Origin: Streptococcus pyogenes
Lineage (GTDB): Bacteria > Bacillota > Bacilli > Lactobacillales > Streptococcaceae
Length of the DNA: 64,000 nt
Direction: 5' to 3'
NCBI RefSeq assembly: GCF_002055535.1
Contig: NZ_LN831034.1
Location: 682,001-746,000 of the forward strand
The translations under genes were made by a program, and so were the position numbers. Positions within the stretch are counted from its first letter, which is position 1. Each line of letters begins with the position of its first letter. Of the stretch, positions 1 to 64,000 are shown one piece after another. The notes under the pieces are model-generated. The model did not search any database, was not told the origin of the DNA, and saw only the letters and a program-made list of their open reading frames with translations.

Positions 1-1
1 A

Positions 2-220
2 TCAGTTGCCTTGTTTGGTGTGATAGCTTCTAGCGGTTTGAAAATCTTGATTGAATCCAAAGTTGATATGGATAATAAGAAAAACTTATTGATTGCTAGT
101 GTTATTTTGGTCTCTGGGATTGGAGGATTGATGCTTCAAGTAAATGGTCTTCAAATTTCAGGTGTCGCTTTCTCAACACTCCTTGGCATCATCTTATATC
201 AGGTACTTCCTGAAAAATAG
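2..220 (+). CDS. pyrP: Uracil permease, C-terminal fragment (5' end outside window)
   Basis: The frame is open from the first bases of the window and stops at TAG 218-220, so only about 72 C-terminal residues are present. They are hydrophobic, with two likely membrane spans (around LLIASVILVSGIGGLML and ISGVAFSTLLGIILYQV) and a short polar tail ending in LPEK. This fits the C-terminus of the UraA/PyrP nucleobase-cation symporter family, which imports uracil across the cytoplasmic membrane. The assignment leans on context: pyrB follows 60 bases later, as in the pyrR-pyrP-pyrB-carAB operons of Gram-positives. No terminator or promoter is visible between the two genes, so they are probably cotranscribed. 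Confidence 0.8.
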   Translation, partial: SVALFGVIASSGLKILIESKVDMDNKKNLLIASVILVSGIGGLMLQVNGLQISGVAFSTLLGIILYQVLPEK

Positions 221-280
221 GAAGAATTGTTGTTAGACCACTTACATAGTCATCAGTCGTTAGTGATAAAGGGGATAATC

Positions 281-1216
281 ATGTCAGTTGTAAATAATCG
301 CGTTGCACTTACCAATTTAGTTTCAATGGAAGCATTAACCACCGAAGAAGTTTTAGGTCTTATCAACCGTGGTTCAGAATATAAGGCTGGTAAAGTTGTT
401 ATTTCGGATCATCAAAAGGATCTTGTTGCCAATTTATTCTTTGAAAACTCCACCCGAACCCATAAGTCTTTTGAAGTGGCTGAGAAGAAACTCGGCTTGA
501 CAGTTCTTGATTTCAATGCTGATGCAAGTGCGGTTAACAAGGGAGAAAGTTTGTATGATACTGTGTTAACCATGAGTGCACTTGGAACAGACATCTGTGT
601 GATTCGTCACCCAGAAGATGATTATTACAAGGAATTAGTAGAAAGTCCAACTATTACAGCTTCCATTGTCAATGGAGGAGATGGTTCTGGACAACACCCG
701 AGTCAATGTTTACTTGACTTATTAACCATCTATGAAGAATTTGGACGCTTTGAAGGCTTAAAGATTGCGATCGCTGGTGACTTAACTCACTCTAGGGTGG
801 CAAAGTCCAACATGCAAATCCTCAAAAGATTAGGAGCAGAGCTTTATTTCTATGGACCTGAAGAATGGTATTCAGAAGCCTTTAATGCTTACGGCACTTA
901 TATTGCTATTGACCAGATTATTAAGGAATTGGATGTTCTTATGTTGCTGCGTGTACAGCACGAACGTCATGACGGCCATCAGAGTTTTTCAAAAGAAGGT
1001 TACCATCAAGCGTTTGGATTGACACAGGAACGTTACCAACAATTAAAAGATTCTGCTATTATTATGCATCCAGCTCCAGTTAATCGGGATGTGGAAATTG
1101 CAGATAGTTTGGTGGAAGCTCCTAAAGCGAGAATTGTATCTCAGATGGCTAATGGTGTCTTTGTTCGCATGGCTATTATTGAAGCCATTTTGAATGGTAG
1201 AAATAAAAACTCATGA
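281..1216 (+). CDS. pyrB: Aspartate carbamoyltransferase catalytic subunit
   Basis: PyrB condenses carbamoyl phosphate with aspartate, the committed step of pyrimidine synthesis in the cytoplasm. The 311-residue protein has the carbamoyl-phosphate motif FFENSTRT near residues 53-60, HPSQCLLDL in the middle, and a VQHERH segment typical of the aspartate-binding loop. The frame is open further upstream from a TTG at 227, but the ATG at 281 is chosen because it has a good ribosome binding site (AAGGGG, six bases upstream) and gives the usual family length. It lies between pyrP and carA with short gaps, consistent with one pyr operon under PyrR control from a leader outside the window. Confidence 0.97.
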
Positions 1217-1259
1217 TGAAAGATTAAAGCATGTTTAGAAGGTAGGAAAAGGTAGGAAA

Positions 1260-2342
1260 ATGACAAAACGATTACTTATTTTAGAAGACGGCACTATTTT
1301 TGAAGGAGAACCCTTTGGTGCTGATATTGATGTGACTGGTGAAATTGTCTTTAATACAGGAATGACAGGCTACCAAGAATCCATCACTGACCAATCCTAC
1401 AATGGGCAAATTTTAACCTTTACCTATCCTTTGATTGGAAATTATGGGATTAATCGAGATGACTATGAGTCCATTTCACCCACCTGTAAAGGGGTTGTTG
1501 TGTCTGAAGTCAGTCGGTTGGCAAGTAATTGGCGCAAGCAAATGACGCTAGATGCGTTCTTGAAAATAAAAGGGATTCCAGGGATTTCGGGAATTGATAC
1601 GAGAGCTTTGACCAAAATTATTCGGCAACACGGTACCATGAAAGCTACGATGGCAGATGATGGAGATAGTATCCAGCATTTAAAAGATCAACTGCGTGCA
1701 ACAGTCTTACCGACTAACACCATTGAACAAGTGTCAACTAAAACAGCTTATCCTGCACCAGGGATCGGGAAAAATATTGTATTGGTTGATTTTGGTTTAA
1801 AACATTCTATTTTAAGAGAATTTTCTAAAAGACAATGTAATATCACCGTTGTCCCTTTCAACATCACTGCAGAAGAAGTGCTCCAACTAAATCCGGATGG
1901 CTTGATGCTATCTAATGGCCCAGGAAACCCAGAAGATTTGCCAGAGGCTTTAGACATGATTCGTGGGGTACAAGGTAAGATTCCTATTTTTGGTATTTGT
2001 ATGGGACATCAACTCTTTAGTCTAGCAAATGGTGCTAAGACTTGTAAAATGACCTTTGGTCATCGTGGCTTTAACCATGCCGTTAGAGAAATTGCAACGG
2101 GAAGAATTGATTTTACCAGTCAAAACCATGGTTATGCCGTTGAACGTAGTAGTCTACCTGATACTTTAATGGTTACGCATGAAGACATTAACGATAAGAC
2201 GGTCGAAGGAGTGAAACATAGAGATTTTCCAGCTTTTTCAGTCCAATTTCACCCTGATGCGGCTCCAGGACCTCATGATGCCAGCTACTTATTTGACGAA
2301 TTTTTGGAAATGATTGATTCTTGGAGATGTACGAGTAAATAG
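1260..2342 (+). CDS. carA: Carbamoyl-phosphate synthase small (glutaminase) subunit
   Basis: CarA hydrolyses glutamine and passes ammonia to CarB. The 360-residue protein has the N-terminal CPSase small-chain domain (about 1-150) and a class I amidotransferase domain with the nucleophile Cys247 in FGICMGHQ and His331 in [12 protein letters not shown]. The third triad position, usually Glu in HPE, is Asp333 here. The start ATG follows a duplicated GGTAGGAAAA tract that supplies the ribosome binding site. It belongs to the pyr operon. The gap to carB (225 bases) is unusually long for this gene pair and holds a structured leader. Confidence 0.97.
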
Positions 2343-2567
2343 TAAATCAGTTGCAATTTCACGACTATATCACCTCTTGTTACTCTATTTATTAACATTT
2401 ACAGTAATATTATTTAATGTTGCTCTGTGAGGCAACAAATAGAGAAAGGAAGGCAAGGAGAACACAAGTAAATAATTTAGTAAAAAGTTAGGTTTTCAAA
2501 GAGATAAAGCTCTTATTGAGAAGTGCTGACTTTACCGCTTCTTGTGGTATTCTTGGTATCATTAATT
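2343..2567 (+). promoter_or_regulatory. carA-carB spacer with nested hairpin and stranded Shine-Dalgarno
   Basis: The spacer contains a nested stem: CTCTATTT (2383-2390) can pair with AAATAGAG (2437-2444), enclosing TGTTGC/GCAACA (2418-2423 with 2432-2437). A purine-rich AAGGAG (2455-2460) looks like a strong ribosome binding site, but no ATG, GTG or TTG follows at a usable distance and the carB ATG is 107 bases further on. No T-run terminator or consensus promoter is evident. It may be a regulatory leader, or an insertion that separated carB from its original ribosome binding site. Confidence 0.45.
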
Positions 2568-5500
2568 ATGCCAAAACGAAAAGATATTCAAAAAATCATG
2601 GTTATCGGGTCTGGCCCGATTATTATTGGACAAGCTGCTGAATTTGATTATGCAGGGACTCAGGCCTGTTTGGCTCTAAAAGAAGAAGGCTACAAAGTCA
2701 TACTTGTTAATTCAAATCCTGCAACGATTATGACAGATAAAGAAATCGCTGATAAGGTATATATTGAGCCTTTGACTCTTGAATTTGTTAATCGTATCAT
2801 TCGAAAAGAAAGGCCAGATGCCATACTGCCAACCTTAGGTGGCCAAACGGGCCTCAATATGGCAATGGCGTTATCTAAAGCTGGTATTCTTGATGATTTA
2901 GAGATTGAATTGTTAGGTACTAAGTTATCTGCGATTGATCAGGCAGAAGACAGAGACCTTTTCAAACAATTAATGCAAGAACTAGACCAACCCATTCCAG
3001 AATCTACAATTGTTAAAACAGTTGATGAAGCTGTTACATTTGCTAGAGATATCGGTTATCCAGTCATTGTGCGCCCAGCTTTTACTCTTGGTGGAACTGG
3101 TGGAGGAATATGTAGTAGTGAAGAAGAACTTTGTGAAATTACTGAAAACGGCCTAAAGTTATCACCAGTCACACAGTGTTTGATTGAACGCTCAATTGCT
3201 GGCTTCAAAGAAATTGAATACGAAGTAATGCGAGATAGTGCTGATAACGCGCTGGTTGTTTGTAATATGGAAAACTTTGATCCCGTAGGGATTCACACAG
3301 GAGATTCTATTGTATTTGCACCAACACAGACCCTTTCTGATATTGAAAATCAAATGTTACGTGATGCTAGTTTAAAAATAATTCGAGCTCTGAAAATTGA
3401 AGGTGGCTGTAACGTCCAGTTAGCACTAGATCCTTATAGTTTCAAATATTATGTTATTGAAGTAAATCCTAGAGTGTCTCGTTCCTCTGCCCTTGCTTCA
3501 AAAGCAACAGGTTATCCCATTGCCAAATTGGCTGCAAAGATTGCTGTTGGCCTAACACTTGATGAAATGATTAACCCTATCACAGGCACTACTTACGCTA
3601 TGTTTGAACCTGCCCTTGATTACGTTGTTGCTAAAATTCCGCGTTTTCCGTTTGATAAATTTGAACATGGTGAACGCCAACTGGGAACTCAAATGAAAGC
3701 AACAGGTGAAGTCATGGCTATTGGCCGTAATTTGGAAGAGTCCTTACTAAAAGCCTGTCGTTCTTTAGAAATTGGTGTTTGCCATAATGAGATGACAAGT
3801 TTAAGTAACATTAGTGATGAAGAGTTAGTGACTAAAGTGATTAAAGCTCAAGATGATCGACTTTTTTACTTGTCAGAAGCAATACGACGAGGTTATAGTA
3901 TCGAAGAACTTGAGAGCTTGACCAAGATTGATTTATTTTTCTTGGATAAATTACTTCATATTGTTGAAATAGAGCAAGAATTACAAATGCATGTTGACCA
4001 TTTGGAAAGCCTCAAAAAAGCAAAGCGTTATGGATTTTCAGATCAAAAAATTGCAGAAATTTGGCAAAAGGATGAAAGTGATATCAGAGCGATGAGACAT
4101 TCTCATAGCCTGTATCCTGTCTATAAAATGGTAGATACTTGTGCAGCTGAATTTGATGCTAAAACCCCTTATTTTTATTCAACATATGAGTTGGAAAATG
4201 AATCTGTTCAGTCGAATAAAGAATCAATTTTAGTTTTAGGTTCAGGCCCTATTCGTATTGGTCAAGGGGTTGAATTTGACTACGCAACGGTTCATTCTGT
4301 TAAAGCCATCCAAAAAGCTGGCTATGAAGCCATTATCATGAATTCAAATCCGGAGACTGTATCTACAGATTTTTCGGTATCAGATAAATTATATTTTGAA
4401 CCGTTAACCTTTGAAGACGTCATGAATGTGATAGATTTAGAGCAGCCTAAGGGAGTAATAGTTCAGTTTGGAGGACAAACTGCTATTAACTTAGCACAAG
4501 CACTTTCTGAGGCGGGTGTTACAATATTAGGAACACAAGTAGAGGATTTGGATAGGGCTGAAGACAGAGATTTATTTGAAAAGGCGTTGAAAGAGCTTGG
4601 AATCCCACAACCACAAGGTCAAACGGCAACTAATGAAGAAGAAGCTTTAGAGGCAGCTAAAAAAATTGGTTTTCCAGTCTTAGTTAGACCTTCTTACGTA
4701 CTTGGTGGCCGGGCTATGGAAATTGTTGAAAACAAAGAAGATCTTAGAGAATATATAAGAACAGCGGTTAAAGCAAGTCCTGAACATCCTATCTTAGTGG
4801 ACTCTTATATTTTCGGTAAGGAGTGTGAAGTGGATGCCATTTCAGATGGAAAATCAGTCTTAATTCCTGGTATTATGGAGCACATCGAAAGAGCAGGTGT
4901 TCATTCAGGAGATTCAATGGCAGTTTATCCGCCACAGCAATTATCTAAGCAAATTCAAGAAACAATAGCTGAGTATACTAAACGTTTAGCCATTGGGTTA
5001 AATTGTATTGGTATGATGAATGTTCAATTTGTTATTAAAAATGAACAAGTTTATGTTATTGAAGTGAATCCACGCGCTAGTCGTACCGTACCTTTCTTAT
5101 CAAAAGTAACAGGTATTCCGATGGCTCAGATTGCTACTAAGTTGATTTTAGGTCAAACATTAAAGGATCTAGGATATGAAGATGGTCTTTATCCCCAAAG
5201 TCCACTGGTGCATATCAAAGCGCCTGTGTTTTCATTTACAAAGTTGGCACAGGTTGATAGTCTTTTAGGTCCTGAAATGAAATCAACTGGAGAAGTAATG
5301 GGTTCGGATACTAGTCTTGAAAAAGCACTTTATAAAGCGTTTGAAGCCAATAATTCTCATTTATCAGAATTTGGTCAAATTGTCTTTACTATAGCAGATG
5401 ATAGTAAGGCAGAAGCTCTAAGTCTAGCAAGACGATTTAAGGCGATTGGCTATCAAATTATGGCTACTCAAGGTACAGCAGCTTACTTTGCTGAGCAAGG

Positions 5501-5744
5501 CTTAAGCGCGTGTTTAGTTGGAAAAATTGGTGATGCTGCCAATGACATCCCGACACTCGTGCGACATGGTCACGTTCAGGCAATTGTTAATACAGTTGGA
5601 ATTAAACGCACAGCTGATAAAGACGGACAGATGATTAGAAGTTCAGCTATTGAACAAGGAGTTCCTTTATTTACAGCTTTAGATACCGCAAAAGCTATGT
5701 TAACGGTTTTAGAAAGCAGATGCTTTAACATCGAAGCGATATAA
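2568..5744 (+). CDS. carB: Carbamoyl-phosphate synthase large subunit
   Basis: CarB makes carbamoyl phosphate from bicarbonate, ammonia and two ATP, for pyrimidines and arginine. The 1058-residue protein shows the internal duplication of the family: two carboxyphosphate/carbamate ATP-grasp halves, each beginning with a GSGPI(I/R)IGQ(A/G) motif (near residues 15 and 560) and containing the EVNPR(V/A)SR signature. An allosteric MGS-like domain sits at the C-terminus. The start is the ATG before PKRKDIQK. An in-frame GTG at 2523 would add a 15-residue hydrophobic extension and is not favoured. The chosen ATG has no recognisable ribosome binding site, which is odd for such an abundant enzyme. Confidence 0.96.
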
Positions 5745-5750
5745 AAATTA

Positions 5751-5790
5751 AAAAAATCATTTTTAAGAAAACTTAAAAATGATTTTTTTA
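5751..5790 (+). terminator. Rho-independent terminator of the pyr operon
   Basis: An A-rich stem (AAAAAATCATTTTTAAG) pairs with its complement across an AAAA loop and runs into TTTTTTT. It begins seven bases after the carB stop codon. Confidence 0.9.
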
Positions 5791-5885
5791 GATTATAATG
5801 ACAAAAGTTTCAGTAAGCTATTAATTTGTCATAGCATATAAGTCATTATCTTGTGGCTTGTTTTCGACTAAGGGCTAAGAATTTC

Positions 5886-5914
5886 TTGACAACAATATAA
5901 AAAGGTCATATACT
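5886..5914 (+). promoter_or_regulatory. Sigma-70 promoter of the MacAB-like operon
   Basis: TTGACA (5886-5891), a 17-base spacer and TATACT (5909-5914) form a near-consensus promoter. The predicted start is about 30 bases before the ATG at 5951, leaving room for the GAGGAGG ribosome binding site. Confidence 0.85.
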
Positions 5915-5950
5915 TGTCTTATACAAATAGTACAAAAGAGGAGGATAGAA

Positions 5951-7222
5951 ATGTCTAAAAGAGGAAAAATTAAAATAACAACGAAAACAAAGCTTATTAC
6001 AGCTAGTGTTATAACGCTAGTATTAATTATAACTGGAATAGTCTTGTGGAAACAACAACGAAATACGCTAACAGCTGATATCGCTAAAGAACCTTACTCT
6101 ACTGTTAGTGTAACTGAAGGGAGTATTGCTTCTTCGACTTTACTATCAGGTACTGTAAAGGCTTTATCAGAGGAATATATTTATTTTGATGCTAATAAAG
6201 GAAATGATGCAACTGTTACAGTTAAAGTAGGTGATCAGGTAACGCAGGGCCAGCAATTAGTTCAATATAATACAACAACAGCTCAGTCAGCTTATGATAC
6301 TGCTGTTAGGAGTCTTAACAAGATTGGCCGACAAATTAATCATCTTAAAACATACGGAGTTCCTGCTGTTAGTACAGAAACTAATAGAGATGAAGCTACC
6401 GGTGAAGAGACGACAACAACAGTTCAACCATCAGCTCAGCAAAATGCTAATTATAAACAGCAGCTGCAAGATTTAAATGATGCTTATGCAGATGCACAAG
6501 CAGAAGTAAATAAAGCGCAGATAGCGTTAAATGATACAGTAGTTATCAGTAGTGTCTCTGGAACTGTTGTGGAAGTAAATAATGATATTGATCCTTCTTC
6601 AAAGAACAGTCAAACACTTGTTCACGTAGCAACCGAAGGACAGCTTCAGGTGAAAGGAACATTGACAGAGTATGATTTAGCAAACGTTAAGGTTGGTCAA
6701 TCTGTAAAAATTAAGTCTAAAGTTTATTCTAATCAAGAATGGACTGGAAAAATATCATATGTTTCAAACTATCCAACTGAGTCTAATGCAGGTTCAACAA
6801 CGCCAGCAGGTAGCACTGGAGCGGGAAGTTCTACAGGAGCTACCTATGATTACAAGATTGATATTATAAGTCCTCTCAACCAGCTTAAACAAGGCTTCAC
6901 TGTTTCTGTTGAGGTTGTTAATGAAGCAAAACAGGCCTTAGTTCCTTTAACGGCTGTTATTAAGAAAGATAAAAAACACTATGTTTGGACTTATGATGAT
7001 GCTACTGGCAAAGCCAAAAAAGTAGAGGTGACACTTGGAAACGCAGATGCACAACAACAAGAAATTCATAAAGGAGTAGCTGTTGGTGACATTGTTATTG
7101 CCAATCCAGATAAAAATATCAAACCGGATAAAAAACTAGAAGGGGTTATTTCAATAGGTACCAACACAAAACCGGAAAAAGATTCTCAATCAAAGAATAA
7201 AAAATCAGGGGTGGATAAATAG
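5951..7222 (+). CDS. HlyD/MacA-like membrane fusion protein of an ABC exporter
   Basis: This 423-residue protein has a basic N-terminus, one membrane anchor (about residues 13-33) and an extracellular adaptor. A split lipoyl-like domain (GDQVTQGQQLVQYN near 100, then VSGTVVEVNNDIDP near 200) flanks an alpha-helical, Gln/Asn-rich segment predicted as a coiled coil. A Gly/Ser/Thr-rich insert lies near residue 280, followed by beta-barrel and membrane-proximal parts. Such proteins pair with MacB-type ATPase and permease subunits in Gram-positives that export or resist peptides. The ATPase and permease genes follow directly, with a one-base overlap to the first. The substrate cannot be told from sequence. 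Confidence 0.88.
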   Translation: MSKRGKIKITTKTKLITASVITLVLIITGIVLWKQQRNTLTADIAKEPYSTVSVTEGSIASSTLLSGTVKALSEEYIYFDANKGNDATVTVKVGDQVTQGQQLVQYNTTTAQSAYDTAVRSLNKIGRQINHLKTYGVPAVSTETNRDEATGEETTTTVQPSAQQNANYKQQLQDLNDAYADAQAEVNKAQIALNDTVVISSVSGTVVEVNNDIDPSSKNSQTLVHVATEGQLQVKGTLTEYDLANVKVGQSVKIKSKVYSNQEWTGKISYVSNYPTESNAGSTTPAGSTGAGSSTGATYDYKIDIISPLNQLKQGFTVSVEVVNEAKQALVPLTAVIKKDKKHYVWTYDDATGKAKKVEVTLGNADAQQQEIHKGVAVGDIVIANPDKNIKPDKKLEGVISIGTNTKPEKDSQSKNKKSGVDK

Positions 7223-7932
7223 TGTCGCATGAAAAAAAACAATTAATGCAATTATCAAATATTGTGAAGAGCTATCAAAATGGGGATCAAGTTCTTAAAG
7301 TTTTGAAAGGTATTAATTTAACAGTATATGAGGGTGAATTTTTAGCTATTATGGGTCCGTCTGGTTCGGGAAAATCAACACTAATGAATATTATTGGTTT
7401 ATTAGATCGTCCAACATCCGGAGATTACACATTACATAATACTAAAATAGAAATCCTTAATGATCGTGAATTAGCAAAAGTACGAAATGATGAAATCGGC
7501 TTTGTCTTTCAACAATTCTTTCTGTTAGCTAAATTAACTGCATTACAAAATGTTGAATTGCCTCTTATTTATGCTGGTGTAAACGTCTCAAAAAGACGTG
7601 AACAGGCTAAGCAATTTCTTGAAAAAGTAGGACTTGGACGACGTATCAAACATCTACCGTCAGAACTGTCAGGAGGTCAAAAGCAAAGGGTGGCTATCGC
7701 ACGAGCTTTAGTAAATGACCCATCTATTATTTTAGCGGATGAACCAACAGGTGCACTAGATACTAAAACAGGTCAGCAAATTATGGAACTCTTGACAGAG
7801 TTAAACAAAGAAGGTAAAACAATTATTATGGTTACTCATGAACCAGAAATTGCTGATTTTGCAACTCGGAAAATTATTATTCGTGATGGTGATATCACAA
7901 CGGATACTACAGCTAGTGTTGTTATTGACTAG
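7222..7932 (+). CDS. ABC transporter ATP-binding protein (MacB/LolD type)
   Basis: A 236-residue ATPase with Walker A GPSGSGKST (45-53), Q-loop FVFQQFF, signature LSGGQKQR, Walker B IILADEPTG and the switch His in VTHEP. It powers the neighbouring membrane fusion protein and permease. It starts at a GTG sharing one base with the preceding TAG, a usual sign of translational coupling. The family includes transporters of antimicrobial peptides, lipoproteins and bacteriocins. Confidence 0.94.
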   Translation: MSHEKKQLMQLSNIVKSYQNGDQVLKVLKGINLTVYEGEFLAIMGPSGSGKSTLMNIIGLLDRPTSGDYTLHNTKIEILNDRELAKVRNDEIGFVFQQFFLLAKLTALQNVELPLIYAGVNVSKRREQAKQFLEKVGLGRRIKHLPSELSGGQKQRVAIARALVNDPSIILADEPTGALDTKTGQQIMELLTELNKEGKTIIMVTHEPEIADFATRKIIIRDGDITTDTTASVVID

Positions 7933-7943
7933 GAGGAAAAATA

Positions 7944-9164
7944 ATGGAAAATTGGAAATTCGCTCTTAGCTCAATTTGGGGGCATAAGATGCGCTCAATC
8001 CTGACAATGTTGGGAATTATCATCGGTGTAGCAGCAGTTGTGATTATTATGGGGTTGGGAAATGCTATGAAAAATAGTGTAACAAGCACATTTTCTAGCA
8101 AGCAAAAAGATATTCAACTCTATTTTCAAGAAAAAGGAGAAGAAGAAGACCTGTATGCCGGATTGCACACGCATGAAAATAATCACGAAGTGAAGCCAGA
8201 GTGGTTAGAACAAATTGTTAAAGATATCGATGGTATTGATTCTTATTACTTTACCAATTCTGCTACTTCTACTATTTCGTATGAAAAAAAGAAAGTAGAC
8301 AATGCTTCGATCATAGGGGTAAGTAAAGATTATTTTAATATAAAAAACTATGATATCGTAGCTGGTCGTACACTAACAGATAATGATTATTCTAATTTTT
8401 CGCGTATCATTCTTTTAGATACAGTATTAGCCGATGACCTATTTGGCAAAGGTAATTATAAGTCAGCTTTAAATAAAGTGGTAAGTTTATCTGATAAAGA
8501 TTATTTAGTTATTGGTGTTTATAAAACTGATCAGACGCCAGTTTCTTTTGATGGATTATCAGGCGGCGCTGTCATGGCGAATACTCAGGTAGCTTCAGAG
8601 TTTGGCACCAAAGAAATAGGATCTATCTACATTCATGTGAACGATATTCAAAACAGTATGAACTTAGGAAATCAAGCAGCTGATATGCTAACCAACATAT
8701 CGCATATTAAAGATGGACAGTACGCTGTCCCTGATAATAGCAAAATCGTTGAAGAAATCAATAGTCAGTTCAGTATCATGACAACAGTCATAGGTTCAAT
8801 TGCAGCGATCTCTCTTTTAGTGGGAGGAATTGGTGTTATGAATATTATGTTGGTATCTGTCACAGAGCGAACTAGAGAAATTGGTTTACGTAAAGCACTT
8901 GGTGCAACACGCCTGAAAATTTTATCACAATTTTTGATTGAATCCGTTGTTCTAACAGTTCTTGGAGGCTTGATAGGATTATTATTAGCTCAATTAAGTG
9001 TAGGGGCTTTAGGAAATGCGATGACATTAAAAGGAGCTTGTATTTCTCTTGATGTGGCCTTAATAGCAGTTTTATTTTCTGCCTCAATAGGTGTCTTTTT
9101 TGGAATGTTGCCAGCTAATAAAGCTAGTAAGTTAGATCCAATTGAGGCATTACGTTATGAATAG
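7944..9164 (+). CDS. ABC transporter permease (MacB/FtsX family)
   Basis: The 406-residue protein has the MacB topology: one N-terminal membrane span (about 18-42, SILTMLGIIIGVAAVVIIMG), a large extracellular domain (about 45-270), and three C-terminal spans with the conserved TERTREIGLRKALGATR loop between the first two. It starts 12 bases after the ATPase gene with an AGGAGG ribosome binding site. Together the three genes encode a Gram-positive MacAB-like tripartite system. The substrate is unknown. Pneumococcal relatives have been linked to antimicrobial peptide tolerance. Confidence 0.92.
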   Translation: MENWKFALSSIWGHKMRSILTMLGIIIGVAAVVIIMGLGNAMKNSVTSTFSSKQKDIQLYFQEKGEEEDLYAGLHTHENNHEVKPEWLEQIVKDIDGIDSYYFTNSATSTISYEKKKVDNASIIGVSKDYFNIKNYDIVAGRTLTDNDYSNFSRIILLDTVLADDLFGKGNYKSALNKVVSLSDKDYLVIGVYKTDQTPVSFDGLSGGAVMANTQVASEFGTKEIGSIYIHVNDIQNSMNLGNQAADMLTNISHIKDGQYAVPDNSKIVEEINSQFSIMTTVIGSIAAISLLVGGIGVMNIMLVSVTERTREIGLRKALGATRLKILSQFLIESVVLTVLGGLIGLLLAQLSVGALGNAMTLKGACISLDVALIAVLFSASIGVFFGMLPANKASKLDPIEALRYE

Positions 9165-9347
9165 AATAGTTCGTATCAATTAATCTATAGACGCTGACTA
9201 GTTTAACGTCTGATTATACCTAGTTTTTGTATTAGCACAGTAGTTATATCATTGAAGTGTTAGTGCATTTTTTGAGGTGATAATATCTAGCAAAGCTATC
9301 ATTGGTATGATGATGTGGATAGCGTATAAGTGATACATCTCTTATTT

Positions 9348-9371
9348 CTAGCTGAACTTCGGTTCGGCTAG
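9348..9371 (+). other. Hairpin with C(TTCG)G tetraloop in the leader before the phosphodiesterase gene
   Basis: CTAGCTGAAC pairs with GTTCGGCTAG (one wobble) across a TTCG loop closed by C-G, an exceptionally stable RNA tetraloop. No T-run follows, so it is a poor intrinsic terminator. It sits 47 bases before the start codon of the next gene. The rest of the 9165-9417 gap shows only a weak AGACG/CGTCT dyad. Confidence 0.6.
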
Positions 9372-9417
9372 GAAGTTGTCAGGCAATGAGTTGTTTAAAA
9401 TAAAGGAGATTAGTTCA

Positions 9418-11151
9418 ATGACATTTTTATCTGATTTGATATCATTAATGACAAAAATCAGATTATCTTGGGTAATAAAGGCGGGTATTTTTCAATTATT
9501 ATTTGTAACGATTGCTAATATTGTCTTATCAGAATTTTTCTATTTTATATTAGACGTTACTGGTCAATATCATTTAGATAAAGACAATGTTGTGACTTTT
9601 TTAAAAAATCCTATAGCACTTGCTTTATTAGGTGCCTATTTATTTTTATTAGCTGCTTTTATTCACCTTGAGTTTTTTGCTCTATATCGAATTATTGCGG
9701 ATCAAGAAATTAGTTTCTATCTTTTTAGAAAACAGTTTTCTTATTACCTAAGGGGGCTTTGGAAAACATTTTCTGGTTACCAATTATTACTTTTTTTGCT
9801 TTATATCCTATTGACTATTCCAGTCTTACATATTGGTTTATCTTCTGTGATTACTCAAAAGCTTTATCTTCCAGAATTTATTGTTGGGGAATTATCAAAG
9901 ATAACTAGCACAAAGTACTTGCTTTATGGCAGTCTTATTCTTGTGTTTTACCTTAACCTAAGATTAGTATATTTTTTACCATTGATAGCAATCAACCATC
10001 GTACGGTTGCTCAAGCATGGAGAGAGAGTTGGCAAAAGACTAAAAAGAAACATGTATTGTTATGGATGAAACTTTTTGCAATCAATGGTCTTACGATTGT
10101 AGTCTTATCGCTAGCTATTTCCATGATTCTTATTTTTGTTGATATGTTTAATCCTAAGGGGAATAATATTATTGTTCAGCTGGGAGCTTTGACCTTTACA
10201 TGGGAACTCATTTTTTTTACTACTATTTTTTTTAAACTCTGTTCAGCAATGATTTTAAAAGAGGCAATTGAACCACAAAAGCAATATGATGAGCCAAGAA
10301 GAAGTAATAAGGCATATGTTGTAATCTTTATCGTGGTTACAGTAGGTTTTGCTTATCAATCTCTTGAACGTTTAACTTTTTTTGACACATCTCACTCTAA
10401 GACAGTTATCGCGCATAGAGGACTTGTATCAGCAGGTGTAGAAAATTCTCTGGAAGCCCTTGAAGGTGCTAAGAAAGCAGGAAGTGATTATGTAGAACTG
10501 GATCTAATCTTGACTAAGGATAATCACTTTGTGGTGTCTCATGATAATCGATTGAAGCGTTTAGCTGGAGTAAATAAGACGATTCGCAACTTAACCTTAA
10601 AAGAAGTTGAACATCTAACGAGTCATCAAGGACATTTTTCAGGGCGTTTTGTTTCTTTTGACACTTTTTATCAAAAGGCTAAGAAGTTGAATATGCCATT
10701 ACTTATTGAACTCAAGCCAATTGGTACAGAACCTGGAAATTATGTCGATTTGTTTTTAGAAACTTATCATCGACTTGGTATAAGCAAAGATAATAAAGTC
10801 ATGTCTTTAGATTTAGAAGTAATAGAAGCTATCAAGAAAAAAAATCCATCAATTACGACTGGTTATATCATACCAATTCAATTTGGATTTTTTGGAGATG
10901 AATTTGTTGATTTCTATGTCATTGAAGACTTTTCTTATCGGTCTTATTTGTCGTCCCAAGCTTTTTGGAATAATAAAGAAATTTACGTTTGGACTATTAA
11001 TGATCCCAAGCGCATAGAGCATTATCTCCTAAAGCCTATTCAGGGAATTATTACAGACCAACCAGCTTTAACTAATCAATTGATTAAAGACTTAAAACAA
11101 GATAATTCTTATTTTAGTCGATTAGTCAGAATTATTAGTAGTCTTTATTAA
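9418..11151 (+). CDS. Membrane-anchored glycerophosphodiester phosphodiesterase
   Basis: This 577-residue protein has an N-terminal half (about 1-320) with six or more hydrophobic segments and a C-terminal GDPD domain. The domain shows the expected AHRG motif near residue 333, ELDL for the metal-binding Glu, SHD for the second catalytic His, and the late WTIND and GIITDQP motifs. The enzyme class releases alcohols from glycerophosphodiesters, and membrane-anchored forms are thought to act on lipid or teichoic acid derived substrates. The start is the ATG with AAGGAG nine bases upstream. An in-frame TTG at 9376 lies too far upstream to be preferred. It is transcribed apart from the exporter before it and ends at a terminator. 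Confidence 0.9.
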   Translation: MTFLSDLISLMTKIRLSWVIKAGIFQLLFVTIANIVLSEFFYFILDVTGQYHLDKDNVVTFLKNPIALALLGAYLFLLAAFIHLEFFALYRIIADQEISFYLFRKQFSYYLRGLWKTFSGYQLLLFLLYILLTIPVLHIGLSSVITQKLYLPEFIVGELSKITSTKYLLYGSLILVFYLNLRLVYFLPLIAINHRTVAQAWRESWQKTKKKHVLLWMKLFAINGLTIVVLSLAISMILIFVDMFNPKGNNIIVQLGALTFTWELIFFTTIFFKLCSAMILKEAIEPQKQYDEPRRSNKAYVVIFIVVTVGFAYQSLERLTFFDTSHSKTVIAHRGLVSAGVENSLEALEGAKKAGSDYVELDLILTKDNHFVVSHDNRLKRLAGVNKTIRNLTLKEVEHLTSHQGHFSGRFVSFDTFYQKAKKLNMPLLIELKPIGTEPGNYVDLFLETYHRLGISKDNKVMSLDLEVIEAIKKKNPSITTGYIIPIQFGFFGDEFVDFYVIEDFSYRSYLSSQAFWNNKEIYVWTINDPKRIEHYLLKPIQGIITDQPALTNQLIKDLKQDNSYFSRLVRIISSLY

Positions 11152-11160
11152 AGGTTTAAG

Positions 11161-11194
11161 GAAAGTGTCAAGAAAAAAACTTGACACTTTCTTT
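11161..11194 (+). terminator. Terminator-like hairpin downstream of the phosphodiesterase gene
   Basis: GAAAGTGTCAAG (11161-11172) pairs perfectly with CTTGACACTTTC (11180-11191) over an A7 loop. Only TTT follows, so efficiency may be moderate. The downstream arm contains the TTGACA of the rpsP promoter. Confidence 0.75.
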
Positions 11195-11209
11195 AAACTG
11201 AGTTATACT
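11181..11209 (+). promoter_or_regulatory. rpsP promoter embedded in the upstream terminator
   Basis: TTGACA (11181-11186), a 17-base spacer and TATACT (11204-11209) form a strong sigma-70 promoter. Its -35 hexamer is part of the descending arm of the preceding hairpin. Confidence 0.85.
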
Positions 11210-11277
11210 GTTTAACATAGGAATTTAGCGTAGCTGTATTTCTTATACATTACTAAAAGAAAAGAGACTATTTAAAA

Positions 11278-11550
11278 ATGGCAGTAAAAATCCGTTTAAC
11301 TCGTATGGGTTCTAAGAAAAAACCTTTCTACCGTATTAATGTTGCAGATTCACGTGCACCACGTGATGGTCGTTTTATCGAAACAGTTGGAACATACAAC
11401 CCATTAGTGGCTGAAAATCAAATTACTATTAAAGAGGATCGTGTTCTTGAGTGGTTATCTAAAGGAGCGCAGCCTTCTGATACCGTTCGTAACATCTTGT
11501 CTAAAGCTGGTGTTATGGCTAAGTTCCACGACCAAAAATTCTCTAAATAA
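11278..11550 (+). CDS. rpsP: 30S ribosomal protein S16
   Basis: A 90-residue basic protein with the typical S16 start [20 protein letters not shown] and the [12 protein letters not shown] motif. S16 is needed for assembly of the small ribosomal subunit. It lies ahead of a KH-domain RNA-binding protein, an arrangement conserved in Gram-positives, and is read from the strong promoter at 11181-11209. RimM and TrmD, often in the same operon in other bacteria, lie 6.5 kb downstream here. Confidence 0.98.
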
Positions 11551-11559
11551 TAACAGCCT

Positions 11560-11799
11560 ATGGATACCATTGAAAATCTTATTATCGCTATTGTGAAACC
11601 TTTGATTTCACAACCAGATAATCTTACCATTAAAATTGAAGATACTCCTGACTTTTTAGAGTATCATCTTGACTTGGATGCTCAAGACATCGGTCGTGTT
11701 ATCGGCAAAAAAGGTCGAACTATTACTGCGATAAGATCGATTGTCTACTCGGTTCCAACACTAGGAAAAAAAGTTCGCTTAGTTATTGATGAGAAATAA
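11560..11799 (+). CDS. khpA: KH-domain RNA-binding protein KhpA
   Basis: A 79-residue protein with one KH type II domain, including the GxxG loop in [10 protein letters not shown] (about residues 45-54). KhpA forms a heterodimer with KhpB/EloR in streptococci, binds small RNAs and mRNAs, and affects cell elongation and division. It follows rpsP by nine bases and is presumably cotranscribed. A perfect terminator lies 22 bases after its stop. Confidence 0.95.
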
Positions 11800-11820
11800 T
11801 CACTAACTTGAGATGGATTG

Positions 11821-11858
11821 AAAAGCTTGTTGACTTAAAGTCAACAAGCTTTTTGAAT
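11821..11858 (+). terminator. Terminator after khpA
   Basis: A 16-base arm, AAAAGCTTGTTGACTT, is followed almost directly by its exact complement, which ends in TTTTT. With A-rich and T-rich flanks it could act on both strands. Confidence 0.9.
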
Positions 11859-12093
11859 AGCAAAAATCTTAATATTTCTGAAATGAAAAGATTAGATTTT
11901 TCTGTCTTTAACTAAAAAGAAGTTAAAGAATGGCTTAGCTGATTGCCTTTATAAGAGATTATACTGGTTTTTGATAGCTGCTGTCATGTAAAATAGCTAC
12001 AATTCATCTTACGAGATAGTCTTTATTTTCCAACCTGCTGTTTGTTGTATGTTTATAGTTTCCTAAAAAATGCTCTCTCAGTTTTTTGGGGGG

Positions 12094-12129
12094 CATTCCT
12101 AAAATTAAGTATACTTAATTTTAGGAATG
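12094..12129. repeat. Perfect 36-bp palindrome
   Basis: The arm at 12094-12111 (CATTCCTAAAATTAAGTA) is the exact reverse complement of 12112-12129, with no spacer. It is AT-rich and lies in non-coding DNA. As DNA it could extrude a cruciform. As RNA it would form a long hairpin, but no T-run follows on either side. Confidence 0.85.
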
Positions 12130-12327
12130 TTTATATTCTTTACATTCTGATGAAAATACAAATTATCCTAACATGATGTATTGAAAGGGGAAATAGTTTA
12201 TGTTAGTATACTGATTAAGTGAAGCTGTAATGAGGCTTATACGATCAAAAAAGTTAGAGTAACTTTATAAAACAGTGGTGTTGAAGCAAGTTTAGCTTCT
12301 TCTCAGAAATAGATTATCTATAAAAAA

Positions 12328-12378
12328 TCCCAAAAGTAGTTTGTTTCCAGTTAATGAACTTCTTTTGGGAAGGCTTTT
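12328..12378 (+). terminator. Intergenic terminator of an unidentified transcript
   Basis: TCCCAAAAGTAGTT pairs with AACTTCTTTTGGGA with one mismatch, over a loop of about 15 bases, and is followed by AGGC and TTTTTT. No gene ends just upstream, so if functional it ends a non-coding RNA, or attenuates a long leader reading towards 12710. Confidence 0.55.
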
Positions 12379-12709
12379 TTGCTGATCGCCACTTCACTTG
12401 TATATCGGGAACATTCACGCTAAGATGTATAAGTTGAATCGTTTGTCTATGGCTTGATGAAAATTAATCAAAAGATAATGTTCAACTCTATAATTAGTAC
12501 AAGCAAAATGAGATAGCTTATTCATTAGTAAGCATAAGATATAACAAGAGAAATTACCTTAAAACAGGAAGTACTAGAGTATTTAAAATAAGTGATAGAC
12601 TTGGATATTATTAGGTCGACTAGTGTTCTTTTCAATAATTTAATATCGTTATTATTAGTATCAGCCAATCAAATGTGGATAAGTTGGCTTTTAGAAAGGT
12701 TTTACCACA

Positions 12710-15700
12710 ATGAAGAAACATCTTAAAACAGTTGCCTTGACCCTCACTACAGTATCGGTAGTCACCCACAATCAGGAAGTTTTTAGTTTAGTCAAAGAGC
12801 CAATTCTTAAACAAACTCAAGCTTCTTCATCGATTTCTGGCGCTGACTACGCAGAAAGTAGCGGTAAAAGCAAGTTAAAGATTAATGAAACTTCTGGCCC
12901 TGTTGATGATACAGTCACTGACTTATTTTCGGATAAACGTACTACTCCTGAAAAAATAAAAGATAATCTTGCTAAAGGTCCGAGAGAACAAGAGTTAAAG
13001 GCAGTAACAGAGAATACAGAATCAGAAAAGCAGATCACTTCTGGATCTCAACTAGAACAATCAAAAGAGTCTCTTTCTTTAAATAAAACAGTGCCATCAA
13101 CGTCTAATTGGGAGATTTGTGATTTTATTACTAAGGGGAATACCCTTGTTGGTCTTTCAAAATCAGGTGTTGAAAAGTTATCTCAAACTGATCATCTCGT
13201 ATTGCCTAGTCAAGCAGCAGATGGAACTCAATTGATACAAGTAGCTAGTTTTGCTTTTACTCCAGATAAAAAGACGGCAATTGCAGAATATACCAGTAGG
13301 GCTGGAGAAAATGGGGAAATAAGCCAACTAGATGTGGATGGAAAAGAAATTATTAACGAAGGTGAGGTTTTTAATTCTTATCTACTAAAGAAGGTAACAA
13401 TCCCAACTGGTTATAAACATATTGGTCAAGATGCTTTTGTGGACAATAAGAATATTGCTGAGGTTAATCTTCCTGAAAGCCTCGAGACTATTTCTGACTA
13501 TGCTTTTGCTCACCTAGCTTTGAAACAGATCGATTTGCCAGATAATTTAAAAGCGATTGGAGAATTAGCTTTTTTTGATAATCAAATTACAGGTAAACTT
13601 TCTTTGCCACGTCAGTTAATGCGATTAGCAGAACGTGCTTTTAAATCAAACCATATCAAAACAATTGAGTTTAGAGGAAATAGTCTAAAAGTGATAGGGG
13701 AAGCTAGTTTTCAAGATAATGATCTGAGTCAACTAATGCTACCTGACGGTCTTGAAAAAATAGAATCAGAAGCTTTTACAGGAAATCCAGGAGATGATCA
13801 CTACAATAACCGTGTTGTTTTGTGGACAAAATCTGGAAAAAATCCTTCTGGTCTTGCTACTGAAAATACCTATGTTAATCCTGATAAGTCACTATGGCAG
13901 GAAAGTCCTGAGATTGATTATACTAAATGGTTAGAGGAAGATTTTACCTATCAAAAAAATAGTGTTACAGGTTTTTCAAATAAAGGCTTACAAAAAGTAA
14001 AACGTAATAAAAACTTAGAAATTCCAAAACAGCACAATGGTGTTACTATTACTGAAATTGGTGATAATGCTTTTCGCAATGTTGATTTTCAAAATAAAAC
14101 TTTACGTAAATATGATTTGGAAGAAGTAAAGCTTCCCTCAACTATTCGGAAAATAGGTGCTTTTGCTTTTCAATCTAATAACTTGAAATCTTTTGAAGCA
14201 AGTGACGATTTAGAAGAGATTAAAGAGGGAGCCTTTATGAATAATCGTATTGAAACCTTGGAATTAAAAGATAAATTAGTTACTATTGGTGATGCGGCTT
14301 TCCATATTAATCATATTTATGCCATTGTTCTTCCAGAATCTGTACAAGAAATAGGGCGTTCAGCATTTCGGCAAAATGGTGCAAATAATCTTATTTTTAT
14401 GGGAAGTAAGGTTAAGACCTTAGGTGAGATGGCATTTTTATCAAATAGACTTGAACATCTGGATCTTTCTGAGCAAAAACAGTTAACAGAGATTCCTGTT
14501 CAAGCCTTTTCAGACAATGCCTTGAAAGAAGTATTATTACCAGCATCACTGAAAACGATTCGAGAAGAAGCCTTCAAAAAGAATCATTTAAAACAACTGG
14601 AAGTGGCATCTGCCTTGTCCCATATTGCTTTTAATGCTTTAGATGATAATGATGGTGATGAACAATTTGATAATAAAGTGGTTGTTAAAACGCATCATAA
14701 TTCCTACGCACTAGCAGATGGTGAGCATTTTATCGTTGATCCAGATAAGTTATCTTCTACAATAGTAGACCTTGAAAAGATTTTAAAACTAATCGAAGGT
14801 TTAGATTATTCTACATTACGTCAGACTACTCAAACTCAGTTTAGAGACATGACTACTGCAGGTAAAGCGTTGTTGTCAAAATCTAACCTCCGACAAGGAG
14901 AAAAACAAAAATTCCTTCAAGAAGCACAATTTTTCCTTGGCCGCGTTGATTTGGATAAAGCCATAGCTAAAGCTGAGAAGGCTTTAGTGACCAAGAAGGC
15001 AACAAAGAATGGTCAGTTGCTTGAAAGAAGTATTAACAAAGCGGTATTAGCTTATAATAATAGCGCTATTAAAAAAGCTAATGTTAAGCGCTTGGAAAAA
15101 GAGTTAGACTTGCTAACAGGATTAGTTGAGGGAAAAGGACCATTAGCGCAAGCTACAATGGTACAAGGAGTTTATTTATTAAAGACGCCTTTGCCATTGC
15201 CAGAATATTATATCGGATTGAACGTTTATTTTGACAAGTCTGGAAAATTGATTTATGCACTTGATATGAGTGATACTATTGGCGAGGGACAAAAAGACGC
15301 TTATGGTAATCCTATATTAAATGTTGACGAGGATAATGAAGGTTATCATGCCTTGGCAGTTGCCACTTTAGCTGATTATGAGGGGCTCGACATCAAAACA
15401 ATTTTAAATAGTAAGCTTAGTCAATTAACATCTATTCGTCAGGTACCGACTGCAGCCTATCATAGAGCCGGTATTTTCCAAGCTATCCAAAATGCAGCGG
15501 CAGAAGCAGAGCAGTTATTGCCTAAACCAGGTACGCACTCTGAGAAGTCAAGCTCAAGTGAATCTGCTAACTCTAAAGATAGAGGATTGCAATCAAACCC
15601 AAAAACGAATAGAGGACGACACTCTGCAATATTGCCTAGGACAGGGTCAAAAGGCAGCTTTGTCTATGGAATCTTAGGTTACACTAGCGTTGCTTTACTG

Positions 15701-15736
15701 TCACTAATAACTGCTATAAAAAAGAAAAAATATTAA
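12710..15736 (+). CDS. LPXTG-anchored leucine-rich repeat surface protein (BspA-like)
   Basis: A 1008-residue secreted protein. The N-terminus (MKKHLKTVALTLTTVSVV) resembles a signal peptide without a YSIRK motif or clear cleavage site. Two blocks of BspA/LRR_5-type repeats (about 235-365 and 440-640; units like IGxxAFxxNxLxxLxLPxxL) each end with a related module, GDDHYNNRVVLWT and GDEQFDNKVVVKT, followed by a VNPDK or VDPDK segment. A helical and globular region follows (about 690-930), then a Ser-rich wall-spanning stretch and LPRTG (975-979), a hydrophobic segment and a KKKK tail for sortase anchoring. Such proteins bind host or salivary components, but the ligand is not evident here. It appears monocistronic. 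Confidence 0.92.
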   Translation: MKKHLKTVALTLTTVSVVTHNQEVFSLVKEPILKQTQASSSISGADYAESSGKSKLKINETSGPVDDTVTDLFSDKRTTPEKIKDNLAKGPREQELKAVTENTESEKQITSGSQLEQSKESLSLNKTVPSTSNWEICDFITKGNTLVGLSKSGVEKLSQTDHLVLPSQAADGTQLIQVASFAFTPDKKTAIAEYTSRAGENGEISQLDVDGKEIINEGEVFNSYLLKKVTIPTGYKHIGQDAFVDNKNIAEVNLPESLETISDYAFAHLALKQIDLPDNLKAIGELAFFDNQITGKLSLPRQLMRLAERAFKSNHIKTIEFRGNSLKVIGEASFQDNDLSQLMLPDGLEKIESEAFTGNPGDDHYNNRVVLWTKSGKNPSGLATENTYVNPDKSLWQESPEIDYTKWLEEDFTYQKNSVTGFSNKGLQKVKRNKNLEIPKQHNGVTITEIGDNAFRNVDFQNKTLRKYDLEEVKLPSTIRKIGAFAFQSNNLKSFEASDDLEEIKEGAFMNNRIETLELKDKLVTIGDAAFHINHIYAIVLPESVQEIGRSAFRQNGANNLIFMGSKVKTLGEMAFLSNRLEHLDLSEQKQLTEIPVQAFSDNALKEVLLPASLKTIREEAFKKNHLKQLEVASALSHIAFNALDDNDGDEQFDNKVVVKTHHNSYALADGEHFIVDPDKLSSTIVDLEKILKLIEGLDYSTLRQTTQTQFRDMTTAGKALLSKSNLRQGEKQKFLQEAQFFLGRVDLDKAIAKAEKALVTKKATKNGQLLERSINKAVLAYNNSAIKKANVKRLEKELDLLTGLVEGKGPLAQATMVQGVYLLKTPLPLPEYYIGLNVYFDKSGKLIYALDMSDTIGEGQKDAYGNPILNVDEDNEGYHALAVATLADYEGLDIKTILNSKLSQLTSIRQVPTAAYHRAGIFQAIQNAAAEAEQLLPKPGTHSEKSSSSESANSKDRGLQSNPKTNRGRHSAILPRTGSKGSFVYGILGYTSVALLSLITAIKKKKY

Positions 15737-15755
15737 ATTGATTTAAGGAGAAAAA

Positions 15756-16157
15756 ATGATAACACAAGAAATGAAAGATCTTATTAATAACCAATTAGCA
15801 ATGGTTGCGACGGTTGATGCCAAAGGTCAACCCAATATTGGTCCAAAACGTTCTATGCGTCTCTGGGATGATAAAACATTTATTTATAATGAAAATACAG
15901 ATGGTCAAACTCGTATTAACATTGAAGATAATGGGAAAATTGAAATTGCCTTTGTTGATCGTGAGCGCCTTTTAGGTTACAGGTTTGTAGGAACTGCTGA
16001 AATTCAAACAGAAGGTGCTTATTACGAAGCAGCGAAAAAATGGGCACAAGGACGCATGGGGGTACCAAAAGCAGTTGGTATTATTCATGTCGAGCGTATT
16101 TTTAATTTACAATCTGGTGCTAATGCAGGTAAAGAAATAAACAGTGAAAGTAACTAA
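15756..16157 (+). CDS. Pyridoxamine 5'-phosphate oxidase-like flavin-binding protein
   Basis: A 133-residue protein beginning MITQEMKDLINNQLAMVATVDAKG, followed by GPKRSM and RINIEDNGKIEIAFVDRERL. This is the pattern of the small split-barrel PPOX family, which binds FMN or other cofactors. The actual reaction is unknown and the true PNPOx activity is unlikely for so small a member. It starts 20 bases after the LPXTG gene with AAGGAG and ends before a large hairpin. Confidence 0.8.
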   Translation: MITQEMKDLINNQLAMVATVDAKGQPNIGPKRSMRLWDDKTFIYNENTDGQTRINIEDNGKIEIAFVDRERLLGYRFVGTAEIQTEGAYYEAAKKWAQGRMGVPKAVGIIHVERIFNLQSGANAGKEINSESN

Positions 16158-16205
16158 AATTAACTGTAACAGTATTTAGGACCCTTATTTTAAACGCTAA
16201 AAAAC

Positions 16206-16258
16206 AAGCATACTCTTTTTTACAGCATAGTGACTATGTTGTAAAAAGGGGTATGCTT
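16206..16258. terminator. Large hairpin between convergent genes
   Basis: AAGCATAC and the following 18 bases pair, with some G-T wobbles, with a run ending in GTATGCTT, giving about 24-26 bp around a tiny loop. On the minus strand it is followed by TTTTTT, so it should terminate czcD transcription. It probably serves the plus-strand gene too. Confidence 0.8.
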
Positions 16259-16304
16259 ATTAGGTGCTCTTAATATTTATAGATAACTGCACCTAATAAG
16301 TTTT
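16256..16304 (+). terminator. Second hairpin overlapping the first
   Basis: CTTATTAGGTGC (16256-16267) pairs perfectly with GCACCTAATAAG (16289-16300), followed by TTTT. Its left arm reuses the last three bases of the preceding hairpin. Confidence 0.7.
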
Positions 16305-16336
16305 CAATAGACTTATAGCACATTAATTGACTTCAA

Positions 16337-17212
16337 TTAGTTGACTTCAATACTAGAAAGAGAAGAACAGTGATGTTGGTGTTCGTTTAAAGAAGTATCG
16401 ATTTCCACAGTGACTGAGTTTATATTGTACCTTTGACAAATCAGTCTAATAGATTTTTTGCAATGTTTTTCAGTGGTAGATTCTCTCAAGCAGCAATGTA
16501 TAGTTGCTCTATGATCAATACCATCCATCGACCAAACATTAAGCTGATTAACAGACACTATATGAGGAAGTTGGCTGAGTTCATGGTGCAAAGTGCAATA
16601 GTCTATAGAATCAGGAACACCATCTAAAAAAATGTTAGCAGTTGCTACTAACTTTGGAAGAGCTTTAGATAATATAAAAGAAGCAATGGCAATTGATAAT
16701 AAAGGATCAAGAATGTACCAAGGTTTCCATTTTAAGATCAGTGACAGTATGATAATGGCTAACCACCCAAGGATATCTTCTAAAAAGTGAAGGCTTAATA
16801 TTTCTTCATTTTTTGTCTGGTTAGAGTGAATGATGAAGCTAGCAAATCCATTGATTATAATTGCAAAAATAGCTAAAACGAACATACCGTCATAATTAAC
16901 AATAGTAGGATGCCATAATTTTGGTATCGTTTCAATCATTACTAATAATGACCCGCTAATAAGTATTAGATTTGTCGTTAGCGCTCCTAAAAGGCTAAAT
17001 CGCTTATAGCCTAGTGAAAAATTTGGACTCTCTTTTTTAACAGCCTTTCTTTCTAAGATAGCTGAGATACCAATAGCAATGGCATCTCCAAAATCGTGGA
17101 CAGCATCTGCTAAAATAGCACCCGAAAAGAATAATGTCCCAAAAATAAATTCAATGAGGGAAAAACTAAGATTTAATATAAAAATAATGGTGACTTTTTT
17201 ACTTGCTGGCAT
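16337..17212 (-). CDS. czcD: Zinc efflux protein CzcD (cation diffusion facilitator)
   Basis: A 291-residue CDF transporter with six predicted membrane spans and a C-terminal cytoplasmic domain. The intramembrane metal site is of the Zn-type HxxxD/HxxxD kind: H39 and D43 in DAVHDFGD, and H142 and D146 in HFLEDILG, rather than the DxxxD form of manganese exporters. The C-terminus is His-rich (EHQHHC). It is divergent from a TetR-family regulator with a dyad between them, matching the czcD/gczA zinc-tolerance locus known in group A Streptococcus. It moves zinc out of the cytoplasm in exchange for protons. Confidence 0.9.
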   Translation of the reverse strand: MPASKKVTIIFILNLSFSLIEFIFGTLFFSGAILADAVHDFGDAIAIGISAILERKAVKKESPNFSLGYKRFSLLGALTTNLILISGSLLVMIETIPKLWHPTIVNYDGMFVLAIFAIIINGFASFIIHSNQTKNEEILSLHFLEDILGWLAIIILSLILKWKPWYILDPLLSIAIASFILSKALPKLVATANIFLDGVPDSIDYCTLHHELSQLPHIVSVNQLNVWSMDGIDHRATIHCCLRESTTEKHCKKSIRLICQRYNINSVTVEIDTSLNEHQHHCSSLSSIEVN

Positions 17213-17311
17213 AATTTTCTCCTTTTGTTATACTGGTAATATGTATAGTAGAATGCTTTATTCTATTATCTAAAAGTTAAAATACAATTACTATAACCAA
17301 AAATGAGCACC

Positions 17312-17327
17312 TGTTCAATAGTGAACA
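17312..17327. promoter_or_regulatory. Candidate operator for the TetR-type regulator GczA
   Basis: TGTTCA and TGAACA form a perfect inverted repeat with a 4-base ATAG spacer in the divergent czcD-gczA interval, 12 bases before the gczA start. The position suits control of one or both genes. Binding is inferred, not shown. Confidence 0.6.
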
Positions 17328-17338
17328 ACATTTAGAAA

Positions 17339-17869
17339 GTGTCCGATATGACAAAAGACAGACAAATCAAAAAAACAAAAACAGCTATCTATAGTGCTTT
17401 TATTGCTTTATTACAAAAAAAAGAATATTCGAAAATAACTGTTCGAGATATGATTACACTTGCTAATGTAGGGAGATCAACCTTTTATGCACATTATGAA
17501 AGCAAAGAAATGTTACTAAAAGAACTCTGTGAAGAACTTTTTCATCATTTGTTTAGGCAAAAAAGAAATGTGACTTTTGAGGACTATTTGGTACATATTT
17601 TAAAGCATTTTGAACAAAATAAAGACAGCATTGCGACGTTGTTACTTTCTAATGATCCCTATTTTTTATTAAGATTTAAAAACGAACTAGAACATGATGT
17701 TTACCCTAACTTGCGCTGCAAGTATATCGACAAAACGACTATTCCAGAAGTATTCCTAAAACAATTTGTTCTATCTAGTTTTATAGAAACCTTAAAATGG
17801 TGGCTCCATCAAAGGCAAAGGATGTCTGCAAATGAACTATTAAAGTATTATTTAGAGCTCATAAAATAA
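17339..17869 (+). CDS. gczA: TetR-family zinc-responsive regulator
   Basis: A 176-residue TetR-type protein with an N-terminal helix-turn-helix (KITVRDMITLANVGRSTFYAHY, about 35-56) and a helical ligand-binding region. Divergent pairing with czcD identifies it as GczA, which activates czcD when zinc is high. The frame starts at a GTG. An ATG three codons later (17348) is equally possible, and neither has a strong ribosome binding site. A likely metal ligand set cannot be fixed from sequence, though several His and Cys residues are present. Confidence 0.88.
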   Translation: MSDMTKDRQIKKTKTAIYSAFIALLQKKEYSKITVRDMITLANVGRSTFYAHYESKEMLLKELCEELFHHLFRQKRNVTFEDYLVHILKHFEQNKDSIATLLLSNDPYFLLRFKNELEHDVYPNLRCKYIDKTTIPEVFLKQFVLSSFIETLKWWLHQRQRMSANELLKYYLELIK

Positions 17870-18083
17870 TGACTAGTGAGTCATCTTGCCAAATTCAATT
17901 TTTTAATACAGACGGATTTTAACAATTTAACAGATAAAGACAAAACTGTAAGTGCAAAATAGACTATAACGTGATAAAATAATAGGTAATTTGGTTCTGA
18001 AAAAGAAGTGTCTATCAAACTTTAGAATCAAGAGAGGTCGCTAAAGTGACGTGAGATAAAGAGTTAACGATTTAGGAGCTACC

Positions 18084-18602
18084 ATGGAATATTTTAATGT
18101 TGGAAAAATTGTCAACACGCAAGGCCTGCAAGGAGAGATGCGCGTGTTGTCTGTCAGTGATTTTGCTGAGGAACGCTTTAAAAAAGGCTCACAATTAGCT
18201 TTATTTGATGATAAAGATCGGTTTGTTCAAGAAGTGACAATTGTTAGTCACCGTAAACAAAAGCATTTTGATATTATCAAATTTAAAGACATGTATCATA
18301 TTAATGCTATTGAAAAGTACAAGGGATACACTTTAAAGGTCTCAAAAGACAATCAAGGGGATTTACAAGAAGGAGAATTTTATTACCATCAGATTATTGG
18401 CATGGCTGTTTATGAAAAGGATGTCCTTATTGGACATGTTAAGGAAATCTTGCAGCCAGGTGCTAATGATGTTTGGATAGTGAAACGCCAAGGAAAACGA
18501 GACTTGCTCTTACCATATATTCCCCCAGTAGTTCTTAACGTAGATGTTCCTAACAAGCGCGTGGATGTTGAATTGATGGAAGGCTTAGACGATGAAGATT
18601 GA
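18084..18602 (+). CDS. rimM: 16S rRNA processing protein RimM
   Basis: A 172-residue protein with the RimM N-terminal beta-barrel ([17 protein letters not shown]) and PRC-barrel C-terminal domain ([14 protein letters not shown]). RimM binds S19 and assists maturation of the 30S head. The ATG has AGGAG upstream. It overlaps trmD by 11 bases, implying translational coupling. The 210-base leader has a weak extended -10 (TGATAAAAT) near 17972-17980. Confidence 0.96.
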
Positions 18603-19323
18603 TATTTTAACCCTTTTTCCTGAAATGTTTGCCCCTCTAGAGCATTCCATTGTAGGCAAGGCAAAAGAAAAAGGTCTGTTAGACATTCACTACCATAACT
18701 TTCGAGATTATGCTGAAAAAGCTCGTCATGTGGATGACGAACCCTATGGTGGGGGCCAAGGCATGTTATTGAGAGCGCAGCCCATTTTTGACACCATTGA
18801 ACAGATTGAAGCCAAAAAACCAAGGATTATTCTTTTAGATCCAGCAGGTAAACCCTTTACTCAGGCTTATGCTGAAGAATTAGCTCTTGAGGAAGAGTTA
18901 ATTTTTATTTGTGGTCATTATGAAGGTTATGATGAGCGGATTAAGACCTTGGTGACGGATGAAATTTCATTAGGCGACTTTGTATTAACAGGAGGTGAGT
19001 TGGCGGCCATGACTATGGTGGATGCGACCGTCAGGTTAATTCCACAGGTACTTGGGAAAGAAAGTAGCCATCAGGACGATTCTTTTTCATCAGGACTTTT
19101 AGAATACCCTCAATACACAAGACCTTATGATTATCGTGGTATGACAGTTCCAGATGTTCTAATGAGTGGTCATCACGAACGTATTCGCTTGTGGCGTCTA
19201 GAAGAAAGTCTCAAAAAAACTTATTTAAGGCGGCCAGATTTACTTGAACATTACAATTTTTCCGAGGAAGAGCGCAAGCTATTGGATAAGATTAAAGAAG
19301 CATTGGATCAAGGAGAAGATTAG
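18592..19323 (+). CDS. trmD: tRNA (guanine-N1)-methyltransferase
   Basis: TrmD methylates G37 of tRNAs with a G at position 36, preventing frameshifting. The 243-residue protein starts [13 protein letters not shown] and has the trefoil-knot AdoMet motifs GHYEGYDER and [13 protein letters not shown], and [10 protein letters not shown]. It overlaps rimM at its start and shares one base with the next gene at its end. Confidence 0.98.
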
Positions 19324-20315
19324 TGAAAGATAAAGCATATGATATTACGATTATTGGTGGTGGTCCAATAGGTTTATTTGCAGCCTTTTATGCAGGTCTT
19401 AGGGGCGTAACAGTAAAGATTATTGAGAGTTTGTCAGAACTTGGTGGACAGCCTGCCATTCTTTATCCTGAGAAAATGATTTATGATATTCCAGCTTATC
19501 CATCTTTAACAGGTGTTGAGTTGACAGAAAATTTAATAAAACAATTGAGCCGTTTTGAAGATCGTACAACCATTTGTTTAAAAGAAGAAGTATTAACCTT
19601 TGACAAGGTTAAAGGTGGTTTTTCGATTAGGACTAATAAGGCAGAGCATTTTTCAAAAGCCATTATCATTGCTTGTGGAAATGGCGCTTTTGCACCAAGA
19701 ACTTTAGGGTTAGAAAGTGAGGAAAACTTTGCTGATCATAACCTTTTTTATAATGTTCACCAGTTGGACCAGTTTGCGGGACAAAAAGTTGTGATTTGTG
19801 GTGGTGGAGATTCAGCAGTTGATTGGGCTTTGGCTTTAGAAGATATTGCTGAGAGTGTGACGGTTGTGCACCGTCGTGATGCTTTCAGAGCACATGAACA
19901 CAGTGTGGAATTATTGAAAGCATCAACGGTCAACCTCTTAACACCTTATGTGCCAAAAGCATTGAAAGGAATTGGAAACCTGGCTGAAAAATTAGTTATT
20001 CAAAAAGTGAAAGAAGATGAAGTGTTAGAACTTGAATTGGACAGTCTTATTGTTAGTTTTGGTTTTTCAACTTCTAATAAGAATTTGAAAAATTGGAATC
20101 TCGACTATAAGCGTTCAAGTATTACTGTTTCACCACTTTTTCAAACAAGTCAAGAAGGTATTTTTGCCATTGGTGATGCAGCCGCTTATAATGGGAAAGT
20201 GGATTTGATTGCTACTGGTTTTGGCGAAGCACCAACAGCAGTTAATCAGGCCATTAACTATATTTATCCAGATCGAGATAACCGTGTGGTGCATTCAACC
20301 TCTTTAATTGACTAA
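19323..20315 (+). CDS. Ferredoxin-NADP+ reductase, thioredoxin reductase-like type
   Basis: A 330-residue flavoprotein with an FAD dinucleotide motif ([17 protein letters not shown], about 11-27), an NADP motif ([11 protein letters not shown]) and the C-terminal FAD motif FAIGDAA. It lacks the redox CxxC of thioredoxin reductase, which places it in the FNR2 (YumC-like) group that passes electrons between NADPH and ferredoxin or flavodoxin. The GTG start overlaps the trmD stop by one base (TAGTG), so it belongs to the rimM-trmD operon. Confidence 0.9.
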
Positions 20316-20398
20316 GGGAGTCGGAAGTTTCAAGAGCAGTAGCAACAGCTAATATTCAGTTTGTCAGGAGAGGACAAATGGTTTTTACCTAAGTCTTC

Positions 20399-20427
20399 GT
20401 GACAAGTTTTATACTTTGTGATAAAAT
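20399..20427 (+). promoter_or_regulatory. Promoter and dyad upstream of the EIIC-like gene
   Basis: GTGACA (20399-20404), 17 bases, and TAAAAT (20422-20427) preceded by TG give an extended -10 promoter. Just downstream TGTGAAAA and TTTTCACA form an inverted repeat (about 20436-20462), a candidate operator or leader hairpin. Confidence 0.6.
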
Positions 20428-20492
20428 AGTCATTGTGAAAAAAGTGTGATGGTTTTCACAGATTAACACATTACAATGAAAAGGGGTCTATC

Positions 20493-21551
20493 ATGACAAC
20501 AACAGATAAAGAGACATTTAGTTCTTTTATGAATAAGGTCTTGGCTGGTACAGCGATTGCTATCGTTGTGGCACTCATTCCAAATGCTATTTTAGCGACT
20601 TTCTTAAAACCGCTTTTGCCAAATATGGCAGCTGCTGAATTTTTACACATTGTGCAAGTCTTCCAATTCTTCACGCCGATTATGGCTGGTTTCTTGATTG
20701 GGCAACAATTTAAGTTTAATCCTATGCAACAGTTGGCTGTTGGTGGAGCTGCTTATATCGGTTCTGGAGCCTGGGCTTATACAGAAGTCATTCAAAAAGG
20801 TGTGGCGACAGGAACATTCCAACTTAGAGGTATTGGGGACTTAATCAATATGATGATTACAGCTAGCCTTGCGGTTTTAGCTGTGAAATATTTTGGGAAT
20901 AAATTTGGCTCTTTAACCATTATCTTGTTACCTATCACTATAGGAACTGGCGTAGGTTATATTGGTTGGAAATTTTTGCCTTATGTGTCTTACGTGACAA
21001 CCCTGATCGGACAAGGGATTAATTCTTTTACAACCTTACAACCTATTTTAATGTCTATTTTAATTGCAGTTGCTTTCTCGCTTATCATTGTTAGTCCGAT
21101 TTCAACTGTTGCAATCGGTTTAGCTATTGGGCTTAATGGAATGGCTGCGGGAGCAGCTTCTATGGGAATTGCATCGACAGCAGCAGTCTTAGTGTGGGCG
21201 ACGCTTAAAGTTAATAAATCTGGTGTACCAATTGCTATCGCACTTGGGGCTATGAAAATGATGATGCCAAACTTCTTGAAACATCCTATCATGGCTATTC
21301 CGATGGTGTTCACTGCAGCAATTAGCTCATTAACAGTACCATTGTTTAATCTTGTTGGAACACCAGCTTCATCTGGTTTTGGCTTAGTTGGTGCAGTAGG
21401 TCCGATTGCTTCTTTAGCAGGTGGTAGCTCAATACTTATTATTATCCTTGCTTGGATCATTGTTCCGTTTGCGGTTGCTTTTGCGGCGCATAAGGTTTCT
21501 AAAGATATTCTAAAACTGTATAAAGAAGACATTTTCGTCTTTGAAGGCTAA
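20493..21551 (+). CDS. PTS_EIIC_2-family membrane protein
   Basis: A 352-residue very hydrophobic protein with about eight to ten membrane spans, rich in Gly and Ala, with segments such as FFTPIMAGFLIGQQFKFNP and GTPASSGFGLVGAVGP. This is the pattern of the PTS_EIIC_2 family, stand-alone EIIC-like transporters without visible EIIA or EIIB partners. The substrate is unknown. It is followed after 12 bases by a PanE-like reductase with a good ribosome binding site, so the two probably form a bicistronic unit that imports and modifies one compound. Confidence 0.8.
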   Translation: MTTTDKETFSSFMNKVLAGTAIAIVVALIPNAILATFLKPLLPNMAAAEFLHIVQVFQFFTPIMAGFLIGQQFKFNPMQQLAVGGAAYIGSGAWAYTEVIQKGVATGTFQLRGIGDLINMMITASLAVLAVKYFGNKFGSLTIILLPITIGTGVGYIGWKFLPYVSYVTTLIGQGINSFTTLQPILMSILIAVAFSLIIVSPISTVAIGLAIGLNGMAAGAASMGIASTAAVLVWATLKVNKSGVPIAIALGAMKMMMPNFLKHPIMAIPMVFTAAISSLTVPLFNLVGTPASSGFGLVGAVGPIASLAGGSSILIIILAWIIVPFAVAFAAHKVSKDILKLYKEDIFVFEG

Positions 21552-21563
21552 TAGGAGGAAAAT

Positions 21564-22487
21564 ATGTTAGTTTATATTGCTGGCTCAGGAGCCATGGGGT
21601 GCCGTTTTGGTTACCAAATTTCAAAAACAAATAACGATGTGATTTTGTTAGATAACTGGGAAGATCATATCAATGCCATTAAAGAAAACGGTTTAGTGGT
21701 GACAGGGGATGTGGAAGAAACAGTTAAGCTTCCTATTATGAAACCGACTGAAGCCACTCAAGAAGCCGATTTGATTATCTTGTTTACAAAAGCAATGCAG
21801 TTGCCACAAATGCTTCAAGACATTAAAGGCATTATTGGAAAAGAAACCAAAGTGCTTTGCCTTTTAAATGGTCTTGGACACGAAGACGTTATTCGTCAGT
21901 ACATTCCAGAGCACAACATTTTGATGGGGGTCACTGTCTGGACTGCTGGTCTAGAAGGTCCTGGTCGTGCTCATCTTCAAGGTGTGGGAGCACTTAACTT
22001 ACAAAGCATGGATCCAAGCAATCAAGAAGCTGGACACCAAGTGGCTGATTTGTTAAATGAAGCTAACTTGAATGCGACTTATGATGAGAATGTTGTGCCA
22101 AACATCTGGCGAAAAGCTTGCGTGAATGGTACCATGAACTCAACTTGTGCCCTTCTAGATTGTACAATTGGTGAATTATTTGCCAGTGAAGACGGTCTCA
22201 AAATGGTAAAAGAAATCATCCATGAGTTTGTTATCGTTGGTCAAGCAGAAGGTGTCGAACTAAACGAAGAAGAAATCACACAATATGTAATGGATACATC
22301 TGTTAAAGCTGCTCACCATTACCCATCAATGCACCAAGACCTTGTGCAAAATCACCGATTGACTGAAATTGATTTTATCAATGGTGCAGTCAATACCAAA
22401 GGTGAAAAGCTTGGTATCAATACTCCATACTGCCGTATGATTACAGAGCTAGTTCACGCTAAAGAAGCAGTGTTGAACATCCAATAA
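21564..22487 (+). CDS. 2-dehydropantoate 2-reductase family protein (PanE/ApbA-like)
   Basis: A 307-residue NADP-dependent reductase with the N-terminal GSGAMGCRFG motif, FTKAMQLP, WRKACVNGTMNSTCALL (catalytic Lys in the family) and a helical C-terminal domain. Classical PanE reduces ketopantoate in pantothenate synthesis. No panB or panC is seen here and related lactic acid bacteria use such proteins as general 2-keto-acid reductases, so pantothenate synthesis should not be assumed. It is paired with the EIIC-like transporter and ends at a strong terminator. Confidence 0.85.
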   Translation: MLVYIAGSGAMGCRFGYQISKTNNDVILLDNWEDHINAIKENGLVVTGDVEETVKLPIMKPTEATQEADLIILFTKAMQLPQMLQDIKGIIGKETKVLCLLNGLGHEDVIRQYIPEHNILMGVTVWTAGLEGPGRAHLQGVGALNLQSMDPSNQEAGHQVADLLNEANLNATYDENVVPNIWRKACVNGTMNSTCALLDCTIGELFASEDGLKMVKEIIHEFVIVGQAEGVELNEEEITQYVMDTSVKAAHHYPSMHQDLVQNHRLTEIDFINGAVNTKGEKLGINTPYCRMITELVHAKEAVLNIQ

Positions 22488-22505
22488 ACGCTATCAAATC
22501 GTTAT

Positions 22506-22544
22506 ACTCAATATTATGGCTAAAGCTTTAATATTGAGTTTTTT
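22506..22544 (+). terminator. Terminator after the panE-like gene
   Basis: ACTCAATATTA (22506-22516) pairs perfectly with TAATATTGAGT (22529-22539), followed by TTTTT. Confidence 0.9.
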
Positions 22545-22652
22545 GTTATGCTGATAGTATTTTTCTTAGGCGTCATTATTTGTGAGCCTAGATTATGAGT
22601 TAATAAAAGAAATAATAATTGGTAGAATTTGATAGATTTTGAAAGGTTATGC

Positions 22653-22680
22653 TTGACTTTTAGTTATAAAATAGTATAAT
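22653..22680 (+). promoter_or_regulatory. fru operon promoter
   Basis: TTGACT (22653-22658), a 16-base spacer and TATAAT (22675-22680). The predicted start near 22687 gives a very short leader containing the AGGGGTGG ribosome binding site. Confidence 0.75.
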
Positions 22681-22682
22681 AA

Positions 22683-22697
22683 TTGTAAACGATTTCA
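22683..22697 (+). promoter_or_regulatory. Catabolite-responsive element (cre) at the fru promoter
   Basis: TTGTAAACGATTTCA matches every defined position of the cre consensus WTGNAANCGNWNNCW. It overlaps the predicted transcription start, where CcpA would repress the fructose operon when preferred sugar is present. Confidence 0.8.
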
Positions 22698-22742
22698 GTT
22701 AGGGGTGGTTCTATCTTAAAATCAAAACGAAAACAATTAATC

Positions 22743-23456
22743 ATGGCAAAGATCACTGAAGAAAACTATGTTTCTTTAGAGGATTTAATGCAATTACTCA
22801 ACTCCTCTGAGTCTACTATCCGTAGAGATCTAGGAGAGTTGGAGCAAGAAGGACGGCTACATCGTGTTCATGGAGGTGCTGAACTTTTTCACTCTTTACA
22901 AGAGGAACTTTCGAACCAAGAAAAGTCTGTCAAAAACAGTCATATTAAAAAAGCTATTGCGCAAAGAGCCTCTCAGCTTATCTATGACAACGATGTGATC
23001 TTTATTGATGCTGGGACAACGACTGAATTTTTATTACCTTTTTTACAAGCTAAAAATTTAACTGTAGTTACTAATTCTATTCATCATGCTGCTAGATTAG
23101 TTGAACTCTCTATTGAGACGATTATTGTAGGGGGTTATGTCAAACAAACGACCGATGCCAGTATTGGTAACGTAGCTTTGGAACAGATTAGGCAGATGAA
23201 TTTTGACAAGGCATTTCTTGGAATGAATGGTGTTGATGATTCTTACCTGACGACTCCTGATATGGAAGAAGCAGTTATTAAAAAAGCGGTTCTGTCAAAT
23301 GCAAAATTAGCTTACATTTTAGTAGATGGCACTAAAATTGGTCAGGTATCGTTTGTAAAAGTAGCTCCTATTAATGATGTGACTATTATTACATTAGGAG
23401 GATCAGCAAGTATTCTTAAACAAATAAAGGAAAAGGCAAAGGTGATTGAATTATGA
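22743..23456 (+). CDS. fruR: DeoR-family fructose operon repressor
   Basis: A 237-residue DeoR-type regulator with winged-helix DNA reading motif (VSLEDLMQLLNSSESTIRRDL) and a sugar-phosphate sensing domain (IDAGTTTEF, the usual DAGTT motif). The ATG at 22743 is the first standard start in frame, but it has no ribosome binding site and cuts off helix 1 of the DNA-binding domain. The frame is open upstream and encodes ILKSKRKQL, as expected for the family, from an ATC codon at 22713 that sits correctly behind AGGGGTGG (22701-22708). The real start may therefore be that ATC. It overlaps fruK by four bases. Confidence 0.92.
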   Translation: MAKITEENYVSLEDLMQLLNSSESTIRRDLGELEQEGRLHRVHGGAELFHSLQEELSNQEKSVKNSHIKKAIAQRASQLIYDNDVIFIDAGTTTEFLLPFLQAKNLTVVTNSIHHAARLVELSIETIIVGGYVKQTTDASIGNVALEQIRQMNFDKAFLGMNGVDDSYLTTPDMEEAVIKKAVLSNAKLAYILVDGTKIGQVSFVKVAPINDVTIITLGGSASILKQIKEKAKVIEL

Positions 23457-24364
23457 TTTATACCGTGACCTTAAACCCTTCTATTGACTTTATTGTCAGA
23501 ATTGACCAAATAAATCTTGGGTCAGTGAATCGCATGGCGAGTGATGATAAGTTTGCTGGAGGTAAAGGCATTAATGTGAGTCGCATCTTGCAACGTTTAG
23601 ACATTGCTAGCACGGCGACAGGGTTCTTGGGTGGTTTTACAGGACGTTTTATCGAAGAAAGTTTGAGTGCAGAAGGCGTTAAAACTGATTTTGTAAAAGG
23701 TGATCAAGATACTCGAATCAATGTTAAAATCAAGTCACAAGAAGAGACCGAATTAAATGGTCAAGGACCTATCATTAGTCAGGAACAACTGGAGGATTTG
23801 AAAACTAAGCTTTCCCAGCTAACAGCAGAGGATACAGTTGTCTTTGCAGGTTCAGCGCCAGCTAATCTTGGCAATGCTGTTTATAAGGAATTACTTCCTT
23901 TAGTTAGGCAAAGCGGTGCTCAGGTGGTTTGTGATTTTGAAGGACAGACTTTAATAGATGCGCTTGCATATAATCCTCTGTTGGTTAAACCTAATAATCA
24001 TGAACTAGAAGCTATTTTTGGTACGATTCTGACCAGTCTTGATGATGTTGAAACCTATGCCCGTCGTCTTTTAGAGATGGGTGCTCAAAACGTCATCATT
24101 TCAATGGCTGGTGATGGTGCTTTGCTGGTTACTAAAGAAGCGACTTATTTTGCTAAACCGATTAAGGGAGAAGTTAAAAATTCTGTCGGTGCTGGTGATT
24201 CGATGGTTGCTGGCTTTACAGGCGAATTTATGAAGAGTCAAAATCCAATAGAAGCCTTAAAATGGGGCGTGGCTTGTGGTACAGCGACGGCTTTCTCTGA
24301 TGACTTGGCGACAATTGCATTTATTAAGGAAACATATCATAAAGTTGAGGTAGAAAAACGATGA
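23453..24364 (+). CDS. fruK: 1-phosphofructokinase
   Basis: A 303-residue PfkB-family kinase that phosphorylates fructose 1-phosphate to fructose 1,6-bisphosphate. It begins MIYTVTLNPSIDF and contains GGKGINVSR and the catalytic GAGDSMVAGF motif (about residues 247-256). It overlaps fruR by four bases (ATGA) and fruA by four bases, so the three are translationally coupled. It handles the product that FruA delivers. Confidence 0.97.
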   Translation: MIYTVTLNPSIDFIVRIDQINLGSVNRMASDDKFAGGKGINVSRILQRLDIASTATGFLGGFTGRFIEESLSAEGVKTDFVKGDQDTRINVKIKSQEETELNGQGPIISQEQLEDLKTKLSQLTAEDTVVFAGSAPANLGNAVYKELLPLVRQSGAQVVCDFEGQTLIDALAYNPLLVKPNNHELEAIFGTILTSLDDVETYARRLLEMGAQNVIISMAGDGALLVTKEATYFAKPIKGEVKNSVGAGDSMVAGFTGEFMKSQNPIEALKWGVACGTATAFSDDLATIAFIKETYHKVEVEKR

Positions 24365-26307
24365 AAATTCAAGATTTATTGAGAAAAGATATTATGATTC
24401 TCGATTTACAGGCTATTTCTAAAGAAGTTGCCATTGACGAGATGATTACTAAATTAGTTGAAAAAGATATTGTACATGATTTTGATGTCTTTAAAAAGAG
24501 TATCATGACACGTGAAGAACAAACATCAACAGGGCTTGGTGATGGGATTGCCATGCCTCATTCTAAAAATATTGTAGTAGATAAACCAGCGGTCTTGTTT
24601 GCGAAATCAAATAAAGGTGTGGATTACAAGGCTTTAGATGGTCAACCAACGGATCTCTTCTTTATGATTGCTGCGCCTCAAGGAGCAAATGATACTCACT
24701 TGGCTGCACTAGCAGAATTATCACAATACCTTTTGAAAGACGGCTTTGCTGATAAACTTCGTGCTGCAGCGACACCAGAAGCAGTCATTGCTGTTTTTGA
24801 TGAAGCGTCAACAGCTAAAGAAGAAGTGGTTGCTCCAACAAGTGGTCAAGACTTTATCGTTGCTGTTACAGCTTGTCCGACAGGAATTGCTCACACTTAT
24901 ATGGCAGAAGAGGCTTTGAAAAAACAAGCTGCAGAAATGGGAGTAGCTATTAAAGTTGAAACAAACGGTGCTTCTGGTGTGGCTAATCGTTTAACCGCTG
25001 AAGATATTCAGAGAGCTAAAGGAGTTATTGTTGCAGCTGATAAAGCGGTTGAAATGGACCGTTTTGATGGTAAACAATTCATTGCTCGCCCTGTTGCAGA
25101 TGGTATCAAGAAAAGTCAGGAATTGATTTCTTTGATTTTAAACAATGAAGGAAACACTTATCATGCTAAAAATGGAAAATCTGAAACAGCAGTATCAACT
25201 GAGAAAACAAGTTTAGGCGGTGCTTTCTATAAACACTTGATGGGCGGTGTCTCACAAATGTTGCCATTTGTTATTGGTGGCGGGATTATGATTGCTCTAG
25301 CATTTTTATTGGATAACATGCTTGGTGTGCCAAATGATCAGCTTGGAAGTCTTGGATCCTATCATGAAATAGCAGCTATTTTTATGAACATTGGTGGAGC
25401 AGCCTTTTCCTTCATGTTACCAGTACTAGCAGGTTATATCGCTTATTCTATTGCTGAAAAACCGGGCTTAGTAGCTGGTTTTGTGGCAGGTGCCATTGCC
25501 TCAAATGGTCTTGCTTTTGGTAAGGTACCATTTGCAGCAGGAGGAGAAGTGAGCTTGGGCTTAACGGGCGTGCCATCAGGTTTCCTTGGGGCGCTTGTGG
25601 GTGGTTTCCTTGCCGGTGGTGTTATTCTTGCCCTTCGTAAATTGTTGGCAGGCCTACCACGTTCTCTAGAAGGGGTTAAATCTATCCTCCTTTACCCATT
25701 ACTTGGCGTCCTTGTCACTGGTTTCTTGATGCTTTTTGTCAATATTCCAATGGCAGCTATTAACACAGCCCTTAATGATTTCTTACAAGGTCTTTCAGGA
25801 AGCTCTGCTGTCCTTATGGGACTTCTTGTTGGTGGAATGATGGCTGTTGACATGGGTGGTCCTGTTAATAAGGCAGCTTATGTTTTTGGTACAGGAACTT
25901 TAGCAGCTACTGTGGCAAATGGTGGTTCGGTCGTTATGGCCGCTGTTATGGCAGGTGGTATGGTACCTCCTCTTGCTGTTTTTGTAGCCACTCTCTTGTT
26001 TAAAGATAAATTTACCAAAGAAGAACGTGAATCAGGCTTGACAAATATTGTTATGGGACTTTCATTCATCACCGAAGGAGCAATTCCGTTTGGTGCAGCT
26101 GACCCAGCACGTGCGATTCCTAGCTTTATCGCAGGTTCTGCCTTGACAGGAGCTCTTGTTGGTTTGGCTGGTATTAAATTAATGGCGCCACATGGTGGTA
26201 TCTTCGTAATCGCTTTAACAAGCAATCCAATCTTATATCTTGTCTTTGTTGTGATTGGTGCCCTTGTATCAGGTATCTTATTTGGCGCTCTTCGCAAAAA
26301 AGCCTAA
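24361..26307 (+). CDS. fruA: PTS fructose transporter, EIIABC fusion
   Basis: A 648-residue fused PTS permease. EIIA (about 1-150) has the phosphorylated His67 in GDGIAMPHSKN. EIIB (about 165-265) has the phosphocysteine in TACPTGIAHTYMAEEAL (Cys172). EIIC (about 285-645) is a polytopic membrane domain with GGPVNKAAYVFG and FITEGAIPFGAADP. It imports fructose as fructose 1-phosphate using HPr. It is the last gene of fruRKA, and its terminator overlaps the next promoter. Confidence 0.97.
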   Translation: MKIQDLLRKDIMILDLQAISKEVAIDEMITKLVEKDIVHDFDVFKKSIMTREEQTSTGLGDGIAMPHSKNIVVDKPAVLFAKSNKGVDYKALDGQPTDLFFMIAAPQGANDTHLAALAELSQYLLKDGFADKLRAAATPEAVIAVFDEASTAKEEVVAPTSGQDFIVAVTACPTGIAHTYMAEEALKKQAAEMGVAIKVETNGASGVANRLTAEDIQRAKGVIVAADKAVEMDRFDGKQFIARPVADGIKKSQELISLILNNEGNTYHAKNGKSETAVSTEKTSLGGAFYKHLMGGVSQMLPFVIGGGIMIALAFLLDNMLGVPNDQLGSLGSYHEIAAIFMNIGGAAFSFMLPVLAGYIAYSIAEKPGLVAGFVAGAIASNGLAFGKVPFAAGGEVSLGLTGVPSGFLGALVGGFLAGGVILALRKLLAGLPRSLEGVKSILLYPLLGVLVTGFLMLFVNIPMAAINTALNDFLQGLSGSSAVLMGLLVGGMMAVDMGGPVNKAAYVFGTGTLAATVANGGSVVMAAVMAGGMVPPLAVFVATLLFKDKFTKEERESGLTNIVMGLSFITEGAIPFGAADPARAIPSFIAGSALTGALVGLAGIKLMAPHGGIFVIALTSNPILYLVFVVIGALVSGILFGALRKKA

Positions 26308-26331
26308 AAGGTAAAGAACTTTTTTCTTACT

Positions 26332-26363
26332 AAAACTAGAATCTGTCAAGGTTCTAGTTTTTT
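26332..26363 (+). terminator. Terminator of the fru operon
   Basis: AAAACTAGAA (26332-26341) pairs with TTCTAGTTTT (26352-26361), followed by TT. The loop and right arm also carry the next promoter's -35 and spacer. Confidence 0.85.
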
Positions 26364-26371
26364 GCTATACT
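26343..26371 (+). promoter_or_regulatory. Promoter of the first glucosaminidase gene, inside the fru terminator
   Basis: CTGTCA (26343-26348) lies in the terminator loop. After a 17-base spacer comes TATACT (26366-26371), preceded by TGC, an extended -10. Confidence 0.65.
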
Positions 26372-26399
26372 AGAGTTAAAGGATAAGAAATGAGGACCT

Positions 26400-26999
26400 T
26401 TGAAGGTGAAAAAAAGGAGAAGAAGGGCTAAATCATCAGTAAATCGACTTGTCTTAGGGTTAGTATTACTTAATCTGATTGTTAGTATGTGGACACTAAA
26501 ATTGGGAAACCAGCGATTAGCTCCGTATGCGGATCACGAAACTCTGACATTTGTCAGGAAGATTAGTCATGCTGCTCAATCAGTCGCTCAAAAGAAACAG
26601 TTATACAGTTCGGTGATGATGGCTCAGGCCATTTTAGAATCCAATAATGGTAAGTCACAACTAAGTCAAAAACCTTATTATAATTTTTTCGGGATTAAGG
26701 GGAGCTATAAAGAACGGTCAGTCATTTTTCCAACTTTAGAAGACGATGGACAAGGGAATCTTTATCAAATTGATGCTGCTTTTCGTTCCTATGGGAGCCT
26801 GACAGCTTGTTTTTTAGATTACGCAAGAGTTTTGAATGATCCACTTTATGACAAAACCCACAAAAAGTTTTGGTCTCATTATCAAGATGCTACTGCAACC
26901 TTAACAGGCACTTACGCCACTGATACAACTTACCATACCAAATTAAATGAATTGATTGAATGGTATCAACTCACTAATTTTGATGGTCTAATGAAATAG
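26400..26999 (+). CDS. mur1.1: Glucosaminidase-family peptidoglycan hydrolase, membrane anchored (first paralogue)
   Basis: A 199-residue protein with a very basic N-terminus, one hydrophobic segment (about 18-34) acting as signal anchor, and a single glucosaminidase (FlgJ/LytG-type) domain. The catalytic Glu lies in MMAQAILESNNGKSQLS, followed by PYYNFFGIKGSY and the late TGTYATDTTYHTKLNELI. It would cleave N-acetylglucosaminyl bonds in peptidoglycan outside the membrane. The start is TTG at 26400 or GTG at 26406. The latter is better spaced from GAGGA at 26392-26396. A paralogue with nearly the same core follows. Confidence 0.9.
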   Translation: MKVKKRRRRAKSSVNRLVLGLVLLNLIVSMWTLKLGNQRLAPYADHETLTFVRKISHAAQSVAQKKQLYSSVMMAQAILESNNGKSQLSQKPYYNFFGIKGSYKERSVIFPTLEDDGQGNLYQIDAAFRSYGSLTACFLDYARVLNDPLYDKTHKKFWSHYQDATATLTGTYATDTTYHTKLNELIEWYQLTNFDGLMK

Positions 27000-27008
27000 T
27001 TATCCACA
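27000..27008 (+). promoter_or_regulatory. Perfect DnaA-box sequence
   Basis: TTATCCACA starts immediately after the stop codon of the first glucosaminidase gene. It matches the optimal DnaA box exactly. Confidence 0.6.
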
Positions 27009-27075
27009 ATTTTAAAAAAAATCAGAAGAAATATGTCGATTTCAAGACAAAAGTTATCAATCTCATTAAATTATC

Positions 27076-27084
27076 TGTGGAAAA
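27076..27084 (-). promoter_or_regulatory. Second DnaA-box-like sequence, opposite orientation
   Basis: TGTGGAAAA reads TTTTCCACA on the minus strand, which fits the relaxed DnaA box TTWTNCACA. It lies 68 bases from the first box and about 20 bases upstream of the -10 of the next gene. Confidence 0.5.
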
Positions 27085-27103
27085 GTTAATTTAAACGTTC
27101 GTG

Positions 27104-27112
27104 TGCTATAAT
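27104..27112 (+). promoter_or_regulatory. Extended -10 promoter of the second glucosaminidase gene
   Basis: TGCTATAAT at 27104-27112 with no good -35. The start codon is about 40 bases downstream. Confidence 0.65.
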
Positions 27113-27150
27113 AGAAACATAGAAAATGAATAAAAAAGGATATATGAATA

Positions 27151-27858
27151 ATGACAAAAAAGAAAGGTAAGCTTGTACTTATCAGTCTTTTTGTTCTAGC
27201 AGCTTGTTTAGGAGCTTATAGTGCAATGAGACAATCTCATAAAACTTCAAACGTGTCAGCTGAGACTATCGCCAGTTCTTCAACCCGACATTTTATTGAT
27301 GAAATTGGTCCAACTGCTAGTACTATTGGTCAAGAACGTGATCTTTATGCGTCTGTTATGATAGCACAAGCGATTTTAGAATCAAGTAATGGTAAATCAA
27401 GTCTAAGTCAAGCACCTTATTATAATTTTTTCGGTATTAAGGGTGCCTATAACGGTTCTTCTGTGACGATGTCAACTTGGGAAGATGATGGTAATGGCAA
27501 TACCTATACGATTGATCAAGCCTTTAGAGCTTATCCAAGTATTGCAGACTCCCTTAATGACTACGCGGACTTGCTAAGTTCTAGCACTTATATAGGTGCT
27601 AGAAAATCAAACACGCTATCGTATCAAGATGCTACAGCAGCTCTAACTGGCTTATACGCTACAGACACCAGTTATAACTTAAAACTAAATAATATTATTG
27701 CAACCTATGGTTTGACGGCTTATGATGTTGCTAATAGCTCAGCTCAAGAAACTGGTCTAGCAACTTCGGGTTATGTTTGGAATGAATATCGTCGTAATTA
27801 CACTGATGCGGAGACCCTAGCAGTTGATGAGGCTTGGGCTAAACGCATGACTTATTAA
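27151..27858 (+). CDS. mur1.2: Glucosaminidase-family peptidoglycan hydrolase (second paralogue)
   Basis: A 235-residue secreted or anchored protein with a signal segment (LVLISLFVLAACLGAYSAM) and the same domain as its upstream neighbour: MIAQAILESSNGKSSLS with the catalytic Glu, PYYNFFGIKGAY, and GLYATDTSYNLKLNNII. It has an extra C-terminal tail of about 35 residues ending in DEAWAKRMTY. AACLG in the signal resembles a lipobox only loosely, so lipid attachment is uncertain. The two genes are clearly a tandem duplication that has diverged in anchor and tail. A decayed insertion sequence begins 29 bases after its stop. Confidence 0.9.
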   Translation: MTKKKGKLVLISLFVLAACLGAYSAMRQSHKTSNVSAETIASSSTRHFIDEIGPTASTIGQERDLYASVMIAQAILESSNGKSSLSQAPYYNFFGIKGAYNGSSVTMSTWEDDGNGNTYTIDQAFRAYPSIADSLNDYADLLSSSTYIGARKSNTLSYQDATAALTGLYATDTSYNLKLNNIIATYGLTAYDVANSSAQETGLATSGYVWNEYRRNYTDAETLAVDEAWAKRMTY

Positions 27859-27886
27859 TGTAACACTAACAACAATCTGCTTGCAC

Positions 27887-28352
27887 TGACCCCAAAAAAG
27901 CTGGATACTCTATTTTAAGTAAAGGATTTAGTTCTGTATTGTACAGAACTAAATCCTTTTAGTTTTACTTTGATATGTTTATCGTTGTAATAATCAATGT
28001 CATTTGTAATCGCTTGTTCTAAGTCTTCTAGTGATTTATAGTTATTCTCATAACCATAGAACATTTCTGACTTTAAGATGCCAAAGAAAGATTCCATCAT
28101 GCCATTGTCAGGACTGTTTCTTTTACGTGACATAGACGGACGAATTCCTTTAGAGTTTAGGAAATGATGATAATAGTTGTGTTGATATTGCCAACCTTGA
28201 TCACTCTATCATATAGTTCCGTCATAGCATTTATTTGGAGATGCCTTTTTCCATTATTGGTTTAATGTGATTTAAGCAAGGTTATTAGCTAAATTTAATG
28301 CCAGACAAAAATACCCCAATTATTAGATTTTTTGTCTAACTTTTGGGGCGCA
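27887..28352 (-). mobile_element. Internally deleted IS3-family element (remnant 1)
   Basis: Both ends are recognisable. The left end begins TGACCCCAAAAAGCTGGA. The right end, read on the minus strand, begins TGCGCCCCAAAAGTTAGA and is followed by an imperfect stem. Between them only the end of the transposase frame survives. A second remnant with the same ends and orientation lies at 35236-35579. Both copies are preceded by the same CTTGCAC, which may be part of the element or of its target. Confidence 0.8.
27915..28205 (-). pseudogene. IS3-family transposase OrfB, C-terminal fragment
   Basis: On the minus strand the frame reads SDQGWQYQHNYYHHFLNSKG, then RPSMSRKRNSPDNGMMESFFGILKSE and LEQAITNDIDYYN. 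This is the DDE-region end of an IS3/IS150-group transposase, with the final catalytic Glu in ESFFGILK. The N-terminal two-thirds are gone, so it is inactive. Confidence 0.9.
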
Positions 28353-28429
28353 ATTCAATCTGAGCAGTTTTAGATTTGGTATCAATGTTATTATAGGTCA
28401 ATTGATCATATTTATCCAAAGCTTTTAGC

Positions 28430-28794
28430 TTATTTAGTCCAAAGATAAATATCAAAATGGCTGAAATCTTTCATATTTATAGTCTTATTGTCTTTATATT
28501 TTTTAAAGACATCAGATCTGGTGCTATTGGGTTTTGCGTCATATAAATTGATTTTTTCATGTTTCCTATTTTTACTGTGAATTTCTAAACTCCCCCTTAT
28601 ATAAGGAGACTTAGTCAAATAAATTTCTTTTGATTCCATCAAAAATTTTCTTATTTTAAAATCGAACTCTTGAATCGTAACAATATCCTTATCGATTTTT
28701 ATAGGATTTATTAATGTTTTTGCTGTTGCCCATCTATAAAAAAATTCCCTGCAATAGTATTAGTCCTTAGAATACCATCATCTGTTGAAGGTAA
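28430..28794 (-). pseudogene. Superantigen (streptococcal pyrogenic exotoxin) C-terminal fossil
   Basis: Reading the minus strand from just downstream of ideS, one frame gives LPSTDDGILRTNTIAGNFFI, then DGQQQKH. After a frameshift it continues LINPIKIDKDIVTIQEFDFK and IRKFLMESKEIY, then SPYIRGSLEIHSKNRKHEKI, a TRSDVFKKYKDNKTINMKDF segment and SHFDIYL. The stretch from KDIVTIQEFD through IRKFLMESKEIY fits the staphylococcal/streptococcal toxin signature K-x2-[LIV]-x4-[LIVF]-D-x3-R-x2-L-x5-[LIV]-Y. The SHFDIYL end is typical of SmeZ-like superantigens. The N-terminal OB-fold is missing, there is a frameshift and no signal peptide, so it is non-functional. Confidence 0.8.
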
Positions 28795-28813
28795 TCTTTC
28801 TTATTGATACGCT

Positions 28814-29833
28814 TTAATTGGTCTGATTCCAACTATCTTGCCCTGTTGAAAGTGTAAATAACCCTAGTACTTGAGCACCAATATTATCTTCTTTTATTTC
28901 TTTAGCAGAAATAGCTACTTTTCCAGCGGAATTAACACCAACAAAGTATTTCTTCATACCAATAGATGCATTACTATCAGAGTCTGTTACATAAATAGCT
29001 TTAAGGTTCCCGTTAGAATCAAAGTCAGCTCCCCACAGGTTTATAACATGGTTGATGCGTACGTTAGCGTAGGTGTGTGATAGGCCTAGAGCCTTGCCTT
29101 CGGTTAACTCTTTCTTAATGAGATCACTGATTTCTTTGAGATTTTTTTCTTTAAAATCATGACGACTTGTCAATAGCTTACTTTGATCACCTCTTGTAAA
29201 TACGGCGTCAAAAATACCACCTCGGGGATCTTTACTACCTTCTTTTACTGGCGTTGGACCGTGGTTAGTTAGACTAAGGCGGTAGCCGTTAATGAACATA
29301 TCAATTACATGATCAGGGAAAACTCCTAGGTGTTTAGTAGATAGATAAGGGAAAGCTTTTTCTTTAAAATATTCAAATAATTTACTATCTAGCTGGTGGT
29401 TTTTAGTGTCGATAGCTTCTTTTACGTCAAACATCTGTTCGCCATTGAAGTTTATTTTTTGCTTTTCTGGATGCTCTTCCAAATAACGTTTAATTTGGTC
29501 TTTGTTTTGATCGAACCACCAGTGAAGCATATTCCCTGCTGTGGCAGCCCCGCAAAGAAGATCGTCTTTTCCATTGAATGTTTTGGTAATATCATACCAT
29601 CCTTGGTTAGCAACATAAGGAGCGTGAAAAACATCTTCACCTTGAGTGAAGTTTGCTGGAGGAGTAACTCCTTTGGTCCAAACGGAAGTAACGTGATAAG
29701 GTGTTACTTCCGAATATCTAATCTCTTGATTAGCAGAAAAACTATCTGCTATAACACCACGATCTACCGATAGAACAAATAAAGTCACTGCTGCCAATAC
29801 TGCAGCTGAAGTTGAATAGCATCTTTTTCTCAT
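28814..29833 (-). CDS. ideS: Immunoglobulin G-degrading cysteine endopeptidase (IdeS/Mac-1)
   Basis: A 339-residue secreted protease that cuts IgG heavy chains in the lower hinge and blocks opsonisation. Signal peptide about 1-29 (cleavage before DSFSANQEIRYSE). Catalytic Cys94 in DDLLCGAATAGNMLHWW, His262 in RINHVINLWG, and Asp284/Asp286 in VTDSDSN match the published papain-like site. An RGD lies at 214-216. The start ATG follows AAAAAGG on the minus strand. It is monocistronic, flanked by a superantigen fossil and IS remnant on one side and decayed DNA on the other, which suggests acquisition into this spot. AT-rich upstream DNA carries several ATTAAA motifs compatible with CovR control. 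Confidence 0.98.
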   Translation of the reverse strand: MRKRCYSTSAAVLAAVTLFVLSVDRGVIADSFSANQEIRYSEVTPYHVTSVWTKGVTPPANFTQGEDVFHAPYVANQGWYDITKTFNGKDDLLCGAATAGNMLHWWFDQNKDQIKRYLEEHPEKQKINFNGEQMFDVKEAIDTKNHQLDSKLFEYFKEKAFPYLSTKHLGVFPDHVIDMFINGYRLSLTNHGPTPVKEGSKDPRGGIFDAVFTRGDQSKLLTSRHDFKEKNLKEISDLIKKELTEGKALGLSHTYANVRINHVINLWGADFDSNGNLKAIYVTDSDSNASIGMKKYFVGVNSAGKVAISAKEIKEDNIGAQVLGLFTLSTGQDSWNQTN

Positions 29834-29870
29834 AAGAATACCTTTTTCTATATAATTTTATGATAAATAA

Positions 29871-29900
29871 ATTATATAATATAGACATATATTATTGCAA
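29871..29900 (-). promoter_or_regulatory. ideS promoter with AT-rich CovR-like motifs
   Basis: On the minus strand TTGCAA (29895-29900), an 18-base spacer and TATAAT (29871-29876) make a good promoter. Immediately upstream (29905-29950) are several ATTAAA or TTTAAT motifs resembling the CovR box ATTARA. CovR repression of ideS is known. The specific boxes are inferred. Confidence 0.65.
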
Positions 29901-29988
29901 GTTCTTAAAATAATATTTAATTTTTTTAAATAATTTTTAATAAAATTAAACATGCGATTGCAATGGAGACAGCACAAGAGATACAGTA

Positions 29989-30108
29989 GTGGTTGTGCTT
30001 AAAAATGAACGGTTTTTTGATGATATGTTGCTGCATGAGGAAGTGAGCAATAGGAGAGCTGTGATAGAAGAAAGAGGGGAAGAAGCGTTGATGAAATTAG
30101 ACAAATAA
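29989..30108 (+). pseudogene. Short charged ORF, probably a gene fragment
   Basis: A frame of 39 codons beginning at GTG encodes LKNERFFDDMLLHEEVSNRR and EERGEEALMKLDK. It is strongly charged and looks like the C-terminus of a real protein, but it has no ribosome binding site and the frame is open only to 29950. I do not recognise the family. It sits between the ideS promoter and a minus-strand terminator. Confidence 0.3.
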
Positions 30109-30133
30109 AAAAAGACCTCATCCAGAAGAGGTC
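30103..30133 (-). terminator. Minus-strand terminator without an obvious gene
   Basis: GACCTC and GAGGTC pair over an 8-base loop, and on the minus strand a run of seven T residues follows. No intact minus-strand gene ends here, so it is probably a relic or ends an antisense transcript. The remainder of 30134-30331 shows no recognisable gene. Confidence 0.6.
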
Positions 30134-30331
30134 GTGTATAACTGGGGACGATAGGTTCAATTGATAAAAAATCTTGTTAGCTTACGATCTATGTGGTTTT
30201 GAATGCCTTTAACTCAACATCGTTAATGGAGTTTGAGATAAAAAAATAAATCCAATAGTCTGGTACTTTCCTATTTTTTGTCTGTTAAAACGTTTTTATT
30301 TTATAATGGATAAAAGAAGAAGGGCGGAGCG

Positions 30332-30540
30332 ATGATTAAGCCCTATGGGTTTAAGTATGGGTTAGTTGGAGAGGTTTTGCGGCGGATTGAACGCCTAGGG
30401 TTTACGTTTGAGCGATTAGAGCTAAGACAAGCTAGTTCGAAATACTTGGCTAAGCATGATGAGGCCTTGGTGATAAACCTTTTTATCCTGGACTTAAAAC
30501 TTACCTGACCAGTGGTTCTGTTTTAATTGAGGTGCAGTAC
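30332..30540 (+). pseudogene. ndk: Nucleoside diphosphate kinase pseudogene
   Basis: The frame from ATG 30332 reads MIKPYGFKYGLVGEVLRRIE and RLGFTFERLELRQASSKYLA, close to the Ndk start MIKPDG(V)KRGLVGEVL. Near 30475-30481 a single-base frameshift moves the homologous frame, which continues PFYPGLKTYLTSGSVLIE. After that the similarity ends, so the active-site His region is lost. It is a truncated, frameshifted relic. Confidence 0.85.
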
Positions 30541-30696
30541 AAGACCACTAACGGGTGTTTTTTTGGTATAATGTCAGTATAAGGACGACTAAATATAAAT
30601 AGGTGAAAAAATAGATATCTGTTCGAGAGATAGCACTGTTTAAAACGTTATGCGAAAATAGTAGTTTAGGGGCTACTTTAATAATTTTCAAATCTA

Positions 30697-30705
30697 TGCT
30701 ATAAT
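30697..30705 (+). promoter_or_regulatory. Extended -10 promoter of the DUF1149-degV pair
   Basis: TGCTATAAT at 30697-30705 with a weak TTTAAT 17 bases upstream. A second extended -10 (TGGTATAAT) lies about 135 bases upstream near 30564-30572, and the leader between them contains small stems. Confidence 0.6.
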
Positions 30706-30735
30706 GGATCATATTGATACCAAGGAGAATAAAAA

Positions 30736-31116
30736 ATGCAATTAGTTCGTGAAAAAGAATTTGTCAACCAGTACCATTATGATGCTAGAAATTTAGAGTG
30801 GGAAAAAGAAAACGGAACACCAGAGACCAATTTTGAAGTGACTTTTCAGTTGATTGATAAAGATGAGCAGCAAAAAGAAACAGTAATTGTATCTGTATTG
30901 CAATTTGTTATTGTCAAAGAAGAATTTGTTATTAGTGGGGTCATCTCACAAATGGTTCGTATTTTAGATCGTTTAGTGGATAAACCAAGCGAATTTACGC
31001 AAGAGGAAGTTGAATCCTTAGCTGCTCCTTTGCTAGATATGGTTAAGCGATTGACTTATGAAGTCACAGAAATTGCCTTGGATCGTCCAGGTATTCATTT
31101 GGAGTTTAAAAATTAA
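30736..31116 (+). CDS. DUF1149 family protein
   Basis: A 126-residue acidic protein without signal or membrane segments. It has an N-terminal beta-rich part (FEVTFQLIDKDE) and a helical C-terminal half (ILDRLVDKPSEFTQEEVESL). It matches the remembered pattern of DUF1149, a small family of lactobacilli and streptococci related to SecB-like folds. Function is not established. The stop codon shares one base with the start of the degV-family gene, so the two are coupled. Confidence 0.7.
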   Translation: MQLVREKEFVNQYHYDARNLEWEKENGTPETNFEVTFQLIDKDEQQKETVIVSVLQFVIVKEEFVISGVISQMVRILDRLVDKPSEFTQEEVESLAAPLLDMVKRLTYEVTEIALDRPGIHLEFKN

Positions 31117-31964
31117 TGAAATTAGCAGTAATTACTGACAGTACAGCAACACTACCAACAGATCTGAAACAAGATAAAGCTATTTTTAGCCTTGATATAC
31201 CAGTTATCATTGACGATGAGACCTATTTTGAAGGTCGAAATTTGAGTATAGATGATTTTTATCAAAAGATGGCTGACTCCCAAAATCTTCCCAAGACAAG
31301 TCAGCCAAGTTTATCTGAACTAGATAATCTTTTAGGACTTTTATCTTCTAAAGGTTATACACATGTTATTGGCTTGTTCTTAGCTGGAGGAATCTCAGGC
31401 TTTTGGCAAAATATTCAATTTTTAGCTGAAGAACATCCTGAGATTGAAATGGCATTTCCAGACAGTAAGATCACATCTGCTCCTTTAGGTAGTATGGTAA
31501 AAAATGTGCTAGATTGGTCACGTCAAGGAATGACATTTCAAGCTATTTTAAACAAGCTGCAAGAACAGATTGATGGGACGACAGCCTTTATTATGGTTGA
31601 TGACCTTAATCATCTGGTTAAAGGCGGACGCCTGTCAAATGGGTCTGCTCTTCTTGGAAATCTTTTGAGTATTAAACCTATTTTACGCTTTGATGAAGAG
31701 GGAAAAATCGTTGTTTATGAAAAAGTGAGAACAGAAAAGAAAGCCATGAAACGCTTGGTTGAGATTTTAAATGACTTGATAGCAGACGGTCAGTATAATG
31801 TGTTTATTATTCACTCAAAAGCACAAGACAAAGCTGATTATTTGAAACGACTCTTACAAGACAGTGGTTATCAATATGACATTGAAGAGGTTCATTTTGG
31901 AGCGGTGATTGCTACTCATTTAGGAGAAGGAGCCATTGCATTTGGCGTAACACCGAGGCTTTAA
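31116..31964 (+). CDS. DegV family fatty acid-binding protein
   Basis: A 282-residue DegV-type protein beginning AVITDSTATLP with the conserved TSQPS segment and FMVDDLNHLVKGGRLS. DegV proteins bind fatty acids. In Firmicutes the FakB group presents them to the kinase FakA for incorporation into phospholipid. Whether this one is a FakB partner cannot be decided from sequence alone. Its start overlaps the DUF1149 stop. Confidence 0.9.
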   Translation: MKLAVITDSTATLPTDLKQDKAIFSLDIPVIIDDETYFEGRNLSIDDFYQKMADSQNLPKTSQPSLSELDNLLGLLSSKGYTHVIGLFLAGGISGFWQNIQFLAEEHPEIEMAFPDSKITSAPLGSMVKNVLDWSRQGMTFQAILNKLQEQIDGTTAFIMVDDLNHLVKGGRLSNGSALLGNLLSIKPILRFDEEGKIVVYEKVRTEKKAMKRLVEILNDLIADGQYNVFIIHSKAQDKADYLKRLLQDSGYQYDIEEVHFGAVIATHLGEGAIAFGVTPRL

Positions 31965-32033
31965 TTGTCGATTAGAAAAAATAGTTAATGGCAAGAATCA
32001 CTAAAACAATAACAAAATGTGATAGAACCCAAT

Positions 32034-32061
32034 TAGCCTAATCACACTTTAGATTGGGCTA
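32034..32061 (+). other. Hairpin upstream of cca
   Basis: TAGCCTAATC pairs with GATTGGGCTA (one wobble) over an 8-base loop, 27 bases before the cca start. No T-run follows. Confidence 0.4.
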
Positions 32062-32088
32062 GTTGGATGATAGGTTAGAAAACAACGT

Positions 32089-33297
32089 ATGAAATTAATG
32101 ACAATGCCTTCTGAGTTTCAGAAGGCTTTACCCATATTGACTAAAATAAAAGAAGCTGGTTATGAAGCCTATTTTGTGGGAGGAAGCGTCAGAGATGTTT
32201 TACTCGAGCGTCCCATTCATGATGTAGATATTGCAACTAGTTCCTATCCTGAAGAGACTAAAGCGATTTTTAACAGAACTGTCGATGTTGGCATTGAACA
32301 TGGTACAGTGCTCGTGCTTGAAAATGGCGGTGAGTATGAAATTACAACCTTTAGGACAGAAGATATCTATGTTGATTATCGCCGTCCTAGTCAGGTTTCT
32401 TTTGTGCGCTCTTTAGAGGAAGACTTAAAACGAAGAGACTTTACCGTCAATGCCTTGGCCTTGGATGAAAATGGTCAAGTTATTGATAAATTTAGAGGAC
32501 TCATTGATTTAAAGCAAAAACGGTTACGAGCAGTGGGTAAAGCAGAGGAACGTTTTGAAGAAGATGCACTACGCATTATGAGAGGCTTTCGATTTGCGGC
32601 GAGTCTGGATTTTGACATTGAAGCTATAACTTTTGAAGCTATGAGGAGCCATTCACCTCTATTGGAAAAGATTTCTGTGGAACGTTCTTTTACTGAATTT
32701 GATAAATTATTGATGGCACCGCACTGGCGAAAAGGGATTTCTGCCATGATTGCTTGTCAGGCTTACGACTATTTACCAGGCTTGAAGCAGCAGGAAGCAG
32801 GCTTGAATCATCTGATAGTTTCTTTGAAAGATAACTTTACCTTTAGTGATTATCACCAAGCTTGGGCTTATGTGATGATTAGTTTAGCCATTGAGGATCC
32901 TAAAAGCTTCCTAAAAGCATGGAAGACTTCAAATGATTTTCAGCGTTATGTCACAAAGTTGATTGCTCTTTATAGAATTCGTCAGGAAAGATCTTTTGAA
33001 AAATTGGATATTTACCAGTACGGCAAGAAAATGGCGAGTCTAGTGGAAGACCTCCGAAAAGCTCAAAGCTTATCCGTTGACATGGATCGTATTAATACTT
33101 TAGATCAGGCACTGGTTATTCATGACAAACACGATATCGTCCTTAATGGTTCTCACCTGATTAAGGATTTTGGGATGAAATCAGGTCCTCAGCTAGGGCT
33201 TATGCTTGAGAAAGTTGAATTAGCGATTGTAGAGGGGCGCCTAGATAATGATTTCACTACAATTGAAGCATTTGTTAGAGAGGAATTAGCAACATGA
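32089..33297 (+). CDS. cca: CCA-adding tRNA nucleotidyltransferase
   Basis: A 402-residue class II nucleotidyltransferase with GGSVRDVLL and HDVDIATS (catalytic DxD) near residues 28-47, [11 protein letters not shown], and the head-neck helices typical of CCA-adding enzymes. It builds or repairs the 3' CCA of tRNAs. It overlaps the following ABC-F gene by four bases. Confidence 0.96.
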
Positions 33298-35171
33298 GCC
33301 ATTTTTTGGTGGAGAAATTAACAAAAACGGTGGGAGATAAGACCGTCTTTCAAGATATTTCCTTTATTATTCATGACTTTGACCGTATTGGGATTATTGG
33401 GGTTAATGGAACAGGAAAAACAACTCTTTTAGATGTGTTGTCGGGAAGGCTTGGTTTTGACGGAGATCATTCACCATTTTCTAAAGCCAATGATTACAAA
33501 ATCGCTTACTTAACACAAGACCCTGAATTTAACGATGCAGCTTCTGTTTTAGATACGGTATTATCAGCTGATGTTAAAGCTATTCAACTGATTCGTCAGT
33601 ACGAACTATTGATGGCGAATTATACTGAGGATAAACAAGAAAGCTTAGAGTCCCTCATGTCTGAAATGGATCGATTAGATGCTTGGTCTATTGAAAGTGA
33701 TGTCAAAACAGTCCTATCAAAATTAGGCATCACGGATTTGGAACAAAAAGTGGGAGACCTATCAGGTGGTATGAGAAGACGTGTCCAGTTAGCTCAAGTG
33801 TTGCTAGGAGCTGCTGACTTACTCTTGTTGGATGAGCCGACCAACCATCTCGATATTGACACCATCGCTTGGTTAACAACCTATCTCAAGACAGCTAAAA
33901 AAACCGTCCTTTTTATTACCCATGACCGTTATTTCCTTGATCATGTGGCTACCCGTATTTTTGAATTGGATAAAGCGGGACTGACAGAATATCAAGGCAA
34001 TTACCAAGACTATGTGCGCTTAAAAGCAGAACAAGACGAACGAGATGCTGCTAATTTACACAAGAAGAAGCAACTCTATAAACAAGAATTAGCCTGGATG
34101 AGGACGCAACCACAGGCGCGTGCAACCAAACAGCAGGCTAGAATCAATCGTTTCAGTGACTTGAAAAAAGAAGTTCACCAAGACAGTTCTGCGGATAAAT
34201 TGGAGATGACTTTCGAAACGAGCCGAATTGGGAAGAAGGTGATTCACTTTGAAGACCTTTCTTTTGCTTATGGCGACCGACAGTTGATTAAGGATTTTAA
34301 CTTGATTATTCAAAATAAAGATCGTATTGGAATTGTTGGAGATAACGGCGTCGGAAAATCTACCCTGTTAAATATCATTAACGGTGATCTCAAACCAACT
34401 TCTGGGAAGCTTGATATTGGAGATACTATTCGTGTAGGTTATTTCTCTCAGCAGCTCAAAGATATGGATGAGACCAAACGGGTCATTAATTACCTTCAAG
34501 AAGTGGCTGATGAGGTTAAAACAAGTGTGGGAACAACGAGTATCAGTGAGCTTTTAGAACAATTTCTTTTTCCGAGATCAAGTCATGGCACGCTGATTGC
34601 TAAATTATCTGGTGGGGAGAAAAAACGGCTCTACTTGCTAAAACTGCTCATTGAAAAGCCAAATGTTCTTCTCCTTGATGAGCCAACAAATGATTTAGAC
34701 ATTGCCACCTTGAAGGTCTTAGAAAACTTTTTAGCTAACTTTGCAGGACCAGTCATTACGGTTAGTCACGATCGTTATTTCCTAGACAAAGTAGCTACTA
34801 AGATTTTAGCCTTTGAAGAAGGCGATATTCGTGTTTTTTATGGCAATTACAGTGATTACCTTGATGAAAAAGTTTTTGAAAAAGAAACAGTTGAGGCAGA
34901 CTTAGCTAAAACAACAGTCACTGAAGAAGTGCCACTTCCTCAAAAAGAGGAAAGAAAGCGCATGTCCTACCTTGAAAAACAAGAATGGGCTCAGATAGAA
35001 GATAAAATAGCAACTATTGAGGCTAATATTGAAGAAATTGAAAACCAAATGTTAACTGTAGTTAGTGATTATGGCCAGTTAGCTCAATTACAAAAGGAAC
35101 TCGATCAGCGCAATAATGATTTATTATTGGCGTATGAACGGTTTGAGTATTTGAGTGGACTAGACATATAA
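33294..35171 (+). CDS. ABC-F family ATPase (Uup/YfmR-like)
   Basis: A 625-residue soluble protein with two ABC domains: Walker [10 protein letters not shown] (about 37-45) and GDNGVGKST (about 350-358), signatures LSGGMRRR and LSGGEKKR, Walker [13 protein letters not shown] and [12 protein letters not shown] linker of charged helices joins the domains, and a C-terminal coiled coil (about 545-620) is present. No membrane segments exist, so it is not a transporter. ABC-F proteins act on ribosomes, and the C-terminal coiled coil points to the Uup group. It is coupled to cca. Confidence 0.92.
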
Positions 35172-35235
35172 GTATACTATGGTAATGTTATGTTTATAAT
35201 AAACAAGTGATAATAGAAAAGAAGGGCTCTTGCAC

Positions 35236-35579
35236 TGAGCCCCAAAAGTTGGCTACTCTATTTGAAGTAAAGGATTTAGTTCTGTGTTGTAGAGGACTAA
35301 GTCCTTTTCGTTTTATTTTAATACGGTTATTGTTGCAATAATCGATAATAATAGTAGGTAGAACGAGTCAATTTAGCCGTTCTTAAAAGAAAATTTAATC
35401 AGAACTCGTCTTTGTCCATTCTTTATAATGGTTTTTTGTCTTCTTCTTTGCAGAGATGCTTCTTTCAAACGGAGTTCCCTCGGTTTTTTTAGCGCTAAAT
35501 ATCTAGCTTATCTTCATAGCTTAATGTCATACAAAAACACCCCAAACGTTAGATTTTTTTATCTAACGTTTGGGGTGTA
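35236..35579 (-). mobile_element. Internally deleted IS3-family element (remnant 2)
   Basis: The left end resembles remnant 1 (CTTGCACTGAGCCCCAAAAG, then GGATTTAGTTCTGT). The right end is a 15-bp perfect stem, CCCCAAACGTTAGAT with its complement around a T-rich loop. On the minus strand the right part begins MTLSYEDKLDI, the usual start of OrfA in this IS group, and short pieces such as LKKPRELRLKEASLQRRRQ follow. Most of the transposase is deleted. Confidence 0.75.
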
Positions 35580-35588
35580 GTTTACATT

Positions 35589-35955
35589 ATGGCGCTTCTT
35601 TTCTATTATTACGTGAGGAAAAATCAAGTAAAAAAGTTAAGTCAACTGAAAAACTTGACAGAAATATTCAGAAAATTTATAATACTAACTATTAACAACA
35701 TATCAGCTATTAAAGCATTTCAAACAGCAGGTGTTTTGTTTGGACCTATCAAGGCTGCAAATGCAAGAGAAAGCAGTATCTGGTTTGAAAATCTCACAAA
35801 GCAATAACTATCTCTCTTAGACATTTGAAGAAGCAGACAGTAAATTCGATAATATTGTGATGAGAACTTATTAACAATCTGCTGATGCAGGTCAATTTTT
35901 ATTTGGTACTCATATTGCAGAATTTCATAAAGTTGCCCAAGATATCTTGAAATAA
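35589..35955 (+). pseudogene. Decayed ORF next to the IS remnant, unrecognised
   Basis: A 72-codon frame contains AIKAFQTAGVLFGPIKAANA followed by RESSIWFENLTKQ and a stop. In another frame further on comes ADSKFDNIVMRTY, a TAA, then QSADAGQFLFGTHIAEFHKV and AQDILK before a final stop. The pieces look like parts of one protein broken by a frameshift and a nonsense codon. I do not recognise the family. The following 35956-36062 holds only the ribosome binding site for the next gene. Confidence 0.4.
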
Positions 35956-36062
35956 GGAATCACCTGATGTTTTAAACAGATGATACTAAGTCTATCATAT
36001 GGTGATAATAGTCCATTGAACATGTAGTTTATGAATTAAAAAGAAGGTTTAAGGAGATAAGA

Positions 36063-36473
36063 ATGATTAGAGAAATCATAACAGATCATTTTTTATTACA
36101 GCAAAAAGCGCAAGTCGCCAAGAAAGAAGATCTATGGATTGGCCAAGATTTACAAGATACCTTAGCCTTTTATAGACAGGAATGTCTTGGGATGGCTGCC
36201 AATATGATTGGTGAACAAAAGCGCATTGTTATTGTGAGTATGGGATTTATTGATTTGGTTATGTTTAATCCTGTGATGGTTTCTAAAAAGGGAATTTACC
36301 AAACTAAAGAATCTTGTTTGTCGTTATCTGGCTATCGCAAAACACAGCGGTATGATAAGATTACTGTTGAGTATTTGGACCATAATTGGCGACCAAAGCG
36401 ATTAAGCTTAACAGGCTTAACTGCTCAAATATGCCAGCACGAATTAGATCATCTAGAAGGTATTTTAATTTAA
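36063..36473 (+). CDS. Peptide deformylase-like protein with altered motif I
   Basis: A 136-residue member of the deformylase family, shorter than the usual 200-residue streptococcal Def. Motif III is intact (QHELDH, metal-binding His residues and catalytic Glu) and motif II keeps its metal Cys (ESCLS instead of EGCLS). Motif I is GMAANMIG, where the family has GLAAxQ: the conserved Gln is Met. As the Gln helps catalysis, this paralogue may be weak or inactive, as I recall being reported for a pneumococcal homologue. The ATG follows AAGGAG. It ends at a good terminator. Confidence 0.8.
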   Translation: MIREIITDHFLLQQKAQVAKKEDLWIGQDLQDTLAFYRQECLGMAANMIGEQKRIVIVSMGFIDLVMFNPVMVSKKGIYQTKESCLSLSGYRKTQRYDKITVEYLDHNWRPKRLSLTGLTAQICQHELDHLEGILI

Positions 36474-36476
36474 CAA

Positions 36477-36508
36477 AAAACCTAGAGTAGGACGCTTTAG
36501 GTTTTTTT
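36477..36508 (+). terminator. Terminator after the deformylase-like gene
   Basis: AAAACCTAGAG pairs with CTTTAGGTTTT (one wobble), followed by more T residues. Confidence 0.85.
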
Positions 36509-36554
36509 GGCAAAGATGCCTGATTATATAAGGGTGATCGATTACTAGTAAACG

Positions 36555-38567
36555 CTAGGATTTCCTTTTTTTAATAAAAGCGTTTAGTCCACCTAAGCTT
36601 ATCAAGGCAAGGATTGTCATAATAGGAGACATTTTATAATTGTCCCCTGTTATTGGAAGAGTGGAACTAGAGATAGTATTTTTGTTTGTTGTTGTTTCTT
36701 TTTTGCCAAGGCTGTTATTAGTGTTTTCAGTAGAAGTCAAAAGGTCTGAAATGACTTCACTAGACACTGTATTGCCATCACGATTTCTAAAAACCTTACT
36801 AATGATACTGTGTTTACCAGCACTATTAACTTTTGTCGAACTTTCAAGGTTTGAAGTTACATAATTTTTAACCCCTTTTATAGTAGCATTAACAGTTTTA
36901 CCTGATGCTTCTAAATTTGTGATATATGTGATGAAAGCTTCAGTATCTGTGTTAATAGCTCCGATTAATTTAGCTTTTTTAAATGCTGAAAAGCCATCAC
37001 CACCACCATAAAGAAAGTCGTTGACAACAACGGTGTAAGTAGTTGTTAAGTTAATTTCTTCACCATTGTCTTTATAAACCTTAACTATCTTGAAGGGGGT
37101 ATCAGAGTTCTTAGGATCATTATCTGTATAAGTGTATGTTAAACCTGACATTTGAAGAAAATAGGTCTGGTTTTCATCGTATTGCTGATTTAGGACATCG
37201 TAAATGTGTTGACCAGTCATTTGAATGACTTGAAGGATATTACCAAATGGTTGTACAGCCTGTGCAGCTCCCCAGGTGATGGTCCGGTCATTTTTGACAA
37301 CTAGGTCACTTCGAATACCACCATTATTGGTCATAGCAAAGTCAACAGTTGGAAAAGTTTTCTTAGCAATAGTAAGCTGAGCCGTTGTTGCTAAGTTACC
37401 GACAGGAGATTCTTTATCAATATTTTCTGTTTTAGAAATAGTTGAAGAATTAGTTGCAGTTCCGATTTTTCGTTCAGTAACTGTTTTAACAATATCATTA
37501 GCATGATTTATTATAGCTTTGATATCTGAATTTTCTGTTTTGATACCTGGTGCTACAGCAACAACATTTGCTGATGGAGTTTTAATAAAATCATTGGTAT
37601 CAGTATCTAGCGTACCACGGACATCTGCATAAGCTTTTCCTTGAGAGAGGGCTTGAACGATACGTGTTTTACCGATAGTTCCATTAGTGTATTGATGATT
37701 ATGTCCTGCAAAAATAATATCAATGCTATGTTCGGGATAGATTTGGTTCACTTTTTCCATAACCGTAGCCATTTCATGATCAACAACACCATCTTTACTT
37801 GTTGCAGGAACATGAGCTAAAACCACAATAGCATGAACATGTTGTTCTTGTAGTTCTTTAGCATATTTGGCAATGGTTTCAGCTACATCTAAAAATTGAT
37901 AGTGTTCATAGTTTTGCTTTAAAACGAGATTTGGAATCTCTGTAGTCACAACACCAATGAAGCCAATCTTAACGATTTTGTCATTAATGGCTATGTCTTT
38001 TATAGCATAAGGTTTCCAACCATAGGGGATATCCTTGGTTTTTTTATCAATAACATTAGCAATGACGATGGTTTGATGCGAAGCTTCGTGCTCATATTGT
38101 TTGGTGATATCATTAATTGTTGATTCAGGATCAGGCGCTTGACCTGTCATGATACGGTTAAATTCATCTAGTCCTTCGTCAAATTCATGATTACCAAGAG
38201 TGCCATATTCAAATTTCATTTTGTTAAAGACTTTGACAGTAGGCTCATCTTGTAAAAGTGCAGAGTTAGCAGGACTGGCTCCGACCATATCTCCAGCTTG
38301 AACACGTATACTTGTTCCGTCTTGATTTGCTTGCTTGAAGTCTATCTCAGCGTCATCCATATAAGCACCTAATTGAGCAGCCGTCCCAGCATTTGGTATT
38401 TTACCACTTGGTGTGTAAGCTGTTCCGGTATTATCAAGAGCGCCGTGAAAATCATTGACGCCAAGGAATTGCACATCAACTTGATCTGCTTGAACATCTG
38501 TAACTAATAGAGTAAAACTAGTCAGGATACTCAATACACTACTTTTTAAAATAAAATATTTTTTCAT
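36555..38567 (-). CDS. s5nA: Cell-wall-anchored 5'-nucleotidase S5nA
   Basis: A 670-residue surface enzyme that releases adenosine and deoxyadenosine from nucleotides, an immune-evasion activity. Signal peptide about 1-27 (ending VQA). The metallophosphatase domain has NDFHGALD, GDMVGASP, GNHEFDEG and GHNHQY. The 5'-nucleotidase C-terminal domain has NNGGIRSDL, FGNILQVIQMTGQ and YGGGDGF. A Ser/Thr-rich spacer leads to LPITG (637-641), a hydrophobic segment and KKRKS for sortase anchoring. The start is the ATG preceded by AGGAG. The frame extends 13 codons further upstream without support. It is divergent from relP. Confidence 0.95.
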   Translation of the reverse strand: MKKYFILKSSVLSILTSFTLLVTDVQADQVDVQFLGVNDFHGALDNTGTAYTPSGKIPNAGTAAQLGAYMDDAEIDFKQANQDGTSIRVQAGDMVGASPANSALLQDEPTVKVFNKMKFEYGTLGNHEFDEGLDEFNRIMTGQAPDPESTINDITKQYEHEASHQTIVIANVIDKKTKDIPYGWKPYAIKDIAINDKIVKIGFIGVVTTEIPNLVLKQNYEHYQFLDVAETIAKYAKELQEQHVHAIVVLAHVPATSKDGVVDHEMATVMEKVNQIYPEHSIDIIFAGHNHQYTNGTIGKTRIVQALSQGKAYADVRGTLDTDTNDFIKTPSANVVAVAPGIKTENSDIKAIINHANDIVKTVTERKIGTATNSSTISKTENIDKESPVGNLATTAQLTIAKKTFPTVDFAMTNNGGIRSDLVVKNDRTITWGAAQAVQPFGNILQVIQMTGQHIYDVLNQQYDENQTYFLQMSGLTYTYTDNDPKNSDTPFKIVKVYKDNGEEINLTTTYTVVVNDFLYGGGDGFSAFKKAKLIGAINTDTEAFITYITNLEASGKTVNATIKGVKNYVTSNLESSTKVNSAGKHSIISKVFRNRDGNTVSSEVISDLLTSTENTNNSLGKKETTTNKNTISSSTLPITGDNYKMSPIMTILALISLGGLNAFIKKRKS

Positions 38568-38605
38568 AAAATCTCCTAATAAGTTAACGTAATCGTTATA
38601 GATCA

Positions 38606-38634
38606 AGTTTACTATGATTTTGTTTGTAATTCAA
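38606..38634 (-). promoter_or_regulatory. s5nA promoter
   Basis: On the minus strand TTGAAT (38629-38634), 17 bases, TAAACT (38606-38611). The start codon is about 35 bases downstream of the -10. Confidence 0.6.
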
Positions 38635-38771
38635 TGGTATTTTTAAAAAATAACGTACAAAAAATATATGAAAGCGATTTAAAAACAAACGATACAGATC
38701 ATTTGAAGTTATATAGTTAGAAATAAAGATAACCGATCATTGCAGAGATTTAAGCATTTGTTGAGAAAATT

Positions 38772-38780
38772 TGTTATAAT
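38772..38780 (+). promoter_or_regulatory. Extended -10 promoter directly before relP (leaderless mRNA likely)
   Basis: TGTTATAAT ends at 38780 and the relP ATG begins at 38787, the distance at which transcription normally starts. There is no ribosome binding site between them. Confidence 0.65.
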
Positions 38781-38786
38781 AAGCGT

Positions 38787-39437
38787 ATGAAAGAAAGACT
38801 AGAACATTATTCTACCAGCTCTATATATAGCGGATTTGAAGTGTACTTGCCGTTGGTACTACAGACAATAACAGATGTGATTATTGCTGAGAATATCAAA
38901 AGCAAAAAAGAAACGGGGTTTAAACTATACGAACACTTTACATCCCGTATTAAATCGGAAGCTTCGATGATTGAAAAATGTCAACGCAAACAGCTTCCTC
39001 TAACAAGCAAATCTGCGTTAAAAATCATTAAAGATAGTATCGGTATTCGCATTATTTGTGGTTTTATTGATGATATTTATCGGATGGTAGACTTGCTCAA
39101 AAGCATTCCTGGTATGTCAGTTAACACTGAAAAAGATTATATTTTAAATGCCAAGCCTAATGGCTATAGATCATATCATCTCATTTTGGAATTAGAAACA
39201 CATTTTCCAGATATTTTAGGGGAAAAAAAAGGATGTTATTTTATAGAAGTGCAGTTGCGAACCATTGCTCAAGACTCTTGGGCTAGCTTGGAACATCAAA
39301 TGAAGTACAAACATCAAGTTGCTAATGCAGAAATGATTACAAGAGAGTTAAAGCGTTGTGCAGACGAGTTGGCATCTTGTGATGTTACCATGCAAACCAT
39401 TCGTCAATTGATTCAAGAAACGACGGAGGAAGAGTAA
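38787..39437 (+). CDS. relP: Small alarmone synthetase RelP
   Basis: A 216-residue stand-alone (p)ppGpp synthetase lacking hydrolase and regulatory domains. Synthetase motifs are visible: FTSRIKSEASMIEK (about 48-61), DSIGIRIICGF (about 86-96), NGYRSYHLILELE and EVQLRTIAQDSWASLEHQMK. It makes ppGpp/pppGpp/pGpp from ATP and guanine nucleotides. A response regulator starts two bases after its stop and a histidine kinase follows, as in the relPRS operon described in Streptococcus mutans. No ribosome binding site precedes the ATG. Confidence 0.93.
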   Translation: MKERLEHYSTSSIYSGFEVYLPLVLQTITDVIIAENIKSKKETGFKLYEHFTSRIKSEASMIEKCQRKQLPLTSKSALKIIKDSIGIRIICGFIDDIYRMVDLLKSIPGMSVNTEKDYILNAKPNGYRSYHLILELETHFPDILGEKKGCYFIEVQLRTIAQDSWASLEHQMKYKHQVANAEMITRELKRCADELASCDVTMQTIRQLIQETTEEE

Positions 39438-39439
39438 CC

Positions 39440-40108
39440 ATGAAAATTTTGTTAGCTGAAGACGAATGGCAGATGTCTAATGTTTTGACAACTGCCATGA
39501 CTCATCAAGGTTATGACGTTGATGTGGTTTTTAACGGTCAAGAGGCAATTGATAAAGCCAAAGACAATGCATATGATATTATGATTTTAGATATCATGAT
39601 GCCGATTAAGTCTGGCATTGAGGCTTTAAAGGAGATTCGCGCTTCAGGAAATTGCTCACATATTATTATGCTGACGGCTATGGCAGAAATTAATGACCGT
39701 GTTACCGGACTAGATGCGGGAGCTGATGATTATCTGACTAAACCTTTCTCATTAAAAGAACTTTTAGCTAGATTAAGGTCGATGGAAAGACGAGTAGAAA
39801 GTTTTACTCCTCAGGTATTACAATTTGCTGGTGTCACATTAAATATTAATGAGCAAGAATTGAGTGCCGGTAATGCTATACGATTAGCTTCTAAAGAAGG
39901 TAAATTAATGGCCTTTTTAATGTTAAATCAAGGAAAGTACTTGGATACTAAAACGCTTTACCAACATGTTTGGTCAGACCAAGAAGATTATGATACTTCT
40001 ATTGTTTGGGTTTATATTTCTTATCTTCGTCAAAAATTATTAGCTATTCAAGCAAATGTCATTATTGCAGGTGATAAAGATACTAGCTATTGTTTATTAG
40101 AAAAATAG
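39440..40108 (+). CDS. relR: OmpR-family response regulator linked to relP
   Basis: A 222-residue regulator with receiver domain (acidic Glu7, Asp8; phospho-acceptor Asp51 in ILDIMMP; Thr79; Lys101 in LTKPFS) and a C-terminal OmpR-type winged helix (about 130-220). It is the partner of the kinase that follows. It lies two bases after relP and its own stop overlaps the kinase ribosome binding site. The name follows the relPRS arrangement and its target genes are unknown. Confidence 0.9.
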   Translation: MKILLAEDEWQMSNVLTTAMTHQGYDVDVVFNGQEAIDKAKDNAYDIMILDIMMPIKSGIEALKEIRASGNCSHIIMLTAMAEINDRVTGLDAGADDYLTKPFSLKELLARLRSMERRVESFTPQVLQFAGVTLNINEQELSAGNAIRLASKEGKLMAFLMLNQGKYLDTKTLYQHVWSDQEDYDTSIVWVYISYLRQKLLAIQANVIIAGDKDTSYCLLEK

Positions 40109-40116
40109 GAGGTGAC

Positions 40117-41349
40117 ATGTTTAATCGTATCCGCATTCGTTTTATCATGATTGCTTCTATTGCCATTTTTATTATTTTAAGTTCAATTGTTGGTATTATT
40201 AACACGGCACGCTGTTACCAAAGTCAACAAGAAATTAACCGTATTTTACATTTAATTTCCTCAAATAAAGGTAAATTACCTGGCACTACGGAAAGCTCTA
40301 AACGACTTGGAACGAAACTGTCTGAAGATAGCCTAAGCCAGTTTCGGTATTATAGTGTCATTTTTAATGCTAATGGACATCTACTTTCTTCTAATACTGC
40401 TAATATTTCAGCTTTAGATAGAGAAGAAGCCCAATATTTTGCTAGACTTTTTGCTAAGTCTGGGGAAGAAAAAGGCAGTTACCGTCACCAAGATAGTGTT
40501 TATTCGTACTTGATTACTCAGCTGCCAAATGAAGAAAAACTGGTTGTAATTTTAGATACTACCTTTTATTTTCGTAGTGTAGGAGATTTATTAGCTGTTT
40601 CAGTGATGTTGGCCTTTGGAGGATTTATCTTTTTTGTTGTTTTAGTGAGTCTTTTTTCCGGTATGGTCATCAAACCTTTTGTCCAAAATTATGAGAAGCA
40701 GCGTCGCTTTATTACTAATGCAGGCCACGAGTTAAAAACACCACTAGCCATTATCTCAGCCAATAATGAATTGGTCGAATTAATGACTGGAGAATCAGAA
40801 TGGACCAAGAGTACAAGTGATCAGGTGAAGCGATTGACAGGCTTGATTAATCAAATGATTACTTTGGCTCGTTTGGAGGAACAGCCAGATGTGGTATTAC
40901 ATATGGTAGACTTTTCAGCTATTGCTCAAGATGCAGCTGAAGATTTTAAGAGTCTGGTTTTGAAAGATGGTAAACGTTTTGATTTGACGATTCAACCGAA
41001 TATTATGATTAAAGCGGAGGAAAAGTCATTGTTTGAACTTGTGACAATTTTAGTTGATAATGCCAATAAATATTGTGATCCTAAAGGCTTGGTCAAGGTA
41101 TCTTTAACCACTATTGGAAGAAGACGAAAACGAGCGAAATTAGAAGTTTCTAATACCTATTTGGAAGGAAAATCCATTGATTACAGCCGCTTCTTTGAAC
41201 GCTTTTATCGCGAAGACGAATCCCATAATAGCAAAGAAAAAGGTTATGGAATTGGTTTATCTATGGCAGAAAGTATGGTTAAGTTATTTAAAGGAACGAT
41301 AACTGTAAATTATAAAAACGATGCTATTGTTTTTACAGTGGTGATTTGA
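40117..41349 (+). CDS. relS: Sensor histidine kinase linked to relP
   Basis: A 410-residue membrane kinase. Spans at about 8-28 and 158-186 flank a short extracellular sensor region of about 125 residues. The H-box NAGHELKTPLAII has His204, with N-box LVDNANKYC and G-box GYGIGLSMAESM. The start is the ATG eight bases after the regulator stop, preceded by a perfect AGGAGGTGA; an upstream TTG in frame is ignored. The signal sensed is unknown. Confidence 0.92.
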   Translation: MFNRIRIRFIMIASIAIFIILSSIVGIINTARCYQSQQEINRILHLISSNKGKLPGTTESSKRLGTKLSEDSLSQFRYYSVIFNANGHLLSSNTANISALDREEAQYFARLFAKSGEEKGSYRHQDSVYSYLITQLPNEEKLVVILDTTFYFRSVGDLLAVSVMLAFGGFIFFVVLVSLFSGMVIKPFVQNYEKQRRFITNAGHELKTPLAIISANNELVELMTGESEWTKSTSDQVKRLTGLINQMITLARLEEQPDVVLHMVDFSAIAQDAAEDFKSLVLKDGKRFDLTIQPNIMIKAEEKSLFELVTILVDNANKYCDPKGLVKVSLTTIGRRRKRAKLEVSNTYLEGKSIDYSRFFERFYREDESHNSKEKGYGIGLSMAESMVKLFKGTITVNYKNDAIVFTVVI

Positions 41350-41413
41350 CTTAAACATTTTTCAGTACCTTTAGCTAGTAATAATGTCTAGGTAAAGGTA
41401 ATAAACGATGCTT

Positions 41414-41438
41414 AACCAGCCCATGAGGCTGGTTTTTA
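41414..41438 (+). terminator. Terminator of the relP operon
   Basis: AACCAGCC and GGCTGGTT pair over a 5-base loop, followed by a T-run. The remaining gap to 41627 holds only a weak -10 (TAAAAT near 41594) for the next operon. Confidence 0.9.
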
Positions 41439-41627
41439 ACGTTTAATTTAGTAGAAGAGTGATTAAAGAAGGTAGTTTGAAATAAGAAAATTTTTGTTAT
41501 GATCTTAAAAAGAGTAGATAGTCTTTATTGTTAATTTCAGTGAAGAAATGATTTTAAAAAGATATATCATCGCATTTTCTAATCATTTAGTGTAAAATAG
41601 TAAGGTAAAAGTTTAGAAGAATTAGTA

Positions 41628-42521
41628 ATGAAAAGACAAAAAATGAACGAAAACATTGGATATGGTAAGGCACACAGTAAGATCATTTTGATAGGTGAGC
41701 ATGCTGTTGTGTATGGCTACCCAGCTATTGCTTTGCCTTTAACAGATATTGAGGTGGTTTGTCATATTTTTCCAGCTGATAAGCCATTGGTCTTTGATTT
41801 TTATGATACTCTATCAACAGCCATTTATGCTTCCTTGGATTATTTGCAGCGACTACAAGAACCAATTGCTTATGAGATTGTTTCACAAGTGCCACAAAAG
41901 CGTGGTATGGGGTCTTCGGCAGCCGTTTCTATTGCAGCTATTAGAGCCGTTTTTTCTTATTGTCAAGAACCCCTCTCGGATGATTTGTTGGAAATTTTAG
42001 TCAACAAGGCAGAAATTATTGCCCACACCAATCCTAGTGGTTTAGATGCCAAGACATGCCTTAGTGACCATGCCATTAAGTTTATCCGAAACATTGGCTT
42101 TGAAACTATCGAAATCGCCTTAAATGGTTATCTTATCATTGCAGATACAGGGATTCACGGTCATACACGTGAGGCCGTCAATAAGGTAGCACAGTTTGAG
42201 GAAACGAATTTGCCCTATCTGGCTAAACTAGGAGCTTTGACACAAGCCCTTGAAAGAGCGATTAACCAAAAAAATAAGGTGGCTATCGGTCAGCTCATGA
42301 CACAAGCGCACTCTGCTTTAAAGGCCATTGGCGTTAGCATCAGTAAAGCTGACCAACTTGTGGAGGCTGCCCTAAGAGCAGGTGCTTTAGGCGCTAAGAT
42401 GACAGGCGGTGGCTTGGGTGGCTGTATGATTGCCCTAGCAGATACCAAAGACATGGCCGAAAAAATCAGTCACAGATTAAAAGAAGAAGGAGCCGTAAAC
42501 ACGTGGATCCAAATGTTATAA
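41628..42521 (+). CDS. mvaK1: Mevalonate kinase
   Basis: A GHMP kinase of 297 residues (292 if the second ATG at 41643 is used) that phosphorylates mevalonate. It contains GKAHSKIILIGEHAVVYG at the N-terminus, the phosphate loop KRGMGSSAAVSIA, and the C-terminal KMTGGGLGGCM. It is the first of four overlapping genes making isopentenyl diphosphate for undecaprenyl and related carriers. The next gene begins 19 bases before this one ends. Confidence 0.95.
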   Translation: MKRQKMNENIGYGKAHSKIILIGEHAVVYGYPAIALPLTDIEVVCHIFPADKPLVFDFYDTLSTAIYASLDYLQRLQEPIAYEIVSQVPQKRGMGSSAAVSIAAIRAVFSYCQEPLSDDLLEILVNKAEIIAHTNPSGLDAKTCLSDHAIKFIRNIGFETIEIALNGYLIIADTGIHGHTREAVNKVAQFEETNLPYLAKLGALTQALERAINQKNKVAIGQLMTQAHSALKAIGVSISKADQLVEAALRAGALGAKMTGGGLGGCMIALADTKDMAEKISHRLKEEGAVNTWIQML

Positions 42522-43439
42522 CCGTAACATCCTATGCTAACATTGCTATTATCAAATATTGGGGAAAAGAGAATCAAGCTAAGATGATTCCTTCGACCTC
42601 TAGCATTTCTTTGACTTTGGAAAACATGTTCACCACAACCAGCGTTTCCTTCTTACCAGATACTGCAACCAGTGATCAGTTTTACATTAACGGTATCTTG
42701 CAAAATGACGAAGAACATACCAAAATTTCTGCTATCATTGACCAATTTCGCCAACCTGGTCAGGCTTTTGTAAAGATGGAAACTCAAAATAATATGCCAA
42801 CAGCTGCAGGTTTATCATCAAGTTCCAGTGGCTTATCAGCCTTGGTTAAAGCCTGTGACCAATTATTTGACACCCAGCTAGATCAGAAAGCTTTAGCTCA
42901 AAAGGCTAAGTTCGCCTCAGGATCATCTTCTCGTTCTTTTTTTGGCCCAGTCGCTGCTTGGGACAAAGATAGTGGTGCTATTTACAAGGTTGAGACTGAC
43001 TTGAAAATGGCCATGATTATGCTGGTCTTAAATGCTGCGAAAAAGCCAATTTCTAGCCGAGAGGGCATGAAGTTATGCCGCGATACCTCAACTACATTTG
43101 ATCAATGGGTAGAACAATCGGCAATCGATTACCAACATATGCTTACCTATCTCAAAACTAATAATTTTGAGAAAGTTGGTCAGTTAACAGAAGCTAATGC
43201 CTTGGCCATGCATGCCACGACAAAGACAGCCAATCCTCCTTTTTCTTACCTAACAAAAGAGTCTTACCAGGCTATGGAGGCTGTGAAAGAACTGCGTCAA
43301 GAAGGTTTTGCTTGTTATTTTACCATGGACGCAGGTCCAAATGTGAAGGTCCTATGTTTAGAAAAAGACTTGGCTCAACTAGCAGAACGACTTGGCAAGA
43401 ACTACCGTATTATCGTTTCAAAAACAAAGGATTTACCAG

Positions 43440-43447
<8 letters not shown>
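42503..43447 (+). CDS. mvaD: Diphosphomevalonate decarboxylase
   Basis: A 314-residue GHMP-family enzyme converting diphosphomevalonate to isopentenyl diphosphate with ATP and loss of CO2. It has SYANIAIIKYWGK at the N-terminus, AAGLSSSSSGLSAL as phosphate loop, GSSSRSFFGP, and MDAGPNVKVL near the end. It starts at a GTG with AAGGAG about 11 bases upstream inside mvaK1. It overlaps mvaK2 by eight bases. Confidence 0.96.
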
Positions 43448-45429
<1,982 letters not shown>

Positions 45430-45599
45430 GCTTCATCACCTCTACAATAGTGTCACCTACTACAAAGATGATAGAGCTTTTTTAGAACATAATATAAAAT
45501 ATTTATAAATACCTCATCAAACTCAGAATAGAGTAGATGAGTAAATAGAGTATGTTATGGAGACTATTTCTAAGACTTGTATGTATAGAAATAAAGATT

Positions 45600-45636
45600 A
45601 AACACCCATGTAAACCAATTGTTTACATGGGTGTTT
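45600..45636. terminator. Bidirectional terminator between fni and mvaA
   Basis: AAACACCCATGTAAAC (45600-45615) pairs perfectly with GTTTACATGGGTGTTT (45621-45636) over a 5-base loop. It lies between two convergent mevalonate-pathway operons. Confidence 0.9.
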
Positions 45637-45658
45637 GCCTTATATTAGTTGTTTAAAT

Positions 45659-46936
45659 CTAAGACTGTCTTAGCTGGGATAAGTAAAAATGTGCTTTTTC
45701 TAGATTTATTGGTTTATCAGCTAGTAAAGCATTAACTAAAGGAGCAATTTCGTCTTGGGTTGCCCCCGCCAAAAGAGCTAATGATTTCGCATGTAGTTTC
45801 ATGTGACCAGCTTGGATGCCAGATGAGGTCAGAGCTTTTAGTGCAGCAAAGTTTTGAGCTAACCCCACAGATGCAATCAATTGGGCTAATGTTTTGGCAT
45901 CAGGTTGATTAAGAAGATCATGTGCGATAGAAACAGTAGGGTTAAGCCCGATAGATCCCCCCTTACTAGCAATAGGCATAGGGAGGGTCATTTGGCCAAG
46001 CAGAACTTGTTTATCTTGGTCAAAATGCCACTGACTAAGTCCTTGATAGCTACCATTTCTTGAGGCATAAGCATGGGCCCCTGCTTCAATAGCACGCCAG
46101 TCATTTCCTGTGGCTATTACCACTGCATCAATGCCATTAAAAATACCTTTATTATGAGTAGTAGCCCGGTAAGGATCTACTTGAGCTAGTCGGCTGGCTA
46201 GCTCTATTTTTTGAGCTAACTGTAGGGATTTTGTTTTATCGTGATCTAAAAGGCGCACGGGAATCTCACAACTAGTAGTAACAAGCGACTCTGTTGCGTA
46301 ATTAGATAAAATCGCCATTAGACAATGCCCCTTAGACAGTCTTGTTAAATCAGGAACAAGAGCTTCCATCATAGTATTGACCATATTTGCTCCCATAGCT
46401 TCTTGGGTATCAACAGTCAGATAGAAAATCAAAAATTCTCCTTTTTCTTCCAAATGAATGGTTCTAGCGCCTCCACCTCTTTTAACAATGGAAGGATAAG
46501 CTTTATTTGCCAATGCAATTAGCTTTTTTGTTTTATGAAGGATGGCGGCTTTAGCGTTATCTATTTGGTCGATATCGTAAAGAACAATTTGACCAATCAT
46601 TTGTCGGTTTAGGGTTTGAGCTTTAAAACCACCTGAGCGTTTGATTAGTTTTGCTGCGAAAGATGCTGCAGCAACAACAGAAGGTTCTTCCGTGACAAAA
46701 GGCATCTGATAAGTTGAACCGTTGACAAGAAAATCAGGAGCTATGCTAAAGGGCAAAGCCAATCGTCCTAAGACATTTTCAGTCATTTGATTAGCTGTTT
46801 GGATAGGCAAAAGAACGTCTGTTTTGAGTTGATTTAAGTTTTCAGCATTAAGTAGTTTAAATTTTTCGATAAGTTGGAGGCGTTCTTCGAATGTTTTCTT
46901 TGAAAAACCGCTCCAGTTAAGATTAGTTTTTGTCAT
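45659..46936 (-). CDS. mvaA: Hydroxymethylglutaryl-CoA reductase, class II
   Basis: A 425-residue reductase forming mevalonate from HMG-CoA. It has ENVLGRLALPF (catalytic Glu), VIATGNDWRAIEAGAHAYAS (conserved Asn-Asp and cofactor region), IASKGGSIGLNPT and the late His in GHMKLHAKSLA. Soluble and without membrane spans, as in bacterial class II enzymes. Its start overlaps mvaS by 14 bases. Confidence 0.96.
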   Translation of the reverse strand: MTKTNLNWSGFSKKTFEERLQLIEKFKLLNAENLNQLKTDVLLPIQTANQMTENVLGRLALPFSIAPDFLVNGSTYQMPFVTEEPSVVAAASFAAKLIKRSGGFKAQTLNRQMIGQIVLYDIDQIDNAKAAILHKTKKLIALANKAYPSIVKRGGGARTIHLEEKGEFLIFYLTVDTQEAMGANMVNTMMEALVPDLTRLSKGHCLMAILSNYATESLVTTSCEIPVRLLDHDKTKSLQLAQKIELASRLAQVDPYRATTHNKGIFNGIDAVVIATGNDWRAIEAGAHAYASRNGSYQGLSQWHFDQDKQVLLGQMTLPMPIASKGGSIGLNPTVSIAHDLLNQPDAKTLAQLIASVGLAQNFAALKALTSSGIQAGHMKLHAKSLALLAGATQDEIAPLVNALLADKPINLEKAHFYLSQLRQS

Positions 46937-48098
46937 TGGTATGATAGATCCTTCGATGCTCCTTGATGGCTGTTAGAGCAAATTTTCCAGTTAAGTAAAT
47001 GTCAAAATTGGCATTACCATTATCATCTAATTGGACTTGTTCGTAGAAAAGGTCTTCGTATTTAGAAACAGAAAGACGTGTTCGTTGATCCAGTAAAGCT
47101 TGTCGATTAGTCATTAACATTTTATCGTACCCAGCAACTAACTGACCGGAATAAAATTCACTTACGGCACCGGAACCATAGCTAAAAAAACCAATTTTAT
47201 CTCCAGATTGTAATACTTTACTATTTTCAAGTAAAGATAACAATCCTAGATAAAGTGAGCCAGTATAAATATTTCCAATTTGTTTGCTATAACTAATAGA
47301 AGCTTGAAAGGCTTCTATTAGTTTTTCCCTGTGTTCAGGAGGTACTGTGTTATCCATAATGTTATTTAGACCTTTTAGGGCTAACTTGGGAAATGGAATA
47401 TGGAAACAAACTGCAGCAAGATCAGATAACTGAAGGTTTTCTCTTTTCTGATAAGCTTGCCACGTGGTTTCTAAGCAATTGAGATATTGCTTGGTAGAGT
47501 AAATACCATCAACATAAGGTGTGAAACTATAGTTAGGCCTCCAAAAGTCCATAATATCCCTAGTTTGAGCCACATTATCTTCATTTAGAGCAAGAATACG
47601 AGGGTTAGCAGTTACCAAAAGAGCAATACTACCAGAGCCTTGAGTCGATTCCCCAGGAGATCCTACACCGTATCTAGCAATATCACTAGCAATAACAAGG
47701 ACACGAGAATCTGGCTTAGAAGCCACATGCAGTTTAGCATAGTCTAGAGCAGCAGTTGCGCTATAGCAGGCTTGTTTTACTTCAAAGGAACGTGCAAAAG
47801 GCTGGATACCAACTAAGTGATGTACATAGATAGCTGATGCCTTTGACTGATCAGTACTCGATTCAGTTGCCAAAATAACCATATCAATCTTAGCTCGATC
47901 TTCGTCGGTTAAAATTTGATCTGCTGCAGAAGCAGCTAAAGTAATAATGTCTTCAGTGATTGGTGCCACACTAAAAGACTCAATGAGTAGCCCTTGACTA
48001 AATTTTGCTGGATCCACTTGGCGTGCAAGCGCTAAATCTTCCAATTTCAAGACATATTGACTGGTTGCAAAACCAATCTTATCAATTCCAATTGTCAT
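46923..48098 (-). CDS. mvaS: Hydroxymethylglutaryl-CoA synthase
   Basis: A 391-residue thiolase-fold enzyme making HMG-CoA from acetoacetyl-CoA and acetyl-CoA. It has ATESSTDQSKA (catalytic Glu), FEVKQACYSATAALDYA (nucleophilic Cys), HIPFPKLALKG (His) and GSGAVSEFYSG. The ATG at 48098 follows GAAGGA. The frame extends 13 codons upstream but without support. Divergent from thyA, with weak extended -10 elements for both directions in the 208-base gap. Confidence 0.96.
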   Translation of the reverse strand: MTIGIDKIGFATSQYVLKLEDLALARQVDPAKFSQGLLIESFSVAPITEDIITLAASAADQILTDEDRAKIDMVILATESSTDQSKASAIYVHHLVGIQPFARSFEVKQACYSATAALDYAKLHVASKPDSRVLVIASDIARYGVGSPGESTQGSGSIALLVTANPRILALNEDNVAQTRDIMDFWRPNYSFTPYVDGIYSTKQYLNCLETTWQAYQKRENLQLSDLAAVCFHIPFPKLALKGLNNIMDNTVPPEHREKLIEAFQASISYSKQIGNIYTGSLYLGLLSLLENSKVLQSGDKIGFFSYGSGAVSEFYSGQLVAGYDKMLMTNRQALLDQRTRLSVSKYEDLFYEQVQLDDNGNANFDIYLTGKFALTAIKEHRRIYHTNDKN

Positions 48099-48306
48099 AT
48101 TTGTCCTTCTTTTAGTTATTTTTATAGTCTTACCCATTCTATCACATTTTACTGCAAAATTAGACTGATAAAGTTATTTGTTTTATCCTTTAATAGTTAA
48201 AATGTTCATGACCACATGAAGTTTTTCGAATGTTTATTTATTCTGGTATTTTTTGGTAAAATTAGTTAGAATAGTATGAAGTATGCTTACAGAAAGGTTA
48301 TTAGAG

Positions 48307-49146
48307 ATGACAAAAGCTGACCAGATTTTTAAAGCTAATATTCAAAAAATTATAAACGAAGGATCATTGAGTGAGCAAGCACGTCCTAAATATAAAGATG
48401 GTCGAACAGCTCATTCTAAGTATATTACTGGGGCGTTTGCTGAATATGATTTAGCTAAAGGAGAGTTTCCCATCACAACTTTACGACCCATTCCAATTAA
48501 ATCTGCTATAAAGGAATTATTTTGGATATATCAAGATCAGTCTAACAGTTTAGATGTGCTAGAAGCTAAATATAATGTTCATTATTGGAATGAATGGGAA
48601 GTTGACCAGACACGTACTATTGGGCAACGTTATGGTGCTGTAGTCAAAAAACATGATATCATCTCAAAAATACTAAAGCAATTAGCAGAAAATCCTTGGA
48701 ATCGTCGTAATGTCATTTCTCTCTGGGACTATGAAGCATTTGAGGAGACAAAAGGGTTGTTGCCATGTGCCTTTCAAATCATGTTTGATGTTAGACGTGT
48801 AGGGGAAGATCTTTATTTAGATGCTAGTTTGACGCAACGTTCTAATGACATATTAGTTGCTCATCACATCAATGCCATGCAATACGTTGCCTTGCAGATG
48901 ATGATTGCTAAACATTTTGGATGGAAAATAGGTAAGTTCTTTTATTTTGTTAACAATTTACATATTTATGACAACCAATTTGATCAGGCTCAAGAATTGC
49001 TAAAACGACAGCCAGTTGCTAGTCAGCCTAAGCTTGTTTTAAATGTTCCAGATAGGACTAATTTCTTTGATATTAAACCAGATGATTTTGAATTACAAAA
49101 TTATGATCCAGTGAAGCCTCAGTTGCACTTTGACCTTGCTATTTAA
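48307..49146 (+). CDS. thyA: Thymidylate synthase
   Basis: A 279-residue enzyme making dTMP from dUMP with methylenetetrahydrofolate. It has [20 protein letters not shown], the catalytic Cys in [11 protein letters not shown], and [16 protein letters not shown]. The ATG at 48307 has AAAGG nine bases upstream. The frame also contains an ATG at 48283, less well placed. It is followed by folA, which regenerates the folate it oxidises. Confidence 0.97.
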
Positions 49147-49225
49147 ACTTTATTTAGATTTTTTGTGAGCATTTTGTTCATAAATTTGGTAAAATAAATA
49201 GAGTTTAAAATGAAGGAAATAATTA

Positions 49226-49723
49226 ATGACAAAGGAAATTATTGCTATTTGGGCAGAGGATGAAGCAGGGCTTATTGGTGTTGCGGGTAAGTTACCATGG
49301 TATTTACCAAAAGAGTTAGAACATTTTAAAAAGACAACGCTACATCAAGCAATCTTAATGGGCCGTGTGACTTTTGAAGGAATGAATTGCAAAAGACTTC
49401 CTCAACGTCAAACCCTTGTCATGACAAGAAATAGAGATTATCAAGTAGATGAGGTGTTGACAATGACTAGTATTGAAAAAGTCTTGGAGTGGTACCATGC
49501 GCAGGATAAAACACTTTATATCATTGGTGGGAATAAGGTTTTAGAAGCGTTTAATGGTTATTTCGATCGTATCATAAAAACAGTTATCCATCATCGTTTT
49601 AAAGGAGATACCTACCGACCAAATCTAGATTTTAGTCATTTCACGCAAGAAAGCCAAACGTTCTATGCTCGAGACGCTAAAAATCCTTATGATTTTACCG
49701 TTACTGCTTTAAAACACAAATAG
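49226..49723 (+). CDS. folA: Dihydrofolate reductase
   Basis: A 165-residue DHFR with AIWAEDEAGLIGVAGKLPWY, MGRVTFEGM, TMTSIEKVLEW and YIIGGNKV. The catalytic acid lies in LPKELEHF as Glu, where many bacterial enzymes have Asp. Trp in LPWY is conserved. It is the target of trimethoprim. It is probably cotranscribed with thyA and the small downstream ORF. Confidence 0.96.
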   Translation: MTKEIIAIWAEDEAGLIGVAGKLPWYLPKELEHFKKTTLHQAILMGRVTFEGMNCKRLPQRQTLVMTRNRDYQVDEVLTMTSIEKVLEWYHAQDKTLYIIGGNKVLEAFNGYFDRIIKTVIHHRFKGDTYRPNLDFSHFTQESQTFYARDAKNPYDFTVTALKHK

Positions 49724-49742
49724 TCTGAGGAGATGATAAGCG

Positions 49743-49913
49743 ATGCAACGTAGTATTTTTGGAGTATTTACGGCTTTTTTGTGCGTGATTTGTGTTCTTT
49801 GTGCCATTCCAGCTTTTAAAAAGAATCGTTATGGCTTAGCAAGTCTGTTCTTATTAAATGCGTTTACTAATCTGGTTAATAGTATTCACGCCTTCTATGG
49901 TACATTGTTTTGA
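49743..49913 (+). CDS. Small membrane protein of 56 residues between folA and clpX
   Basis: The ATG follows GAGGAGATGATAAGCG. The product begins MQRSIFGVFTAFLCVICVLC and continues AIPAFKKNRYGLASLFLLNA and FTNLVNSIHAFYGTLF, that is, two hydrophobic segments around a KKNR loop (positive-inside turn). It starts 19 bases after folA and 129 bases before clpX, so it reads as a genuine member of the folA transcript. I recall a similar small ORF between folA and clpX in pneumococcus. Function unknown. Confidence 0.8.
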   Translation: MQRSIFGVFTAFLCVICVLCAIPAFKKNRYGLASLFLLNAFTNLVNSIHAFYGTLF

Positions 49914-50042
49914 GATGCGACTTGCAAAGACAGCACTGGTGAAGATTTAGCTATCAAGCAAGAATCACCAAAAACCAATACAACACATTGACTAATATTA
50001 AAATTCAGTAAAAGATAAGAGAAAGTAAGAGAATTATAAGAA

Positions 50043-51272
50043 ATGGCAGGAAGTAGAACTAACGATATTAAAGTATACTGTTCATTTTGTGGTAAAAGCC
50101 AGGATGACGTTAAAAAAATTATCGCAGGAAATAATGTTTTCATCTGCAATGAATGCGTAGCTTTATCACAAGAAATTATAAAAGAAGAATTGGCTGAAGA
50201 AGTCCTTGCCGATTTGACAGAAGTTCCAAAACCAAAAGAGCTCCTTGATGTTTTAAATCAATATGTGGTTGGTCAAGATCGTGCTAAACGTGCTTTATCA
50301 GTTGCTGTGTACAATCATTATAAGCGTGTCTCGTTTACAGAAAGTCGTGATGACGATGATGTGGATTTACAAAAGTCCAACATTTTGATGATTGGACCAA
50401 CAGGTTCAGGAAAAACCTTCTTAGCACAAACTCTGGCTAAAAGCCTCAATGTACCATTTGCTATTGCAGATGCAACTTCTTTGACTGAAGCAGGGTATGT
50501 TGGAGAAGATGTGGAAAATATTTTACTCAAACTGATTCAGGCTGCTGACTATAATGTCGAACGAGCAGAGCGTGGTATTATTTATGTTGATGAAATAGAT
50601 AAGATTGCTAAAAAAGGTGAGAACGTATCTATCACACGTGATGTATCTGGTGAAGGTGTACAGCAAGCCCTTCTTAAAATTATTGAAGGTACGGTAGCAA
50701 GTGTTCCCCCACAAGGTGGGCGGAAGCACCCTAATCAAGAAATGATCCAAATTGATACAAAAAATATCTTGTTTATTGTTGGCGGGGCTTTTGATGGCAT
50801 CGAGGAGATCGTTAAACAACGTTTAGGTGAAAAAGTTATTGGTTTTGGTCAAAACAGCCGTAAAATTGATGACAATGCTTCTTATATGCAAGAAATTATT
50901 TCAGAAGATATTCAAAAGTTTGGGCTTATTCCAGAATTTATTGGCCGCTTACCAGTTGTGGCAGCCCTTGAACAACTAAACACATCAGATTTGATTCAAA
51001 TTTTGACAGAACCAAGAAATGCCCTGGTCAAGCAATATCAGGCTCTTCTTTCTTACGATGGCGTCGAATTGGCATTTGATAAGGAAGCCTTAGAAGCCAT
51101 TGCCAATAAAGCCATTGAACGTAAGACAGGAGCACGTGGTCTTCGTTCTATTATCGAAGAAACGATGCTTGACATCATGTTTGAAATTCCAAGCCAAGAA
51201 GATGTCACAAAAGTGCGTATCACCAAGGCTGCTGTCGAAGGCAAGTCAAAACCCGTTTTAGAGACAGCTTAA
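50043..51272 (+). CDS. clpX: ATP-dependent Clp protease ATP-binding subunit ClpX
   Basis: A 409-residue AAA+ unfoldase. The N-terminal zinc-binding domain has CSFCGKS and CNEC. The AAA+ domain has Walker [10 protein letters not shown], Walker [11 protein letters not shown], sensor and arginine-finger regions, and the IGF loop used to dock ClpP (KVIGFGQ). It unfolds tagged proteins for ClpP. The ysxC gene follows after nine bases, a pairing common in streptococci. Confidence 0.98.
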
Positions 51273-51281
51273 GGAGAAATA

Positions 51282-51881
51282 ATGGCTGAAGAACAAGTCT
51301 TAAATACCCATAACGCATCAATTTTATTGAGCGCTGCCAATAAATCTCATTACCCCCAAGATGATTTGCCAGAAATTGCCCTCGCTGGACGTTCAAATGT
51401 TGGTAAATCAAGTTTTATTAATACCATATTGGGGCGCAAAAATTTGGCAAGAACCTCAAGCAAGCCAGGAAAAACCCAACTATTAAATTTTTTCAATATT
51501 GATGACAAGCTTAGATTTGTGGATGTCCCTGGTTATGGCTATGCCAAGGTTTCTAAAAGTGAACGGGCCAAATGGGGAAAGATGATCGAAGAATACTTAA
51601 CCAGCAGAGACAATCTGCGTGCAGTCGTGAGTTTGGTGGATTTACGTCATGCCCCTTCAAAAGAAGATATTCAGATGTATGACTTTTTGAAGTACTATGA
51701 CATTCCTGTTATTGTTGTGGCAACCAAAGCAGATAAGATTCCTCGTGGCAAATGGAACAAACATGAGTCTGTGGTCAAGAAAGCTTTGAATTTTGACAAA
51801 TCTGATACTTTTATAGTATTTTCTTCGGTAGAACGTATTGGTATCGATGATTCTTGGGATGCTATTTTAGAGCAGGTCTAG
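51282..51881 (+). CDS. ysxC: Ribosome biogenesis GTPase YsxC/EngB
   Basis: A 199-residue essential GTPase for 50S subunit assembly. G1 [10 protein letters not shown]2 around KPGKTQ, G3 DVPGYG, and G4 ATKADKI are all in place, with the SSVE G5. It is coupled to clpX with AAGGAG at the junction and ends before a terminator. Confidence 0.97.
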
Positions 51882-51906
51882 CGATAGGTGTTGATTTATC
51901 TATGCT

Positions 51907-51935
51907 AAAACATTCTCAGTAGAGGGTGTTTTTCT
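51907..51935 (+). terminator. Terminator after ysxC
   Basis: AAAACATTCTC pairs with GAGGGTGTTTT (two wobbles) over a 4-base loop and runs into further T residues. Confidence 0.8.
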
Positions 51936-51978
51936 TATCGAAAACATAAAAAATCATAGTTAGGTTTACCGATTTTAC

Positions 51979-52007
51979 TTGACGCCTTAATGATGACATG
52001 CTAGTAT
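51979..52007 (+). promoter_or_regulatory. Promoter of the membrane-anchored protein gene
   Basis: TTGACG (51979-51984), 17 bases, TAGTAT (52002-52007) preceded by TGC. Confidence 0.65.
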
Positions 52008-52028
52008 TTTATATTAAGGAGATGAGTC

Positions 52029-52772
52029 ATGACACAAGTAGCCCAAGGGCGCTCTAAAGGAAAGTCATTGTTATGCCATCAATGCAATGCCCTTTTTGTA
52101 TTTATTATTTTTCTTATCTTGCTTGCTGTACTTTTTGGTGTTCGATATCGTAATAGCTCTATTGAAGGTATCTGGCGAACAACAAGCATTGATCAGAAGT
52201 TAGGCGATGATTTTGCTAAACGTCTTACTGGTTTGCATCAGAGCCCTCTTATTGATGATAGTTTATTAACGTCATCTCAGATGATACTAACAGTTAAAAA
52301 TAACAACGTTGACTTGAGTTTTAGTGTTCAAGTTGAACGAGACATTTTTGTCAAACGTTTAGCTGCTTATCACCAAAATGAATTATTAAAGACATTAAAG
52401 GAAAATCATTTAGTTGTTGGTGACTTGAGTAGTAAAGAACGCCAAATTATTGAGAATAGTATGCCAGCTAGCCATGAATTAGAAATGATTTTAGATCAAG
52501 CTTTTGAGAAATTAGCTTCTCAGATCGGAGGCAAATATAATCAAAAAACAGGACATTTATCTGCTGTTGTTCTCAAAGGAAAAGTTAATCGTATTTTGCA
52601 CACCATTGATATCAAAGAAGAAGTAGCAGCGGGACATACTTCTTTTTCAAAAGGATTACTCACACCTAATGGTTATTTTGATTACACCAGATTTGGAAAG
52701 AAACTTGAGTTATTAGGCGATGAAAAAATTATTTTTAAAAAAGTGCTAAAAAAAAGTCCGTCAAGTGTATAA
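52029..52772 (+). CDS. Membrane-anchored protein of unknown function
   Basis: A 247-residue protein with a short cytoplasmic N-terminus (containing CHQC), one membrane span (about 23-41, ALFVFIIFLILLAVLFGVR) and an extracellular domain of about 200 residues. The domain begins IEGIWRTTSIDQKLGDDF, a layout reminiscent of lipocalin-like streptococcal surface domains, but I cannot assign a family. It is monocistronic between its own promoter and a terminator. The start codon has AAGGAG nine bases upstream. Confidence 0.8.
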   Translation: MTQVAQGRSKGKSLLCHQCNALFVFIIFLILLAVLFGVRYRNSSIEGIWRTTSIDQKLGDDFAKRLTGLHQSPLIDDSLLTSSQMILTVKNNNVDLSFSVQVERDIFVKRLAAYHQNELLKTLKENHLVVGDLSSKERQIIENSMPASHELEMILDQAFEKLASQIGGKYNQKTGHLSAVVLKGKVNRILHTIDIKEEVAAGHTSFSKGLLTPNGYFDYTRFGKKLELLGDEKIIFKKVLKKSPSSV

Positions 52773-52790
52773 CGTAGTCACAAGACGGAT
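52748..52790. terminator. Terminator between the membrane protein gene and clpL
   Basis: AAAAAGTCCGTC and GACGGATTTTTT flank a 21-base loop between convergent genes, overlapping the end of the upstream reading frame. T-runs exist in both directions. Confidence 0.75.
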
Positions 52791-52829
52791 TTTTTCATGT
52801 TTTGAAAATTATTCAATTGAAGAAGTTTA

Positions 52830-54929
52830 TTACTGATCGTTTTGCCTAATCACTAGTTGTCCTTCTTTTAGGATTGCCTGAAGTTTTTTGACTTCTGGAT
52901 GGTCAAGATAATAATCAGTTATACGGTCACGAATTTCCTGTTCGATAATACGTCGTAATGGACGAGCTCCCATAGCGTGATTGTACCCTAAATCTATCAA
53001 ATGAGCTTTAGCGTCATCAGTAATCGTTAAACTAATACCTTTTTTTGCGGTGGTTTGATTTACTTCAGCTAGCATTAAATCAACAATTTCTTCTAAACTT
53101 TCTTTTTGCAGATGATTAAATTTAATGATACTATTAAAACGGTTCAAAAACTCTGGTCTGAAATAAGGTGCAATGCGATCCATAATGTTAGACTCAGAAG
53201 TTTCCGTATCTTGTTGGCCAAAACCGGCATTTGATGTAGCAATAATAACGGTATTTTTAAAGTTAATAGTATTTCCTTGTCCATCTGTCAATCGTCCATC
53301 ATCTAATACTTGTAGAAGAAGTGTAATAATTTGAGGATCAGCTTTTTCAATTTCATCTAGTAAGACAATAGCATAAGGGTTACGACGAACACGCTCAGTT
53401 AGGGTATTATTATTATCATCGTAGCCAACATAACCAGCCGTTGTCCCAATCAATTTTGACACAGCAGTGCGATCGTTATATTCGGACATATCAAGTCGAA
53501 TAATAGCATCTTTGGAACCAAATAAATCAAGTGCTAATTGTTTAGCTAACTCTGTTTTACCAACACCAGTTGGACCCACAAAAAGGAAAGAACCTATTGG
53601 ACGTTTACCATCATCAAAACCTGCCCGATTTCGTCGAATAGCACGTGCTACTGCTGCGACAGCCTCATCTTGTCCGATGACATGGCTTTTTAAGCGGCTG
53701 CTAATTCCTTTGAGCCTTTCTAAATCATTAGTCCCCATGTTAGAGACAGGAATACCAGTTAAGCGCTCTACAGACTCTGCGATATCATTGACTGTAGCAG
53801 TGACATTTTGGCTTTGGTTATGTTGCTCAATTTGCTTTTGTAATGTTTCAATCCGTGTTTTTGCTGCTAAAGCTTTTTCAAAGTCTTCTTTGGCGACAGC
53901 TTTTTCTTGACTCTCTTTTTGTTTAGCTATTTCAGTTTCGAGTGTTTTTAAGTCAGTGACCGGGTGTTGCGCAGCTAAATGAGCAGCTGTCATATCCAGT
54001 AAGTCAATTGCTTTATCTGGCAGGCTACGCTGTGGGATGTATTGAATAGAATAATCAACAGCAGCTTTTAGAACATTATCAGGAAGGGTAATATGGTGGT
54101 GTTGTTCATAAAGATTACGAATACCCATTAAAATGTGAAAAGTATCTTCAGCTGATGGTGCATTCACTTTAACTTCATTAAAGCGACGAGCAAGAGCAGC
54201 ATTTTTTAAAATAGTATTGCGGTATTCGTCTTGAGTAGTAGCACCAATCAGTGTTAATTCTCCTCGTGACAAGGCTGGTTTAAGAATATCTGCAAGTCCC
54301 TTTGAGCCTGAATCACTGCTTGTGGCACCAGCACCAACTATTTGATGAATTTCATCAAAAAATAAGATGATATTCCCAGCTTCTTTTACTTCTTGAATCA
54401 AGTTTTGAATGGTCTCTTCAAAGGAACCACGATACTGTGTACCAGCTTCAAGACTAGAAATATCAATTGATACGATTTCCTTGTTTTTAATAGCAGCTGG
54501 GACATCTCCATTAACAATGGCTTGAGCTAAACCTTCAATGACTGCAGTTTTACCGACACCAGCATCTCCGACAAGGACAGGATTATTTTTAGTTCGTCGT
54601 GCCAAGATTTCAGCGGTATCTTGAATTTCTTTGTTACGACCAATGACGGGGTCAAGATGCCCTTGACGAGCTTCTTGTGTTAAGTTAGTTCCGAGTTGAG
54701 TCAATACACTATCAGCTTTAGGTGTTAACATTTGAGAATTTGTTGCTTTGGTTGTCGCTACAGGGAGTTGTCCTGTTTGACGATAGTGTTGGAATTCTTC
54801 GGGAGTTATTTCGCGACCGTTAACGAGATAGCGGGGATTTTCGCTACGATAACCACCCATGTTTGCCATTAATTGATTGAAAATATCATCCATATTTACA
54901 AAAGGATCTTTACCAGAAAAATGTGTCAT
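52830..54929 (-). CDS. clpL: ATP-dependent chaperone ClpL
   Basis: A 699-residue class of Clp/Hsp100 protein with a short N-terminal region ([20 protein letters not shown]), AAA-1 (Walker [10 protein letters not shown], about 115-123), a short coiled middle region (about 310-370) and AAA-2 (Walker [10 protein letters not shown], about 445). The length and the lack of a Clp_N repeat domain fit ClpL rather than ClpC or ClpE. ClpL acts as a stress chaperone without ClpP. The upstream region carries a CtsR operator over the -35. Confidence 0.93.
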
Positions 54930-55066
54930 ATCAGTTACCTCGCAATAAAAAATAGACTATAAGATGTTTGTAAGCAGTCGCAGAATCGTTGTTAGGATTT
55001 CACATGATAGGAAATCCTTTGCTAATAAAATGATTCAGACATTATTTTTACTCATCTTATAGTATT

Positions 55067-55095
55067 ATTATAATCAAAAGGTCAGTAAAGGTCAA
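55067..55095 (-). promoter_or_regulatory. clpL promoter
   Basis: On the minus strand TTGACC (55090-55095), 17-base spacer, TATAAT (55067-55072). It gives a leader of about 130 bases that contains a GGATTTC/GAAATCC hairpin (about 54995-55017). Confidence 0.8.
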
Positions 55096-55096
55096 A
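55080..55096. promoter_or_regulatory. CtsR operator of clpL
   Basis: GGTCAGTAAAGGTCAAA is close to the CtsR direct heptad repeat (R-GTCAAA-NAN-R-GTCAAA), with one diverged half. It covers the clpL -35 and spacer, suited to repression that is relieved by heat. Confidence 0.8.
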
Positions 55097-55241
55097 CAAA
55101 AAACACTTGATTTTCAAAAAGCTAAATAAACACGAAAAGTAAGTGCTTATATGATGACTTTAGAATAAATCATAAGTTTTAAAAAGATCATCCTATTCTA
55201 TAGCACTTAGGCTGTCAATGAGAGAAAAACAAATGTTTTCA

Positions 55242-55270
55242 TTAACAAGTTGGCGCTTTCATGGTATAAT
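55242..55270 (+). promoter_or_regulatory. rpiA promoter
   Basis: TTAACA (55242-55247), 17 bases, TATAAT (55265-55270) preceded by TGG (extended -10). The clpL-rpiA gap holds nothing else recognisable. Confidence 0.75.
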
Positions 55271-55307
55271 AAAGTGCTAAGACGCAATTCTATTATAAGG
55301 GGGAATC

Positions 55308-55991
55308 ATGGAAGCACTCAAAAAAATTGCCGGTGTTACCGCTGCGCAATATGTGACTGATGGCATGACCATTGGGCTTGGAACTGGGTCAACGGCTTAC
55401 TATTTTGTTGAGGAAATTGGCCGTCGCGTAAAGCAAGAAGGACTGCAAGTGGTTGGTGTGACTACGTCAAGTGTGACTAGCAAGCAAGCAGAAGTCTTGG
55501 GCATTCCTTTAAAATCGATAGATGATATTGATAGCATTGACCTCACCGTAGATGGTGCTGATGAAGTGGATAAGAATTTCAATGGAATCAAGGGTGGCGG
55601 CGCAGCCTTACTAATGGAAAAAATTGTTGCAACACCAACAAAAGAATACATCTGGGTTGTTGATGCTTCTAAAATGGTAGAGCATCTGGGTGCCTTTAAG
55701 TTACCAGTCGAAGTCGTTCAATATGGTGCTGATCGTTTGTTCCGTGTCTTTGAAAAAGCTGGTTACAAACCGTCTTTTCGTATGAAAGGTGATAGTCGTT
55801 TGGTGACAGACATGCAAAACTATATTATTGATCTTGATTTGGGTTGTATTAAAGATCCTGTTGCTTTTGGTCACCTGCTAGATGGAACAGTTGGTGTTGT
55901 GGAACACGGTCTCTTTAATGGTATGGTTGATAAGGTGATTGTTGCTAGTAAAGACGGCGTTACTGTTTTAGAAGCGCCTACAGCAGGCTAG
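55308..55991 (+). CDS. rpiA: Ribose-5-phosphate isomerase A
   Basis: A 227-residue isomerase of the pentose phosphate pathway with [14 protein letters not shown] (about 23-36), [17 protein letters not shown] (about 82-98) and the FKLPVEVV segment. It heads a nucleoside and pentose gene group. The ribose 5-phosphate made by DeoB downstream feeds this enzyme. The start follows AAGGGGG. Confidence 0.97.
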
Positions 55992-56067
55992 TCTTAGCAT
56001 ATAACAGCGTTAATATATTTTATAGGTATTGGGGAGTCAACCGTAACCTCCCCTAGATTGGAGACTT

Positions 56068-57279
56068 ATGTCAAAATTTAATCGTATTCACTTGGTTGTT
56101 TTAGACTCTGTCGGTATTGGTGCAGCACCAGATGCTGACAAATTCTTTAATGCTGGTGTAGCTGATACAGATTCTGACACCCTCGGTCATATTTCAGAAG
56201 CAGCAGGCTTATCGGTTCCAAATATGGCAAAAATTGGACTTGGAAACATTTCTCGTCCAATACCACTAAAAACTGTTCCAACAGAAGACAATCCTACTGG
56301 TTACGTGACCAAATTGGAAGAAGTATCTCTTGGAAAAGATACCATGACAGGCCATTGGGAAATTATGGGCTTGAACATTACGGAACCTTTTGACACTTTC
56401 TGGAATGGTTTCCCAGAAGAGATTTTAACTAAGATTGAAGAATTCTCAGGCCGCAAAATCATTCGCGAGGCCAACAAACCTTATTCAGGAACTGCGGTTA
56501 TTGATGATTTTGGTCCGCGTCAAATGGAAACAGGTGAGTTGATTGTTTACACCTCAGCAGACCCAGTGCTTCAAATTGCAGCCCATGAAGACATTATTCC
56601 TGTGGAAGAGCTTTACAAGATTTGTGAATATGCTCGCTCCATCACGCTTGAACGCCCTGCCCTTTTAGGCCGTATTATTGCGCGTCCTTATGTAGGCGAC
56701 CCAGGAAACTTTACACGTACGGCTAACCGTCATGACTATGCAGTGTCTCCTTTCCAAGATACCGTTTTGAACAAACTGGCTGACGCAGGTGTCCCAACTT
56801 ATGCCGTTGGTAAGATTAATGACATCTTTAATGGTTCAGGTATTACAAACGACATGGGACATAATAAGTCGAACAGCCATGGTATTGACACGCTTATTAA
56901 GACTCTTCAATTACCTGAGTTTACTAAGGGATTCTCCTTTACTAACCTCGTTGATTTTGATGCCAACTTTGGTCATCGTCGTGACCCAGAGGGTTATCGC
57001 GACTGCTTGCATGAATTTGACAATCGCCTACCTGAAATCATCGCAAATATGAAAGAAGACGATTTGCTTCTCATCACTGCTGACCATGGTAATGACCCAA
57101 CCTATGCAGGCACCGACCACACTCGTGAATACATTCCATTGCTTGCCTACTCTGTATCCTTTACTGGAAATGGTCTTATTCCACAAGGGCATTTTGCGGA
57201 TATTTCAGCAACTGTTGCAGAAAATTTTGGAGTTGATACAGCCATGATTGGGGAGTCATTCCTTAGTCACTTAAAATAA
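56068..57279 (+). CDS. deoB: Phosphopentomutase
   Basis: A 403-residue metalloenzyme of the alkaline phosphatase superfamily, converting (deoxy)ribose 1-phosphate to the 5-phosphate. It has [14 protein letters not shown] near the start, [11 protein letters not shown] (nucleophile Thr region), HGIDT and [11 protein letters not shown] with metal ligands. Its leader contains a GGGGAG/CTCCCC hairpin (56031-56053) close to the ribosome binding site. It takes the sugar phosphates made by PunA and DeoD. Confidence 0.97.
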
Positions 57280-57297
57280 GAAAGTTAGTAATTGATA

Positions 57298-57738
57298 ATG
57301 GAAGAAATCACGATTTATCATAATCCAAACTGTGGCACTTCACGTAATGTTCTTGCCATGATTCGCCATGCAGGTATTGAGCCTACTATTATTGAGTATT
57401 TGCAGACGCCACCTAATCGGGAGACTTTAATTGAGCTCTTACAATCGATGGGAATCTCTGCAAGAGAACTCTTGCGAACCAATGTTCCTGAATTTGAGGC
57501 TTATGGATTAGCAAATCAAGCAGTAGCTGAGAAAGACATTATTAATGCCATGTTGGCGGATCCAATTTTGATCAATCGTCCTATTGTTGTGACTCGCAAA
57601 GGAGTAAAACTTTGCCGTCCTTCTGAGACCTTACTGGATATTCTTCCTGTTCCCCTGCCTAGTCCTTATATTAAAGAGGATGGCGAGAGTGTGAACCCTA
57701 TTGAGGTAAAAGGAGAAAAAGATGTCATTGATGACTAA
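57298..57738 (+). CDS. arsC: Arsenate reductase, ArsC (glutaredoxin-linked) family
   Basis: A 146-residue protein of the thioredoxin-fold ArsC family, with the N-terminal HNPNCGTSRN (catalytic Cys in a CxxxR setting) and the conserved INRPIVVTRKG and CRPSETLLDILP. The length and the RPIVV and CRPSE motifs resemble R773-type ArsC more than Spx. It lies between deoB and punA, starting 18 bases after deoB, and overlaps punA by 17 bases, so it is cotranslated with nucleoside-cleaving enzymes. The ATG at 57298 is preferred over a TTG two codons earlier. Confidence 0.87.
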   Translation: MEEITIYHNPNCGTSRNVLAMIRHAGIEPTIIEYLQTPPNRETLIELLQSMGISARELLRTNVPEFEAYGLANQAVAEKDIINAMLADPILINRPIVVTRKGVKLCRPSETLLDILPVPLPSPYIKEDGESVNPIEVKGEKDVIDD

Positions 57739-58531
57739 AATTAACGAAACAAAAGACTTTTTAGTTACTAAAGGAATTGAAACTCCAGAATTTGGATTAA
57801 TTCTGGGTTCAGGCCTTGGTGAACTTGCTGAAGAAGTAGAAAATGCTATTGTTATTGATTATGCAGATATTCCAAACTGGGGCAAGTCAACGGTTGTTGG
57901 CCATGCTGGAAAGTTAGTTTACGGAGATTTAGCTGGCCGTAAAGTGCTCGCCTTACAAGGACGTTTCCATTTTTACGAAGGAAATCCGCTTGAAGTGGTG
58001 ACTTTCCCTGTTCGTGTCATGAAAGCTCTGGGATGTGAAGGCGTTCTTGTCACAAATGCAGCTGGTGGTATCGGCTACGGCCCAGGTACCTTGATGGCAA
58101 TCACAGACCATATCAATATGACCGGAAATAACCCACTAATCGGTGAAAACTTGGACGAGTTTGGTCCACGCTTTCCTGATATGTCTGATGCCTATACTAA
58201 GGTTTATCGCAATAAGGCACATGAAGTGGCTGAAAAAATGAACATCAAACTAGAAGATGGTGTTTATATGGGCTTGACTGGTCCAACTTATGAAACACCA
58301 GCAGAAATCCGTGCTTTCAAAGTATTAGGAGCAGATGCTGTTGGCATGTCAACTGTACCGGAAGTTATTGTGGCTGCTCATTCTGGACTTAAAGTGCTTG
58401 GTATTTCAGCTATTACAAACTTTGCAGCTGGTTTCCAATCAGAATTGAACCATGAAGAAGTTGTGGAAGTGACCCAACATATCAAAGAAGATTTCAAAGG
58501 TCTTGTTAAAGCTATTTTAGCGGAGTTGTAG
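57722..58531 (+). CDS. punA: Purine nucleoside phosphorylase
   Basis: A 269-residue trimeric-type PNP cleaving inosine and guanosine with phosphate. It has GSGLGELAEEV (phosphate loop), GRFHFYEG, VTNAAGGIG, GPTYETPAEIR and VGMSTVPEVIVAAH. The ATG at 57722 has GGAG six bases upstream within arsC. Another ATG lies three codons on. A 660-base repeat-filled gap separates it from deoD. Confidence 0.96.
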   Translation: MSLMTKINETKDFLVTKGIETPEFGLILGSGLGELAEEVENAIVIDYADIPNWGKSTVVGHAGKLVYGDLAGRKVLALQGRFHFYEGNPLEVVTFPVRVMKALGCEGVLVTNAAGGIGYGPGTLMAITDHINMTGNNPLIGENLDEFGPRFPDMSDAYTKVYRNKAHEVAEKMNIKLEDGVYMGLTGPTYETPAEIRAFKVLGADAVGMSTVPEVIVAAHSGLKVLGISAITNFAAGFQSELNHEEVVEVTQHIKEDFKGLVKAILAEL

Positions 58532-58623
58532 GACGAACAAAATCAACTGGAGCATTATTACAGGAATGTTATTTTATGTCGTCAGTTTGGCACATCTGTT
58601 CGCAATAAAAAAATCAAAAAATA

Positions 58624-59100
58624 ATCACGGAGTGTGAGTTCCATGAATGTTGAACTCAGATTCTAGCTTTTCTAACTAACATAACCAACGAAGGGAAAGA
58701 GACGTATTCGGTTTAAATTGAGTATGGACTCGAACATTTCTTCGTATTAATTTTTAAATAATAAAGGAAAGAGAGTTAGTCCTTTCTTATTTGAACTCGA
58801 TTTTTAGCTCTCTTCTATTCAATATCAATTATGAAAGGAATGGGGTTGTATTCAATTGAATACGGGCGGAAAGCTCGGAAACTAGATAAACTAACTTTTG
58901 AGCTCACACATGGCGTTAGTTCCCTAAATTTCAGTCGCTTTCTGTCCGCCCTCTGACCTTCTACAAAATAAAAGGAAAGGTAGGGCTAACTGTATTCATT
59001 GAATTGAATACGGGCGGAGAACTGTTTTTCTTCCTTATAAAAAATAAAAAAATAAGAAAGGTGAGGGCTGAGTTCATTAATTTGAATTCGGGCTAAGGAC
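58624..59100 (+). repeat. Cluster of degenerate hairpin-forming repeats between punA and deoD
   Basis: The 660-base gap is filled by at least six related units beginning near 58624, 58692, 58765, 58832, 58973 and 59056. Most start (G)GAAAGg, several carry GGGCT, and all contain arms like GTATTCA or GAGTTC facing TGAATAC or GAACTC. Examples are GTATTCAATTGAATAC near 58848 and TGAGTTC/GAACTCA near 58634. Most later units end in ACGGGCGGA or TCGGGCT. Spacing is irregular (about 67-141). Longer pairing is possible, for example GGGCGG..AAAGC near 58863 with its complement near 58937-58951. They are not identical enough for a CRISPR array. No convincing gene is present. Confidence 0.6.
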
Positions 59101-59193
59101 TTGGTCAAAAAGATAAGTTGTCTAGAAAATCAGGATTTTCTGCCAACTTCCTATTTTGCCATCGTTCTTTTAACGCCCTCAGTATCATAATTT

Positions 59194-59907
59194 ATGTCTA
59201 TCCATATTTCTGCCAAAAAAGGCGATATTGCTGATAAAATTCTTCTACCTGGAGATCCTTTGCGCGCGAAATTTATCGCTGAAAATTTCCTAGAAGATGC
59301 AGTGTGTTTTAACGAAGTGCGTAACATGTTTGGCTACACAGGAACTTACAAAGGGCACCGCGTTTCTGTCATGGGAACTGGTATGGGGATGCCTTCGATC
59401 TCTATCTATGCTCGTGAATTAATCGTTGATTACGGTGTCAAAACATTGATCCGTGTTGGTACTGCGGGTGCGATTGACCCAGAAGTTCATGTGCGTGAAT
59501 TGGTGCTTGCCCAAGCAGCAGCAACCAACTCAAATATTATCCGTAATGACTTCCCAGAATTTGATTTCCCACAAATTGCTGATTTTGGTTTACTTGACAA
59601 GGCTTACCATATCGCCAGAGAAATGGGAGTAACAACTCACGTTGGGAATGTGCTTTCTTCTGATGTCTTTTACACTAACATGCCTGAGCGTAATATGGCT
59701 CTTGGTAAATTGGGTGTTAAAGCCATCGAAATGGAAGCAGCAGCTCTTTACTATTTAGCTGCTCAGCACCATGTCAAAGCCCTTGGAATCATGACGATCT
59801 CAGATAACTTGAATGATCCAACCGAAGATACTACAGCTGAAGAGCGCCAAACAACTTTCACTGATATGATGAAGGTCGGCTTGGAAACCTTAATTGCCAA
59901 TGACTAA
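59194..59907 (+). CDS. deoD: Purine nucleoside phosphorylase DeoD-type
   Basis: A 237-residue hexameric-type PNP with [45 protein letters not shown] and [15 protein letters not shown]. It handles adenosine as well as 6-oxopurine nucleosides. The ATG has no ribosome binding site. A TATCAT ending six bases upstream could be a -10 of a leaderless transcript, but the -35 is poor. It overlaps the next gene by eight bases. Confidence 0.96.
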
Positions 59908-60688
59908 TAATCAAACACTAGACATCCTTTTGGATGTCTATGCTTATAATCACGCCTTTAGAATTGCTAAAGCCTTGCCAAATATCCCTAAAACTGCCCT
60001 CTATTTACTAGAGATGTTAAAAGAGCGCAGAGAATTGAACTTTGCCTTTCTAGCGGAACATGCAGCAGAGAATCGGACCATTGAAGACCAGTATCACTGT
60101 TCATTATGGCTTAACCAATCGCTTGAAGATGAGCAGATTGCCAATTACATTTTGGATTTAGAAGTTAAAGTAAAAAACGGTGCTATTATTGATTTCGTCA
60201 GGTCAGTGTCGCCTATTCTTTACCGACTTTTTCTCAGACTAATCACGTCAGAAATTCCAAACTTCAAGGCTTATATTTTTGATACAAAGAATGACCAATA
60301 TGATACCTGGCATTTTCAGGCCATGTTGGAATCTGATCACGAGGTTTTCAAGGCTTACCTGTCTCAAAAGCAGTCTCGCAATGTGACGACCAAAAGCTTA
60401 GCAGACATGTTGACGTTGACCTCCTTACCTCAGGAAATCAAGGACTTGGTTTTTTTGTTACGACATTTTGAAAAGGCTGTCCGTAATCCTCTGGCTCATT
60501 TGATTAAGCCTTTTGATGAAGAGGAACTGCATCGCACCACTCATTTTTCTTCTCAGGCTTTTTTGGAAAACATTATCACCTTGGCGACTTTTTCTGGTGT
60601 AATCTACCGACGTGAGCCTTTTTACTTTGATGACATGAATGCCATTATTAAAAAGGAGTTGAGCCTTTGGAGACAATCTATTGTCTGA
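59900..60688 (+). CDS. HEPN-motif protein, Csm6-like, orphan
   Basis: A 262-residue helical soluble protein. Near the C-terminus [15 protein letters not shown] contains R195-N-P-L-A-H200, the R-x4-H motif of HEPN ribonucleases, preceded by a long helix ([16 protein letters not shown]) as in HEPN folds. The N-terminal part ([20 protein letters not shown]) resembles the start of the HEPN half of Csm6. No CARF or other sensing domain is obvious, and no CRISPR genes are near. The ATG lies inside the deoD stop region (ATGACTAA, eight-base overlap), so it is translationally coupled to a nucleoside phosphorylase. RNase function is inferred from the motif only. Confidence 0.65.
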
Positions 60689-60696
60689 TATTTATC

Positions 60697-60744
60697 AAAA
60701 AACACGATAACTTGACCGATACAGGTCTTACTACCGTGTTTTTT
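60697..60744. terminator. Bidirectional terminator between the HEPN gene and cpsY
   Basis: AAAAAACACG (60697-60706) pairs with CGTGTTTTTT (60735-60744). A small GACC/GGTC stem is nested inside. It sits between convergent genes. Confidence 0.8.
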
Positions 60745-60766
60745 AGTATGACGATTGAAAAAGACA

Positions 60767-61672
60767 TTAATCAAAGGTTACTTCTTCGAGAAGGTATTCG
60801 ATAAAACGTTCCCCCATTTTGGACAAGTTGGCTTTTTCATGCTTGATAAAAACAATGTCAATTTCGTCAGGGACATCTAGCGGGATAGCCACAATCTGGT
60901 CACCATTTAGATTGCTATTTAGAATACCACTGGCAACGGTGTAGCCATCTAAACCAATCATTAAGTTAAAGAGGGTGGCACGGTCACTGACCACAATTGA
61001 TTTGTTGTGGGGCATCTGGGACATCATCTCTTCTGAAAAATAAAAGGAGTTGTGAATCCCTTGGTCATAGCTCAGGTAAGGAAAATCTCTCAAGTCGTCC
61101 ATGCTTAATAGGCTTTTAGTTGCTAGAGGATTTGATTTGCTGACAAAAATATGAGGCTGTGCCTTAAATAATGGAGAGGCGGTCAAATGATTGTCATCAA
61201 ATAATTTGGTCAAGACATCTCGGTTATAGTCGTTGATAAAGAGAACACCAATTTCAGATCGAAAGTTTTTGACATCATCAATGATTTCCCAAGTTCTTGT
61301 CTCGCGCAAAAAGAGTTCATACCGAGTCATGTCGGTCCGCTTGAGGAGTGAGACAAATGCATTGACTACGAAGGCATAATGTTGAGATGAAACGCTAAAG
61401 AGCTCTCGGCCAGTATTGTGGTTTTTATAGCGGTCTTCTAACAGTGATGTTTGCTCTATAATTTGGCGAGCATAAGATAAAAATTCCACCCCATCTTTTG
61501 TCAAGGTGATCCCTTTAGGATTTCGGTTGAAAATGGTAATGCCCATCTCCATTTCCAAATCCTTGACCGCATTGGATAGACTTGGTTGTGTGATAAATAA
61601 TTGCTTAGCAGCTTCATTCATAGAGCCGCACTCAACAATTTTGATAATATAATGCAGTTGTTGAATTCTCAT
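60767..61672 (-). CDS. cpsY: LysR-family regulator (CpsY/MtaR type)
   Basis: A 301-residue LysR-type regulator with an N-terminal helix-turn-helix (MRIQQLHYIIKIVECGSMNE, then AAKQLFITQPSLSNAVKDLE) and a substrate-binding domain. Its start and length match streptococcal CpsY/MtaR, a regulator of methionine metabolism and surface properties. It is divergent from an unknown ORF, and a dyad lies between them. Confidence 0.85.
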   Translation of the reverse strand: MRIQQLHYIIKIVECGSMNEAAKQLFITQPSLSNAVKDLEMEMGITIFNRNPKGITLTKDGVEFLSYARQIIEQTSLLEDRYKNHNTGRELFSVSSQHYAFVVNAFVSLLKRTDMTRYELFLRETRTWEIIDDVKNFRSEIGVLFINDYNRDVLTKLFDDNHLTASPLFKAQPHIFVSKSNPLATKSLLSMDDLRDFPYLSYDQGIHNSFYFSEEMMSQMPHNKSIVVSDRATLFNLMIGLDGYTVASGILNSNLNGDQIVAIPLDVPDEIDIVFIKHEKANLSKMGERFIEYLLEEVTFD

Positions 61673-61782
61673 AAGTACAGTCTAGCTCAAAAAAAATAAA
61701 GACGCAAGCACAAACGTCATCATGGGTTTAGAACTTTGAAAAAGCGCTGGAGTCTTTTCTCAATATGGCCTAGGATAAATAT

Positions 61783-61805
61783 GATTCAATTTTGAGAGTT
61801 GAATC
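61783..61805. promoter_or_regulatory. Candidate LysR-type binding dyad
   Basis: GATTCAA and TTGAATC form a perfect 7-base inverted repeat with a 9-base spacer in the divergent cpsY interval. The geometry suits a LysR-type site. Binding is inferred. Confidence 0.5.
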
Positions 61806-61893
61806 TATCAATTTCATTGCCCTTTTATTTTTCTTGTGTTATATTAATAGTATTAACAAATAGGTATTTTTCTAATCAAAGGGTGGTGGTCGT

Positions 61894-62430
61894 GTGAATG
61901 TTACTGAACAAAATAGTCATCAAATCTTAATCCAAAAGTTATTGGTCAGTATCCACTATTTGACTCTTTTTCGAGATGAACTGAAGCTTGTAGAACGAAC
62001 TCCTTCTATACTTGGAGGGGAATTTCCAGCTCATTTAGTACAGTCTGAGTTGGGAGATATTGTTGCGGCCATTGATACCTTGGATATGCAGCAACGCTTG
62101 ATTGAGTCTACCTTTTGGTATGAAGAATCAGCTTTTAAGTTGATGAACAAAACTTTGGATATTGTCGATAATTGGATTAAAGGAGTGGATCATCTGATAG
62201 ATTTATGCCAGTCCAAAGAAGTCTTTCAAATTATTATTGGAGATAAACGCATTCGAGTTTTTGGGGTCTTAAGTGATGTTTTTTCATCTTTAAAAGTGAG
62301 TGCTTTGTCACTTAAGGAAGCTCCTATTCCGGATGTGCTCTATGAACATATCCAGAGGGTTAATCTTGAAGAAGAAGCTTTTATAAAATATTACCAAAGC
62401 CCTAAGGTACCCACAGGTGAGTTTGAATAA
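61894..62430 (+). CDS. Unknown helical protein
   Basis: A 178-residue protein predicted to be mostly alpha-helical and soluble, beginning MNVTEQNSHQILIQKLLVSI from a GTG start with AAAGGGTGG upstream. Segments such as VAAIDTLDMQQRLIESTFWY and LDIVDNWIKGVDHLIDLC are amphipathic. No catalytic motif or family is recognised. It is divergent from cpsY and lies upstream of pyrF but not in its operon, as a strong promoter intervenes. Confidence 0.7.
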   Translation: MNVTEQNSHQILIQKLLVSIHYLTLFRDELKLVERTPSILGGEFPAHLVQSELGDIVAAIDTLDMQQRLIESTFWYEESAFKLMNKTLDIVDNWIKGVDHLIDLCQSKEVFQIIIGDKRIRVFGVLSDVFSSLKVSALSLKEAPIPDVLYEHIQRVNLEEEAFIKYYQSPKVPTGEFE

Positions 62431-62517
62431 ATGATTGGGTAAAAATGATAAAATGAGTTGACGTAAGTATACAAAAAAAGATATAGTAGGAAAGATGTGT
62501 TCAAATAACAAAAAGTT

Positions 62518-62546
62518 TTGACATCTTGTTTTAAAAAAGCTATAAT
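62518..62546 (+). promoter_or_regulatory. Consensus promoter of pyrF-pyrE
   Basis: TTGACA (62518-62523), 17 bases, TATAAT (62541-62546): a full consensus promoter. Transcription should start near 62553, giving a leader of about 154 bases. Confidence 0.9.
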
Positions 62547-62561
62547 AGTTTAAATTTAGAC

Positions 62562-62664
62562 ACCTTTAAGTGAGTCCAGAGAGGCAAACAAGGTATACAA
62601 GATAAAAAAAGGGAATTCCCTTTTAGTTTGCTGTAGCCTCGCTTCTTTGGTAGCGAGGCTTTTT
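62562..62664 (+). promoter_or_regulatory. PyrR-dependent attenuator of pyrFE
   Basis: AGTCCAGAGAGGC (62573-62585) is the PyrR-binding loop, flanked by ACCTT/AAGGT arms (anti-antiterminator). GAGGCAAAC can alternatively pair with GTTTGC..GCCTC downstream (antiterminator). The terminator is AGCCTCGCT with AGCGAGGCT (62635-62660) and TTTTT. An extra perfect palindrome, AAAAGGGAATTCCCTTTT, lies at 62607-62624. By the known mechanism, PyrR with UMP favours termination. Confidence 0.93.
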
Positions 62665-62706
62665 GGTGCTTAATGAGATATTGACACATTATAGAAAGGA
62701 TAAGTT

Positions 62707-63399
62707 ATGAAAGAAGAACGCCCAATTATTGCTTTAGACTTTTCATCATTTGAGGAGACTAAAGCATTTTTAGACTTATTTCCAGCAGAAGAAAAACTAT
62801 ACGTGAAAATTGGTATGGAATTATATTATGCGCAAGGACCAGATATTGTTCGGTATATCAAATCGTTAGGGCATAATGTATTTTTGGATTTAAAATTACA
62901 TGATATTCCAAATACTGTTCGTGCTGCTATGGCAGTTCTTAAAGAATTAGATATTGATATGGCAACTGTTCATGCAGCTGGTGGTGTAGAGATGCTAAAA
63001 GCAGCTCGAGAAGGACTAGGTCAAGGCCCTACCTTAATTGCGGTAACGCAGCTAACTTCAACCAGTGAAGACCAAATGCGTGGTGATCAAAATATTCAAA
63101 CGAGTCTTTTAGAGTCTGTTTTGCATTACAGCAAGGGGGCAGCTAAAGCTCAGCTAGATGGGGCGGTTTGTTCGGCACAAGAAGTAGAAGCTATCAAGGC
63201 GGTGACGCCTACGGGATTTACTTGCTTAACTCCTGGCATTCGTCCTAAAGGCAGTAATATTGGCGATCAAAAACGAGTGATGACTCCAAACCAAGCAAGA
63301 CGCATTGGAAGTGATTATATTGTGGTAGGGCGACCAATTACCCAGGCAAAAGACCCAGTGGCTGCTTACCAAGCCATAAAAGCTGAGTGGGCAGGCTAA
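62707..63399 (+). CDS. pyrF: Orotidine 5'-phosphate decarboxylase
   Basis: A 230-residue TIM-barrel enzyme making UMP from OMP. It has [18 protein letters not shown], the catalytic [10 protein letters not shown] segment, and [18 protein letters not shown] with [14 protein letters not shown] at the phosphate site. It is read from the PyrR-regulated leader and followed by pyrE after 57 bases. Confidence 0.97.
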
Positions 63400-63456
63400 C
63401 AGATAAGATTAGGAAACCAACACTTGTCTGTTAAAGAAGAAAAAGGAGAATAAGAA

Positions 63457-64000
63457 ATGACACTAGCAAGCCAAATTGCAACTCAATTACTTGATATTAA
63501 AGCTGTTTATTTAAAGCCTGAAGACCCTTTTACGTGGGCATCTGGCATTAAATCACCTATTTACACTGATAATCGTGTCACCCTTTCTTATCCTAAGACT
63601 CGTGATTTAATTGAGAATGGGTTTGTGGAAACTATCAAGGCTCATTTCCCAGAAGTTGAGGTCATCGCTGGTACAGCTACAGCAGGTATTCCTCACGGTG
63701 CCATTATAGCAGATAAAATGACTCTTCCTTTTGCTTATATTCGCAGTAAGCCAAAAGATCATGGAGCAGGCAACCAGATTGAGGGGCGTGTGCTTAAAGG
63801 CCAAAAAATGGTTATCATTGAAGATTTGATTTCAACAGGTGGTTCGGTACTAGATGCAGCCGCAGCAGCCAGTCGTGAGGGAGCTGACGTTCTGGGAGTT
63901 GTTGCGATTTTCACTTATGAGTTACCAAAAGCTAGTCAGAATTTTAAAGAAGCTGGTATCAAGTTGATTACGCTTTCTAATTATACTGAGCTAATTGCAG
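63457..64000 (+). CDS. pyrE: Orotate phosphoribosyltransferase (3' end outside window)
   Basis: The frame starts at ATG 63457 behind AAGGAG and is open to the window edge, covering 181 of about 209 residues. It begins [20 protein letters not shown], has [16 protein letters not shown], and the PRPP-binding motif [12 protein letters not shown]. It forms OMP from orotate and PRPP, one step before PyrF. Confidence 0.96.

What the first reader, a model, noticed from the sequence alone, without database searches (positions are those of the whole stretch)
59900..60688. Orphan HEPN-type protein (R-x4-H) translationally coupled to deoD
Seen: a 262-residue helical ORF with RNPLAH (R195, H200), overlapping the deoD stop by eight bases and ending at a terminator. 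Known: R-x4-6-H marks HEPN ribonucleases such as Csm6, which are usually gated by a CARF domain sensing cyclic oligoadenylate. Here no sensing domain and no CRISPR genes are nearby, and the partner is an enzyme that splits purine nucleosides. Inference: a stand-alone RNase, or a decayed Csm6-like protein, whose activity could be tied to nucleoside state or to abortive defence.
Basis: partly seen in the sequence, partly recalled or inferred. Interest (0 to 1): 0.72.

Follow-up and report, generated by a model that had tools for sequence, protein, structure and literature searches.

The report
Stand-alone CARF-less Csm6-type RNase domain
This streptococcal gene encodes the RNA-cutting half of the CRISPR enzyme Csm6 without its sensor half, kept intact beside a nucleoside-recycling gene in many species that lack the matching CRISPR system, so a part of a CRISPR weapon seems to have become an ordinary chromosomal gene whose role is still unknown.

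The parts
59900..60688 (+). Stand-alone Csm6-type 6H+HEPN protein, 262 aa, no CARF domain
60482..60499 (+). Codons for R195-N-P-L-A-H200, the HEPN R-x4-H motif
   Evidence: coordinates computed from the ORF start; conservation
60191..60214 (+). Codons for D98-F-V-R101-S-V-S-P105, a second cluster whose D98, R101 and P105 are invariant among the stand-alone proteins aligned
59194..59907 (+). deoD-type purine nucleoside phosphorylase; its stop overlaps the start of the HEPN gene by 8 bases
   Evidence: the close spacing is kept in 70 of 79 named loci
57722..58531 (+). Second purine nucleoside phosphorylase (punA by recall), further upstream
   Evidence: PNP_UDP_1
60697..60744 (+). Hairpin after the HEPN stop, terminator-like, A/T-rich stem ends
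60767..61672 (-). LysR-type regulator gene (cpsY by recall), the far border of the deoD-HEPN segment in most relatives

Best explanation
The gene encodes a Csm6 ribonuclease without its CARF sensor: the helical 6H and HEPN domains alone. SHOWN: domain content, fold, invariant catalytic cluster, absence of CARF, position directly after deoD, and absence of type III CRISPR genes in this genome. INFERRED: it forms a symmetric homodimer whose two R-x4-H motifs make one composite, metal-independent active site that cuts single-stranded RNA, as in T. thermophilus Csm6, where an artificial protein lacking the CARF domain (delta 1-190) was as active as the full enzyme (PMC4748810, passages). With no CARF it cannot be switched by cyclic oligoadenylate in the usual way, so its dose is probably set by low, translationally coupled expression behind deoD or by an unknown ligand or partner at the 6H/HEPN surface. 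Most likely role, weakly supported: RNA turnover under stress or starvation that feeds the purine-nucleoside salvage genes of the same segment. It descends from a CARF-HEPN Csm6 by loss of the CARF domain and is now inherited with the chromosome.
Against: No RNase activity has been shown for any stand-alone member in the passages seen: PMC4748810 assayed T. thermophilus, S. epidermidis and P. horikoshii proteins, not the S. mutans one. It evolves about three times faster than its neighbours (mean p-distance 0.464 against 0.155 cpsY and 0.130 deoD), is absent from 165 of 284 genomes and is broken in several species: dispensable, and more like a defence gene than a core RNA-processing gene. The Aerococcaceae relatives have no deoD link (only one of 19 loci had a deoD hit), which speaks against a role bound to nucleoside salvage. 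dN/dS could be computed for only 2 of 5 pairs; the rest were saturated. A CARF-free nuclease should need some restraint, and none was found.
Confidence: 0.6

Rival explanations
1. It is a defence protein: an abortive-infection RNase held silent in healthy cells and released during phage attack by an unknown trigger, with no CRISPR needed.
For: HEPN RNases are common in Abi and toxin-antitoxin systems (PMC3710099, passages); fast sequence change, patchy presence and broken copies fit a defence gene.
Against: Fixed chromosomal place beside deoD, no partner or antitoxin-like gene among the 9 neighbours tested, no copy in viral contigs or plasmids, distances that track the chromosome.
Confidence: 0.2
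2. It works with type III CRISPR in trans: either as a second Csm6 without sensor or as a hydrolase of cyclic oligoadenylate that damps the response; in species without type III it is a leftover kept for other reasons.
For: In 7 of 7 genomes with both, cas10 and csm6 lie between this gene and cpsY on the same contig. In one more (G239) cas1 follows deoD and csm6 abuts cpsY, with no HEPN gene between deoD and cas1. Recalled from the search listing only: E. italicus Csm6 degrades its own activator (PMC7101355).
Against: 112 of 119 carrier genomes have no Csm1 over cut-off. Presence of the two is independent: 7 of 119 against 10 of 165, Fisher p 1.0. The other 9 type III-A loci are elsewhere and in genomes without the gene.
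Confidence: 0.12
3. It is no longer a nuclease: a structural or nucleic-acid-binding protein that keeps the HEPN fold.
For: No activity has been reported in the passages seen for the S. mutans protein.
Against: Catalytic R, N and H are invariant in all near-full-length copies aligned, which a pure scaffold would not need.
Confidence: 0.08

Closest known systems
S. mutans 'Csm6_III-A' structure, PDB 4RGP (SmCsm6)
   Different: Different species; labelled Csm6_III-A although no type III role was shown in the passages seen.
Full-length clostridial-type Csm6 (CARF-6H-HEPN), e.g. Dolosicoccus paucivorans P0121/L074
   Same: Shares D98, F/Y99, R101, S/T104, P105, R188, E191, R195, N196, H200 in most of 41 rows.
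   Different: Has Cas_Csm6_CARF and is about 445 aa.
S. thermophilus/S. sanguinis/E. italicus-type Csm6
   Different: Has CARF; lacks R101, P105 and E191 in 31 of 32 full-length rows aligned, the exception being L074.
T. thermophilus Csm6 delta 1-190 (laboratory truncation)
   Different: Artificial construct of a distant Csm6.
Stand-alone HEPN proteins of Aerococcaceae before a MurA-like gene
   Same: Only 6H+HEPN, same ten invariant positions as the streptococcal proteins aligned.
   Different: 15-19% identity to the window protein; other neighbours; one or two CARF losses not resolved (AU p 0.206).

Membership tests
Csm6 (type III-A CRISPR effector) | Csm6 HEPN domain | tested here: met
   PF09659 70.6 bits against cut-off 23.4; fold match
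Csm6 (type III-A CRISPR effector) | R-x4-6-H catalytic motif | tested here: met
   R195...H200 invariant
Csm6 (type III-A CRISPR effector) | N-terminal CARF domain | tested here: not met
   No CARF model among Pfam hits; TIGR02672 matched only from position 187; E. italicus Csm6 aligned only from residue 185
Csm6 (type III-A CRISPR effector) | NCBIfam equivalog cut-off (TIGR02672, 150 bits) | tested here: not met
   100.4 bits
Csm6 (type III-A CRISPR effector) | Type III CRISPR locus in the genome | tested here: not met
   No Csm1/Cas10 match in the own genome; present in 7 of 119 carrier genomes
Csm6 (type III-A CRISPR effector) | Activation by cyclic oligoadenylate | not testable with these tools
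   needs biochemistry
HEPN ribonuclease superfamily | HEPN helical fold | tested here: met
HEPN ribonuclease superfamily | RNA cleavage dependent on R and H | not testable with these tools
   needs biochemistry
HEPN toxin of a toxin-antitoxin or Abi system | Adjacent antitoxin/MNT or known defence partner | tested here: not met
   No such PADLOC hit among 9 neighbouring ORFs at E 1e-5; unknown partners cannot be excluded
HEPN toxin of a toxin-antitoxin or Abi system | Carriage on mobile elements | tested here: not met
   No match in plasmids or viral contigs

The most novel reading that the evidence does not exclude
A CRISPR effector half was domesticated, once or twice in Lactobacillales, into a vertically inherited housekeeping or stress ribonuclease that no longer needs cyclic oligoadenylate: the CARF switch was lost and control passed to translational coupling with a metabolic gene (deoD in Streptococcus, a MurA-like gene and rho in Aerococcaceae) or to a new signal read by the 6H/HEPN core.
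Probability: 0.35. Interest if true: 0.75.

Novelty: new variant of a known kind. Interest (0 to 1): 0.55.

Why it matters
Csm6 is known as a switchable RNase of type III CRISPR. A large family of sensor-less versions, kept with an intact active site in species without that system, would be a case of a CRISPR effector turned into a chromosomal gene, and asks how a cell tolerates an unsensored RNase. A crystal structure exists (4RGP), so activity can be tested directly. It also warns that 'Csm6' or 'LytR family regulator' labels on such genes do not mean a type III system or a transcription factor.

Tried and rejected
Decayed Csm6: rejected for the intact copies, because frame and catalytic residues are kept. 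Some species do have broken copies: at least 7 of 119 carriers are split or interrupted (G015, G043, G045, G048, G199, G205, G209); G137 and G266 show one stop in the match although a 257-aa frame is open. In one search, 6 of 79 named loci had an open frame under 235 aa and were dropped; 3 of those 6 lack the RNxx[A/S]H pattern.

Relic of the neighbouring type III-A locus: rejected as sole origin, since the gene exists beside a full csm6 in 7 genomes and its kin are clostridial-type, not the adjacent csm6 type.

Link to type III presence: none (Fisher p 1.0). LytR-type regulator: the NCBI name is not supported by any Pfam or NCBIfam hit. Phage origin: no PHROG, no viral-contig relative (27 pattern hits, none confirmed).

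One origin of stand-alone proteins: not settled. The best tree puts the Aerococcaceae set among clostridial-type Csm6 (support 63/82) and the streptococcal set outside it, but the AU test does not reject one clade (p 0.206); the bootstrap had not settled and several branches are long. In that tree the streptococcal rows were every third of 73 plus the window, and the clostridial rows every third of the 120 listed of 483 hits, plus P0122.

Stand-alone copies outside Lactobacillales: in 398 genomes of the phylum, 18 matched; of the 16 that are not Streptococcus, 14 have a match that begins in the CARF part and 2 are unclear, G642 and G625.

Early notes called the second family Lactobacillaceae; relatives' names show Aerococcaceae, corrected.

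Papers: PMC4748810, PMC3710099, PMC11229360 and PMC8489961 were seen as passages only; PMC8489961 had nothing on this gene. PMC7101355 and all others were seen as search listings. Searches listed no other paper that I could recognise as treating the stand-alone protein; subscription papers are not held. TtCsm6 Glu332 was not mapped to D98.

Full report
1. The feature. ORF 59900-60688 (+) encodes 262 residues, starts eight bases before the end of deoD (59194-59907) and is followed by a hairpin at 60697-60744. The R-x4-H motif is R195-N-P-L-A-H200.

3. Not a relic. In a 53-row alignment (window plus 52 relatives chosen from 120 listed of 200 found) R195, N196, P197 and H200 are invariant. In 73 of 79 named streptococcal loci plus the window, all 74 rows keep R195, N196 and H200; six loci with frames under 235 aa were left out. 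dN/dS against two close relatives is 0.112 and 0.073, with deoD at 0.024 and 0.017; three further pairs were saturated for this gene. It still evolves fast: mean p-distance 0.464 over 60 loci, against 0.155 for cpsY and 0.130 for deoD.

4. Where it lives. A model of A1 finds the gene in 119 of 284 Streptococcus genomes, one per species, some copies broken. deoD lies directly upstream (164 bases or less) in 77 of 79 named loci and about 1 kb upstream in the other two; cpsY lies within the fetched flank in 69 of 79. The start codon lies within -11 to +2 bases of the deoD stop in 70 of 79, so translational coupling is a shared trait. Protein distances correlate with those of cpsY (r 0.786) and deoD (r 0.691), 0 of 999 permutations as high. 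No relative was confirmed in viral contigs and none matched in plasmids. This is a chromosomal, mostly vertically inherited gene.

5. Relation to type III CRISPR. Csm1/Cas10 over the cut-off occurs in 17 of 284 Streptococcus genomes, the same 17 that have full-length Csm6 over its cut-off. Seven of these also carry the stand-alone gene; 112 of 119 carriers have no such Cas10 (one of them, G026, has a weak 21.9-bit hit). The window's own genome has no hit. Co-occurrence is what chance gives (Fisher p 1.0). Yet in all 7 genomes with both, cas10 and csm6 lie between the stand-alone gene and cpsY. In the one tested by Pfam (L057), SIR2, Cas1, Cas10 and Csm6 domains were confirmed; the remaining cas genes are named by size, order and recall, and arrays were not scanned. 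Three of these contigs equal named ones by length: S. sinensis HKU4, S. cristatus BCC51 and S. cristatus DD08. In G239 the locus begins 0.2 kb after deoD and no HEPN gene is found there. So 8 of 17 streptococcal type III-A loci sit between deoD and cpsY, which looks like a preferred site rather than a working unit.

6. Kin elsewhere. In 395 genomes of the order, 23 genomes of one family carry hits restricted to the HEPN half. That family is Aerococcaceae, judged from the names of close relatives. In 19 fetched loci of the 23 the gene is followed at once by an EPSP-synthase-family gene (MurA by recall; Pfam checked in L190) in 19 of 19, and rho is in the locus in 17 of 19. Only one of these 19 loci had a deoD hit. 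Across streptococcal and Aerococcaceae proteins ten positions are invariant in the 28-row alignment: D98, R101, P105, L167, R188, E191, K192, R195, N196, H200. The type III-A Csm6 of streptococci and relatives keeps R195, N196 and H200 but not R101, P105 or E191 in 31 of 32 rows; clostridial-type full-length Csm6 keeps them in 40, 41 and 40 of 41 rows. The stand-alone proteins therefore come from that branch of Csm6 by loss of CARF. Each set is one clade (100/99 and 100/100); whether CARF was lost once or twice is open (AU p 0.206).

7. How it probably works. Established for T. thermophilus Csm6: dimeric HEPN, composite metal-independent active site, ssRNA cleavage, loss of activity on mutating R, N or H, and full activity without CARF (PMC4748810, passages). 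The window protein has the same architecture as that truncation and all the same motif residues, so ssRNA cleavage by a dimer is the best guess (about 0.75). The role is open. The neighbours up to 57.7 kb include two purine nucleoside phosphorylases, so feeding nucleosides from degraded RNA into salvage is coherent, but the Aerococcaceae context argues against a role bound to deoD. Defence is the main rival.

8. Novelty. The fold, family and CARF-less S. mutans structure are known. What I did not find in the searches listed is the extent of the stand-alone family, its deoD coupling, its clostridial-type ancestry, the Aerococcaceae counterpart and the type III-A site next to it. I rate it a new variant of a known kind.

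Noticed in passing
window 58532-59193: Gap of about 660 bases between punA and deoD with no long ORF and short repeated phrases resembling gaattgaatacgggcgga.
   Followed up: no
L053-L059 and L068/L195: Type III-A locus between deoD and cpsY in 8 of 17 streptococcal genomes with Cas10 over the cut-off; in G239 it occupies the place of the stand-alone HEPN gene.
   Followed up: partly
L176-L194: Stand-alone Csm6-type HEPN directly before a MurA-like gene and mostly rho in Aerococcaceae, 19 of 19 fetched loci.
   Followed up: partly
L057:3917-4654: A SIR2-family gene directly follows the stand-alone HEPN gene in the locus read in detail, before cas1.
   Followed up: partly
L074 and L192 (genome G505, Dolosicoccus paucivorans by protein identity): One genome with both a full-length clostridial-type Csm6 and a stand-alone HEPN protein.
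   Followed up: partly
protein hits: Many relatives are named 'LytR family transcriptional regulator' in NCBI, which no profile hit here supports.
   Followed up: partly
L131, L172, L174: Short open frames in S. halichoeri, S. gallolyticus BI02 and S. sobrinus that lack the R-N-x-x-[A/S]-H pattern; probable broken copies.
   Followed up: no
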